A stretch of DNA of 41,713 bases, taken from positions 1 through 41,713 of the forward strand of contig CADBCV010000015.1 of the NCBI GenBank assembly GCA_902793285.1. Direction: 5' to 3'. Under the pieces are notes generated by a model. That model worked only from the letters and a program-made list of their open reading frames with translations. It had not been told where the DNA came from and did not search any database. Source of the DNA: Oscillospiraceae bacterium (GTDB lineage: Bacteria > Bacillota > Clostridia > Oscillospirales > Oscillospiraceae). Below are positions 1 through 41,713 of this stretch, one piece after another; the first letter of the stretch is position 1, and the number at the start of each line of letters is the position of its first letter. The position numbers and the translations under genes are program-made.

Positions 1-99
1 GCTGCGAATGGTGGTGTCGGCAACCATCTTGCCGTTCTCGTCCAGGATGACCGCCTTGGTATAGGTGGACCCAACGTCACAACCGCCGAAGTATTTCAT
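1..99 (-). CDS. 2-hydroxyacyl-CoA dehydratase activator, N-terminal fragment
   Basis: Only the first 33 codons lie in the window; the gene runs off the left edge. The visible N-terminus reads MKYFGGCDVGSTYTKAVI. This matches the phosphate-1 loop of the BadF/BadG/BcrA/BcrD ATPase family (acetate kinase/Hsp70/actin fold), whose members couple ATP hydrolysis to one-electron reduction of a dehydratase (HgdC, FldI). The start is ATG at 97-99, with a GGAGG Shine-Dalgarno at 108-112. It is the last visible gene of a leftward operon after two dehydratase subunits and a small membrane protein, which supports the assignment. The Cys residues that bind the bridging [4Fe-4S] cluster lie outside the window. 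Benzoyl-CoA reductase-type activators share this start, so the substrate is open. Confidence 0.8.
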   Translation of the reverse strand, partial: MKYFGGCDVGSTYTKAVILDENGKMVADTTIRS

Positions 100-126
100 T
101 AAAATAACCTCCGTATATTCTTTATA

Positions 127-423
127 GGCTCCCTCCCTGAGGGAACTGGCACCAGTGCGCACACTGGTGACTGAGGGAGTCCGTGAAGACTCCTTCCACC
201 GCTTCGCGGTCCCCCTCCCTCAGAGAGGGAGGCTCTTGGCTCCCTCCCTGAGGGAGCTGTCGCCAGTGCGCACACTGGTGACTGAGGGAGTCCGTGAAAA
301 CTCCTTCCACCGCTTCGCGGTCCCCCTCCCTCAAAGAGGGAGGCTCTTGGCTCCCTCCCTGAGGGAGTCCGTGAGACTCCTTCCACCGCTTCGCGGTCCC
401 CCTCCCTCAAAGAGGGAGGCAGG
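127..423. repeat. Tandem array of three palindromic repeat units (CTCCC family)
   Basis: Two nearly identical 111-bp units (127-237 and 238-348) are followed by a shorter third unit (349 to about 423) that lost about 40 internal bases. Each full unit contains nested hairpins: TCCCTCCCTGAGGGA, a CCAGTGCGCACACTGG core, ACCGCTTCGCGGT, and CCTCCCTC with GAGGGAGG. Related single copies with the same arms lie at 5166-5227, 31579-31671 and 41641-41713. The array fills the space between the small membrane gene and the activator gene of one operon, so it is probably transcribed. No gene is visible here; open frames through it are repeat artefacts. Confidence 0.85.
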
Positions 424-428
424 GCAAA

Positions 429-647
429 TCAGGAATGATAGTCGTACTTGGGGAACTCGTCGATGTTGTAGGGGGTCTTGAGGGTGTCCTTGCGGTCCAT
501 GTCGTCATAGTGCTTCTTCAGGAAGGGCTCGACCACGTTGAAGAGGAGCTTTCCGTCCAGATCGAAGAAGAACACCGCGAACAGCGCCGCGTTCGCCACG
601 AATACGATGGCAAATACTTTCAGAAAAAACTTGCAGATCTTGTTCAT
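429..647 (-). CDS. Small single-pass membrane protein in the dehydratase operon
   Basis: This gene encodes 72 residues. Residues about 7-29 form one hydrophobic segment (FFLKVFAIVFVANAALFAVF), preceded by a short Lys-containing N-terminus. The rest is charged, with Asp/Lys/Tyr-rich character and several prolines, and should be exposed on the other side. The start ATG has a strong AGGAGA ribosome site about 8 bases upstream. The gene begins 14 bases after the stop of the large dehydratase subunit, so it is probably co-transcribed with it. I do not recognise the family. Its position between dehydratase and activator suggests a role in that system, perhaps membrane association, but this is inference only. 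Confidence 0.7.
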   Translation of the reverse strand: MNKICKFFLKVFAIVFVANAALFAVFFFDLDGKLLFNVVEPFLKKHYDDMDRKDTLKTPYNIDEFPKYDYHS

Positions 648-661
648 ATCGTTTTCTCCTC

Positions 662-2278
662 TTACCAGGTCATGGAGTCGTCAAAGTCAAGCAGAGACGG
701 GTCCAGCGGCTCCTCGTGCATGACGGTGCTCATGTAATCGTTGATGAGACGGCGGATCTCGGCGCGGGAGACGGTGCGGCTGTCGGGCAGGGCGTGGGGA
801 ATCCAGAAGGCCTTGATGTCTCTCTTGCGGAACTCGTCCTCAAACAGGCCGTGCAGGCCCTGGACGCCCTTGCACTGGAGCTGGTCGTACATGGCGACCA
901 TGTCGCAGTTGAAGCGCTTCATGTAGTCCCAGAGCTCGAACATGTGGTGCATCCCGCCGACGGCCATGCGGCGCATGGGGGCCCACATGTGGTACTGGGC
1001 CATATCCTCCAGCGTATGCTCGTAGGAGTCGGTGCGGATCTCCATGTCGAACATCAGCGAGTCCATGTTGATAATGACGTTCAGGCCCCAGCAGTTGTAG
1101 GCCCAGGTGCACCAGTTGGAGTAGTACAGCGGGGCGCAGGACCAGGCGATCACGCGATGGCGGGTCTGGGGGAAAGAGTTGATCTTCTTAGAGACGCACT
1201 TCTCCAGGATCTTGCGGACCTTTTTATCGGTGACGTGCCAGATCTCCCAGTCGCCGTACTGCGTCTGATAGATGCGGTAGAGGGCCTGGGCGACGCCGTT
1301 GATGGGATAGTAGTCGGACTTCGCGGCGACTTCCCATTTCTCCCACTCGAAGCGCTGCAGCTCGTTCTGGAGCTCGAGCTTCTTGGTGAGCTTTTCCCAA
1401 CTGAAGGGGATGCCGTACTGATCCTCGACAAATTTCCAGAGCTCTTCGATCTCGCGCATGACGTACTTCTTGACGAGGGGATCGTCAAAGAGCATGGGCA
1501 TGGGTAGGGAGAAGAGGGGCTTGTCGAAGAACCAGTCCTGCAGGGTGGAGGTGGAGACGGAAGCGTCGCACGCCTCGTTGCAGGTGATGACGGCGGGGGC
1601 ATAGTCGGGCACATCGTCCAGGACGAAGATGCCGGACTCGGCCTGGCACATGGGGCAGGGGTCGCCGGGCAGACCGATGGACTGGACCGCGTCGATATAG
1701 TTCAGAACCGTGTGGGAGTTTACGTGGCAGGTAACAAAGTAGGGGATCATCTCGAGCGGGACGTTCTGGATCTCACCGTCCCAGGGATAGAACACGCCGC
1801 CCCAGACGGTCTCGTTGTGGGCGATGGTGCGCTTGTAGAGCTCGTTCTGCCGGCCGCCGTGCAGGCGGGTATCGGCGGCGAACATGCGCTGGAACTGGCG
1901 GATGGTGGTGGAGACCATGGCGCGGTAGTGCCAGGCGGAGGCCCTCATTGCCTCGCCGCGCATACCCTCAAGCCCGCGGTCAAACCAGTGCAGCACGGGC
2001 AGGTAGGTCTGGCCCACCCAGCGGTAGCGCCAGAGGCCCTTGGCAAAGGTGATGGGCCCGTGCATGACCATGATGTCCTTGACCATGAAGATGTAGTTAT
2101 AGAGCCAGATGTTATAGAAGTAGTACATGGTGTCCTTGACACCGCGCCACTCTCTGTGCTTGTAGAGGTGGGTCTTGTCCTCGTGCAGATCGCCGAGGCG
2201 GCGGCCGCCCTCAGCCGCGGTATGGGGCTTGCCATACCAGAAATCCTTCAATGCCTTGGTCACGCTTTTCTTAGCCAT
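662..2278 (-). CDS. 2-hydroxyacyl-CoA dehydratase family protein, large subunit
   Basis: This encodes 538 residues from ATG at 2276-2278, with GGAGGG in the end of the upstream gene as ribosome site. An earlier in-frame start would overlap that gene and lacks a site. It resembles the D-component subunits of radical 2-hydroxyacyl-CoA dehydratases (HgdA/FldB/BcrB-like, HGD-D family). These bind [4Fe-4S] clusters through cysteines and eliminate water through a ketyl radical. Cys-rich segments include GDPCPMCQAES, ITCNEACDAS and AWSCAPLYYSNWC. Characterised subunits are usually about 375-480 residues, so this one is long. It is separated from the partner subunit by one base, so the two are translationally coupled. 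Substrate candidates are 2-hydroxyglutaryl-, lactoyl- or aryl-lactoyl-CoA; the sequence does not decide. Confidence 0.75.
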   Translation of the reverse strand: MAKKSVTKALKDFWYGKPHTAAEGGRRLGDLHEDKTHLYKHREWRGVKDTMYYFYNIWLYNYIFMVKDIMVMHGPITFAKGLWRYRWVGQTYLPVLHWFDRGLEGMRGEAMRASAWHYRAMVSTTIRQFQRMFAADTRLHGGRQNELYKRTIAHNETVWGGVFYPWDGEIQNVPLEMIPYFVTCHVNSHTVLNYIDAVQSIGLPGDPCPMCQAESGIFVLDDVPDYAPAVITCNEACDASVSTSTLQDWFFDKPLFSLPMPMLFDDPLVKKYVMREIEELWKFVEDQYGIPFSWEKLTKKLELQNELQRFEWEKWEVAAKSDYYPINGVAQALYRIYQTQYGDWEIWHVTDKKVRKILEKCVSKKINSFPQTRHRVIAWSCAPLYYSNWCTWAYNCWGLNVIINMDSLMFDMEIRTDSYEHTLEDMAQYHMWAPMRRMAVGGMHHMFELWDYMKRFNCDMVAMYDQLQCKGVQGLHGLFEDEFRKRDIKAFWIPHALPDSRTVSRAEIRRLINDYMSTVMHEEPLDPSLLDFDDSMTW

Positions 2279-2279
2279 C

Positions 2280-3491
2280 TTATTTGCCCTCCTGGATGTG
2301 CTTAATCTCAATGCTCTCTACGAAGGCCTGGAAGCGGGTGCGCAGCTGGCCGGAGGCGGTGTTGATGTACTCTTTCTCGATGGAGCAGACGGGCAGGCCG
2401 AAGTCGCGCTTGAGGATGACGGTGTCGATGACGCGCTCATAGCTCCAGTATTCGCAGAACTTGTTGGAGGCGATGATGACGCCGTCGGCGTGATACTCCT
2501 TGGCAAGCTCCGCGATCCTCTTCTTCCTTGCGCGCATCTCGTCCTGGGGCATGAAGCGCGGGCAGTTGGAGGAGGAGAGATAGTGCTTTGCGATGGCGTA
2601 GACGGGATCGACGCCCTCGGGCAGGTCGATGATCTGGCGGGACTCCACCGCGCCGTAGCAGTAGCGGTCGCACACCACGCGGGCGCCGCAGCTCTCCACG
2701 AGCTTGGTGAAATCGGGATCGTCATTTTCAGACCCGGCGAGGAGCACCTTGCAGCGAAACTCCTTCTTCAGATCGGGCTCGCGGGTCTTCAGCTCCTCGG
2801 CCGTCTCGCGCAGGTAGGGCAGGATCAGGTACTTGGGACACGCAAGGGAGCAGAGTTGGATCACATGGAACTCATAGCCCGTGATGGTGGGGTTGTCGAG
2901 CTTGCGGTAGTCGCCGATCTCGTTGATGAGGCGGGAGACCTCGTTCTGCTGCTCGACAGCCTTGCGGATAGCCTCGTCGGAGATGTCGATGCCGAAGTGC
3001 TCGTGCAGCGGCTGGAGGACATGGGCCTTGAGCTGGGTTGCGTAGTGCTGATAGGAGATCTCGTTATTCTTGAAGGGGACGTCGGAAAATTCGCAGAAGA
3101 AGTCGTCGTTGTCGATGATGCGCATGTCGTCCACCGAGTCGAGATGCTTCTGCTGCAGATGCTCCTGGAAGCGGCAGGTGGCGGTGCAGGTCTCGGTCGC
3201 CATCTGCGCGTCGAGGAAGTTGTACCCGCCCTCGAGCGCGCGCTCCATCAGGCTGCGGGCATAATGGCAGACGCGGGCGGACATGTAGTAGGTCGCGATG
3301 TCGGGGGATGTGCAGCGCGGCGCTCTCAGCCTCACGGAGAAGCAGCCGGGCAGATCGAGAAGCACTTCAGGCATGAAATAACAGGTGTAGCCGATCGCCC
3401 GCTTGCCATCCTTCTTGGCCTGCTGGACCAGCTCGTTATTGGCTTCCTGAAGCAGATTCTCAAAGTAGATCAGATGCTTGAGATCTTTCAC
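2280..3491 (-). CDS. 2-hydroxyacyl-CoA dehydratase family protein, small subunit
   Basis: This is the second D-component subunit (HgdB/FldC/BcrC-like), 403 residues. I choose GTG at 3489-3491 because GGAGGG lies 7 bases upstream; a TTG five codons earlier would overlap that site. Family features are the N-terminal GYTCYFMPEVLLDLPG, APRCTSPDI, the Cys-rich TETCTATCRFQEH, QLCSLACPKY and a C-terminal SNKFCEYWSYE segment, where cluster-binding cysteines are expected. It is the first gene of the leftward operon and sits 70 bases downstream of a good promoter. With the large subunit and the activator it should form a dehydratase or a benzoyl-CoA-reductase-like complex. The exact acyl-CoA is unknown. 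Confidence 0.78.
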   Translation of the reverse strand: MKDLKHLIYFENLLQEANNELVQQAKKDGKRAIGYTCYFMPEVLLDLPGCFSVRLRAPRCTSPDIATYYMSARVCHYARSLMERALEGGYNFLDAQMATETCTATCRFQEHLQQKHLDSVDDMRIIDNDDFFCEFSDVPFKNNEISYQHYATQLKAHVLQPLHEHFGIDISDEAIRKAVEQQNEVSRLINEIGDYRKLDNPTITGYEFHVIQLCSLACPKYLILPYLRETAEELKTREPDLKKEFRCKVLLAGSENDDPDFTKLVESCGARVVCDRYCYGAVESRQIIDLPEGVDPVYAIAKHYLSSSNCPRFMPQDEMRARKKRIAELAKEYHADGVIIASNKFCEYWSYERVIDTVILKRDFGLPVCSIEKEYINTASGQLRTRFQAFVESIEIKHIQEGK

Positions 3492-3539
3492 AAGATAACC
3501 CTCCAAAATTGAATTCCGATTTTGTCCGAGTCAGTAGCG

Positions 3540-3596
3540 GGCGCGATGCGCCCTCACTCATGGGTATATTTTAACAAAGTGTTAAGGGCTTGTCAA
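3540..3596 (-). promoter_or_regulatory. Promoter and leader hairpin of the dehydratase operon
   Basis: On the minus strand, TTGACA (3596-3591) and TAAAAT (3573-3568) are separated by 17 bases, a near-consensus housekeeping promoter. Transcription should start near 3560. The leader of about 70 bases contains the perfect hairpin GGGCGC-GAT-GCGCCC at about 3540-3554. Confidence 0.7.
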
Positions 3597-3669
3597 TTCT
3601 CTTTTCGTCGAAAGTGCAGGTTTCGCGCAGGAATGCAGAGGGTTTTCTGTACAATTTGGCCTATTTTGT

Positions 3670-4827
3670 CTAAATACTCAGTGTTTTCAGCTTGTCCTCG
3701 ACGGCGGCTCTTTCGGCGCGGGCGCTGCCCTGGATCATCTGACTTGTCCCGCCGCCGCGGCCGTCTATGAGCTCGTTGATGGCACGGGCTCCCCGGCGAA
3801 GATCGACATGGCGGCTGCCGATGATGTAGCGCCAGCCTTCCCGGTCGCTGCCGCAGAACACCGCCGCAAAGCCCCCGGCCTTCTCCATGAGGAGGTTTAC
3901 AAGCTCGCGCTGGGCGATCTCGCCGAGGACCGCGCTGAAGACAAGGATGTTGCCCTCCGTCTCCCCTTCCGCCGCCGCCATGTATCGGATGAGGGCGAGC
4001 GAGAGGGCGTCCGTCCTCTCCTTCATGGCCTGCTGCTCCGTGAGCAGGCGCTGCACCGCCTGCGCGACCTCCCCGCGCTTTGCGCTGAGAGCGCGGGAGA
4101 TCTCCGTCACGCTCTCCTGTCGGGCGCGGTAGTCCTCCAGGGCGTCGAGGCCGCAGATGACGCTCACGCGCTGCCCGCCGCGGTGGCGCTGGGAGTCGAG
4201 GATCTTCAGGACGCCCACCTCCCCGGTGCGCGTCACATGCGGGGCGCAGCAGGCGCAGCGGTCCACGCCCGGGATCTCCACGATGCGCACATTCTCCGTG
4301 AGCTCCAGCTTGCTGCGGTACTCGAGGGTTTTGAGCTCGTTTTCATCCGGGAACCAGATATGCAGGGGGAGGTTTGCGCGGATGATCCCGTTTGCGCGGG
4401 TCTCGAGCGCCATGAGCTCGTCCCAGTCGAGTTCGCCCGAAAAGTCGATGATCATGCAGTCCGCGCCCATGTGAAAGCCCACGTTGTCATAGCCGTATGA
4501 CCCGTGGACAAGGCCGGAGAGGATATGCTCCCCCGAGTGGTTCTGCATCCGGCGAAGGCGCTGCTCGGCGTCGAGCGTCCCCGTCACGCGCGCCCCCACA
4601 GCGAGGGGCGTGTCCGTATAATGGCGGATCTCCCCGTCCCGCTCGTGTACATCCAGGACGCGGGCCGCGCCGAGCTTTCCGGTGTCGGCAAGCTGTCCCC
4701 CGCCCTCCGGGAAGAAAGCCGTGCGGTCAAGGACGACGCTGTATCCTGTCTTTTCCTCGCGGCAGTCGAGCACAGCGGCGTCGAAGGTGAAGAGGTGGCT
4801 GTCTTTGTAATATAGCTTTTCGGTCAT
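3670..4827 (-). CDS. Alanyl-tRNA editing protein, AlaX-long type with DHHA1 domain
   Basis: This encodes 385 residues. It is a free-standing editing protein homologous to the C-terminal half of alanyl-tRNA synthetase, which hydrolyses Ser- or Gly-tRNA(Ala) in trans. Visible features are the N-terminal barrel segment FFPEGGGQLADTG, the zinc motif HSGEH (H97, H101), the second metal motif CACCAPH (residues 191-197), a coiled-coil-like stretch at about 235-285, and a C-terminal DHHA1 domain ending in RGGGTSQMIQGSA. I start at ATG 4825-4827, nine codons inside the longest frame, because a GGGAGAG ribosome site precedes it. It is flanked by repeats downstream of its start, and no operon partner is evident. 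Confidence 0.9.
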   Translation of the reverse strand: MTEKLYYKDSHLFTFDAAVLDCREEKTGYSVVLDRTAFFPEGGGQLADTGKLGAARVLDVHERDGEIRHYTDTPLAVGARVTGTLDAEQRLRRMQNHSGEHILSGLVHGSYGYDNVGFHMGADCMIIDFSGELDWDELMALETRANGIIRANLPLHIWFPDENELKTLEYRSKLELTENVRIVEIPGVDRCACCAPHVTRTGEVGVLKILDSQRHRGGQRVSVICGLDALEDYRARQESVTEISRALSAKRGEVAQAVQRLLTEQQAMKERTDALSLALIRYMAAAEGETEGNILVFSAVLGEIAQRELVNLLMEKAGGFAAVFCGSDREGWRYIIGSRHVDLRRGARAINELIDGRGGGTSQMIQGSARAERAAVEDKLKTLSI

Positions 4828-4851
4828 GAACTGTTTTCTCTCCCTTAGAGT

Positions 4852-4885
4852 CATAATTTAATTTACATAATATTGTTAACTTAAT
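4852..4885. repeat. 14-bp tandem repeat, right next to the alaX-like start (about 2.4 units)
   Basis: Two full 14-bp units (4858-4871 and 4872-4885) and a partial one (4852-4857) follow the pattern ATTGTTAACTTAAT, including a GTTAAC core and a TAAT end. The same unit recurs at 5593-5686. The array touches the upstream region of the alanyl-tRNA editing gene. Confidence 0.8.
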
Positions 4886-4961
4886 TTTACCTTGCGTTGG
4901 GTTCCCTCCGCTATCAATGCAAAAATCAACAACGCCAGCGCAAAAATGTGCTCCGCTGTCC

Positions 4962-5565
4962 GTAGGGGCCGATGCCCTCATCGGCCCACGAAGCTGCGTT
5001 CCGGTACAGGCGTACCATGATGTGCGAACGTCCCCACCTGTCGTAGGGGAGGGGCTTGCCCCTCCCGCGCGGGAAAGCGGCGTTTTTCCTCCGCGGCCGG
5101 GCGAATGCGTGAACCGACATCGTTCCGCCGGGCGGGGCAAGCCGCCGCCCCTGCGGAGTTCCCCTAAGCTCCCTTTGGAAAAAGGGAGGGGGACCGCCGA
5201 AGGCGGTGGAGGGATCGATCCCTCAGTCATGGCCTCGTAGGTGCCGATGCCCTCATCGGCCCGCAAAGCTGCATTCCGGTACAGGCGTACCATGATGTGC
5301 GAACGTCCCCACCTGTCGTAGGGGAGGGGCTTGCCCCTCCCGCGCGGGGAAAGCAGCGTTTTTCCTCCGCGCCCGGGCGAATGCGTGAACCGACATCGTG
5401 CCGCCGGGCGGGGCAAGCCGCCGCCCCTACGGAGTTCCCCTAAGCTCCCTTTGGAAAAAGGGAGCTTAGAAGCCGTAGGGGACGGACGTTTTTCTGTTTA
5501 TCGTACATGTCCGATGCGGCGACGCTGCGGGCCGATCAGGGGATCGGCCCCTACGGAATGCGCAG
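4962..5565. repeat. Composite palindrome block with a ~220-bp direct duplication
   Basis: This 600-base gene-free block consists of short palindromes. The stretch from about 4969 to 5188 is repeated at about 5244 to 5463, with an offset of 275-276 bases and only scattered mismatches. Each copy contains CCGATGCCCTCATCGG, GGGGAGGGGCTTGCCCCTCCCG, CGGGCGGGGCAAGCCGCCG and AAGCTCCCTTTGGAAAAAGG elements. The first copy continues into a full CTCCC-family element with ACCGCCGAAGGCGGT and GGATCGATCC. A further GGGCCGATCAGGGGATCGGCCC lies at 5541-5562. I see no credible gene in it. Confidence 0.85.
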
Positions 5566-5592
5566 TTCGACGCTTTGCCGGCGAAATTCGAT

Positions 5593-5686
5593 ATTACATA
5601 ATTTTATTTACTTAATATCGTTAACTTAATTTTGTTAACATAATTTATTTAACTGAATATTGTTAACGCAATACTGTTTACGTAAT
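5593..5686. repeat. 14-bp tandem repeat, six full units and a partial one
   Basis: Six units of exactly 14 bp run from 5603 to 5686, after a partial unit at 5593-5602. Examples are ATCGTTAACTTAAT, TTTGTTAACATAAT and ATTGTTAACGCAAT. The core GTTAAC is a palindrome; the first bases vary most. The array stops just before the stop codon of the next leftward gene (5688-5690). It mirrors the short array at 4852-4885 on the other side of the composite block. Confidence 0.85.
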
Positions 5687-5687
5687 A

Positions 5688-6986
5688 TTATCCCGGCGTC
5701 AGTCGACGGAAGCTGTAGATGTCGCCCGGGCAGGGGTCTTCCCGGTCGCCGAGGGCCCAGGCGATGACGCCGAGATTCATTGCGTCGTAGGTGATCTGCT
5801 CGTGATCCTCCCGCAGGCAGCCGGCGAGCATGACCCAGTTGCCGGTGTTGACCAGAAGGCGGATCGGCTCATAGTCCATGTCCACCCAGGTCGGCTGGAA
5901 GAGGTAAAAGTGCGCCCCGGTCTGCGCGAGGGCCCGGCACTGCTCATAGCTCGGCACAAGGCCCTCCTCGCTCCACTGGTTGCCCGCGTCCAGGGAGAGG
6001 ACGCAGGCGACATGCACGCCCTGCTTCTCCGCGACGCGCGGGACCTGGAGCGCGGGATAGGCGCCGAGACTGGAGCCCGCCGCCGCAAGCTCCCGCATAA
6101 AGAGGCCGCAGTCCGCCGCCGCCTCGTCCAGGATGCGGAGGCCCTTCTCGCAGCACTTGTCCATATCGGGCAGGTCGTTGTTGCGGAGGATGACGGAGAG
6201 CGTGTTCGGCGCGGGGTTTTGCAGGTAGCAGTAGAGGAACTCGGAATAGATCTCCTCCCCCCTGCCGCCGGGGATGTAGAGGAAGAAGCGGGTATCTCTG
6301 TCCGGGCCCGTGGGGAAGAGGATATACGCCTCCTCGGTCACGTAGGTATCCGGGTACCAAGCGTTGTCAAAACGGTTGAGGGGATCGTTGAGCTTCATGC
6401 GGTAGGGGTCCGCCTGCCGGTCCAGGGCCCGCTCTCCCCTTTTCAAAAGCTGTGCGCTGTCCCTGTAATCGCCGAATTCCCGCCAGAGCTCGCAGGCCTC
6501 GGCGTAGTCTCCCTCCTCTGCAAGCTCCAGCGCCCGGTCGTAGAGGGCGGGCGAGAGCGCGGCAAGCGCCTCCCGGACGCCGGGATAGTCGCCGAGGGAG
6601 AGATAGCGCTCGCGCGCACGTTCTGCTTCCCCACTCTCCGCGAGGGTCTCGGCGCTTTGAAAGACGCAGCGCCGCGCAAGTTCGGCGCTGTCCCCATAGT
6701 CGCCGAGGGCGCGGAAAAGCTCCGCCGCCCGCTCAAACTCCCCGGCAGCCATGCGCTCCCCCGCCTCCCGGTATTGCAGGGCGCGCAGCATCTCCGTGCA
6801 GCGCGCGGCCCCGTCCGCGTCCTCGAGTTCGAGATAGAGCTCGCGCGCGGCCTCGAAGCTGCCCGCCTCAAAGAGCCTGTCCGCCCGGATTGCGCGCTCC
6901 TGCCGCTGGGCAAGGCGCATCCCCAGCACGGCCGCGAACATGAGCACCACGCTCAGGAGTGTGATCGCCCAGCCTTTGAATTTCAT
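5688..6986 (-). CDS. Membrane-anchored TPR-like protein with alpha/beta-hydrolase-like C-domain
   Basis: This encodes 432 residues from ATG at 6984-6986, preceded by GGGGAG; the longer frame upstream runs through a palindromic repeat. A single N-terminal membrane segment (residues about 5-24) is followed by Ala/Glu-rich helical repeats at about 35-190, with repeated LFEAGSFEAARELY-, ELFRALGDYGDSAEL- and ELWREFGDYRDSAQL-type units resembling tetratricopeptide repeats. The C-terminal half has a nucleophile-elbow-like GSSLG (304-308), D333 in LSLDAG and H395 in EDHEQ, which could be a Ser-Asp-His triad of an esterase or acyltransferase. No substrate can be inferred. I assign the hydrolase fold from motif spacing only. 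Confidence 0.6.
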   Translation of the reverse strand: MKFKGWAITLLSVVLMFAAVLGMRLAQRQERAIRADRLFEAGSFEAARELYLELEDADGAARCTEMLRALQYREAGERMAAGEFERAAELFRALGDYGDSAELARRCVFQSAETLAESGEAERARERYLSLGDYPGVREALAALSPALYDRALELAEEGDYAEACELWREFGDYRDSAQLLKRGERALDRQADPYRMKLNDPLNRFDNAWYPDTYVTEEAYILFPTGPDRDTRFFLYIPGGRGEEIYSEFLYCYLQNPAPNTLSVILRNNDLPDMDKCCEKGLRILDEAAADCGLFMRELAAAGSSLGAYPALQVPRVAEKQGVHVACVLSLDAGNQWSEEGLVPSYEQCRALAQTGAHFYLFQPTWVDMDYEPIRLLVNTGNWVMLAGCLREDHEQITYDAMNLGVIAWALGDREDPCPGDIYSFRRLTPG

Positions 6987-7017
6987 TCCGCTCCCCCTTC
7001 CGAGGCTAAAACGCGTC

Positions 7018-7098
7018 GCAGGGGCCGATGCCCTCATCGGCCCGCCGTCTTCGACAATGTACGGCTTTCGGCGGGTCGATCTGGGGATCGACCCCTGC
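7018..7098. repeat. 81-bp three-way palindrome
   Basis: The ends GCAGGGG (7018-7024) and CCCCTGC (7092-7098) are complementary. Inside lie two hairpins, CCGATG-CCCT-CATCGG and TCGATC-TGG-GGATCGA, joined by the arms CCCGCCG and CGGCGGG. The element belongs to the GGGGCCGATGCCCTCATCGGCCC family that also occurs at 4968 and 5243. It separates two leftward genes and could act as a structural transcript end. Confidence 0.75.
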
Positions 7099-7127
7099 AG
7101 ATCAAACACGTTTCTATTTGTAAGCGA

Positions 7128-7958
7128 TCACTCCGTAAAGTGGATGTGATTGTTGATATGCTCGCTGCAGAAGCAGTGGTAGCCCGCGCAGCGGGAGCAG
7201 TAGCGAAACTCCAGATTCGGGTAGTCCGCGTCCGTCCTGCCGCAGACGGCGCACTTGTGGGTGTAAAGCCTGTCCTGCTGCTCCCGGCGGATGCGGGCGG
7301 ATTCGCGTTTGAAGTTGATGGTGCGCCGGCTCTGCTTTCGCGGCAGCAGGGACCTGAGCTCTCCCCCGCAGAAGATCAGGAAGTTCAGCACCGCGACCAC
7401 GGGCAGAAGGTTCTCCGGGAAGGCGGTGGTGAGAACGGAGATGAGGAAGAAGGCCGCGTTCACGAGGGCGAGGTATTTCATCTTCACCGGGATGAAGAAG
7501 AGAAACAGCACCTGCATGTCCGGGAAGAGCGCCGCGAAGGAGAAGAACATGGAGAGATAGATATAGGTGGAGCTCAGGCTCACGGCCCTGCCGGTGATGA
7601 AATACATCACAAAGCCGTAGAGGATCGTGAGGATCACGCCGCTGAAGAAATAGATCGTGAACTGGCCGGTGCCCCACTGGTTCTCCAGGGTGCTGCCGAT
7701 CCAGTAATAAAAATAGAAGGCGATGAAGGCGAGGATGCCCGTGGAGGGCGGGAAGAACACAAAGCTCACAAGCCGCCAGACCTGCCCGCGCAGGATGAGG
7801 GCGGGGTTAAAGAGCAGATAGCTCATGAGCACGGGGTTCACCGCGCCGAGCAGCCAGAAGACCACGTTTGCGATCACGATATAGCGCATCAGATTCGGGA
7901 TGCCGAAATTGGGATGCTCATAACAAAACTTTTCGATTTTTCTCCGAGGGTCTGTCAT
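7128..7958 (-). CDS. Rhomboid-like membrane protein with C-terminal zinc ribbon, probable pseudoprotease
   Basis: This encodes 276 residues. About six membrane segments fill residues 25-195. The signature WRLVSFVFFP...GSTLENQWGTGQF is typical of the rhomboid fold, as is the FAALFPD...FFIPVKMKYLA segment. The GxSG nucleophile motif of active rhomboid proteases is not visible in the fourth segment (VSLSSTYIYLSMFF), and no conserved catalytic His stands out in the last segment, so it is probably inactive. The tail at about 232-272 carries CAVCG, CSRC and HCFCSEH, a likely zinc-binding ribbon on the cytoplasmic side. It has its own promoter divergent from rlmB. Its function is unknown. Confidence 0.7.
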   Translation of the reverse strand: MTDPRRKIEKFCYEHPNFGIPNLMRYIVIANVVFWLLGAVNPVLMSYLLFNPALILRGQVWRLVSFVFFPPSTGILAFIAFYFYYWIGSTLENQWGTGQFTIYFFSGVILTILYGFVMYFITGRAVSLSSTYIYLSMFFSFAALFPDMQVLFLFFIPVKMKYLALVNAAFFLISVLTTAFPENLLPVVAVLNFLIFCGGELRSLLPRKQSRRTINFKRESARIRREQQDRLYTHKCAVCGRTDADYPNLEFRYCSRCAGYHCFCSEHINNHIHFTE

Positions 7959-7993
7959 GTCAAATATGCTCCTTGTTGAATCGTGTTTTTTTC

Positions 7994-8022
7994 ACTATAC
8001 CCTTTTGCCGGGAAGATGTCTA
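7994..8022 (-). promoter_or_regulatory. Promoter of the rhomboid-like gene
   Basis: On the minus strand, TAGACA (8022-8017) and TATAGT (7999-7994) are 17 bases apart; each matches the consensus in five of six positions. It points leftward into the rhomboid-like gene. Confidence 0.6.
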
Positions 8023-8051
8023 TAAAATTTTGTAAATTTGCAAACTGGGTC

Positions 8052-8080
8052 TTTCAAAACGGAAAGCGGTATGGTAATAT
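8052..8080 (+). promoter_or_regulatory. Possible rlmB promoter
   Basis: TTTCAA (8052-8057) and TAATAT (8075-8080) are 17 bases apart, with a TG at 8072-8073 giving an extended -10. The -35 is weak. It is the only candidate found upstream of rlmB. Confidence 0.4.
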
Positions 8081-8156
8081 GTAAACTAAGAAATTATGGA
8101 CAAGGTATTGCCGCTTGCGAAATCCGTGTTTTTCAATCGGCTTTGTGAGGTAAAAG

Positions 8157-8927
8157 ATGGAAAAAGAAACCGAAAACAGCCGCGAGGCTTTGGAAAACGA
8201 GCTCATTGAGGGCAGAAACGCGGTCATTGAGGCGCTGCGCGCGGGCCGCGCCATCGACAAGATCTTTATCGCCAGGGGGGATGTGGACAAAACGCTCGGC
8301 CACATCGCCTCCCGCGCGCGGGAGCAGGGCGTCGTGGTGGTGGAGTGTGACCGCCGCAAGCTGGATTTCATGAGCCGCACCAAGGCCCACCAGGGCGTGG
8401 TCGCGCTCGCAGCCGTGCAGGCTTACTGCGAAATCTCCGACATTCTCGCCGCCGCCGAGGCGCGCGGGGAGGCGCCCTTCGTCATCGTCTGCGACGAGAT
8501 CAGCGACCCCCACAACCTCGGGGCCATCATCCGCACGGCGGAGTGTGTGGGCGCCCACGGCGTCGTGATCCCCAAACGGCGCAGCGCGGGGCTCACCGCG
8601 ATTGTGGGCAAAGCCTCCGCGGGCGCGGCGGAATACGTGCCCATCGCCCGCGTGGCGAACATCACGGCCGCGCTGAAGGAGCTCAAGGCCGCGGGGCTCT
8701 GGGTCTACGGGACCGCGGCGGACGGGGCCTCCGCGCTCTGGAGCACGGAGCTCACCGGCCCCATCGCCCTCGTCATCGGCTCCGAGGGGGACGGGATGAG
8801 CCGCCTTGTGCGCGAGAGCTGCGACTTTGTGCTGAGTCTCCCGATGAAGGGAAGGCTCAACTCGCTCAACGCCTCGGCCGCCGCCGCCGTCACCATGTAC
8901 GAAGTTTTGCGCCAGAGAAGTCTCTGA
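8157..8927 (+). CDS. rlmB: 23S rRNA (guanosine-2'-O-)-methyltransferase RlmB
   Basis: This is a 256-residue SpoU/TrmH-family (SPOUT, knotted) methyltransferase. An N-terminal substrate-binding domain (residues about 15-75, starting ELIEGRNAVIEALRAG) precedes the catalytic domain. The three family motifs are clear: DEISDPHNLGAIIRTAE, ALVIGSEGDGMSRLV and LPMKGRLNSLNASAAAAV. The last forms the S-adenosylmethionine-binding knot. RlmB of Escherichia coli methylates G2251 in the peptidyl-transferase P loop. The product could instead be a close paralogue acting on another 23S position. It is followed after about 45 bases by the pseudo-P-type ATPase gene on the same strand. Confidence 0.92.
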   Translation: MEKETENSREALENELIEGRNAVIEALRAGRAIDKIFIARGDVDKTLGHIASRAREQGVVVVECDRRKLDFMSRTKAHQGVVALAAVQAYCEISDILAAAEARGEAPFVIVCDEISDPHNLGAIIRTAECVGAHGVVIPKRRSAGLTAIVGKASAGAAEYVPIARVANITAALKELKAAGLWVYGTAADGASALWSTELTGPIALVIGSEGDGMSRLVRESCDFVLSLPMKGRLNSLNASAAAAVTMYEVLRQRSL

Positions 8928-8972
8928 AAAACGCCGCTCATGAGCTGCGCTTCGGAAAAGGCAGGTATTGGT

Positions 8973-11900
8973 ATGGACGATCTCAACAAGCAAGTGGACA
9001 ATGCCCCGGCGTTTGAGGATGACGAGCTGCCCGAGCTCCCCTCCAAGTATGACGAGCTCTTTGCGGCCGAGAACGAAAAGAACGTTGACATGCAGCCGCG
9101 CGTCAGACGCGGCAGTGTGAAATTCGATGAGATTTTTGCGGTCAAAAATGCGGCGGCTCTCGCAGATTCTGAGCCGAATGTCCGCGACGGGCACGACAAT
9201 GCCTTCGCGGCGAGAAACGCGCTGCACACGGCGCCTGCCGGAGAGCCGGACGCCGGGGAGGAGGCTGTGGAAACGCCGGACACGGAGAAGGAAGACGACG
9301 CGCCCGATGCCGCGGAGCAGGACGCCTATCTCCACGCGGACGTGGACCTGGACGCCTATCTCTCCTTTGACGACTACGAGGCGCAGGAGAAGGAGCCGCC
9401 GCGGGAGCCTTCCGAGCCCCGCGCCGCCCGCACAGCCTCCCCCGCAAAGAAAAAGGGCGGGCTTCTGGGCTTTCTGAAAAACATCGGCTCCGCCCCGGCC
9501 CGGCCTGCGGAGGCGGAAGAGGAGCTTCCCGCGCAGGTGATCGAAGCCGGGGACTACCCCGACGCGGACGGCGCGGAGGAAGCCCCCGACGATCCCGGCT
9601 ATGAGACGCAGGATGCCTATGACGCGCCGGAGGACGGCGGCAGGCTCTATACCGTCCGCGGCGGCGACATCGGCAGGCGGGAGCGGGAGGCGCGCGAATT
9701 CATCGCCGCCATGCAGGCCGAGTCCGGGACGGACGCGGCGCGCGCCCGCAGGAGCAGCGCCGACTACCGCGTGGAGCTGGACGACCTTCTCGATATGACA
9801 GAGCCGGAGGAGGACATTCTTCCCTCCCCCGCCGCAGGCGCGGCGGACGGCGAGGACGACGATTACGACTTTGATCTGGAGCAGGCGCTGGACTATGACG
9901 CGGATGTGCGCCCCTACCGCCCGAAGAAGGAGGCCGCCTTCACCCCCGACGCGGAGGAGCCCGAGATCGACGGGCGCTTTCATCTTGGCGGACAGAACCC
10001 CGAGAGCGCCATCTCCTACGGCGGGAGCGCCGTTGATCTGAGCGCGGACGCGGAATATGTCCCCGCGCCGCAGACGGAATACAACCCCAGCCAGTGGACG
10101 CCCGACTACGACGATCCCCTGGCGGAGCGCGAGGAGCTCGCCGAGCCGCCCCGCAAGCAGCACCGCTCCCTCTTCGCGGGCCTGCGCCGCAAGAGCGCGC
10201 AGAAGGCCGAGCCGCCCTCTCCCGCGCCGGAAGATACGGAGGAGCCGGACGAGGGCTTTGACGACAAGAGCGCCGGCCCCGCCATCTACGCCGTGAGCGC
10301 CGACTACCGCGACGCGCCCGACAACATGGACCCCGCCGAGTACGACGACCTGGATTTCAACGAGGACGACGAGGAGAGCGAGGAGGGGCGCCGTTACCGG
10401 GAGTCCGACATGTACGTCCCGCCGAGCTTCCGCGAGTACCTGCTGTCCATCCTGGCCTCCGTCTGGCTCAAGCTGCGCGGCACCGTGCGCGGGCGCAGCG
10501 CCGAGACCATGAGCGACAGCGAGGAGGATCTCGGCACGGAGCTCAGCCCCGCAGAGGCGTCCAAATACTACGGCTCCTTCCTGCGCTCGATGAAATACAG
10601 GCTGCGCATCGGGGCCGCGGTCCTCGCCTTGATGGTCTACATATCGCTTGAGATGCCCGTGCCGGGGATGATGAAATCCCTCCCCGTGGCGGCGGCCTGC
10701 TGCTTCGGATTGCAGGGTCTCATCCTGCTTCTGTCCCTGGACGTGGTGACAAACGGCTTTATGAACACGGTGCGTCTCCGCTTCGGGGCGGACAGTCTCG
10801 CGCTCATCTCCTGTCTCTTTACCGGCATTGACGCCCTCATTGTGGCGCTCTCCGATACGGCGGCGGTACACATGCCGCTCTGCGCCATCAGCTCCGCCTC
10901 CGTGCTGGGGCTGCTGCTCGCGGCCTATCTCTCGGCCCGCGGGCTCCGGAAGGCCACGCGCGTGCCCGCCATCGGCAAGCACTTTTTCGCCGTGACCGGG
11001 GAGAACACCCTGGAGGAGGGCGAGATCACCCTGCTCAAATCCCTCCGCTCCGCCCGCGGCTTTGTCCGCCGGGCCGAGGAAGCGGGCCCCGACGAGACGC
11101 TCTACGCGAGGCTCGCCCCGGCGCTGTTTCTGCTGGCGCTGCTGCTGTCGATCATCGTCATGATCGCAAAGAAGAGCTATCCCGAATTTCTGTACATCCT
11201 CTCGGCCCAGCTTGTGCTGACCGTCCCCTTCTGCGCGATGCTCTCCTTCGCGCTGCCCTTCTTCCTCGGCTCGACGCGCATCTTCAAGTTCGGCGCTGCG
11301 ATCGCCGGCTGGTCCGGTCTCTGTGACATCGGGATGAGCAAAAACCTCATCGTGACGGACCGGGACCTCTTCCCCGAGAGCACCGTCACCATCGAGAGCG
11401 TGCGCATCTTCGCCGATGAGGACGCCCAGAAGGTCATCTCCTACGCGGGGTCCATGATGCAGGCTTCCGGCTGCTGCGCCGCGGGCTGCTTCGGTGAGCT
11501 CATGCGGGAGACGGACTCCCCCTCGAGACCCATCGACGGTTTTGAGGTCATGCCCGGCGGCGGCATGAAGGGCATCATCGAGGGGCATGTGGTCCTCTGC
11601 GGCAGCACGGATCTCATGCGGCTCATGAACGTGCGCATCCCCTTCCGGCTCACGGACAAGACCACGGTCCTGCTCGCCATCGACGGCATCCTCTACGGCA
11701 TCTTCTCCCTCCGCTACGAGGGGCAGCCCCAGATCCGCAGGGCGCTCGTGGATCTGGTCCGCACGGCCAGACCCCCGGTTTTCGCGGTGCGCGACTTCAA
11801 CGTGACGCCCGAGATGCTGCACAGCACCTTCGACATCGCCACCGACGGCTACGACTTTCCGCCCTATGCCGAGCGCTTCCGCCTCTCTGAGCCGTCCAAC

Positions 11901-12167
11901 GACGTGAAGGACGAGCGCATCTCCGCCATCCTCTGCAACGAGGGTCTCGCCCCGCTCACGAGCGTCGCGGACATCGGGCGCAGCATGTACTTTGCCACGC
12001 GCGTGAATCTTGCCCTCAACGTGATCGCCGCGGTGCTCGGCGTGCTGCTGGTGTTCGTGCGCTTTCTCGCCGCAGGCTCGAACAGCTTTGCAAGTCTCTT
12101 CCTGTACATGCTGTTCTGGGCGCTGCCTGTCCTCGCGGTGAGCTTCTTCATCAGCGTCAAGCGCTGA
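8973..12167 (+). CDS. P1B-type-ATPase-like membrane protein lacking catalytic motifs, with long acidic N-terminus
   Basis: This encodes 1064 residues; I start at ATG 8973 because the earlier ATG at 8940 has no ribosome site. Residues 1 to about 510 are acidic, Pro/Ala/Asp-rich and probably disordered. The remainder follows the layout of P1B metal-transport ATPases: four membrane segments, a pair with VPFCAMLSFALPFF where active pumps have CPC, a cytoplasmic domain, and two final membrane segments. The expected DKTGTLT reads TDRDLFP, TGDN reads VRDFN, and GDGxND reads CNEGLAP. The nucleotide-domain segment PGGGMKGIIEGHVVLCG and the linker AIDGILYGIFSLR are kept. This looks like a pseudo-pump, probably a scaffold or sensor. 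Its role is unknown. Confidence 0.65.
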   Translation: MDDLNKQVDNAPAFEDDELPELPSKYDELFAAENEKNVDMQPRVRRGSVKFDEIFAVKNAAALADSEPNVRDGHDNAFAARNALHTAPAGEPDAGEEAVETPDTEKEDDAPDAAEQDAYLHADVDLDAYLSFDDYEAQEKEPPREPSEPRAARTASPAKKKGGLLGFLKNIGSAPARPAEAEEELPAQVIEAGDYPDADGAEEAPDDPGYETQDAYDAPEDGGRLYTVRGGDIGRREREAREFIAAMQAESGTDAARARRSSADYRVELDDLLDMTEPEEDILPSPAAGAADGEDDDYDFDLEQALDYDADVRPYRPKKEAAFTPDAEEPEIDGRFHLGGQNPESAISYGGSAVDLSADAEYVPAPQTEYNPSQWTPDYDDPLAEREELAEPPRKQHRSLFAGLRRKSAQKAEPPSPAPEDTEEPDEGFDDKSAGPAIYAVSADYRDAPDNMDPAEYDDLDFNEDDEESEEGRRYRESDMYVPPSFREYLLSILASVWLKLRGTVRGRSAETMSDSEEDLGTELSPAEASKYYGSFLRSMKYRLRIGAAVLALMVYISLEMPVPGMMKSLPVAAACCFGLQGLILLLSLDVVTNGFMNTVRLRFGADSLALISCLFTGIDALIVALSDTAAVHMPLCAISSASVLGLLLAAYLSARGLRKATRVPAIGKHFFAVTGENTLEEGEITLLKSLRSARGFVRRAEEAGPDETLYARLAPALFLLALLLSIIVMIAKKSYPEFLYILSAQLVLTVPFCAMLSFALPFFLGSTRIFKFGAAIAGWSGLCDIGMSKNLIVTDRDLFPESTVTIESVRIFADEDAQKVISYAGSMMQASGCCAAGCFGELMRETDSPSRPIDGFEVMPGGGMKGIIEGHVVLCGSTDLMRLMNVRIPFRLTDKTTVLLAIDGILYGIFSLRYEGQPQIRRALVDLVRTARPPVFAVRDFNVTPEMLHSTFDIATDGYDFPPYAERFRLSEPSNDVKDERISAILCNEGLAPLTSVADIGRSMYFATRVNLALNVIAAVLGVLLVFVRFLAAGSNSFASLFLYMLFWALPVLAVSFFISVKR

Positions 12168-12180
12168 GAAAGCGGATCAT

Positions 12181-12346
12181 AAAAAACGCGGTCCCCGGCG
12201 GGCAATGTCATTAAGATAAAGAATGTCATGGCTTCGCGCAAGCGAAGGATCCCGTGCTTGGTTGCAATTAGGACGGGATTCTTCGTCGCTGCGCTCCTCA
12301 GAATGACACTAACAAAATGACATTGCCCCGGCGGGCCGCGTTTTTT
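12181..12346 (+). terminator. Intrinsic terminator split by a MITE-like insertion
   Basis: AAAAAACGCGG (12181-12191) and CCGCGTTTTTT (12336-12346) are the two arms of an A/T-flanked terminator. With the insertion and one copy of CCCCGGCGGG removed, they form a compact hairpin with a CCC/GGG upper stem and a CGGC loop. It ends the transcript of the pseudo-ATPase gene. In its present state the arms are 144 bases apart. Confidence 0.7.
12203..12325. mobile_element. 123-bp MITE-like element with 10-bp target duplication
   Basis: The terminal inverted repeats CAATGTCATT (12203-12212) and AATGACATTG (12316-12325) are perfect. The sequence CCCCGGCGGG occurs directly on both sides (12193-12202 and 12326-12335), as expected of a target-site duplication. 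The inside has an imperfect palindrome (GGATCCCGTGC against GACGGGATTC, plus AGAATGAC) and no coding potential. Element ends may shift by one or two bases because GG/CC extend the inverted repeats. Confidence 0.75.
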
Positions 12347-12368
12347 GTTTTTCCCCCCAATTTTATGC

Positions 12369-12397
12369 TTGCCAAGCAAAGCGGTATAGTATATAAT
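12369..12397 (+). promoter_or_regulatory. Promoter of the EF-G paralogue
   Basis: TTGCCA (12369-12374) and TATAAT (12392-12397) are separated by 17 bases. The same pair of hexamers recurs upstream of the DEDDh exonuclease gene. Confidence 0.75.
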
Positions 12398-12473
12398 AAA
12401 TTGATTGCAAATTGATCGTCCTGATCGCGGATTCATAATTTTTGCATATACTTCAACAGAGAGGAAACGACAC

Positions 12474-14489
12474 ATGAGCTACGAAACGAAAAACATTCGC
12501 AACATCTGCCTCATCGGCCACGGCAACAACGGCAAGACCAGTCTCGCAGAGAGTATGCTCTTCTGCACCGGCGCCATCGACCGCATGGGCAAGGTCGCCG
12601 ACGGCACCACCGTCTGCGACTACGACCCCGAAGAGACCAGCCGCCAGATCACCATTGCCACCTCCATCGCCCCCGTGAACTACGCCGGCATGAAGATCAA
12701 TGTGCTCGACTGCCCCGGCTACTTTGACTTTGTGGGCGATGTGCTCTGCTCCCTGCGCGCAGTGGAGTGCGGCATGATCGTCACCTCCGCCAAGGACACC
12801 GCCGAAAGCCTTCCCGTCGGCGGCCAGCGGAGCTGGAACTACCTGAAGAACGCGAAGCTCCCCGTCATGTTCTGCATCTCCAAGTGCAATGAGGAGCACG
12901 GCGATTACTTCAAGGCGCTCGAAACCCTCAAGGGCAAGTACGGCTCCATCATCTGCCCCGTCACCATCCCGACCTCCGACGGCAACGGCGTCATCGACCT
13001 CGTGCATAACGTGGCCTACATGACCAAGGGCGCGAAGGTCGAGAAGACCGCCGTCCCCGCCGCCGATGCCGGCCATGTCGAGGATCTGCGCGCAGAGCTC
13101 ATGGAGGCCGCCGCCGGCGCCACCGAGGAGCTCATGGAGAAGTTCTTTGAGACCATGGAGCTCAGCGAGGCCGACATCATCGAAGGTCTCAAGGTCGGCG
13201 TGAAGGAGCGCGCGGTCGTGCCCGTGTTCGCCTCCGACGCCATGACCAACGTCGGCACCGTCGCCATGCTCCAGGGCATCGCGGACTACTGCCCCGCGCC
13301 CGAGGAGAAGAACGACGGCGTCCTCGGCTTCGTGTTCAAGACCGTGTCCGACAAGTTCGGCAAGTACAGCTTCGTGAAGGTCCTCTCCGGCAAGATCGCG
13401 GCCGGCATGTCCCTCCGGAACGTACGCGCCTCCTCCACCGACAAGCTCGGCCGCATGTACACCATGTGCGGCAAGAAAAGCACCGAGGTCACCGAGGCCT
13501 GCTGCGGCGACATCGTGGCCATCGGCAAGATGGACTGGAAGACCGGCGACACCGTGACCGACTCCAGGGACGATATCGAGCTGCCCGCCATCGAGATCCC
13601 CGAGCCCTGCTACTCCATGTGCATCGCGCCCAAGACCAAGGGCCAGGACGACAAGGTCGCAGGCGGTCTCAACAAGCTGGGCGAGGAGGACATCTCCTTC
13701 ACGCTCGTCAACAACGCCGAGACCCACCAGATGGTCATCTCCGGCGCGGGCGACATCCAGATCGGCGTGCTGTGCTCCAAGCTCAAGAATCTCTACAACG
13801 TGGATACCGAGCTCAAGCCCGCCCGCGTCGCCTACCGCGAGAAGATCAAGGGCAAGGTCGAGGCCCACGGCCGTCACAAGAAGCAGTCCGGCGGTTCCGG
13901 CCAGTTCGGCGACGTGTGGATCCGCTTCGAGCCGCAGGACGAGCAGGACGACATGATCTTTGCCGAGGAAGTGTTCGGCGGCTCCGTGCCGAAGAACTTC
14001 TTCCCCTCCGTCGAAAAGGGCCTGCGCAACGCCGTGCAGAAGGGCGTCCTCGCCGGGTACCCCCTGGTCGGCCTCAAGGCCACGCTGTACGACGGCTCCT
14101 ACCACCCCGTCGACTCCAACGATATGGCCTTCCAGACGGCTGCCCGTCTCGCCTACCAGGACGGCATCCCCAAGGCCAAGCCCACCATCCTTGAGCCCAT
14201 CGGCCAGCTCTTCGTCACCATCCCCGACGAGTTCCAGGGCGCCATCATCGGCGACATCAACTCCAAGCGCCGCGGCACCATGATGGGCTCCATGCCCGCC
14301 GAGGACGGCATGACCACCATCGAGGCCGAGGTTCCCATGGCCGAGATGAGCTCCTACACCATCGACCTGCGCTCCATGACCCAGGGCGCCGGCTCCTTCA
14401 CCTGCAAGTTCGTGCGTTACGAGGAAGCCCCCGGCAACGTGCAGCAGAAGGTCATCGAAGAGGCCAAGGCTCTGGCCGAGCAGGAGTAA
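12474..14489 (+). CDS. Elongation factor G-like protein (EF-G2 type)
   Basis: This encodes 671 residues with the five-domain layout of EF-G. The P-loop is GHGNNGKTS (15-23), switch I has DYDPEE, and G3 is DCPGYFDF (79-86), with Tyr where canonical EF-G has the catalytic His; that is usual for the EF-G2/EF-G-like branch. The G4 motif NKxD reads SKCN (136-139), which is unusual. Domain IV has GRHKKQSGGSGQFGDV and the C-terminal domain ends with the SMTQGAGSFTCKF segment. ATG 12474 has the site GAGGA upstream and its own promoter. Such paralogues accompany a canonical EF-G elsewhere; their role is poorly known, and ribosome recycling or stress translation are possible. Confidence 0.85.
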   Translation: MSYETKNIRNICLIGHGNNGKTSLAESMLFCTGAIDRMGKVADGTTVCDYDPEETSRQITIATSIAPVNYAGMKINVLDCPGYFDFVGDVLCSLRAVECGMIVTSAKDTAESLPVGGQRSWNYLKNAKLPVMFCISKCNEEHGDYFKALETLKGKYGSIICPVTIPTSDGNGVIDLVHNVAYMTKGAKVEKTAVPAADAGHVEDLRAELMEAAAGATEELMEKFFETMELSEADIIEGLKVGVKERAVVPVFASDAMTNVGTVAMLQGIADYCPAPEEKNDGVLGFVFKTVSDKFGKYSFVKVLSGKIAAGMSLRNVRASSTDKLGRMYTMCGKKSTEVTEACCGDIVAIGKMDWKTGDTVTDSRDDIELPAIEIPEPCYSMCIAPKTKGQDDKVAGGLNKLGEEDISFTLVNNAETHQMVISGAGDIQIGVLCSKLKNLYNVDTELKPARVAYREKIKGKVEAHGRHKKQSGGSGQFGDVWIRFEPQDEQDDMIFAEEVFGGSVPKNFFPSVEKGLRNAVQKGVLAGYPLVGLKATLYDGSYHPVDSNDMAFQTAARLAYQDGIPKAKPTILEPIGQLFVTIPDEFQGAIIGDINSKRRGTMMGSMPAEDGMTTIEAEVPMAEMSSYTIDLRSMTQGAGSFTCKFVRYEEAPGNVQQKVIEEAKALAEQE

Positions 14490-14502
14490 TATCCGTTTTC
14501 CG

Positions 14503-14535
14503 ATATGGGCGGCCATCCGGTCGCCCATATTTTTG
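14503..14535 (+). terminator. Terminator after the EF-G paralogue
   Basis: The perfect 9-bp stem ATATGGGCG (14503-14511) and CGCCCATAT (14522-14530) has a 10-base loop and is followed by five T residues. The short U-tract may let some transcription read into the next gene, 17 bases further on. Confidence 0.65.
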
Positions 14536-14551
14536 AGAGAGGGGTTCTGTT

Positions 14552-15391
14552 ATGAAAGACAGACTTGCCAATTTGAAAAACCTGCTCTGGGCGGCGGCGA
14601 TTTTGCTGTGCCTCGTGGCGGTGCTGGTGGGGCTCATTTTCGCCATGTCCCAGAAGAACACGGCGGAGCGGCCCGACGGCACGCTTGTCCTCGGGCAGAT
14701 CGAGAGAGCTTCTTTGAAAAACAGCGGCGGGAGCCGGGATGTCATCGGCATGGAAACTGCCGCGGGCGCCGCGCTCAACATCCTGCCGGAGAGCAGCAAG
14801 GGCAATCTTGAATCCGTGTTCGGCATGACCTTTCTCTGCGACAGGACCGTGCAGGGCCTGCGCACCTACGCCTCCCAGTACGGCGACGGCGTGAGCGCGC
14901 AGATCTGGACGGACGACGGCGGCGGCCTTCCCGCGAAGAACGCGGCCGAGACCAGCATCGTCTTCTATGACGGCTCCCTCATCACGGCAGCCAATGCTGC
15001 GATGGTCACGCGGCCCAAGACCATGGTGCTCTATCTCGGCGGCGACGGGCTTGCCGACACGAGCGAGCAGGAGTTTATCGACGGCTACACGGCCCTCATC
15101 GACTCCATCCGCAGCGCGAGTCCCGCGACGCAGATCATCGTCTGCTCCATCGGCTCCGTGAGCAGCAACTACCAGGGCGGCGACGGGCTGGACCCCCAGC
15201 TCATCTCCCGCGCAAACGGCTGGATCAGGCAGGTCTGCATCAACACCGGCGCGTACTACGCCGATCTCGCGGCCTTCCTCAACGACGAATACGGCTTTCT
15301 CTCCGACGCGTTTCTGATGCCGGACGGCCGCAGCATCGCCGCGGCGGGCATCGCGCTCATTGTGGACTACTTTCGCTTCCACTATGTGTGA
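14552..15391 (+). CDS. Membrane-anchored SGNH-hydrolase-like protein, degenerate active site
   Basis: This encodes 279 residues. An N-terminal membrane anchor spans residues about 11-32. The extracytoplasmic part has SGNH/GDSL traits: LYLGGDGLADTSEQEFIDGY resembles block III, and ATQIIVCSIGSVSSNY and INTGAYYADLAAFLND fit later strands. The nucleophile block, normally GDS near a strand end, reads FLCDRTVQGL, and the DGxH block near the C-terminus reads DGRSIAAAGIALIVDYFRFH. Both catalytic Ser and His appear to be missing. A binding role, for example toward cell-wall glycans, is possible but unproven. It lies directly after the EF-G terminator and ends before the methionine-transport locus. Confidence 0.55.
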   Translation: MKDRLANLKNLLWAAAILLCLVAVLVGLIFAMSQKNTAERPDGTLVLGQIERASLKNSGGSRDVIGMETAAGAALNILPESSKGNLESVFGMTFLCDRTVQGLRTYASQYGDGVSAQIWTDDGGGLPAKNAAETSIVFYDGSLITAANAAMVTRPKTMVLYLGGDGLADTSEQEFIDGYTALIDSIRSASPATQIIVCSIGSVSSNYQGGDGLDPQLISRANGWIRQVCINTGAYYADLAAFLNDEYGFLSDAFLMPDGRSIAAAGIALIVDYFRFHYV

Positions 15392-15461
15392 GATACCCTT
15401 GTGCATTATAGTCAGGATTTTTACGGTTTACATGGCTAAAGTATGTGAAAACTTCTGATTT

Positions 15462-15503
15462 TGCCCCGCCGGGCTTGACAGCGCGGCGGGGCAGATTTAT
15501 AAT
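15462..15503 (+). promoter_or_regulatory. Consensus promoter with embedded inverted repeat, upstream of the Met leader
   Basis: TTGACA (15475-15480) and TATAAT (15498-15503) are both perfect and are separated by 17 bases. A 10-bp perfect inverted repeat, TGCCCCGCCG (15462-15471) and CGGCGGGGCA (15484-15493), brackets the -35 element and fills part of the spacer. It could be a repressor operator; it lacks a U-tract, so a terminator is less likely. Transcription should start near 15510. Confidence 0.8.
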
Positions 15504-15535
15504 ACAGGCAAATCCGGGAAAGGAGCAAGGTCACG

Positions 15536-15619
15536 ATGCGTATCACGTCCGTCAACAGCATGATGATGGAGATGTACATGTGCGGCATGTGCATGATGAT
15601 GTGCGCCCTGAAATCGTGA
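15536..15619 (+). CDS. Met/Cys-rich leader peptide of the methionine transporter operon
   Basis: This 27-codon frame has 10 Met and 3 Cys. Met occupies positions 1, 9-11, 13, 15, 18 and 20-22, and Cys positions 16, 19 and 23; the densest part reads MCGMCMMMC. A clear AAAGGAG ribosome site lies at 15519-15525, ten bases before the ATG, and a consensus promoter lies just upstream. It ends at TGA 15617-15619, about 44 bases before an intrinsic terminator and 100 bases before metN. The composition and the downstream gene's substrate coincide, which is the hallmark of leader peptides in ribosome-mediated attenuation. A metal-binding micropeptide is the main alternative. Confidence 0.78.
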   Translation: MRITSVNSMMMEMYMCGMCMMMCALKS

Positions 15620-15620
15620 C

Positions 15621-15701
15621 GCTCAAGGTTCCTCTCCTGTTTGATGGAAGATAATCCGCAGGCTCGGAAACCGTTGGCGTTTTCCGGGTCTGTTTTTATT
15701 T
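15621..15701 (+). promoter_or_regulatory. Attenuator of metNIQ: intrinsic terminator and candidate antiterminator
   Basis: The arms CTCGGAAACCG (15663-15673) and CGTTTTCCGGG (15678-15688), with loop TTGG, form an 11-pair stem containing one C/U mismatch and one G-U pair. A U-rich tract follows (15689-15701). The terminator sits between the leader stop codon and the metN ribosome site (AAAGGA, 15705-15710). GGTTCC at 15627-15632 can pair with GGAAACC at 15666-15672 with one bulged A, which would break the terminator's 5' arm. This is a modest candidate antiterminator. Confidence 0.65.
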
Positions 15702-15718
15702 CCGAAAGGAACAGGCAC

Positions 15719-16708
15719 ATGATAGAGTTAAAAGAACTGTGTAAGACCTACTCCTCCTCTTCCGGGGATGTGGAGGCGCTGCGCGACATCAATCTCAGCA
15801 TCCTCGACGGCGAGATCTTCGGCATCATCGGGCTCTCCGGCGCGGGCAAGAGCACGCTTGTGCGCTGCATCAACCTCCTGGAGCGGCCGACCTCCGGCAG
15901 CGTCATCATCGACGGGCAGGACATCACCCAGCTCCCCCGGCCCGAGCTTCTGCGTATGCGCAGGACCATCTCCATGATCTTCCAGGGCTTCAACCTCCTC
16001 GAGCAGCGCAGCGTCCTGCGAAACGTGACCTTCCCGCTCGAGATCGCGGGCGTCGGAAAACAGGACGCGAGAAGCAAGGCCCTGGAGCTGTTGAAGGTCG
16101 TGGGCCTTGAGGAGAAGGCCAACGCCTATCCCTCCCAGCTCTCCGGCGGACAGAAGCAGCGCGTCGCCATCGCCCGCGCCCTCGCCTCCGACCCGCACTA
16201 CCTCCTGTGCGACGAGGCGACCTCCGCCCTCGATCCGAACACCACCCGCTCCATCCTGGAGCTTCTGCGCAGGATCAACAAGACCCTCGGCGTGACGATC
16301 GTCGTCATCACCCACGAGATGAAGGTCATCGACCAGATCTGTGACCGGGTCGCCGTCATCGACCAGAGCCGCATCGCCGAGATGGGCAAGGTCAGCGAGG
16401 TGTTCACAAGCCCCAAGTCCCAGATCGCGCGCGAGCTCATCCTCCCCCAGGACCGCGCCGCCATCGACACCACCGGCGGCAAGAAGATCCGCCTCATCTT
16501 CGACGGCTTCCAGTCGCAGGAGCCGGTCATCTCCCGCATGACGCTCGACTGTCAGGCGCCGGTCAACATCATCTTTGCCGACACGAAGGAGTTTGAGGGG
16601 ACGATCTACGGCCACATGATCGTGGAGCTGCCGAACGATGAAAACCAGGCCTCCAAGATCCTCGCCTGGCTCAAAAACAGCCCCGTCAAATGGAAGGAGG
16701 AAGACTGA
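15719..16708 (+). CDS. metN: Methionine ABC transporter ATP-binding protein MetN
   Basis: This encodes 329 residues from ATG 15719, with AAAGGA upstream; longer in-frame starts lie inside the attenuator. It energises uptake of methionine (often both D and L isomers) with MetI and MetQ. It has Walker A GLSGAGKST (38-46), the signature LSGGQKQRVAIARAL, and Walker B followed by DEATSALDP. The C-terminal NIL domain (about 255-329, including LDCQAPVNIIFA and WLKNSPVKWKEED) is the known methionine-sensing domain that gives trans-inhibition of MetNI. The stop overlaps the metI start as TGATG. It is controlled by the Met-rich leader upstream, by inference. Confidence 0.93.
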   Translation: MIELKELCKTYSSSSGDVEALRDINLSILDGEIFGIIGLSGAGKSTLVRCINLLERPTSGSVIIDGQDITQLPRPELLRMRRTISMIFQGFNLLEQRSVLRNVTFPLEIAGVGKQDARSKALELLKVVGLEEKANAYPSQLSGGQKQRVAIARALASDPHYLLCDEATSALDPNTTRSILELLRRINKTLGVTIVVITHEMKVIDQICDRVAVIDQSRIAEMGKVSEVFTSPKSQIARELILPQDRAAIDTTGGKKIRLIFDGFQSQEPVISRMTLDCQAPVNIIFADTKEFEGTIYGHMIVELPNDENQASKILAWLKNSPVKWKEED

Positions 16709-17388
16709 TGCTCTCCGAAACCTTTTACAAGCTCTGGAACGCGGGCATCCTCCAGCGCGGCATCTGGGAGACGATCTACATGACGCTCATCTCCACCGCC
16801 ATCTCCTATGGGATCGGCCTGCCGCTCGGCGTGGTGCTCAACGTGACGGACCGGGAGGGGATCTACCCCATCGCGTGGCTCAACCGCGTGCTCGGCGTGA
16901 TCGTGAATTTCTTCCGCTCCATCCCCTTCATCATCCTGATGGTCGCGATGCTGCCGGTGGCAAAGTTCATCGTGGGCACCTCCCTCGGCAACAGCGCCAT
17001 GATCGTCATGCTCGTCATCGCGGCCTCCCCCTACATCGCCCGCATGGTGGAATCCTCCCTCAAGGAGGTGGACGCCGGCGTCATCGAGGCCGCCCAGTCC
17101 ATGGGGGCCAACAACCTCCAGATCGTCGTGAAGGTCCTGCTGCCGGAGGCAAAGCCCTCGCTCATCATGGGGGCGGTGATCTCCATGGTCACGATCCTCG
17201 GCTACTCCGCCATGTCCTCCACCATCGGGGGCACCGGCCTCGGCCAGATCGCCATCAGCTACGGCCACCAGCGCTTCAATCCCGACATCAAGTGGATCTG
17301 TGTTTTTCTGACTGTAATAATCGTCCAGATTATTCAGGAGGTGGGGACCGCCATCGCGCACCGCACCGATAAACGAATTTCCCGCTAA
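16708..17388 (+). CDS. metI: Methionine ABC transporter permease MetI
   Basis: This encodes 226 residues with about five membrane helices and the permease EAA loop seen as EAAQSMGANNLQIVVKVLLP, which docks on MetN. ATG 16708 overlaps the metN stop by one base, and GGAGG lies about 10 bases upstream, inside metN. Length and the N-terminal WETIYMTLISTAISYGIGLPLG segment fit MetI. It is followed after 24 bases by metQ. Confidence 0.93.
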   Translation: MLSETFYKLWNAGILQRGIWETIYMTLISTAISYGIGLPLGVVLNVTDREGIYPIAWLNRVLGVIVNFFRSIPFIILMVAMLPVAKFIVGTSLGNSAMIVMLVIAASPYIARMVESSLKEVDAGVIEAAQSMGANNLQIVVKVLLPEAKPSLIMGAVISMVTILGYSAMSSTIGGTGLGQIAISYGHQRFNPDIKWICVFLTVIIVQIIQEVGTAIAHRTDKRISR

Positions 17389-17412
17389 CGATTTGAAAGG
17401 AGACTGAACAAC

Positions 17413-18231
17413 ATGAAGAAAACCATCGCTCTCATCCTCTGCGCAGTTCTGCTCGTTTCCGTACTCTCCGCCTCGGCCTTCGCCGCCGACAAGAATGTGA
17501 AGCTCAAGATCGGCGCAAGCTCCACTCCCCACGCGGAGCTGCTTGAGATCGTGAAGCCCAAGCTCGCCGAGCAGGGCATCGACCTCGACATCGTGATCTA
17601 TGACGACTACGTGCTGCCCAACACCGCCCTGCAGGACGGCACCCTGGACGCAAACTACTTCCAGCACGCCCCCTACATGAACAGCTTCAATGAGGCAAAC
17701 GGTACCGACCTCGTCTCGGCCGGTCTCGTCCACTACGAGCCCATGGGCATCTACAGCGCGAGCCTCAAGGATCTCAAGGAGCTCGGCAAGGGCGCGACGA
17801 TCCTTGTCCCCGACGACGTGTCCAACCAGACCCGCGCCCTGCTTCTCCTCCAGCAGGAGGAGCTGATCGTCCTGCCCGAGGACGCCTCCGTTGAGACCGC
17901 CCCCTCCGTCCTCGACATTGTGGACGCCAAGGGCTACAACGTCCAGGCCGCCCAGGCCGACACCCTGCCCTCCCTGCTGAAGAACAGCGCCAAGGGCACC
18001 ATCGCCGTCATCAACTACAACTACGCGCTGGAAGGCGGCTTCAAGACCACCGACGCCCTCGCCATCGAGGATGCCTCCGGCAACGCCGCCCAGACCTACG
18101 CGAACCTCGTGGCCGTCCGCCGCGGCGATGAGAACCGTCCCGAGATCAAGGCCCTGATCGAGGCCCTGCAGGACGGCGCTGTTGAGACCTTCAACGAGCA
18201 GACCGGCGCCGGCATCGTCTCCATCAAGTAA
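17413..18231 (+). CDS. metQ: Methionine-binding protein MetQ (NlpA family)
   Basis: This encodes 272 residues with ribosome site AAAGGAG. It has the NlpA/MetQ type-2 binding-protein fold: KIGASSTPHAELLEIVKPK, DGTLDANYFQHAPYMNSFN, and VPDDVSNQTRALLLLQ, which contact the amino acid in characterised members. The signal peptide ends in SASAFA-A, a type I site; no lipobox cysteine follows. Monoderm MetQ proteins are usually lipoproteins, so the anchoring here is unusual. A strong terminator follows. The final gene of metNIQ. Confidence 0.93.
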   Translation: MKKTIALILCAVLLVSVLSASAFAADKNVKLKIGASSTPHAELLEIVKPKLAEQGIDLDIVIYDDYVLPNTALQDGTLDANYFQHAPYMNSFNEANGTDLVSAGLVHYEPMGIYSASLKDLKELGKGATILVPDDVSNQTRALLLLQQEELIVLPEDASVETAPSVLDIVDAKGYNVQAAQADTLPSLLKNSAKGTIAVINYNYALEGGFKTTDALAIEDASGNAAQTYANLVAVRRGDENRPEIKALIEALQDGAVETFNEQTGAGIVSIK

Positions 18232-18266
18232 GCGCATCTCGCTTCGGCAAATCCGTCAAAGCACGG

Positions 18267-18313
18267 GCCCCTATTTGTAACAATTTTGTTACAAATAGGG
18301 GCTTCCCTTTTTG
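18267..18313 (+). terminator. Strong terminator of the metNIQ operon
   Basis: A perfect 15-bp stem, GCCCCTATTTGTAAC (18267-18281) and GTTACAAATAGGGGC (18288-18302), has the loop AATTTT. It is followed by TTCCCTTTTT. Confidence 0.9.
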
Positions 18314-18324
18314 AAAAGATGCGG

Positions 18325-18330
18325 TATAAT
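18325..18330 (+). promoter_or_regulatory. -10 element of the sortase gene (candidate)
   Basis: A perfect TATAAT lies 54 bases upstream of the sortase TTG start, directly after the metNIQ terminator. No good -35 element is found at 16-18 bases, so activator dependence is possible. Confidence 0.4.
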
Positions 18331-18383
18331 ACAATTGTTATTATACGGATGATTCTATCCGTCAGTAAAGGAAGGCGAACCCA

Positions 18384-19190
18384 TTGAAGAAGAGGAAGAC
18401 TGTCAAGCTCATTCTGATTGTGCTGTGCATCATTCTGCTCGGCGTTTTCGCGTTCAGCGCCTACAAGATCATCTCCACCCTCCGCGGCTACAAGCAGGCG
18501 GAGCAGGCATATACGGAGGTCGCAAACCAGTTTGTCACCGTCTCGACGGCGGCGCCCGCGTCCCCCACGCCCGCCGCGGTGGAGGATACCGAGCCCCAGG
18601 GCGACGGCATTGACCCCGAGGTCAGCCCCCTGAACATCGACTTTGCCGGCCTGCGCGCCCAGAGCACCGACTATGTCGGCTGGATCTACAGCCCAAACAC
18701 CAAGATTAACTACCCCATCGCCTACACGGACGACAACTTCTATTATCTCGACCACATCCCCGGCGAGATCCAGAACGCGAACGGCACCATCTTCATCGAC
18801 TGCCGCAACGCCTCTGACTTCTCGGACCAGAACACCTGCATCTACGGCCACAACATGAACGACGGTTCGATGTTTGCAAGCCTGCGCGATTACCGTGACG
18901 CGAGCTACTACGACTCCCATAAGGTGATCTATCTGAGCACCCCGGACTTCAACTACCGGCTCGACCTGATCGGCGGCTTTGTCACGGAGCCGACCTCCTT
19001 CGCCTACGCGAACAACTTTGACTCCCCCGATCAGTTCATGGGCCATGTTGAGCTTGTGAAGGATCTGTCCACCTTCAAGTCCGATGTGGAGGTCAAGGAG
19101 ACCGACAAGATCGTCACCCTCTCCACCTGCACCTACGAGCGCGACGACGGCCGCTATGTCGTGGTCGGCAAGCTCGTCCAGATCCACTGA
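18384..19190 (+). CDS. Class B sortase
   Basis: This encodes 268 residues starting with TTG at 18384, chosen because AAGGAAGG precedes it and the signal-anchor follows at once. A membrane anchor lies at residues 8-28 and a Pro/Thr-rich linker at about 52-75. The catalytic domain has H156 in IYGHNM, C249 in TLSTC and a nearby Arg (R257 in RDDGR), the Cys-His-Arg set of sortases. The extra helix region and the TLSTCTYE context fit class B (SrtB). It links secreted proteins to cell-wall peptidoglycan, which argues for a monoderm host. No LPXTG-like or NPQTN-like substrate is encoded in the window. Confidence 0.88.
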   Translation: MKKRKTVKLILIVLCIILLGVFAFSAYKIISTLRGYKQAEQAYTEVANQFVTVSTAAPASPTPAAVEDTEPQGDGIDPEVSPLNIDFAGLRAQSTDYVGWIYSPNTKINYPIAYTDDNFYYLDHIPGEIQNANGTIFIDCRNASDFSDQNTCIYGHNMNDGSMFASLRDYRDASYYDSHKVIYLSTPDFNYRLDLIGGFVTEPTSFAYANNFDSPDQFMGHVELVKDLSTFKSDVEVKETDKIVTLSTCTYERDDGRYVVVGKLVQIH

Positions 19191-19230
19191 GGCTGAGAAA
19201 AGGCGGAACTGCGAATCAGTCGGTATGATT

Positions 19231-19376
19231 CCGTAGGAGGGGCTCGCCCCTCCCGCGCGGGAAAATCATCCAACATGTAAAAATGTACGGCGATTTCGTA
19301 TCACGCTACGATTTCGCCGTACATTGTTTTAAAAGATGCCCGGTACTGCCGGGAGGGGCAAGCCCCTCCCCTACGG
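19231..19376. repeat. 146-bp composite palindrome (GGGGAGGGGCTTGCCCCTCCC family)
   Basis: The outer arms CCGTAGGAGGGGCTCGCCCC (from 19231) and GGGGCAAGCCCCTCCCCTAC (ending near 19375) are inverted copies, each itself palindromic. The centre is a long hairpin with arms AATGTACGGCGA (19282-19293) and TCGCCGTACATT (19314-19325). Related arms occur at 5043-5071 and 5318-5347. It lies between the sortase and exonuclease genes. The remaining bases 19191-19230 hold nothing I recognise. Confidence 0.75.
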
Positions 19377-19461
19377 ACAAACATTTGCGCGCGAACAAAA
19401 ACCGCTATTTTGCTGCGACCCCGTTTTTCCCGTCTATCGGGCAGCAGCGCGGTATCGCACG

Positions 19462-19490
19462 TTGCCATGCTGCGCTGTCTGTGTTATAAT
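19462..19490 (+). promoter_or_regulatory. Promoter of the DEDDh exonuclease gene
   Basis: TTGCCA (19462-19467) and TATAAT (19485-19490) are separated by 17 bases, about 43 bases upstream of the start codon. Confidence 0.7.
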
Positions 19491-19532
19491 CGGGGAAAAC
19501 GTGCAAGTTTTGCGGATTTGAGGACATGTGTG

Positions 19533-20063
19533 ATGAGATTTGTCGTATTTGACGTGGAGACCCCGAACCATCTGAACAGCCGCATGAGCGCCATCGGCAT
19601 CAGCATCATCGAGGACGGGCAGATCGTGGACGAGCTCTACTCCCTCGTCGATCCCGAGCAGCCCTTCGACTGGTTCAACACCCGCCTCACCGGGATCAGC
19701 GAGGAGACGGTCGCCGGGGCGCCGACTTTTCCCGCGCTCTGGGAGAAGATCGAGCCCGTGATGGCCTCGGGGATCCTCGTCGCCCACAACGCGGGCTTTG
19801 ATCTCGGCGTTCTGCGAAGGTGTCTCCAGGACTACGAGATCGACTGGAAGCCAACAGTACAGGGGCTCTGCACCGTGGTCATGGGGCGCAGTCTCCTCCC
19901 CGGGATCAGCCACAAGCTCAACGACATGTGCGACTATTACGGCATCTGTCTCAACCACCACCGGGCCGACAGCGACAGCCACGCCTGCGCCGAGATCCTG
20001 CTGCGCTATCTGGAGGCCGGGGCCGAGGCCGAAAAGTACATCCGGACCTACCGGATGCTATGA
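19533..20063 (+). CDS. DnaQ-like DEDDh 3'-5' exonuclease
   Basis: This encodes 176 residues. ATG 19533 has GAGGA upstream; the longer frame starts before the promoter. The DEDDh residues are visible: FDVET (Exo I), HNAGFDLGVLR (Exo II) and HRADSDSHA (Exo III). These bind two metal ions and degrade single-stranded DNA or RNA ends. The protein is free-standing, without polymerase or helicase domains, like the small DnaQ-type exonucleases and oligoribonuclease relatives of Firmicutes. The substrate cannot be told from sequence. Confidence 0.85.
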   Translation: MRFVVFDVETPNHLNSRMSAIGISIIEDGQIVDELYSLVDPEQPFDWFNTRLTGISEETVAGAPTFPALWEKIEPVMASGILVAHNAGFDLGVLRRCLQDYEIDWKPTVQGLCTVVMGRSLLPGISHKLNDMCDYYGICLNHHRADSDSHACAEILLRYLEAGAEAEKYIRTYRML

Positions 20064-20076
20064 ACCTGCTTTTTCT

Positions 20077-20114
20077 GAAAAAACGCGGCCGCCCGATCAT
20101 GCTCGAACGGCCGC
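20077..20114 (-). terminator. Terminator of the HTH-AbrB regulator transcript
   Basis: On the minus strand, the stem GCGGCCG/CGGCCGC (20114-20108 and 20091-20085) is followed by G and TTTTTT. It lies four bases after the regulator's stop codon and may also stop the convergent exonuclease transcript. Confidence 0.75.
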
Positions 20115-20117
20115 ATG

Positions 20118-20561
20118 TCATGTCTCCGTGTCCCGGCTGTCTGTGATTTTGGCCATGAACTCCTGCATCCGGCGCTCAAAGGATTCCGCCGGGAGGAGGG
20201 CGACGCCGTTCTCATCGCTCAGCACGATGAGGCGGTCCCCCGCTTTCAGGCCGAATTTCTCGCGGGCGGCCTTGGGAATGACGATCTGCCCGCGCTCGCC
20301 GATGGTGACGCTGCCCCAGATGTTCTTCCCCTTCGGCGCCGGCGGGAGGTCGCCGATGCCCTCCGTGCGCTCCGTCTTCAGAAGACCGTCGAGCGTGACG
20401 CCGTAGACCTCGGCAAGGGCCGCGGCCTTGTCGATGTCCGGGACGGTGGCCCCGGTCTCCCATTTGGCATACGCCTGGCGGGAGATGCCGATTTTTTCCG
20501 AAATCTGCTCCTGCGAAAAGCCGTTCAGCCTGCGGAGCATGATGAGATTATCCCTGAGCAT
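20118..20561 (-). CDS. XRE-type HTH and SpoVT-AbrB fusion regulator
   Basis: This encodes 147 residues. Residues 1-62 are a Cro/CI-type helix-turn-helix (LRRLNGFSQEQISEKIGISR, with AYAKWETG). Residues about 82-128 are a swapped-hairpin AbrB/MazE domain (GERGQIVIPKAAREKFGLKAGDRL). Two DNA-binding domains in one chain suggest binding to paired sites. It is the third gene of a leftward operon with an ABC exporter, starting 15 bases after the permease, so it probably controls that exporter. A palindrome overlaps the operon's -35 element and is a candidate site for it. Confidence 0.85.
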   Translation of the reverse strand: MLRDNLIMLRRLNGFSQEQISEKIGISRQAYAKWETGATVPDIDKAAALAEVYGVTLDGLLKTERTEGIGDLPPAPKGKNIWGSVTIGERGQIVIPKAAREKFGLKAGDRLIVLSDENGVALLPAESFERRMQEFMAKITDSRDTET

Positions 20562-20575
20562 TCCGCGCCCCTTTT

Positions 20576-21229
20576 CTACAGATCGATTTTCTCAAAGCGC
20601 GCGCACGAGAGTCTGTAGGCCCACCAGGTCAAGAGCGCATAGGCCGCGGCGCCGCCGAGGAGCAGCGTGAGCTGGAGCGCGAGATGGGCAAACCCGAAGG
20701 CGTTGAGCGCCCCGAGACCCGGAACATGGTGCAGCGCCTCGCCCACGGTGATGACAAGAAAGCACACGATGATATAGCTCACAAAGGGCCTTGCAAACTT
20801 ATAGGCGGTTTTGAAAAAGCCCGCGATGAAAATGAGGTTAAAAAGCCCGAAGATCACAAGCGCCAGCCCGAGGAAGAAGGGGTTTGCGTTCATGAGGGCG
20901 TTCTGGCGATAGACCGCGGCATCCGAAAGGACCGTCATGCGCACGAGCGTCACGATCGCCATGCCGAGAAAGCCCGTGAGCTCGATGCAGATGGAAAACA
21001 GGAACTTCCCCTTGACCACATCGCGCTTGGCAACGGGCAGCAGGGCGGAATAGACGATGTCGTTTGCCTCCCGCGCGCTCTGCCAGCTTTGAAACATGCC
21101 GAGCGTGATGAAGAACGCGCCGCAGAGGATAGGGTAGCCCGGCAGGAGCGTCATCAGGAAAAACGCGAGGAAGAGATACGTCAGGATGGATGCGCCGAGG
21201 CGCATCTCTTTTTTTATCAGGGCGCTCAT
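20576..21229 (-). CDS. ABC-2-type exporter permease
   Basis: This encodes 217 residues with about six membrane helices. It resembles the short ABC-2 permeases of the ABC2_membrane_5 kind, including the cytoplasmic YSALLPVAKRDVVKGKF segment that follows the second helix. Its start overlaps the ATPase stop by four bases (ATGA), so the two are translationally coupled. The exported substrate is unknown; related systems act in peptide-antibiotic resistance or lipid handling. Confidence 0.82.
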   Translation of the reverse strand: MSALIKKEMRLGASILTYLFLAFFLMTLLPGYPILCGAFFITLGMFQSWQSAREANDIVYSALLPVAKRDVVKGKFLFSICIELTGFLGMAIVTLVRMTVLSDAAVYRQNALMNANPFFLGLALVIFGLFNLIFIAGFFKTAYKFARPFVSYIIVCFLVITVGEALHHVPGLGALNAFGFAHLALQLTLLLGGAAAYALLTWWAYRLSCARFEKIDL

Positions 21230-21945
21230 GCTCTCGCCTCCCTCTCAAGTCTCAGGAAGACCTCCTCGAGCGTCTCCCCGGGTCTGCCGCTGGTTTGCAG
21301 GAAGTCCGCCTTCGGGCAGCTTGCCCGGAGCTCCCCGCCGTGGATGTAGACGAGATTGTCCGCGCAGCGCTCCAGGTCAGAGGTGATGTGCGTGGAAAAG
21401 AAGATGGTGACGCCCCGGTCCCGCAGGGTCCTGAAAAGCTCCAGCAGCTCGTCCCGGGAGAAGGGGTCAAGGCCGCTGGTCGGCTCGTCCAGGATCAGCA
21501 CCTCCGCCCGGTGGGAGAGGGCCAGCAGGAGGTTGAACTTCACCTTCATCCCCTCGGAGAGCTCAATGGGCTTCTTGTTCTCGTCCAGGCCAAAGAGCGC
21601 GAGATACCGCCGGTAAGCCCCCTCGTCCCAGGTGGGGTAGAAGCGGCGCGTGACATCCACGATCGCCCGTATCGGCTTTCTGGGGTACCAGCTCACGGTC
21701 CCGGTGGAGTAGCCGAGGCGCTGCTTGATCTCGCTCTCATGCCCGGAGAGGGGCAGGCCGAAATAGAAAATCTCCCCGCTGTCCGTGTGGATGAGGTTCA
21801 GCATGGATTTGATGGTTGTGGTTTTGCCCGCGCCGTTTCGCCCGATGAAGCCGGTGATCTTCCCCTCCTCCAGGGTGAAGGACACATCGCGCAGACGGAA
21901 GGCGGGATAGGTCTTGCAGACGTTTTTCACTTCGACAATGTGCAT
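21226..21945 (-). CDS. ABC exporter ATP-binding protein
   Basis: This encodes 239 residues. I start at ATG 21943-21945, since AAGGGGGTG at the correct distance is its ribosome site and overlaps an earlier GTG. Motifs are Walker A GRNGAGKTTT, signature LSEGMKVKFNLLLAL, Walker B VLILDEPTSGLDP and the H-loop STH. It drives the partner permease encoded next. The signature LSEGM deviates from LSGGQ, as in several ABC-2 exporters. Confidence 0.88.
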   Translation of the reverse strand: MHIVEVKNVCKTYPAFRLRDVSFTLEEGKITGFIGRNGAGKTTTIKSMLNLIHTDSGEIFYFGLPLSGHESEIKQRLGYSTGTVSWYPRKPIRAIVDVTRRFYPTWDEGAYRRYLALFGLDENKKPIELSEGMKVKFNLLLALSHRAEVLILDEPTSGLDPFSRDELLELFRTLRDRGVTIFFSTHITSDLERCADNLVYIHGGELRASCPKADFLQTSGRPGETLEEVFLRLEREARA

Positions 21946-21980
21946 GACGCGCACCCCCTTGCGGTATGATTTGTATGATT

Positions 21981-22013
21981 ATTGTATCAATTGGTTGCGC
22001 CGATTGCAACCAA
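21981..22013 (-). promoter_or_regulatory. Promoter with overlapping operator of the ABC exporter operon
   Basis: On the minus strand, TTGCAA (22009-22004) and TACAAT (21986-21981) are 17 bases apart. A perfect inverted repeat, TTGGTTGC (21991-21998) and GCAACCAA (22006-22013), overlaps the -35 element. This suits repression, perhaps by the operon's own HTH-AbrB protein. Confidence 0.6.
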
Positions 22014-22067
22014 CCAAAGCGAACAGCTTTTGTTAATTTCGGTTGCCCTGCACGGCCGTATCCCCCC

Positions 22068-22103
22068 GCAAAAGCGCAAAGGGCCGGTGCAAAGCACCGG
22101 CCC
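22068..22103 (-). terminator. Terminator of the first GNAT gene
   Basis: The perfect 10-bp stem GGGCCGGTGC/GCACCGGCCC (22081-22103, three-base loop) is followed on the minus strand by TTTGCGCTTTTG. It lies 17 bases after the acetyltransferase stop codon. Confidence 0.75.
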
Positions 22104-22120
22104 CCGCGTTGGTTCATCGT

Positions 22121-22747
22121 TCAGAAAATCTGGCCCGGCAGCCGCAGCTTCTCCTTGGGCGGGAAGGCGCTGTCAAATTCCTCCACATCCCGCTCGTCCA
22201 CATAGTAGCCCTGCGGCGTCCGGTAAACGCCGGTGACGCCGTCGAGATACCCGGGGATCAGCTCCCGGCAGAGGAAGAAGGAATCGTCCGCCCCCTCCGG
22301 CAGATCGTGGTAGCGGATGCCGAAGCTGCGGGCATAGCTAAAGCCGCTGTGCCCGTAAAAGCCGATGTTGCCCTCAAACAGGACCGCGCCGAAGCCCAGG
22401 GCTGCCGCCCTCTCGAGCGAGAAGTCCAGGAGCTTCTTGCCGTAGCCCTGCCGCTTGAGGGACGGGGCGATGCCGATGGGCCCCATGGTGAGGACCGGTA
22501 TCACCCGCCCGTCGTCCGCCTCGATGACGGTGCGCATGAACATGTTCTGACCGATGAGCGCCCCGTCCCGCTCCATGACAAGATCCAGCTCCTTCACGAA
22601 GGCCGGATCGTTTCGCAGGACGTGGATCACATAATGCTCGCTGCAGCCCGGGCGGTACACGTTCCAGAACGCCTCGCGCACAAGGTTTTCGACCGCGCGG
22701 TAGTCTTTTTCTTTCTCCAAACGAATGATATCGTCATTTGTATTCAT
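22121..22747 (-). CDS. GNAT-family N-acetyltransferase
   Basis: This encodes 208 residues. The acetyl-CoA-binding motif A is visible as MGPIGIAPSLKRQGYGKKLLDFSLE, followed by ALGFGAVLFEGNIGFYGHSGF, typical of the COG3153-like predicted acetyltransferases. AGGAGG lies upstream of the ATG. The acceptor cannot be predicted. It may be the last gene of the leftward LacI-YesL transcript or separate; an 160-base space with a hairpin separates it from the gene before. Confidence 0.85.
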   Translation of the reverse strand: MNTNDDIIRLEKEKDYRAVENLVREAFWNVYRPGCSEHYVIHVLRNDPAFVKELDLVMERDGALIGQNMFMRTVIEADDGRVIPVLTMGPIGIAPSLKRQGYGKKLLDFSLERAAALGFGAVLFEGNIGFYGHSGFSYARSFGIRYHDLPEGADDSFFLCRELIPGYLDGVTGVYRTPQGYYVDERDVEEFDSAFPPKEKLRLPGQIF

Positions 22748-22907
22748 TGTTTAACCTCCTGAATTTTGTTGACTTCAAATGCCTCTCGGCGGGAGGTTTG
22801 TTCGATTGTCAGCCAAACCTCCCGGTCAGGCCGCAATCTCCGGTGTACGGTACAGTTTCAAACAGTACGCTCCTTAAAAAAATTTATAACCAGGCCCGAC
22901 GGCCGGA
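22748..22907. other. Gene-free spacer with one hairpin
   Basis: The only structure seen is the perfect inverted repeat GGGAGGTTTG (22791-22800) and CAAACCTCCC (22814-22823), with a 13-base loop. No U-tract follows in either direction. No small gene is credible here. Confidence 0.5.
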
Positions 22908-23456
22908 TTATTCAAGTTCCAGGCGCATGAGCACAAGGTCACAGTACCCCTTTTCGCGCAGCCTGATGCCGCGGGGATTCCTGCCGTATTCCGCAAAGCC
23001 CATGCGCTTATAGAGGGCCAGGGCTCTCTCGTTTTCCGCGAGGACCTCCAGCTCGAGCTGCGCATAGCCCGCCGCCCGCGCGCAGGCGATGCACGCCTCC
23101 GTCAGCGCCCTGCCGAGACCGAGACCCCAGTACTGCTTTGCGATGCTGATGCCGAAGCCCGCGCGATGCCGGAGCTTTGCGCGGTCTCTGACGCACCAGA
23201 GCCCCGCCGCGCCGACGAGGGCGCCGTCCACCACGGCCACGATCTCGATCTCGTTCCCGCTGTCCGCTTTCTCCCGCAGGAAGCGCGTCTCCTCTTCCGC
23301 CGTCATGCTGATCTCATCGGGATAGTCGATCAGAAATTCCGTCTCACTGTGGGTCAGGATGAAGTTATCCAGAAGCGCCTGCCCGTCCTGCGCCGTGCCG
23401 TTTCGGAGGGTGCAGGTCCTGCCGTCCTTCAGCGTGAGGCTTTTCTCATATCGCAT
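22908..23456 (-). CDS. GNAT-family N-acetyltransferase (RimI/RimJ-like)
   Basis: This encodes 182 residues. The core AGFGISIAKQYWGLGLGRALTEA holds the Q/RxxGxG/A pyrophosphate-binding loop, and LELEVLAENERALALYKRMGF is the typical GNAT C-terminal half. It starts 15 bases after the stop of the gene before it (ribosome site AAAGGATG), so it is probably the fourth gene of the leftward LacI-YesL operon. The acceptor is unknown. Confidence 0.87.
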   Translation of the reverse strand: MRYEKSLTLKDGRTCTLRNGTAQDGQALLDNFILTHSETEFLIDYPDEISMTAEEETRFLREKADSGNEIEIVAVVDGALVGAAGLWCVRDRAKLRHRAGFGISIAKQYWGLGLGRALTEACIACARAAGYAQLELEVLAENERALALYKRMGFAEYGRNPRGIRLREKGYCDLVLMRLELE

Positions 23457-23471
23457 GGCTTACACATCCTT

Positions 23472-24176
23472 TTATGCCGCGAGATAGCGCACAAAGCGCA
23501 GGGCCTCCTCCGCGCGCGGGCTGTTTGTGAGGACGCCGGCGTAGAGGCTGTCTGCAAAGCCGGCGCTCTGCATGAGCGGGCAGCCGGAGAGCTCAACGGC
23601 GTTCTGCACGCTCTCGGTGACGCGCTCATGGGTGTCGGCCTCGTTTAACTGCCACTCGATGGCGTTGTCGGACAATGTGACCTCGTTCGACGTGAGGAGG
23701 GGCCGGAGCGCCGGATCGTCGAGCGGCAGGAGATAGCCCCCCGACGAGAGGAGATCATAGCTCTCCCGGTTCATGAGCGCGACATCCAGCGTCTTTGTCT
23801 GCACAGCGCCCATCAGCTTGATGCGCGAGGCGTAGGCGTATTCGTGGTCGAGTATATCGGCGTTGTCGGAGAGATAGAGATCCCGGTAGAGATAGACCTC
23901 CTGGCGCTTTGGGTTTTTGCCGGAGGCGGTGAGGTAGCCCACCGTCAGCGCCCGCTCCAGATCCTCCCCGACCGTGACGTTTGTGAGGGCGAGGTACAGA
24001 ACCGGCTCCTTCTTTGTGAGCTCCCGGCGGGCACTCCAGAGGAGGACGGACAGCACGAGCAGCGCAAGCAGGATCGGCCAGCTATAATACTCCCAGACAT
24101 ATTCCAGCTTCTCCGCCGGATTCATCTCCCGAAAAGCCGCCCGATGGGCGGCTTTCTGTTCCTTTGTGAGCTTCAT
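23472..24176 (-). CDS. Membrane-anchored protein of unknown function next to YesL
   Basis: This encodes 234 residues. An N-terminal charged segment (1-30) precedes one membrane helix at about 32-48. The rest is predicted extracytoplasmic, and stretches such as DVALMNRESYDLLSSGGYLLPLDD recall type-2 solute-binding proteins. The start overlaps the yesL-like stop by four bases, so the two are coupled. I do not recognise a named family. A helper or sensing role with the sugar transporter is inferred from position. Confidence 0.75.
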   Translation of the reverse strand: MKLTKEQKAAHRAAFREMNPAEKLEYVWEYYSWPILLALLVLSVLLWSARRELTKKEPVLYLALTNVTVGEDLERALTVGYLTASGKNPKRQEVYLYRDLYLSDNADILDHEYAYASRIKLMGAVQTKTLDVALMNRESYDLLSSGGYLLPLDDPALRPLLTSNEVTLSDNAIEWQLNEADTHERVTESVQNAVELSGCPLMQSAGFADSLYAGVLTNSPRAEEALRFVRYLAA

Positions 24177-24814
24177 GTCTCCCCCTCGTCCGGCTCCCCG
24201 GAGACGGCGATCATAATGTTATTTAAAAGCCATGCGCTCATCAGGGCGCAGAAGCCCTGCCCGAAAACGATGAGCGGCGTGAAGACGCGCACCACGGCGA
24301 AGAACATCGCAAAGTGCACGGCAAAGACGAGGATCGTGGCGAAGAGATAGTGCGTGCCGATGAGAAAGGCGTTTTTCAGCATGGCGCGGTTCGTGTTCTC
24401 GACGCTGGCAAGGAGCGGAAAGAGATACGTAAGCACGATGACAAGCATCACCGACACCGCGATGAGCAGCGCGAGCAGCAGCGTCCAGAGTACGGCGGCA
24501 CTCCCCGCCGCCCCGGCGCGCAGGTGCCAGACGATATAGAGATCGCCGCCGAGGAAGAGCATGATCCCCAGCATGATGAGCCAGAGCTGCGTCGCCTGCT
24601 TGAAGTTTTCGCGGAAGGCGCGGAAAAAGAGTCTGTCCACATGATGCTCCTCATCCCGCACGATCTTGAAGCAGACGTAGTAGAGCGCGGTCGTGGACGC
24701 GCCGATGGTGACGATCGGCAGGGAGCAGACAAACCACAGCAGATTCAGATAGCAGGCATAGCAGAGCTTCAGCATGAGCTGGGTGAACTTACTGTCGTAG
24801 GAAAAGAATTTCAT
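24173..24814 (-). CDS. YesL family protein (DUF624)
   Basis: This encodes 213 residues and about five membrane helices. The N-terminal FFSYDSKFTQLMLKLCYACYLNLLWFVCSLPIVTIGASTTALYYV pattern (given here only to identify DUF624: residues 3-47) is diagnostic. DUF624 genes usually sit beside LplB/LplC-type polysaccharide permeases, as here. Its biochemical role is not established; it may assist the transporter. It starts 15 bases after the LacI-family gene, with only a weak GAGG site, so translation may depend on coupling. Confidence 0.87.
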   Translation of the reverse strand: MKFFSYDSKFTQLMLKLCYACYLNLLWFVCSLPIVTIGASTTALYYVCFKIVRDEEHHVDRLFFRAFRENFKQATQLWLIMLGIMLFLGGDLYIVWHLRAGAAGSAAVLWTLLLALLIAVSVMLVIVLTYLFPLLASVENTNRAMLKNAFLIGTHYLFATILVFAVHFAMFFAVVRVFTPLIVFGQGFCALMSAWLLNNIMIAVSGEPDEGET

Positions 24815-24829
24815 TCGTGTCGCCTCGGT

Positions 24830-25873
24830 TCAGCGGGCGGTGGAGTCCCGGTAAATGAGATCGGTCTGGGTATGTACGATGCGATAGTCGAGCGACGGCT
24901 CCTTGATGCGGGAGACCAGAAGCTGCACGGCGGCAAAGGCCATCACCTGGGTGTGGATGTGCACGGTGGTGAGCGGCGGGTGGGAGACGCGGGATTCGGC
25001 GCAGTCGTCAAAGCCGCAGAGCATCAGATCCTCCGGACAGCTTTTGCCCAGCGCAGCCAACGCCCGCAGCGCATCGAAGCCGGCAAAGTCGTTTGCGCAG
25101 ATAAACACATCCGGCAGCTCCTCCAGATTCCGGAAAGCCTCCGTCAGCGGGCCGGGCATCGTGTTGCGCAGGATGTAGCGCTCCTCCACCGCCGCCCCCT
25201 CCAGCAGCATCGCCGTGCGGAACGCGCAGTAACGCTCATAAAAGGACTGGCAATGGTCAATGTCCCCGAGAAAGCCGATGCGCTTATAGCCCTTGGCCAG
25301 CATCTCGTGAATGAAGCGGGTGATTTCGCTGCTGTTGTCCATATAGAGCTGGTCGGCGTTGAGCTGTTCGCCGAAGCGCTTGACCGGCCCGTCCACAAAC
25401 AGGACCGGCAGATCGACCGTGCAGATCATATCGGCATAGGCTTTGTCGAAAACCTCGATGCAGACGATGGCGCTGGCCCGCTCCGGTACAAAGGTGACGG
25501 GAAGGGTGCCGTTTTGCAGGTTCTCCGGTGTGACCCGGTGGGTGTTGAGCGTATAGCCGAGCTGGGAGAGCTCCCGCTGGAACTTATCCAACATCAGGGA
25601 GGCAAAATGGGCCTGATCGACAAAAATGGTGGTGAAAAGCGCGATTTCCCCATGAAAACCGGGGCTCTGCTGCACACTGCCCGCGGCGCTGCCCGCGACG
25701 GCAGTGACGGCGCTGACATAGGAAAACTGCTTGTAGCCCATCTCCACGGCCTTCTGCAGGATCTTCTCCCGCGTGGCCTCGGCAAGCCCGTCGGCGTTGT
25801 TGATGGCCTTGGACACGGTGTTGCGCGACACGCCCAGCGCGTCCGCGATATCCTGAATGGTGACTTTACTCAT
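24830..25873 (-). CDS. LacI-family transcriptional regulator, first copy
   Basis: This encodes 347 residues. The N-terminal helix-turn-helix and hinge read VTIQDIADALGVSRNTVSKA, followed by a periplasmic-binding-protein-like sensor domain (about 65-345). It is divergent from the sugar permease operon and leads its own operon with yesL. It probably represses or activates both in response to a sugar, by inference a fructo-oligosaccharide. It resembles the second LacI protein of this window, with the same NTVSK helix and the CIELFDRAYIDM-like segment, so the two may be paralogues from a duplication. Confidence 0.9.
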   Translation of the reverse strand: MSKVTIQDIADALGVSRNTVSKAINNADGLAEATREKILQKAVEMGYKQFSYVSAVTAVAGSAAGSVQQSPGFHGEIALFTTIFVDQAHFASLMLDKFQRELSQLGYTLNTHRVTPENLQNGTLPVTFVPERASAIVCIEVFDKAYADMICTVDLPVLFVDGPVKRFGEQLNADQLYMDNSSEITRFIHEMLAKGYKRIGFLGDIDHCQSFYERYCAFRTAMLLEGAAVEERYILRNTMPGPLTEAFRNLEELPDVFICANDFAGFDALRALAALGKSCPEDLMLCGFDDCAESRVSHPPLTTVHIHTQVMAFAAVQLLVSRIKEPSLDYRIVHTQTDLIYRDSTAR

Positions 25874-25904
25874 CGGTCATCTCCTGGCTATTCTTTCTTA
25901 TTTA

Positions 25905-25934
25905 ATAGTATCACATTGGGCCGTCATATGTCAA
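25905..25934 (-). promoter_or_regulatory. Promoter of the first lacI-type gene
   Basis: On the minus strand, TTGACA (25934-25929) and TACTAT (25910-25905) are 18 bases apart. Confidence 0.6.
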
Positions 25935-25944
25935 ATGAAAGAGG

Positions 25945-26073
25945 TGCATTGTGCAAATGCAAGATGTTTTCGGAGCAGGATTTGACAGTTTTGACAAATC
26001 GTGCATATGCCCACTGTATAAAATGTGCAAATGTAAAATTTCTGTTGACACATTATTCACAGGATGCTAAACT
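25945..26073 (+). promoter_or_regulatory. Promoter and candidate operators of the sugar transporter operon
   Basis: TTGACA (26045-26050) and TAAACT (26068-26073) are 17 bases apart, with TG at 26065-26066 as extended -10. Upstream lies TGCATTGTGCAAATGCA (25945-25961), an inverted repeat with 6-bp arms. TGTGCAAATGCAA (25950-25962) recurs as TGTGCAAATGTAA (26024-26036), and GTGCATATGC is at 26001-26010. These are candidate binding sites of the divergent LacI protein. Two more TTGACA elements occur at 25982 and 25991. Confidence 0.55.
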
Positions 26074-26162
26074 CAGCTTGAGAACACCTGCCCGGACTGT
26101 ACAATTGCGCACTTTTATTGCGCCGGGCGGGGAAATCGCACAAGAGAAATGGAGGAGGTACA

Positions 26163-27107
26163 ATGAAAAAAGTCCCGGAACCCGCCGCGGCAGGAGGCGG
26201 CGGCAGTTCCAAGATGCACAACACCTTGGTGTATATCCGGCAGCACTGGCAGCTCTATGTGATCTTCATGCTGCCCGCGTTTTTGCTGACAGTGATCTTC
26301 CGCTATATCCCAATGGGCGGCATCGCCATCGCGTTCACGGAGTATAACCCCTTCCGCGGCATTCTCGGCAGCGAGTGGATCGGGTTTGAAAACTTTGAAC
26401 GCTTCCTGTCATCCCCGGACTTCATGCGCTACCTGGCCAACACCCTGAAGCTGAGCGTGTACGGTCTGCTCTGGGGCTTCCCCGCCCCGATCCTGCTCGC
26501 CTTCCTGCTCAACCGCATCATGAGCAGCAAGACCAAGCAGAAGATCCAGCTCGTCCTGTACATGCCGAACTTCATCTCGGTCATCGTCCTCTGCGGTATC
26601 GTCCGCATCCTGCTGTCTCCGACGGGGCTCATCAACTCCCTGCTCGGCACCAGCACGAACTTCATGACCATGCCCTCCGCCTTCCGCACGATCTACATCG
26701 CCTCCGGCATCTGGCAGGGCGCAGGCTGGGCCTCGATCATCTACACCGCGGCCCTCTCCAACGCCAGCAAGGAGCTGAAGGAAGCCGCCGTCATCGACGG
26801 GGCCAACATCATCCAGCAGATCAAGGCGGTCGAGTGGCCCGCCATCAAGGACACCGTCCTCATCCAGTTCATCATGTCCGTGGGCAACATCATGTCCGTC
26901 GGCTTTGAGAAGGCCTACGCCCTGCAGACAGACCTGAACTTGAACACCTCGGAGATCATCTCCACCTACGTGTACAAGAAGGGTCTTTTGGACGGCGACT
27001 ACGGCTTCTCCACCGCGGTCGGCCTTTTCAACACGGTCATCAACGTCATTCTCCTGATCTCCATGAACGCCCTCGTCAAAAAGATGAACGAAGGCAAGGG
27101 CATTTAA
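26163..27107 (+). CDS. Carbohydrate ABC transporter permease, LplB type
   Basis: This encodes 314 residues from ATG 26163, with GGAGGAGG five bases upstream. Six membrane helices follow a Gly-rich cytoplasmic N-terminus. The EAA loop reads KELKEAAVIDGANIIQQIKAV, the coupling motif to the ATPase. The N-terminal VIFRYIPMGGIAIAFTEYNP and VGFEKAYALQT segments are typical of the LplB/YtcP branch, which imports oligosaccharides. It is the first gene of the operon with a second permease, binding protein, GH32 enzyme and ATPase. Confidence 0.9.
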   Translation: MKKVPEPAAAGGGGSSKMHNTLVYIRQHWQLYVIFMLPAFLLTVIFRYIPMGGIAIAFTEYNPFRGILGSEWIGFENFERFLSSPDFMRYLANTLKLSVYGLLWGFPAPILLAFLLNRIMSSKTKQKIQLVLYMPNFISVIVLCGIVRILLSPTGLINSLLGTSTNFMTMPSAFRTIYIASGIWQGAGWASIIYTAALSNASKELKEAAVIDGANIIQQIKAVEWPAIKDTVLIQFIMSVGNIMSVGFEKAYALQTDLNLNTSEIISTYVYKKGLLDGDYGFSTAVGLFNTVINVILLISMNALVKKMNEGKGI

Positions 27108-27123
27108 GGGAGGAGGCAGAAAC

Positions 27124-28029
27124 ATGAAAACGAAGAAAAAGAGCGAATTTGCAAAGCTCCCGACCGGCGACAAGACGATCCTCATCATCGGCTACGTGAT
27201 CCTGGGTCTCTTCATCCTCGCGATCATCCTGCCGGTCATTTACATCATCCTCGCCTCCTTTATCGACCCCATCACGCTCCAGAACAGCGGCCTGACCTTT
27301 GATTTCAGCAAGTGGACGCTGACGGCCTATGAGCGCGTCATGTCAAACTCCCAGATCTGGGTCGGCTTCAAAAACGCGCTGATCTACTCAGTCCTGTTCA
27401 CGATCATCTCCGTCGTTGTGACGCTGCTCGCGGCCTACCCCATGTCCCGCGCGGATTTCAAGGGCAAGGGCTTCTTTAACGTCATCTTCGTCATCACCAT
27501 GTTCTTCGGCGGCGGCCTGATCCCGACCTACCTGCTGATCTCGAATCTCGGGATGCTGGACACCATCTGGGCGATCCTGCTGCCGGGCGCGTTCAGCGTG
27601 TGGAACATGATCATCGCCCGCACCTACTACATGGGCATCCCGAAGGATCTGCAGGAGGCCGCCGAGATCGACGGCGCCACCGAGATGATCTACTTCTTCA
27701 AGATCCTGCTGCCCGTGTGCACGCCCATCATCGCCACCATCGCCATGTGGCAGTTCGTCGGCATGTGGAACAGCTACTTTGACGCCATGATCTATCTCAA
27801 CAGCGCGTCCAAGCAGCCCCTGCAGCTCGTGCTGCGCTCCATCCTGATCCAGAACCAGCCGGAGCCCGGCATGGTCTCCGACATGCAGAGCACCGCCGCC
27901 CGCGCCCAGCTCGCGGAGCTTCTGAAATATGCGACGATCATCATCTCCTCCCTGCCCCTGATGATCATGTATCCCTTCTTCCAGAAGTACTTCGACAACG
28001 GCATCATGGCCGGCGCGGTCAAAGGCTAA
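27124..28029 (+). CDS. Carbohydrate ABC transporter permease, LplC type
   Basis: This encodes 301 residues with six membrane helices and the EAA loop DLQEAAEIDGATEMIYFFKILLP (residues about 178-200). Segments such as MFFGGGLIPTYLLI and the C-terminal YPFFQKYFDNGIMAGAVKG are characteristic of the LplC/YtcP family. It starts 16 bases after the first permease, with GGGAGGAGG upstream. It forms the membrane channel together with that permease. Confidence 0.9.
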   Translation: MKTKKKSEFAKLPTGDKTILIIGYVILGLFILAIILPVIYIILASFIDPITLQNSGLTFDFSKWTLTAYERVMSNSQIWVGFKNALIYSVLFTIISVVVTLLAAYPMSRADFKGKGFFNVIFVITMFFGGGLIPTYLLISNLGMLDTIWAILLPGAFSVWNMIIARTYYMGIPKDLQEAAEIDGATEMIYFFKILLPVCTPIIATIAMWQFVGMWNSYFDAMIYLNSASKQPLQLVLRSILIQNQPEPGMVSDMQSTAARAQLAELLKYATIIISSLPLMIMYPFFQKYFDNGIMAGAVKG

Positions 28030-28036
28030 AGCCCTT

Positions 28037-28234
28037 CGTTTTGAAAACATGCTTATGGCATGTTTTCAAAACGAGAAAAACTCGCGCTTATCGCACACGG
28101 CGGTGCGTGACACGCCGTGTTTGGTCGGCGCGAGGCTCCGCTTAAAGTGTTTCTGGGGAAGCAAAGCTCCCTCAGAAACGGTTTAAAATTGTTTTTCGCC
28201 CTGCTGGGCGAAAAATCAGAGGGTGTTCCCTCTG
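28037..28234 (+). other. Cluster of stem-loops between permease and binding-protein genes
   Basis: Five hairpin groups occur in 198 bases. They are CGTTTTGAAAACATGC with its complement (28037-28073, 16-bp stem); CTCGCGC/GCGCGAG (28081-28134) enclosing ACACGGCG/CGCCGTGT; GTTTCTG/CAGAAAC (28149-28179, extendable by TTAAA/TTTAA); TTTTTCGCCC/GGGCGAAAAA (28192-28215); and CAGAGGG/CCCTCTG (28217-28234). None has a clear U-tract in the operon direction. The cluster could protect or process mRNA so that the binding protein is made in excess. Bases 28235-28299 hold only the ribosome site GGAG. Confidence 0.75.
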
Positions 28235-28299
28235 AACTCCCCAACTGTCCTTTGGTGCCTCGGCACTGAACAATATTTTTTTGTTAAGGAGTTAAGAGC

Positions 28300-29964
28300 A
28301 TGAAAAACATCCGCAGAGTTCTCTCTCTTGTCCTGCTGCTGACGATGGTTGCCGCTCTGGCGGTCTCTCCCGTTGCGGAAGCCAAGAAGCCCGCCGTGCC
28401 CGATCACTACACCTTCCCCCTCGAGGAGACGGCCGAGATCAAGGGCCTCACAAACTTCCCCGCCGGCTCTGAGTCCGAGCCCAACAACCGCACCATCTTC
28501 AAGCGTCTCGAGGAGGCCACCAATGTCCACGTCAAGTGGAGAGCCATCCAGAGCGACCAGTGGGGCGACAAGATCGCGCTCGAGATGTCGAACGTCAAGA
28601 CCCTGCCCGAGTTCGTCTTCAACGCCCAGTTCGGCGATGTCGAGCTTCTGAAGTACGCCAAGCAGGGCGCCATCATCCACGTTGAGGAGTACATCGACCA
28701 GTACATGCCGAACCTCGCCAAGGTCTTTGAGCAGGCCCCCGAGTACAGGACCATGTGCACCGACGAGAACGGCCACATCTGGGCCCTGCCCTGGATCGAG
28801 CAGCTCGGCAGCGGGAAGACCGCCATCCAGACCATCGGCAACATGCCCTTCATCAACCTCGACTGGCTGGACTTCCTCGGTCTCGAGATGCCCACCACCA
28901 CCGATGAGCTCGAGCAGGTCCTGATCGCCTTCCGCGACAACGCCGACAAGCTCAAGGCCGAGTTCGGCATCGACGGCGACATCATCCCCCTCGCCTGCAT
29001 CATCAACGGCGGCAATGAGGACTGCACCATCCTCTGCAACGGCTTCGGCGAAGGCTACGGCGATCCCGATCCGGGCCGCCATATCGTCGTGGACGAGAAC
29101 GGCAAGGTCGTCTGCACCGCCACCACCGAGGGCTTCCGCAAGGGCGTGCAGTGGCTCCACGAGCTCTACGCCGAGGGTCTGATGGATCCCGACGCCTTTA
29201 CCCAGGAGTGGTCCACCTACGTTGCCAAGGGCAAGTCCAACCGCTACGGCGTCTGCTTCAGCTGGGACGTCGCCAACATTGTCCCCATCAGCATGGATGA
29301 CCTGATTGCCGGTAAGCACTGGGCTCCCCTGCCCGCGCTGACCGCCGACGTCAAGAACATCACCCCGCAGAACGGCTCCTACACCTCCGGCTTTGACCGC
29401 GGCCGCTGCGTCATCACCGCCAAGGCCGAGAACCCCGCCCTGATCTGCGCGTGGCTTGACCAGATGTACGCGCCTCTGCAGTCCCCGCAGAACAACTGGG
29501 GCACCTACGGTGAAGACGACGATTTCGATATCTTTGAGATGAGCACCAACGACAAGGGCGAGCCCATGCTCAAGCACGCCTGGCTCGGCGACGCCTCCCC
29601 CGTTGAGGTCCGCGAGGCCGAGTGCGTGGGCGGCCCCCTCGCCATCCTCGACAGCTACTACGGCGTGTATGTCACCTGCCCGGACGACGCCCAGTACCGT
29701 CTCAACTGGATCAAGGATATCTACACCCCCGACATGAACACCAAGAACATCTTCCCCAACGTGTTCATGAACGCCGACGACACCAAGACCATCTCGAACC
29801 TCGCGGCTGACATTACCAAGTGCATCAACACCGCGAGAGCCAACTGGATCATGTACGGCATGAACGACGGTGACTGGGAGAAGCTCCAGAGCGATCTCGC
29901 CGCCTACAAGCTGGCCGATTATCTCGGTGTCTTCCAGAAGTACTACGACGCCTTCAACGCCTGA
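28300..29964 (+). CDS. Extracellular sugar-binding protein (LplA/YtcQ-type), no lipobox
   Basis: This encodes 554 residues with GGAG upstream. A signal peptide (1 to about 28) ends in AEA-K, a type I site, and no lipobox Cys is present. The mature part begins near TFPLEETAEIKGLTNFP and continues as a large type-2 binding protein of the LplA/YtcQ branch, with VHVKWRAIQSDQWGDKIALE and DMNTKNIFPN segments. It should capture oligosaccharides for the adjacent permeases; fructans are inferred from the two GH32 genes. In a monoderm a non-lipidated form would be released unless otherwise held, so anchoring is unclear. Confidence 0.88.
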   Translation: MKNIRRVLSLVLLLTMVAALAVSPVAEAKKPAVPDHYTFPLEETAEIKGLTNFPAGSESEPNNRTIFKRLEEATNVHVKWRAIQSDQWGDKIALEMSNVKTLPEFVFNAQFGDVELLKYAKQGAIIHVEEYIDQYMPNLAKVFEQAPEYRTMCTDENGHIWALPWIEQLGSGKTAIQTIGNMPFINLDWLDFLGLEMPTTTDELEQVLIAFRDNADKLKAEFGIDGDIIPLACIINGGNEDCTILCNGFGEGYGDPDPGRHIVVDENGKVVCTATTEGFRKGVQWLHELYAEGLMDPDAFTQEWSTYVAKGKSNRYGVCFSWDVANIVPISMDDLIAGKHWAPLPALTADVKNITPQNGSYTSGFDRGRCVITAKAENPALICAWLDQMYAPLQSPQNNWGTYGEDDDFDIFEMSTNDKGEPMLKHAWLGDASPVEVREAECVGGPLAILDSYYGVYVTCPDDAQYRLNWIKDIYTPDMNTKNIFPNVFMNADDTKTISNLAADITKCINTARANWIMYGMNDGDWEKLQSDLAAYKLADYLGVFQKYYDAFNA

Positions 29965-29997
29965 TTCTCCTCCCTTTCCTTACTCCCGCAAACTTTA

Positions 29998-30070
29998 TCT
30001 CTGCCCGCTCCCTCTCACGGGGGAGTGGCAGAGAGAAGGGCTTTCGGCATCGAGAGCCTTTCTCTCTGCC
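29998..30070 (+). promoter_or_regulatory. Two mutually exclusive hairpins before the intracellular GH32 gene
   Basis: The segment GGCAGAGA (30027-30034) can pair either with TCTCTGCC at 29998-30005 or with the 3' arm at 30063-30070. The first pairing encloses CTCCC/GGGAG. The second gives a 20-pair stem (30027-30046 with 30051-30070, two G-U pairs) and a GCAT loop. The structure ends nine bases before the ribosome site GGAGAA. It may tune translation or mRNA stability; a palindromic repeat copy is the alternative. Confidence 0.6.
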
Positions 30071-30091
30071 AAATGCAGAAGGAGAAATGAT

Positions 30092-31573
30092 ATGAGCAAA
30101 GCATTACAGCGCGCCCGTGATTTTGAGGCGAAATACCTGCCCTATACCAGCTCGGAGCTGCCCCATTTCCATGTGACCGGCGGCATCGGCTGGATCAACG
30201 ACCCGAACGGCTTTGCCCCCTACAAGGGCGAATACCATCTGTTCTTCCAGTACTACCCCTATGACACCAAGTGGGGCCCCATGCACTGGGGACATGTGAA
30301 GACCCGCGACTTCATCCGCTGGGAGCGTCTGCCCGCGGCTCTCGCCCCGGATATGGAATATGACCGGGACGGCTGCTTCTCCGGCGGCGCGGTGGAGCTT
30401 CCCGACGGGCGGCACCTGCTGATGTACACCGGGGTGCGCAATGTCCGGCGGCGCAACGGCTCCATCGAGTCCTTCCAGACCCAGTGCATCGCCATCGGCG
30501 ACGGCGTGGACTATGAGAAGCAGCCCTGCAACCCCGTCATCGACAGCGCGATGATCCCGGAGGGCAACAGCGTCCACGACTTCCGCGACCCGAAAATCTG
30601 GCGCGAGGGCGACATGTTCTACGCCGTGATGGGAAACCGCGGCAGGGACGGCAGCGGCGAGATCCTGCTCTTCAGGAGCCGGGACGCGCAGACCTGGGAA
30701 TATGTGAGCGTCGTGTCCTCCTGCCACAACCAGTACGGGCGCATGTGGGAGTGCCCGGACTTTTTCCAGCTTGACGGAAAAGACGTGCTGCTCGTCTCCC
30801 CGCAGGAGATGGACGCCATCGGCCTGGAGTTTCACCCGGGCAACGCGAACGTCTGCCTGATCGGGTCCTTCGATCACAAGACCCACCACCTCATGCGCGA
30901 GTCGGTGCAGGCCATCGACTACGGCCTCGACTTCTATGCCCCCCAGACCCTGCTGACCGAGGACGGGCGGCGCGTGATGATCGGCTGGATGCAGAACTGG
31001 GAGACCTCCACCTGCAAGCCGCAGGAGATGCGCTTCTACGGGCAGATGACGCTGCCGCGCGAGCTCTGCATCCGAAACGGCCGCCTCTGCCAGAACCCGG
31101 TGCGGGAGCTGGAAAACTACCGCGGCGTGCGCATCGACTACTACAACGTGCTCATAAACGGCGAGACCAGCCTGCGCGGGATCTCCGGCAGGTGCACCGA
31201 TATGACCGTCACCGTGCGCCCCGGCAACGAGAACAGCATGTACAAGTGGTTCCGCCTCTATGTCGCGCGCGACGGGGAGCACTTCACCCTCATCCGCTAC
31301 CGCCCGGACACCAGCACCATCAAGGTGGACCGGACCCACAGCGGCTTCCCCCACGACATCGTAAACGTCCGGGAATTCCCGGTGAGTCTCAAAAGCGGGG
31401 CGCTCAAGCTGCGCGTCATCATGGACCGCTACAGTCTCGAGCTCTTCGTAAACGACGGCGAGCAGGCCGCGTCCTTCGTCCTCTACACCCCGGAATCCGC
31501 CGGCGCGGTCAGCTTCTCCTCCGACGGGAGCGTCCTCGTCGATGTGGAGAAATACGACCTCGAGATCAAGTAA
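30092..31573 (+). CDS. Intracellular GH32 beta-fructosidase
   Basis: This encodes 493 residues from ATG 30092, with GGAGAA upstream, and has no signal peptide. GH32 signatures are WINDPNG (nucleophile D37), FRDP (164-167, transition-state stabiliser D166) and WECPDFF (acid/base E220). A C-terminal beta-sandwich domain (about 350-493) follows the five-blade propeller. It should cleave terminal fructose from imported sucrose or fructo-oligosaccharides. Sucrose-6-phosphate hydrolase is less likely because the operon has an ABC importer and no phosphotransferase. The last segment, FVNDGEQAASFVLY, is typical of the family. Confidence 0.92.
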   Translation: MSKALQRARDFEAKYLPYTSSELPHFHVTGGIGWINDPNGFAPYKGEYHLFFQYYPYDTKWGPMHWGHVKTRDFIRWERLPAALAPDMEYDRDGCFSGGAVELPDGRHLLMYTGVRNVRRRNGSIESFQTQCIAIGDGVDYEKQPCNPVIDSAMIPEGNSVHDFRDPKIWREGDMFYAVMGNRGRDGSGEILLFRSRDAQTWEYVSVVSSCHNQYGRMWECPDFFQLDGKDVLLVSPQEMDAIGLEFHPGNANVCLIGSFDHKTHHLMRESVQAIDYGLDFYAPQTLLTEDGRRVMIGWMQNWETSTCKPQEMRFYGQMTLPRELCIRNGRLCQNPVRELENYRGVRIDYYNVLINGETSLRGISGRCTDMTVTVRPGNENSMYKWFRLYVARDGEHFTLIRYRPDTSTIKVDRTHSGFPHDIVNVREFPVSLKSGALKLRVIMDRYSLELFVNDGEQAASFVLYTPESAGAVSFSSDGSVLVDVEKYDLEIK

Positions 31574-31578
31574 GACCT

Positions 31579-31671
31579 AAGCTCCCTTTGCGAAAGGGAG
31601 CTGTCAGCGAAGCTGACTGAGGGATCGATCCCTCCGGCCTTCGGCCACCTCCCTTTTTCCAAAGGGAGGTA
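31579..31671. repeat. CTCCC-family palindromic repeat
   Basis: Hairpins in order are GCTCCCTTT/AAAGGGAGC (31581-31601), GTCAGCGAAGCTGAC, GGGATCGATCCC, GGCCTTCGGCC, and ACCTCCCTTT/AAAGGGAGGT (31647-31670). It lies a few bases after the GH32 stop and may act as a transcript-end structure. Bases 31672-31855 up to the ATPase gene hold no gene I can support. Confidence 0.8.
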
Positions 31672-31855
31672 AGAATAGACTGTAATTTCCATGGCCCTCC
31701 GCCACTCCACTTTCTGGCGGACGGCACATGAAAAAAGGAGGAGTAAAAACGCCCTGGCTCGGGCTGCGGCAGTGTGGAGACCTGTCGTACATGCGGAGAC
31801 GCAAGTCCCCGTGAGGGCACATCAGGCGGAGGCCGTGTGTCCGGAGCCGGAAAAG

Positions 31856-33034
31856 ATGGCAACAGTTCAGCTCAGAAACATCAAGAAAGTCTACCCCTTC
31901 ATCAGCGGCGAACAGAAGAAGAACAAGAAGAAAGCGGACGAGCCCGAAAAGAAGAAGGCAAACCTCCAGATCACCGACGAAGGCGTCGTCGCGGTGCAGG
32001 CGTTCAACCTGGACATCGCGGACAAGGAATTCATCGTCCTGGTCGGCCCCTCCGGCTGCGGCAAGTCCACCACGCTGCGCATGGTGGCGGGCCTGGAGGA
32101 GATCTCCGGCGGTGAGCTTGTCATCGACGGCAAGGTCATGAACGACGTGGCCCCCAAGGACCGCGACATCGCCATGGTTTTCCAGAACTATGCCCTCTAT
32201 CCTCACATGACCGTGTATGAAAACATGGCCTTCTCCCTGAAGCTCAGAAAGGAGCCCAAGGACGTCATCGACAAGAAGGTCCGCGAGGCGGCCGAGATTC
32301 TCGACATCACCCAGTACCTCGAACGCAAGCCCAAGGCCCTCTCCGGCGGCCAGCGCCAGCGCGTCGCCATCGGCCGCGCCATCGTGCGCGACCCGAAGGT
32401 CATGCTCATGGACGAGCCGCTCTCCAACCTCGACGCCAAGCTCCGCAACGAAATGCGCGCCGAGATCATCAAGCTGCGCCAGCGCATCAACACCACCTTC
32501 ATGTACGTCACCCACGACCAGACCGAGGCCATGACCCTGGGCGACCGCATCGTCATCATGAAGGACGGCTACATCCAGCAGATCGGCACCCCCCAGGAGG
32601 TCTTCGACCATCCGGCGAACCTCTTCGTCGCGGGCTTCATCGGGATGCCCGTCATGAACTTCTTCGATGCCGAGCTCAAGCGTGACGGCAAGAAGTACTT
32701 TGTTGAGGTCGGCGGCTACCGCACCGAGCTTGACAGTGAGAAGGAAGCGCGCCTCGCTTCTCACGATGTCCAGTCCCAGCCCATCACCCTGGGCGTGCGC
32801 CCCGAGCATACCGACGTTGCCGACGACGGCATCTCCGCCAAGGTCGAGGTCGCCGAAATGATGGGCTCCTCCGTCCACCTGCACGTCAACGCCAACGGCC
32901 GCGATGTCATCATCATCGTCCCCACCATCGACATGAAGGGCAACTACAAGCTGGGCGACACCGTCCACTTCACCTTCAGCGGCAGAGTGGCCCACGTCTT
33001 CTCCAAGCAGACCGACAAGAACCTCGAGTACTGA
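31856..33034 (+). CDS. Sugar ABC transporter ATPase, MsmX/UgpC type
   Basis: This encodes 392 residues from ATG 31856, with GGAG ten bases upstream. It has Walker A GPSGCGKST (64-72), Q-loop FQNYALYPHMTVYENMAFSL, signature LSGGQRQRVAIGRA, Walker B MLMDEPLSNLDAKLR, and a C-terminal OB/TOBE regulatory domain (about 240-392). In many Firmicutes one MsmX serves several importers; here a dedicated copy lies in the locus. Odd: a Lys-rich insert of about 20 residues (about 18-38) splits the N-terminal beta strands. It should energise the LplB/LplC-type permeases. Confidence 0.92.
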   Translation: MATVQLRNIKKVYPFISGEQKKNKKKADEPEKKKANLQITDEGVVAVQAFNLDIADKEFIVLVGPSGCGKSTTLRMVAGLEEISGGELVIDGKVMNDVAPKDRDIAMVFQNYALYPHMTVYENMAFSLKLRKEPKDVIDKKVREAAEILDITQYLERKPKALSGGQRQRVAIGRAIVRDPKVMLMDEPLSNLDAKLRNEMRAEIIKLRQRINTTFMYVTHDQTEAMTLGDRIVIMKDGYIQQIGTPQEVFDHPANLFVAGFIGMPVMNFFDAELKRDGKKYFVEVGGYRTELDSEKEARLASHDVQSQPITLGVRPEHTDVADDGISAKVEVAEMMGSSVHLHVNANGRDVIIIVPTIDMKGNYKLGDTVHFTFSGRVAHVFSKQTDKNLEY

Positions 33035-33048
33035 TACTGATTTTCAAT

Positions 33049-33086
33049 GGCACAGCGGCCCCGCATGGGACCGCTGTGCCGCGTTT
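33049..33086 (+). terminator. Possible weak terminator after the ATPase gene
   Basis: The perfect 10-bp stem GGCACAGCGG (33049-33058) and CCGCTGTGCC (33071-33080) is followed only by GCGTTT, so termination may be partial. Confidence 0.45.
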
Positions 33087-33097
33087 AGGAGAAACCC

Positions 33098-35041
33098 ATG
33101 TCTGAACAAGTATACCGTGAGGCGCAGAAGCTCGGCCAGAAGGAGTACCGCGCCTGTGTGTCCGGGGGCCGCTCCCCCTGCCTGCCGGTTCTGGATGATA
33201 TCGTCACGCCGGAGCAGATTCTCAAGGGCGTCGATCTCGGCATCGAGCAGCTCCCGGCGGAGTGGATCGTCGGCACCAAGACCAGGGCCCGCGTGAACAC
33301 CTTTGCGCCGAACTTCATGCCCATCGCGCCTGTTGAATCCGAATTTGCCCAGAAGTGGGAAAGTCTCTGCCGGACACATCTCTCCGAGGGCATCCGCGAC
33401 CCGATCAAGGCCTATGAGTACATGCACCGCTATTACGTGGAGGAGGGCAACAAGCGCGTCAGCGTCCTGAAATTCTACGGCGCGCCGAGCATCCCGGCCC
33501 GCGTGATCCGCGTCCTGCCGGAGAGAAGCCCCGAGACGGAGGACTACTTCGCCTATGTGGCCTTCCACCGCTGCAGCCGGGTAAACTTCCTGGAGTTTAC
33601 GCACGGGGAGAGCTATGCCGCGCTGCAGCAGGCGCTCGGCAAGCAGCCGGACGAGGAGTGGAGCGAGGAGGAGCGGCGGCGCTTTTCCGCGACCTACTAC
33701 TATTTCCGCAGGGCGTATCTCGCAAGTGGGGGCGAAAAGCTCAAAACCGGCGCGGGCGACGCGCTTTTGAGCTATGTGCAGGTTTTCGGCTATGACAGCC
33801 TGTGCGCCGCTTCGAGCACGGAGATCAAAAAGAATCTCGCCAGCATGTGGGAGGAGCTCAGGCTTCGCGAGGAGGAGGGCGCCATTGAGCTCAAAACCGC
33901 GCCCGCCGAGGAGAAAAAGCCAAGCCTCCTCGCGAAGATCCTGCCGGCAAGCTCCGCTGTTTTGAAGGCCGCCTTTCTGTATGACGGGGAGCCGGAGCGC
34001 TCAGGCTGGGTCCTCGGCCACGAGCTGGGGCGCGTCCACGTGCAGCGCGTGTTCGACGGCAGACTCCAGACCACGGCCTACCCGAACTGTATGGAGGGCG
34101 ACCCGCTCGAGATCCTGGAGCAGGCCGCGGCGGATGGGAACCGGCTCATCTTCACCACCTCCCCCCGCCTGCAGCAGGCGAGTCTCCGCGCCGCCATCGA
34201 CCACCCGGAGCTTGTCATCATGAACTGCTCCCTCAACCAGTCCCACCGCTATATCCGCTCCTACTACGCGAGGATGTACGAGGCGAAATTCATCATTGGC
34301 GCGATTGCGGGCTCCCTCACGGAGAGCGGCAGGCTCGGCTACATCTGCGACTACCCCATCTTCGGGCAGATCGCGGGCATCAACGCCTTCGCCCTCGGCG
34401 CGCAGATGACCAATCCCCGCGCCCTGGTTTTTCTGGAGTGGTCCTCCGTGAAGGGCCCGAAGGAGGCCGAGCGGCAGTTCATGCAGGAGGGCATCCGCCT
34501 CATCTCCTGCCAGGATACGGCGAGCCTCTCCCGCGGAAAGCGCAGCAGCTTCGGTCTCACGCGCATCCGCGGCGAGCAGCGGGAGCTTCTCGCGGCGCCG
34601 ATCTGGAAATGGGGCGTCTACTATGAAAAGATCCTGCGCGGCTTTCTCAGCAAGACCGTGCAGGATGAATATGAGAGCAGCAGCAAGGCGCTCAACTACT
34701 ATTGGGGCATGTCCGCCGGCGTGGTGGATATCGCCTACCCCGACTCCCTGCCGGGCGGAACACGGCGTCTTGCGGATTTTCTGAAGGAGAGCATCGTGCA
34801 TGAGGTGTCGAGCCCCTTCCTCACGCCCATCCGCGCGCAGGGCGGGGAGACCATCGGCGAGGAGCAGGGCACGCTGAGTCAGGAGCAGATCGCGGGGATG
34901 GACTACCTCGTGGAGAACGTGGTCGGCAGCATCCCGGCGTATACGGAACTCACGCCGATCGCGCAGGCGACCGTCGACACCTCCGGCGTCGCAGCGGCAA
35001 CCGAGGGCGCGGCGGATAAGGCGAGGAGCGCGGAGACATGA
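33098..35041 (+). CDS. Cytoplasmic ParB-like/BMP (PnrA-like) domain fusion protein
   Basis: This encodes 647 residues with GGAG upstream and no signal peptide. The N-terminal part (about 30-145) resembles a ParB/sulfiredoxin-type fold, including DPIKAYEYMHRYYVEEGNKRVSVLKFYG. A linker and helical region (about 150-285) leads to a BMP/PnrA-like type-1 periplasmic-binding-protein domain (about 287-580: KAAFLYDGEPERSGW, LVIMNCSLNQSHRYIRSYY, KFIIGAIAGSLTESGRLGYI). That domain usually binds nucleosides outside the cell; here it would be cytoplasmic. A sensor function is inferred. Its stop overlaps the start of a metallophosphoesterase by four bases, suggesting a functional pair. The family is found in Clostridia but I know no defined role. 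Confidence 0.7.
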   Translation: MSEQVYREAQKLGQKEYRACVSGGRSPCLPVLDDIVTPEQILKGVDLGIEQLPAEWIVGTKTRARVNTFAPNFMPIAPVESEFAQKWESLCRTHLSEGIRDPIKAYEYMHRYYVEEGNKRVSVLKFYGAPSIPARVIRVLPERSPETEDYFAYVAFHRCSRVNFLEFTHGESYAALQQALGKQPDEEWSEEERRRFSATYYYFRRAYLASGGEKLKTGAGDALLSYVQVFGYDSLCAASSTEIKKNLASMWEELRLREEEGAIELKTAPAEEKKPSLLAKILPASSAVLKAAFLYDGEPERSGWVLGHELGRVHVQRVFDGRLQTTAYPNCMEGDPLEILEQAAADGNRLIFTTSPRLQQASLRAAIDHPELVIMNCSLNQSHRYIRSYYARMYEAKFIIGAIAGSLTESGRLGYICDYPIFGQIAGINAFALGAQMTNPRALVFLEWSSVKGPKEAERQFMQEGIRLISCQDTASLSRGKRSSFGLTRIRGEQRELLAAPIWKWGVYYEKILRGFLSKTVQDEYESSSKALNYYWGMSAGVVDIAYPDSLPGGTRRLADFLKESIVHEVSSPFLTPIRAQGGETIGEEQGTLSQEQIAGMDYLVENVVGSIPAYTELTPIAQATVDTSGVAAATEGAADKARSAET

Positions 35042-35625
35042 GGATACTTGCCGTCTCCGATGTGGAGTCCAAATACTACTACGAGTTCTACAGCTCCGGC
35101 AAGCTCAAGGGCTTTGACCTCATCCTCGCCTGCGGCGATCTCAAGCCCGCCTATCTCGAGTTTCTGGTGACGATGGCGGGCTGCCCCCTGTACTACGTCC
35201 ACGGCAACCACGACGAGGGCTACCCGCGCGAGCCGGAGGGCTGCGTGTGCATCGACGATAAGCTCGTTGTGTTCCGGGGCGTGCGCATCATGGGTCTCGG
35301 CGGGTCGTACCGCTACAGGCCGGGCGAATACATGTATACCGAACGGCAGATGCGCCGCAGGATACGGCGTCTCGGCTTCAGTCTCTGGCGGCGGCGCGGC
35401 ATCGACATTCTGGTGACCCACGCCCCGGCGAAGGGTCTCAACGATCTGGACGATCTGCCGCACCGGGGCTTTGCCTGTTTTCTGCGCCTTCTCGAGAAGC
35501 ACGAACCGCGCTACTTCATCCACGGCCACATCCACCGGGAGTATGATATCTCCGTCCCGCAGAAGGACACATACGGAAAAACCGTCGTCATCAACGCCTG
35601 CGGCCATTGCGTCATTGAGTATTGA
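35038..35625 (+). CDS. Calcineurin-like metallophosphoesterase
   Basis: This encodes 195 residues. Metal-binding motifs are SDVES (normally DxH; the His is Glu here), CGDLK, GNHDE, VTHAPAKG and HGHIH. The protein could hydrolyse a phosphodiester such as a cyclic or linear nucleotide, or a phosphomonoester; the substrate is unknown. ATG overlaps the previous stop, so it is translationally coupled to the ParB-like/BMP fusion. The link to the BMP domain (nucleoside binder in known members) hints at nucleotide handling. Confidence 0.85.
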   Translation: MRILAVSDVESKYYYEFYSSGKLKGFDLILACGDLKPAYLEFLVTMAGCPLYYVHGNHDEGYPREPEGCVCIDDKLVVFRGVRIMGLGGSYRYRPGEYMYTERQMRRRIRRLGFSLWRRRGIDILVTHAPAKGLNDLDDLPHRGFACFLRLLEKHEPRYFIHGHIHREYDISVPQKDTYGKTVVINACGHCVIEY

Positions 35626-35626
35626 C

Positions 35627-35653
35627 GGAAAAACCCCGGCCTTGCGGCCGGGG
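35627..35653 (-). terminator. Terminator of the second lacI-type gene
   Basis: On the minus strand, CCCCGGCC-GCAA-GGCCGGGG is followed by TTTTTCC. It lies between convergent genes and may also block the rightward metallophosphoesterase transcript. Confidence 0.75.
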
Positions 35654-35668
35654 ATCGGAGAGTCCTGT

Positions 35669-36706
35669 TTATTCGGTTTTGTTCGTGGTCTCCCGGTAGA
35701 CGGGCACGGTTTTTACATAGACGCTGACGGGCGGAAGGTCCGGCGCCGCGATCCGCTTGAGCAGGAGGTCTGCCCCGATGCGCCCGATCTCCGCGCCGGG
35801 GATCTTCACCGTCGTGAGCGGAGGCTCCACAACGGCGGACTGGGGCGTGCCGTCAAAGCCCGCGACCATGATCTGCCCGGGGACGGCGATGCCGAGCCGC
35901 TTGAGCGCGGCCAGCACGCGGATGGCGATATAGTCGTTGACGCAGATCAGCGCGTCGGGAAGCTGCGGCATTTGAAGGAGCCTGTCCGCGAGCCACGCGC
36001 TGTCATCGTAGGGCGAGGCGTCCGCGTCCAGGATGCAGAGCGCCCGGTCCAGCGAAAGCTCCGCGCCGGAGAGCGCGGCGGAAAAGCCGAGCCAGCGCTC
36101 GTGAAAGCTGCTGCAGTGATACGGGTCGCCGACAAAGCCGATCCTGCGGGCGCCCCCTGCGATCACATGCCCGACCAGGGCCGTGGTGCTTGCGAGATTT
36201 TCCATGCTGATCCTGTCGCACGCGAGCGCGGAGCTTGCCGCGCCGCAGTAGCCGTCCACGAGGAGAACGGGCACGCTGAGCGCACAGAGCATGTCGATAT
36301 ACGCCCGGTCAAAAAGCTCGATGCACAGGATGCCCGCCGTCTGTTCCGGATTGAAGCGCGCGGGAAGCTCCCTCTGCCGAAGCTCCGCCTCCGAGAGCTC
36401 ATACACGATCAGCGTGTAGCCGGCCCGCCCGAGCTGGGCAGCGAAGGCGGGGATGAAGAAGGTGCCGAAATGGTCGTCCGCGGGCGGGCGGCATGTGAGC
36501 AGCGCGATGCTCTGCACCTGGGGGTCTGTCCGCGCGCTCTCCTCCCCGGGGAGCTGGAAATAGCCGAGCTCCTGCGCTTTCTTCATCACGAGCTGCCGGG
36601 TCGGCTCCTGCACCGTGCCGCGGTGATTGAAGACCTTGGAGACGGTGTTTCTGGACAGGCCGCAGGCATCGGCCACATCCTGTATCGTTACGCGCCTGAG
36701 CGGCAT
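35669..36706 (-). CDS. LacI-family transcriptional regulator, second copy
   Basis: This encodes 345 residues. The helix-turn-helix reads VTIQDVADACGLSRNTVSKV and the sensor domain spans about 65-340. It is divergent from the secreted glycan-binding protein and GH32 genes, whose promoter region carries two identical-type palindromes suited to its dimer. It resembles the first LacI protein of this window. It is likely to control fructan-related secreted genes; ligand unknown. Confidence 0.9.
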   Translation of the reverse strand: MPLRRVTIQDVADACGLSRNTVSKVFNHRGTVQEPTRQLVMKKAQELGYFQLPGEESARTDPQVQSIALLTCRPPADDHFGTFFIPAFAAQLGRAGYTLIVYELSEAELRQRELPARFNPEQTAGILCIELFDRAYIDMLCALSVPVLLVDGYCGAASSALACDRISMENLASTTALVGHVIAGGARRIGFVGDPYHCSSFHERWLGFSAALSGAELSLDRALCILDADASPYDDSAWLADRLLQMPQLPDALICVNDYIAIRVLAALKRLGIAVPGQIMVAGFDGTPQSAVVEPPLTTVKIPGAEIGRIGADLLLKRIAAPDLPPVSVYVKTVPVYRETTNKTE

Positions 36707-36744
36707 CCGCTTCCCTCCCTGAACCTGTGTTTCGCGTTTTAAAG

Positions 36745-36773
36745 ACTATATCATACCCAAAACGGAAAAGCAA
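36745..36773 (-). promoter_or_regulatory. Promoter of the second lacI-type gene
   Basis: On the minus strand, TTGCTT (36773-36768) and TATAGT (36750-36745) are 17 bases apart. GCATTTTGTAA (36779-36789) lies just upstream and resembles half of the operator family in this region. Confidence 0.45.
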
Positions 36774-36890
36774 GATGTGCATTTTGTAAACTCACGTTCG
36801 TTTCATAAAAATGCCCTGTACATTCTATACAAACGGGAAGAAAGGTAATTGGTCAATTCCACATTTTGTATGAAAACGCGCAAAAGTTCG

Positions 36891-36955
36891 TTGACAAAGC
36901 GGGAAGAATGAGATACTTTATTTACATAGTGTAATTCGTATTTTACATTTTGTAA
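36891..36955 (+). promoter_or_regulatory. Promoter and paired operators of the secreted fructan genes
   Basis: TTGACA (36891-36896) and TACTTT (36914-36919) are 17 bases apart. Downstream lie two palindromes of the form TTACA-N3-TGTAA: TTACATAGTGTAA (36922-36934) and TTACATTTTGTAA (36943-36955), 21 bases apart centre to centre, at about +1 and +20. Related sites are ACATTTTGTA (36861-36870) and TGTACATTCTATACA (36817-36831). Confidence 0.65.
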
Positions 36956-36992
36956 CAACGTCAAAAAACTATATGCAAAGGAGAGCAGCCCT

Positions 36993-39461
36993 ATGAAAAC
37001 CCAAAAGATTGCCAAGCGCTTTGGTAAGCTCCTCACCCTCTGCACCGTGCTGTGCGCGCTCATGCTCGCATGTGCTGCGGTTTCCTATGCGGACACCCCG
37101 CTCGAACTGTCCTTTGACAACATCCTTCTGATGGGTCATTGTGACGCCGTGGTCGACGGGAACACCATCACCGTCACAGACGAGGATTTTAACGAGGATG
37201 TCTGGAGCTCCAAGATCCTCTTCGACACCGGCATGGATTTCACACCGGGCGAGCCGTATTCCATCAGCTTTGAGCTCTCCGGTGATAACGGCGTGGGAGA
37301 GCTCTTCCTGTGCAAGGGCGAGAGCCTGGACCTGCGCTATGACGAGACCTTTACGAATGTCGAGGGCAACCGGACCCTGACCTTCACCCCCATTCAGGAC
37401 AGGGTCTATATCGGGATGCAGGTCGGCAGTCTCGGCTATGACAACACGGTGACGGCGAAGTTCACGAATCTCTGCAAGCTGTCTGAATCTGACTGCCCCG
37501 CCCTGCTGCGCGCGGAAAACTGCGATGTGCGCATTGAAAACGGCGTCATCACCGCGACCGACAACAGCGACAACAACGACGTCTGGAACTCCAAGCTGCT
37601 GTATGATCCGGGCATTACCGTTGAGATCGGCAAAACCTATTACCTAGGCATAGATCTGAACGGAGATAACGGCGTTGGCGAAGTATTCGTCTGCAAATCG
37701 CAGGATCTGAACGACCGCTATGACAGCTCCTTTGCAAATTACCCGTTCTCTGGAGGTCTGGTATTCAAGGCCGAGAGCGAACATCCGTACTTTGGGATGC
37801 AGTTTGGCAATATCGGCAATGGCAACTCCGTCACCGCCAGGATTGGCGAGGTCTATGAATACTTCTACCAGGCTCCGATTATTCCGCCTACAGTCAGCTA
37901 CACGGTTGAAGGCAATATCCTGACCGTCACCGATTTGGGATACAGCAACGATGTTTATGATTCCGCTCTGGTCTATGACGCGGGCATTGAGCTTGAGCCG
38001 GGCAAGAAGTATGAGATCAGCTTCACGCTCGATGGCGACAGCGGCGTCGGTGAATTCTTCCTCTGCAAATCCCAGGACATCAACGACCGATACCACGAGA
38101 CCTTTACCAAAACCCCCGGCGAAAAAACGGTGATCTTCAAGGCCGACAGCCCCAAGGCCTATATCGGTATGCAGGTAGGCACTCTTGGCTATGGCAACAG
38201 CGTGACGCTTACTATCTTGGAAATAAAGGAATTTGATGAATCTGCACCCAGGATGATGCTGGCGGAAAACTGCACCTATGATGTACAAAGCTACGACAAC
38301 AGCACGGTCATCACCGCGGTCGATACCAGCGAGAACAACGATGTCTGGAGTTCCAAGCTCCTCTACTTCCTGGGAAATATTCTGGATAAAGACAATTTCT
38401 ATGCGGCAAATGTCAATCTCGCAGGTGATAACGGGGTTGGTGAATTCTTCTTCCTCAAAAAAGACAACATGGATGATCGGTATTCCTTTGACAATACGCG
38501 CGGGGATCACACTGCCGTATTCAAGGCTGAGGACAGCGCGCTCTATGCCGGGATGCAGTTCGGCAACATCGGAATGGGGAATGTCGTGACAGCCACCATC
38601 GGCGACATCTTCCGTATTCCGGGTATGCAGACGAGCAGCGAAAGCTGTGTGGAGTCCTTCGGTATGAACGCAATCACGGTTACGGACACCAGCGATGATA
38701 ACGATGTCTGGACATCAAAAGCTGTCTATGATACGGGAATCGTCCTGGAGCCTGGGAAGACCTATACTGCCACCTTCACCCTCAGCGGTGACAGCGGCGT
38801 TGGCGAATTCTTTTTCCTGAAGTCCGACAATATCGATAATACCAACGACCGCTATTCCTTTGACAAGGTAGCCGGAACGCATACCATTACCTTCCAAGCG
38901 GAAGACGCCGCTCTGTTCTTTGGCATCCAGTGCGGCAACATTGGCAGCGGCAACAGCATGACCGTAAGCAACATTACTGTAACGCCAGTCGAAGCAGAAG
39001 AGGATCAGGTGCTGATGATGGCTGCTCCCGCTGCGGATGCCGCTCCCGCCGAGGACGCCGCTCCCGCTGAGGATGCCGCTCCTGCTGAGGACGCCGCTCC
39101 TGCTGAGGACGCCGCTCCCGCTGAGGATGCCGCTCCTGCTGAGGACGCCGCTCCTGCTGAGGATGCCGCTCCTGCTGAGGACGCCGCTCCTGCTGAGGAT
39201 GCCGCTCCTGCTGAGGACGCCGCGCCCGCTGAGGACGCCGCGCCCGCTGAGGAGCCTGCCCCCGCTGAGGACGCCGCCCCCGCTGAGGAGCCTGCCCCCG
39301 CTGAGGAGCCTGCCCCCGCTGAGGAGCCTGCCCCCGCTGAGGAGCCTGCCCCCGCTGAAGACGCCGCCCCCGCCGAGGAGCCCGCGTCGGCCGAAGAGCC
39401 TGCTCCGGAGCCCGCGCCCGAAGTGAGCGAGGAGCCCGCCGCCGAGAATCAGGGCGAATAA
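36993..39461 (+). CDS. Secreted five-module glycan-binding-like protein with PAEDAA tail
   Basis: This encodes 822 residues with GGAG upstream. A signal peptide ends near VSYA-D (residue about 31). Five modules of about 105 residues follow (approximately 48-155, 170-280, 305-413, 433-545, 555-665), each with the pattern DVWxSKLLYDxGI...PGKTY...GDxGVGEFF.CK...DRY...GMQ.GN...NSVT. They look like beta-sandwich carbohydrate-binding modules; I assign no CBM family. Residues about 680-810 are near-perfect hexapeptide repeats (PAEDAA, later PAEEPA). No LPXTG anchor is seen. It precedes a secreted GH32 enzyme by 43 bases, so it may hold fructan at the cell surface. Codon choice in the middle modules is more AT-rich than in the first one. 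Confidence 0.75.
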   Translation: MKTQKIAKRFGKLLTLCTVLCALMLACAAVSYADTPLELSFDNILLMGHCDAVVDGNTITVTDEDFNEDVWSSKILFDTGMDFTPGEPYSISFELSGDNGVGELFLCKGESLDLRYDETFTNVEGNRTLTFTPIQDRVYIGMQVGSLGYDNTVTAKFTNLCKLSESDCPALLRAENCDVRIENGVITATDNSDNNDVWNSKLLYDPGITVEIGKTYYLGIDLNGDNGVGEVFVCKSQDLNDRYDSSFANYPFSGGLVFKAESEHPYFGMQFGNIGNGNSVTARIGEVYEYFYQAPIIPPTVSYTVEGNILTVTDLGYSNDVYDSALVYDAGIELEPGKKYEISFTLDGDSGVGEFFLCKSQDINDRYHETFTKTPGEKTVIFKADSPKAYIGMQVGTLGYGNSVTLTILEIKEFDESAPRMMLAENCTYDVQSYDNSTVITAVDTSENNDVWSSKLLYFLGNILDKDNFYAANVNLAGDNGVGEFFFLKKDNMDDRYSFDNTRGDHTAVFKAEDSALYAGMQFGNIGMGNVVTATIGDIFRIPGMQTSSESCVESFGMNAITVTDTSDDNDVWTSKAVYDTGIVLEPGKTYTATFTLSGDSGVGEFFFLKSDNIDNTNDRYSFDKVAGTHTITFQAEDAALFFGIQCGNIGSGNSMTVSNITVTPVEAEEDQVLMMAAPAADAAPAEDAAPAEDAAPAEDAAPAEDAAPAEDAAPAEDAAPAEDAAPAEDAAPAEDAAPAEDAAPAEDAAPAEEPAPAEDAAPAEEPAPAEEPAPAEEPAPAEEPAPAEDAAPAEEPASAEEPAPEPAPEVSEEPAAENQGE
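39037..39378 (+). repeat. 18-bp coding tandem repeats (about 19 units)
   Basis: About 11 consecutive units of type CCTGCTGAGGACGCCGCT (PAEDAA), differing mainly at third positions, pass into units encoding PAEEPA. The period is 18 bp, so unit gain or loss keeps the reading frame. Confidence 0.9.
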
Positions 39462-39504
39462 GCGCGCTGCGCGATCCGGCTATTGAACGAAAGGAAGATC
39501 TCAA

Positions 39505-41013
39505 ATGCGAAACAGGACAAAAATCATAACGTCGTTCCTCTTCCTCGCGCTGCTGCTCACGCTCGCCGCCGTGCCCGCCGCCGCAGCCGATGAGGGCTAC
39601 GCGCCGGTCCCCTACACGCTCTACCCCGCCCCCGAGAACGCCTATGTCGGCGATACGATGCCCTTCGTCACGGAGGACGGCACGCTCGAGATCTACTACC
39701 TCTACGATACCGACCGCAACGGCCAGGGCTATCACCCGATCTACAAGTACACGACCCGCGATCTCTGCGGGTATGAGGATATGGGCATGGCGCTCGACTA
39801 CGGGAAGATGTCCGACCCCGACCCCGCACTCGGCACCGGCTCCGTCATGCAGGACCGGGAGGGGCTCTACCACCTCTTCTACACCGGCCATAACGACACC
39901 GGCAACGCCGGCAAGGGCAAGGAGTGCGTCATGCACGCCACGAGCCCCGACCGCGTAACCTGGACCAAGATCCCCGAGGACACCTTCTTCAGCCCGGACG
40001 GCTACTCCAAGGACGATTTCCGCGATCCCGAGGTCTTCTGGGTCGAGGCCGAGCAGTGCTACTGGATGCTGATCGGCGCGCACGATGACTCTCTCGGCGG
40101 CGTGGTGGCGCGCTACACCTCCACGGATCTCAAAAACTGGGAGTTCTGCGGCCCGTTCTATTCCCCGATCAAGCATTTCATGCTCGAGTGCCCGGATCTC
40201 TTTTCGATCGGCGACACCTGGTATCTCACCTATAGCTGGGACAACGTCTCCTATTACGCCATGAGCGACTCCATGACCGGCCCCTTCAAAGCGCCGCGGG
40301 ACAACGTGCTGGACGGCAACGGCTTCATCTTCTACGCCGCCAAGGGCGCGGAGCTGGGCGGCACGCCCTATCTCTGCGGCTGGCTCGGCCGCGCGGGGCT
40401 CTCGGTTGACTCCGGCATGTATCAGTGGGCGGGCAACGTGCTCAACCACCAGCTCGTCCGGAACGAGGATGGCACGCTCGGCGTGCGTGCGCCGGAGACG
40501 TTTGCCGGGTATTTCACCGCGGACATGCCCTTCCCCATGGACGCAAAGGAGGGCGAGGTCGAGATCGACGGCAGCAGCATCACCCTCGCCGCGGAGCCGG
40601 GTGAGCAGGCGCTGGCCGATCTCGGGATGCGCGCCCCGACCATGCTGCTCGAGTGCGATGTGACGCTGGACGAGGGCGGCTGCGTCGGCTTTGCCTTCGG
40701 CGGCTCGGAGGCGGATTCGGCCTACACGGCGCTCTGCCTCGACGCGGAGCGGAATCTCCTGCACTATGAGGGGTATGAGCTCACGGATCTCGACTACTAT
40801 GACCCGGAAGCCTACACCCGCTTCAACTTCTCCGCCGGCGGGACACACCATGTGACGCTTGTGTGTGAAAATGAGATCGTCATTCTCTACGTGGATAACC
40901 TCAAGGCATTGAGCTCGCGCATCGGCCATTCCATCGACGGGGCGCACATCGGCGTGTTCTCCAACGGCTGCAGCGCCAGCTTCTCGAACATCACGATGAA
41001 GGTGCCCGCGTAA
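39505..41013 (+). CDS. Secreted GH32 glycoside hydrolase with C-terminal beta-sandwich
   Basis: This encodes 502 residues with AAGGAAG upstream. A type I signal peptide ends in AAA-D (residue about 28). The propeller nucleophile block reads VGDTMPF (D50), replacing NDPNG as in some GH32 fructanases. DFRDPEVF (D174) and MLECPDLF (E228) supply the other two acids. The C-terminal region (about 340-502), with ECDVTLDEGGCVGFAFGG and HIGVFSNGCSASFSNI, resembles the CBM66-type fructan-binding sandwich. It probably releases fructose or oligosaccharides from levan or inulin outside the cell for the ABC importer. The exact linkage is unknown. Confidence 0.82.
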   Translation: MRNRTKIITSFLFLALLLTLAAVPAAAADEGYAPVPYTLYPAPENAYVGDTMPFVTEDGTLEIYYLYDTDRNGQGYHPIYKYTTRDLCGYEDMGMALDYGKMSDPDPALGTGSVMQDREGLYHLFYTGHNDTGNAGKGKECVMHATSPDRVTWTKIPEDTFFSPDGYSKDDFRDPEVFWVEAEQCYWMLIGAHDDSLGGVVARYTSTDLKNWEFCGPFYSPIKHFMLECPDLFSIGDTWYLTYSWDNVSYYAMSDSMTGPFKAPRDNVLDGNGFIFYAAKGAELGGTPYLCGWLGRAGLSVDSGMYQWAGNVLNHQLVRNEDGTLGVRAPETFAGYFTADMPFPMDAKEGEVEIDGSSITLAAEPGEQALADLGMRAPTMLLECDVTLDEGGCVGFAFGGSEADSAYTALCLDAERNLLHYEGYELTDLDYYDPEAYTRFNFSAGGTHHVTLVCENEIVILYVDNLKALSSRIGHSIDGAHIGVFSNGCSASFSNITMKVPA

Positions 41014-41052
41014 ATCGGCGCGGCCCTCCGCTTCCAAGGCAAATACGCGCAA

Positions 41053-41088
41053 GGCCCCCGACCGGAGTCAATCCTCCGGCCGGGGGCC
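41053..41088. terminator. Inverted repeat between convergent genes
   Basis: GGCCCCCGACCGGAG (41053-41067) and CTCCGGCCGGGGGCC (41074-41088) form a 15-bp stem with one mismatch. The U-tract is poor (GCTTTCG). It overlaps the 3' end of the chimeric short gene. Confidence 0.5.
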
Positions 41089-41241
41089 GCTTTCGTATAC
41101 GGAATTGCACTCGATAAGCTCGGCCTCCGCGCCGGCGCTCTTCATGCCCTCCAGGACGAGGTCTGCCATGGCCGCGGTGTTGCCCGTCTTGATCCCGGCC
41201 AGCGTCGGCGCGGCCTGACGCACGATCGTCTCCTCCGACAT
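41068..41241 (-). pseudogene. Chimeric remnant: DUF3793 N-terminus joined to a flavodoxin fragment
   Basis: This is a 57-codon frame. Residues 1-20 (ending PTLAGIKTGN) resemble the start of DUF3793 proteins, which usually read CSPTLAGIKTxNLF. From TGNTAAMADLVLEGMKSAGA onward the sequence looks like the phosphate-loop and first helix of a flavodoxin (SGTGNTxxMA). The two halves meet at the shared TGN codons. The flavodoxin part is cut off after about 35 residues, where the frame enters a palindrome. Its ATG overlaps the DUF2325 stop (TGATG). An internal deletion of a DUF2325-DUF3793-flavodoxin operon would explain it. It may still be translated. Confidence 0.6.
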
Positions 41242-41519
41242 CAGGCGTACTTCTCCAATACCTTCCTGAGCGCGGAGACCGAGCTTGTGGGACAGTATTC
41301 CACGATGCAGTCCTGGCCCTTGATCTCCCCCAGCGCGCCCTGCAGCATCTTATGGGACATGGCGCCGGTGAAGAAAATGACCATGTCGGGCTTTCCCATT
41401 TTGCGCTTGACGCCGCCGACGGGCTTTATCATCACCTTGGCATCGTGCCGAAAATCCCGGCACAGGCTTTTGTATTTCTGCTCCATGCACTCGTTCCCGC
41501 CAAGAATGACAACGCTCAT
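41241..41519 (-). CDS. DUF2325 domain protein
   Basis: This encodes 92 residues. I start at the second ATG (41517-41519), since GGAGGG sits too close to the first. The core SVVILGGNECMEQKYKSLC, GKPDMVIFFTGAMSHKM and IVEYCPTSSVSALRKVLE are typical of DUF2325, with conserved Cys residues that may bind metal or sense redox state. Genes of this family often accompany DUF3793, flavodoxin and iron-uptake genes. The biochemical function is unknown. Confidence 0.85.
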   Translation of the reverse strand: MSVVILGGNECMEQKYKSLCRDFRHDAKVMIKPVGGVKRKMGKPDMVIFFTGAMSHKMLQGALGEIKGQDCIVEYCPTSSVSALRKVLEKYA

Positions 41520-41557
41520 GTCCATCCCTCCTGTAAGCAGTATTTGCAGATTTTTAA

Positions 41558-41573
41558 GTTAGTTTTCGCTAAC
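41558..41573. promoter_or_regulatory. Candidate DtxR-like iron box upstream of DUF2325
   Basis: TTAGTTTTCGCTAA (41559-41572) matches the TTAG-N6-CTAA half-sites of DtxR/IdeR operators and is flanked by G and C, giving GTTAG/CTAAC arms. It lies about 40 bases upstream of the DUF2325 start. Confidence 0.45.
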
Positions 41574-41640
41574 CTCCGGTCTAAAAAAAAGACTGTGAAA
41601 AAAGTCGATATGGCTATCGGGTTAAGTCAGCAAGCCTCTT

Positions 41641-41713
41641 TCTAACCTCCCTTTCGAAAAGGGAGGGGGACCGCCGAAGGCGGTGGAGGGATCGATTTGC
41701 CCCGGCTTGCACA
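41641..41713. repeat. CTCCC-family palindromic repeat, cut by the window edge
   Basis: It contains CCTCCCTTTCGAAAAGGGAGG, ACCGCCGAAGGCGGT and GGATCGAT in the same order as the copy at 5166-5227. The right end lies outside the window. Confidence 0.75.

Follow-up and report, generated by a model that had tools for sequence, protein, structure and literature searches.

A short leader in front of the metNIQ genes of an Oscillospiraceae bacterium is very probably a ribosome-mediated transcription attenuator, reading the charging of elongator tRNA-Met and controlling a methionine importer. It lies within a window of 41,713 nucleotides (the whole stretch of DNA that was analyzed), where it is placed complete between a hypothetical gene (14552-15391) and metN. 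Sequence and comparison with relatives establish the parts of the element, the reading frame and its Met codons, the conservation of the terminator, and the covariation of two alternative helices. A preliminary description of this DNA had proposed methionine-responsive attenuation by a leader peptide, and the conserved Met-rich leaders and terminators of relatives support this as the best-fitting mechanism class.

The leader and the genes behind it

The features of the region are listed in Table 1. The perfect promoter, the ribosome site, and the 27-codon frame with 10 Met and 3 Cys codons that had been described earlier are all present. For the promoter call, 1.1 promoter-like sites are expected in shuffles at a looser threshold over the 3.6 kb scanned. 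The leader frame ranks second by Met fraction among the window's 299 ATG frames of 12-100 amino acids, the first being a frame of 14 codons. The terminator had been placed at 15663-15701, which is roughly the same element, with the hairpin actually occupying 15658-15693 ahead of the T-rich tract. The terminator region (15655-15712) is more stable than its shuffles (z = -3.5). The consensus scan that lists the promoter does not list the terminator. The leader has no match in Pfam and none in Rfam at gathering scores; at E up to 10, it yields only chance-like Rfam matches such as snoU13.

Table 1. Features of the metNIQ leader region, in window coordinates.
Feature	Position	Strand	Basis
Sigma-70-type promoter, TTGACA-17-TATAAT	15475-15503	+	12/12 consensus match
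Segment 1: ribosome site, start codon, and first codons of the leader; partner 15601-15639 (1:2 helix)	15515-15543	+	duplex of -32.8 kcal/mol, 27 pairs
Shine-Dalgarno (SD) AAGGAG	15520-15525	+	sequence
Leader ORF MRITSVNSMMMEMYMCGMCMMMCALKS	15536-15619 (stop TGA 15617-15619)	+	27 codons
Met/Cys codon cluster, proposed ribosome stall site	15560-15601	+	9 of 14 codons Met, 2 Cys
Inner hairpin inside the Met cluster, AUGUACAUGU / GCAUGUGCAU	15572-15594	+	duplex computation
Segment 2: antiterminator strand, partly under a ribosome sitting on the leader stop	15618-15640	+	19-pair duplex with 15658-15681, -22.1 kcal/mol
Segment 3: terminator 5' arm and loop; partner is segment 2 (antiterminator) or segment 4	15658-15681	+	fold and duplex computation
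Intrinsic terminator: hairpin and T-rich tract	15658-15701	+	-20.7 kcal/mol alone
metN-like ABC transporter ATPase	15719-16708	+	best NCBIfam TIGR02314 MetN, 364 bits; cut-off of 499.7 not reached
metI-like permease	16708-17388	+	NF008049 MetI, 212 bits; cut-off 212
metQ-like substrate-binding lipoprotein	17413-18231	+	PF03180 NlpA lipoprotein, 224.8 bits; above cut-off

The start of metN, given earlier as 15721, is corrected to 15719. The metQ-like protein scores 131 bits against TIGR00363, which is under the cut-off. Because MetN and MetQ both score under their NCBIfam cut-offs, methionine is the presumed cargo of the transporter. The genes behind the leaders, in the window and in relatives, belong to methionine metabolism as judged by sequence family. 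Farther along the window, at 31687-31861 (+), lies a member of a known cis-regulatory RNA family, malK-I RNA (RF03069, 136 bits).

An inverted repeat, TGCCCCGCCG...CGGCGGGGCA, surrounds the -35 box of the leader promoter (window 15462-15493). In the nearest relatives (L003, L004, L085, L088), its arms diverge yet remain complementary, and most other leaders have only short stems at this position.

Alternative helices and the proposed mechanism

Segment 2 of the leader RNA has a choice of partners. The earlier pairing scheme, in which GGTTCC (15627-15632) pairs with 15666-15672, holds in that this pairing is present inside the 19-pair 2:3 helix; the scheme overlooked the 1:2 helix, which by duplex computation sequesters the SD and start codon of the leader itself. 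The 2:3 helix is incompatible with both the 1:2 helix and the terminator (3:4), with computed energies of -22.1 versus -32.8 and -20.7 kcal/mol. The minimum-energy fold of the free leader contains the 1:2 helix and the terminator, and it is more stable than the folds of shuffled leaders (z -3.8). The inner hairpin is also well kept, with the outer nine pairs found in 50 or 51 of 51 aligned leaders and the innermost pair in 43; its role is perhaps polymerase pausing. Taking inner hairpin and terminator together, 12 of 20 predicted pairs show two-sided changes in some leader.

Pairing was examined in 52 leaders, which are the 56 terminator-bearing leaders minus four with weak chosen hairpins (L003, L021, L024, L084). 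Covariation was measured by swapping partners between leaders and comparing the mean native duplex energy with permuted means. For 47 representatives, less than 72% alike (difflib ratio) and drawn from the close and divergent groups, the 1:2 helix has a native mean of -20.2 versus -15.7 permuted (sd 0.44), and the 2:3 helix -14.0 versus -12.2 (sd 0.34), with 0 of 5000 permutations as low in either case; a few of the script-picked hairpins among these representatives, such as that of L173, are not the obvious terminator. For all 52 leaders, the means are -22.7 versus -17.6 (sd 0.43) for 1:2 and -14.5 versus -13.5 (sd 0.30) for 2:3, where the lowest of 2000 permutations was -14.63 and at least one thus reached the native value. 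The 2:3 signal is weaker than that of 1:2: the native partner tops its row in 2 of the 47 representatives for 2:3 (median rank 14) and in 7 of them for 1:2 (median rank 5). With the native partner so seldom ranked first, individual leaders say little, and the case for pairing lies in the aggregate. In aggregate, both helices covary, as expected of a protector and an antiterminator that exclude one another. In the sulfhydrylase-type leaders, the segment 2 letters UCCGAUAUGUUCUCC stand opposite the terminator's GGAGACUUUAUCGGA.

From this architecture, we infer that the leader is translated, that ribosomes stall on it, and that read-through of the terminator follows a methionine signal. When Met-tRNA is ample, the ribosome would pass the Met cluster, reach the stop codon, and cover segment 2, so that the terminator ends transcription before metN. 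When Met-tRNA is scarce, ribosomes would stall in the cluster with the 1:2 helix open, the 2:3 helix would form, and transcription would enter metNIQ. When no ribosome is present, the 1:2 helix would form, the leader's ribosome site would be hidden, and the terminator would form. The Cys codons may add a second input.

Ribosome positions were modeled with an assumed footprint. A ribosome on the stop codon covers 6 nt or more of the antiterminator strand in 45 of the 52 leaders, with 7 exceptions; a ribosome halted in the cluster leaves that strand free for a median of 9 of 9 Met codons. A constrained nascent-RNA model gives a mean of 2.5 expected 2:3 pairs with the ribosome at the stop, 7.3 with no ribosome, and 13.3 with the cluster and segment 1 covered, and the first and last of these states differ in the same direction in 52 of 52 leaders. 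A single stalled footprint hardly changes the value (7.9 versus 7.3 without a ribosome), which means that segment 1 must be kept away, presumably by steric hindrance or by the next ribosome on its SD. A stalled ribosome with a second one loading behind it would thus be what holds segment 1 off segment 2. Because the terminator is always stable, kinetic competition is assumed.

Met codons as the likely sensor

The position of its start speaks for translation of the leader frame. When the start codon nearest the ribosome site was picked without regard to frame in 52 leaders, three of which have no SD motif, the start was in frame with the Met cluster in all 49 scored leaders. The distances from start to cluster are 18, 21, 24, 27, and 30 nt, together with two trivial cases of 0. 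The 52 leaders contain 9-12 Met codons and 0-6 Cys codons (median 3), and the alignments have the Met cluster as their conserved core. In the N-terminal codons of 35 nearest pairs, there are 82 nonsynonymous and 13 synonymous differences, and in the part from start to cluster, the third codon positions change least (52 of 255 differences), reciprocal pairs being counted twice in both tallies. Low third-position change is the opposite of what an ordinary conserved protein gives, and pure RNA constraint could also produce it. Since the non-Met residues vary freely, the Met codons rather than a conserved peptide look like the sensor. The leader is read here as translated, with selection acting on codons and RNA rather than on the peptide.

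A general sulfur or cysteine attenuator, with Cys codons as the main sensor and Met codons as a secondary one, is an improbable account. The median of 3 Cys codons would suit it, as would the Cys and Met codons of the Streptomyces metL leader (PMC8079986) and the sulfhydrylases downstream in relatives. The Met codons number at least 9 in every one of the 52 leaders, however, while Cys codons go down to 0 in some, and the sister genes carry T-boxes with an apparent AUG specifier.

Arrest of the ribosome by the nascent peptide, with Met-rich residues sensing methionine or SAM in the exit tunnel, is somewhat less probable still. TnaC provides a precedent for arrest peptides, for tryptophan, and some non-Met residues do recur near the end of the cluster (e.g., RAQK). 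The excess of nonsynonymous over synonymous differences argues against a conserved peptide, as does the fact that divergent leaders have little in common beyond Met/Cys content. In two leaders the conserved tail falls in a different reading frame: the UCCGAUAUGUUCUCC letters recur in L192, and nearly the same letters in L181, which argues that RNA and not peptide is conserved there and suits an antiterminator strand. Examined by codon position, peptide arrest was not supported.

A ligand-binding RNA, with the AUG repeats serving as untranslated letters of a new riboswitch for methionine or SAM, must be judged very unlikely and ranks slightly lower again. It would account for the fold that outscores its shuffles, for the inner hairpin kept in nearly all 51 leaders, and for the low variation of third codon positions. 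It would leave unexplained why the SD-proximal start is in frame in all 49 leaders scored and why leader lengths differ by whole codons. The sequence of the 1:2 stem changes freely, nothing other than the Met codons forms a fixed core such as an aptamer would have, and Rfam yields no match at gathering scores and, with E relaxed to 10, chance-like ones only. A metal- or redox-sensing Met/Cys-rich peptide (e.g., for copper) that stands before an ABC transporter by chance is exceedingly improbable, for although MCxMCM-like motifs resemble metal ligands, the residues between Met are not conserved and 40 of 43 inspected loci found with leader model R1 precede methionine or homocysteine genes (30 by blastp, 2 by NCBIfam, 8 by eye).

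Relatives, T-boxes, and known attenuators

The proposed Met-tRNA attenuator recurs among relatives. The absence of a conserved frame, or of conserved Met codons, among relatives had been named earlier as evidence that would count against attenuation; the comparison finds Met-rich leaders recurring in both genus and family, and a strong terminator accompanies most of them. MetN was searched for in 61 genomes (the organism's own and 60 of its genus), giving matches in 50 genomes and 60 match rows; the 50 metN loci examined (30 + 20) cover 52 of the 60 rows, with 8 rows left out. A Met-rich leader precedes 31 of these 50 loci (24 + 7; one cut by a contig end). The remaining 19 are leaderless and comprise 8 with a T-box over the Rfam cut-off, one with a T-box by eye (L038), and 10 with neither.

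With E up to 1e-3, model R1 matches 69 of the 102 genomes of the genus and 59 of the 300 of the family, the latter in 30 of 106 genera; these tallies are model hits, which include as uninspected 20 genus loci (L114-L133) and hits without a locus, among them the weaker half or so of those in the family. With a limit of 1e-4 and with the own genome included, it matches 10 of 295 order genomes, two of the ten being chance, and 5 of 341 class genomes. The 43 R1 loci inspected come from family, order, and class (L134-L176, window included). By blastp, 21 precede metN and 9 precede metQ, and by eye, 2 more metN and 2 more MetQ-like genes lie downstream. Six precede O-acetylhomoserine sulfhydrylase genes (2 NCBIfam-confirmed, 4 by eye), and two (L168 and L170) are chance matches on inspection. 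In the last, L171, a Met/Cys-rich leader and terminator stand before an M20-type amidohydrolase, possibly a sulfur-recycling enzyme under the same control.

Model R2, built from 27 divergent leaders, matches 13 of 341 class genomes and 11 of 249 phylum genomes. Seven of the 24 loci inspected are leader-like: four (L177, L178, L179, and L183) are already-known places, L190 is a second place in a known genome, and L181 and L192 are new. The other 17 are chance, most of them in long or repeat-rich frames. The spread of the two models indicates a device common in one family and scattered beyond it. A DNA core-pattern scan of 84,980 species, each represented by one genome, returned 61 stretches, 53 of which are short Met-rich frames, 52 with an SD-like motif. 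Behind these frames, metN or metQ follows in 49 cases, and the other 4 run off the available stretch. Their records are from Oscillospiraceae, Ruminococcaceae, Clostridiales, Clostridia, Eubacteriales, and similar groups, with one uncultured bacterium; the 8 stretches that are chance and not leaders are in records of other groups. Plasmid and phage collections contain no match to the leader. Among viral contigs there is one match (L113, an IMG/VR contig), with a Met leader before metQ and metN genes, representing either host DNA or a transporter on a mobile element.

The signals around the frame recur as well. A promoter of the same kind is found upstream of 54 of 56 related leaders, with a 17-base spacer in 49 of the 54. 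A terminator-like hairpin is present in 56 of 59 related leaders (60 rows minus L078, a chance frame) and is below -12 kcal/mol in 52; the scan gives no terminator in L042, L101, and L110, the last of which runs off its locus. Among divergent leaders, 34 of 37 have a terminator. The sets of chosen leaders number 51 (A1), 45 (A2), and 27 (A3). Some genomes carry more than one leader: in one record (L095), two leaders 4.5 kb apart precede different transporters, and genome G821 has two, both before sulfhydrylases.

Several variants were observed. At L030, metN has a promoter, ribosome site, and terminator with a leader that reads MRN-stop and lacks the Met cluster, perhaps a decayed attenuator. 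The nearest relative, L003, has ~190 extra bases between the attenuator terminator and metN. Behind the terminator of sulfhydrylase-type and some metQ-type leaders (L164, L165, L167, L172-L175, L181) is a second mini-frame of conserved sequence (like MENYFEKLVRANFRFGRMC), with no credible Pfam match for the one example searched. In L172, Rfam reports a tRNA of 59.9 bits on the strand opposite part of this mini-frame (1764-1836), at coordinates that are just upstream in leader orientation. Repeated TAGGTAA / TTACCTA-like boxes surround the promoter of L164, L165, L167, L172-L175, L177, L178, and L190; they resemble a repressor operator placed on top of the attenuator.

In Bacillota, control of methionine genes is generally attributed to S-box, SMK, or T-box RNAs. 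None of the 31 leader-bearing metN loci, the window included, has an Rfam element over the cut-off, be it T-box or SAM-I (RF00162). SAM-I occurs in 36 of the 41 genus genomes searched; the search found none in the incomplete genome to which the window belongs. The 19 leaderless loci were scanned against Rfam in two rounds (17, then the other 2), and a T-box (RF00230) is over the cut-off before 8 of the first 17. T-boxes bind tRNA directly and require no translation. Four of them, when aligned, carry GAAC-AUG-G at what we take to be the specifier place, and the same letters are readable in the other T-boxes. By this AUG specifier, the T-boxes of sister metN genes are apparently Met-specific; they would read the charging of tRNA-Met before the same gene, as the Met leader would.

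Leaders and T-boxes are interspersed on a MetN tree of 68 rows (4 of 72 loci dropped). Rows from beyond the genus that carry a leader entered the tree through searches for leaders, which biases the proportions of leaders and T-boxes towards leaders. In the labels, L062 counts as a leader, doubtfully, as its MetN is not directly behind the leader, and the T-box of L038 was recognized by eye. The T-box label (9 rows) requires 5 changes, of which well supported branches force at least 4; for the leader label, the corresponding numbers are 10 and at least 9. The T-box row L049 groups with leader rows L103, L104, and L112, and L038 with the leader row L039. Two unlike devices, both would-be readers of tRNA-Met, thus seem to replace each other before metN.

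Ribosome-mediated attenuators with leader peptides are known from the trp, his, ilv, and leu operons. The Met leader resembles these in its short frame rich in the sensed codons, its SD, its alternating 1:2, 2:3, and 3:4 pairings, and a terminator before the first gene. It would differ in sensing methionine, which is also the initiator of translation, and in controlling a transporter, and it has its own ribosome site as segment 1. In Bacillota, Rli60 of Listeria monocytogenes ilv-leu is described as a ribosome-mediated attenuator with leader peptide, antiterminator, and terminator, tested by mutants (PMC5864092); it serves branched-chain amino acids and a biosynthetic operon. Histidine leader peptides have been proposed as a T-box replacement at hisS-type genes of bacilli (PMC2965389). 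As with the Met leader, a leader peptide there stands where relatives have a T-box, also in Bacillota, but the amino acid is histidine and the genes are of the aminoacyl-tRNA synthetase type.

A leader peptide upstream of metNIQ was proposed in 2021 for Streptomyces lividans, an actinobacterium (metL; PMC8079986). The proposed peptide has 29 amino acids with 3 Cys and a leaderless start, and its authors report that a typical Rho-independent terminator is missing. Compared by the published peptide, metL has 2 internal Met versus 9 in the window leader. The preliminary description knew of no such metNIQ attenuator in Clostridia. That stands for Clostridia, where searches of open-licence PMC papers yielded no methionine attenuator, and is qualified by the Streptomyces proposal. 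The class of attenuation is known and one proposed metNIQ leader of Streptomyces is in print; the assignment of the present leader to this class is made with high confidence, on comparative grounds.

A more tentative picture, to which we give rather less than even weight, is that of a clostridial family of methionine attenuators that is interchangeable with Met T-boxes, controls both import (metNIQ, metQ) and synthesis (sulfhydrylase), and has a built-in band-pass. The band-pass would be possible because methionine is both the sensed residue and the initiator. A moderate shortage of elongator Met-tRNA would stall ribosomes and open the operon. A severe shortage would block initiation, the 1:2 helix would shut the leader's own ribosome site, and the operon would close.

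A lineage of gut bacteria thus seems to gauge methionine by the translating ribosome, exchanging this device with T-boxes before the same gene. The exchange amounts to a natural experiment in the mutual replacement of unlike sensors, in the unusual case that the sensed amino acid also starts translation. As the leader is short and matches neither Rfam nor Pfam, its recognition should help to annotate methionine regulation in uncultured Clostridia.
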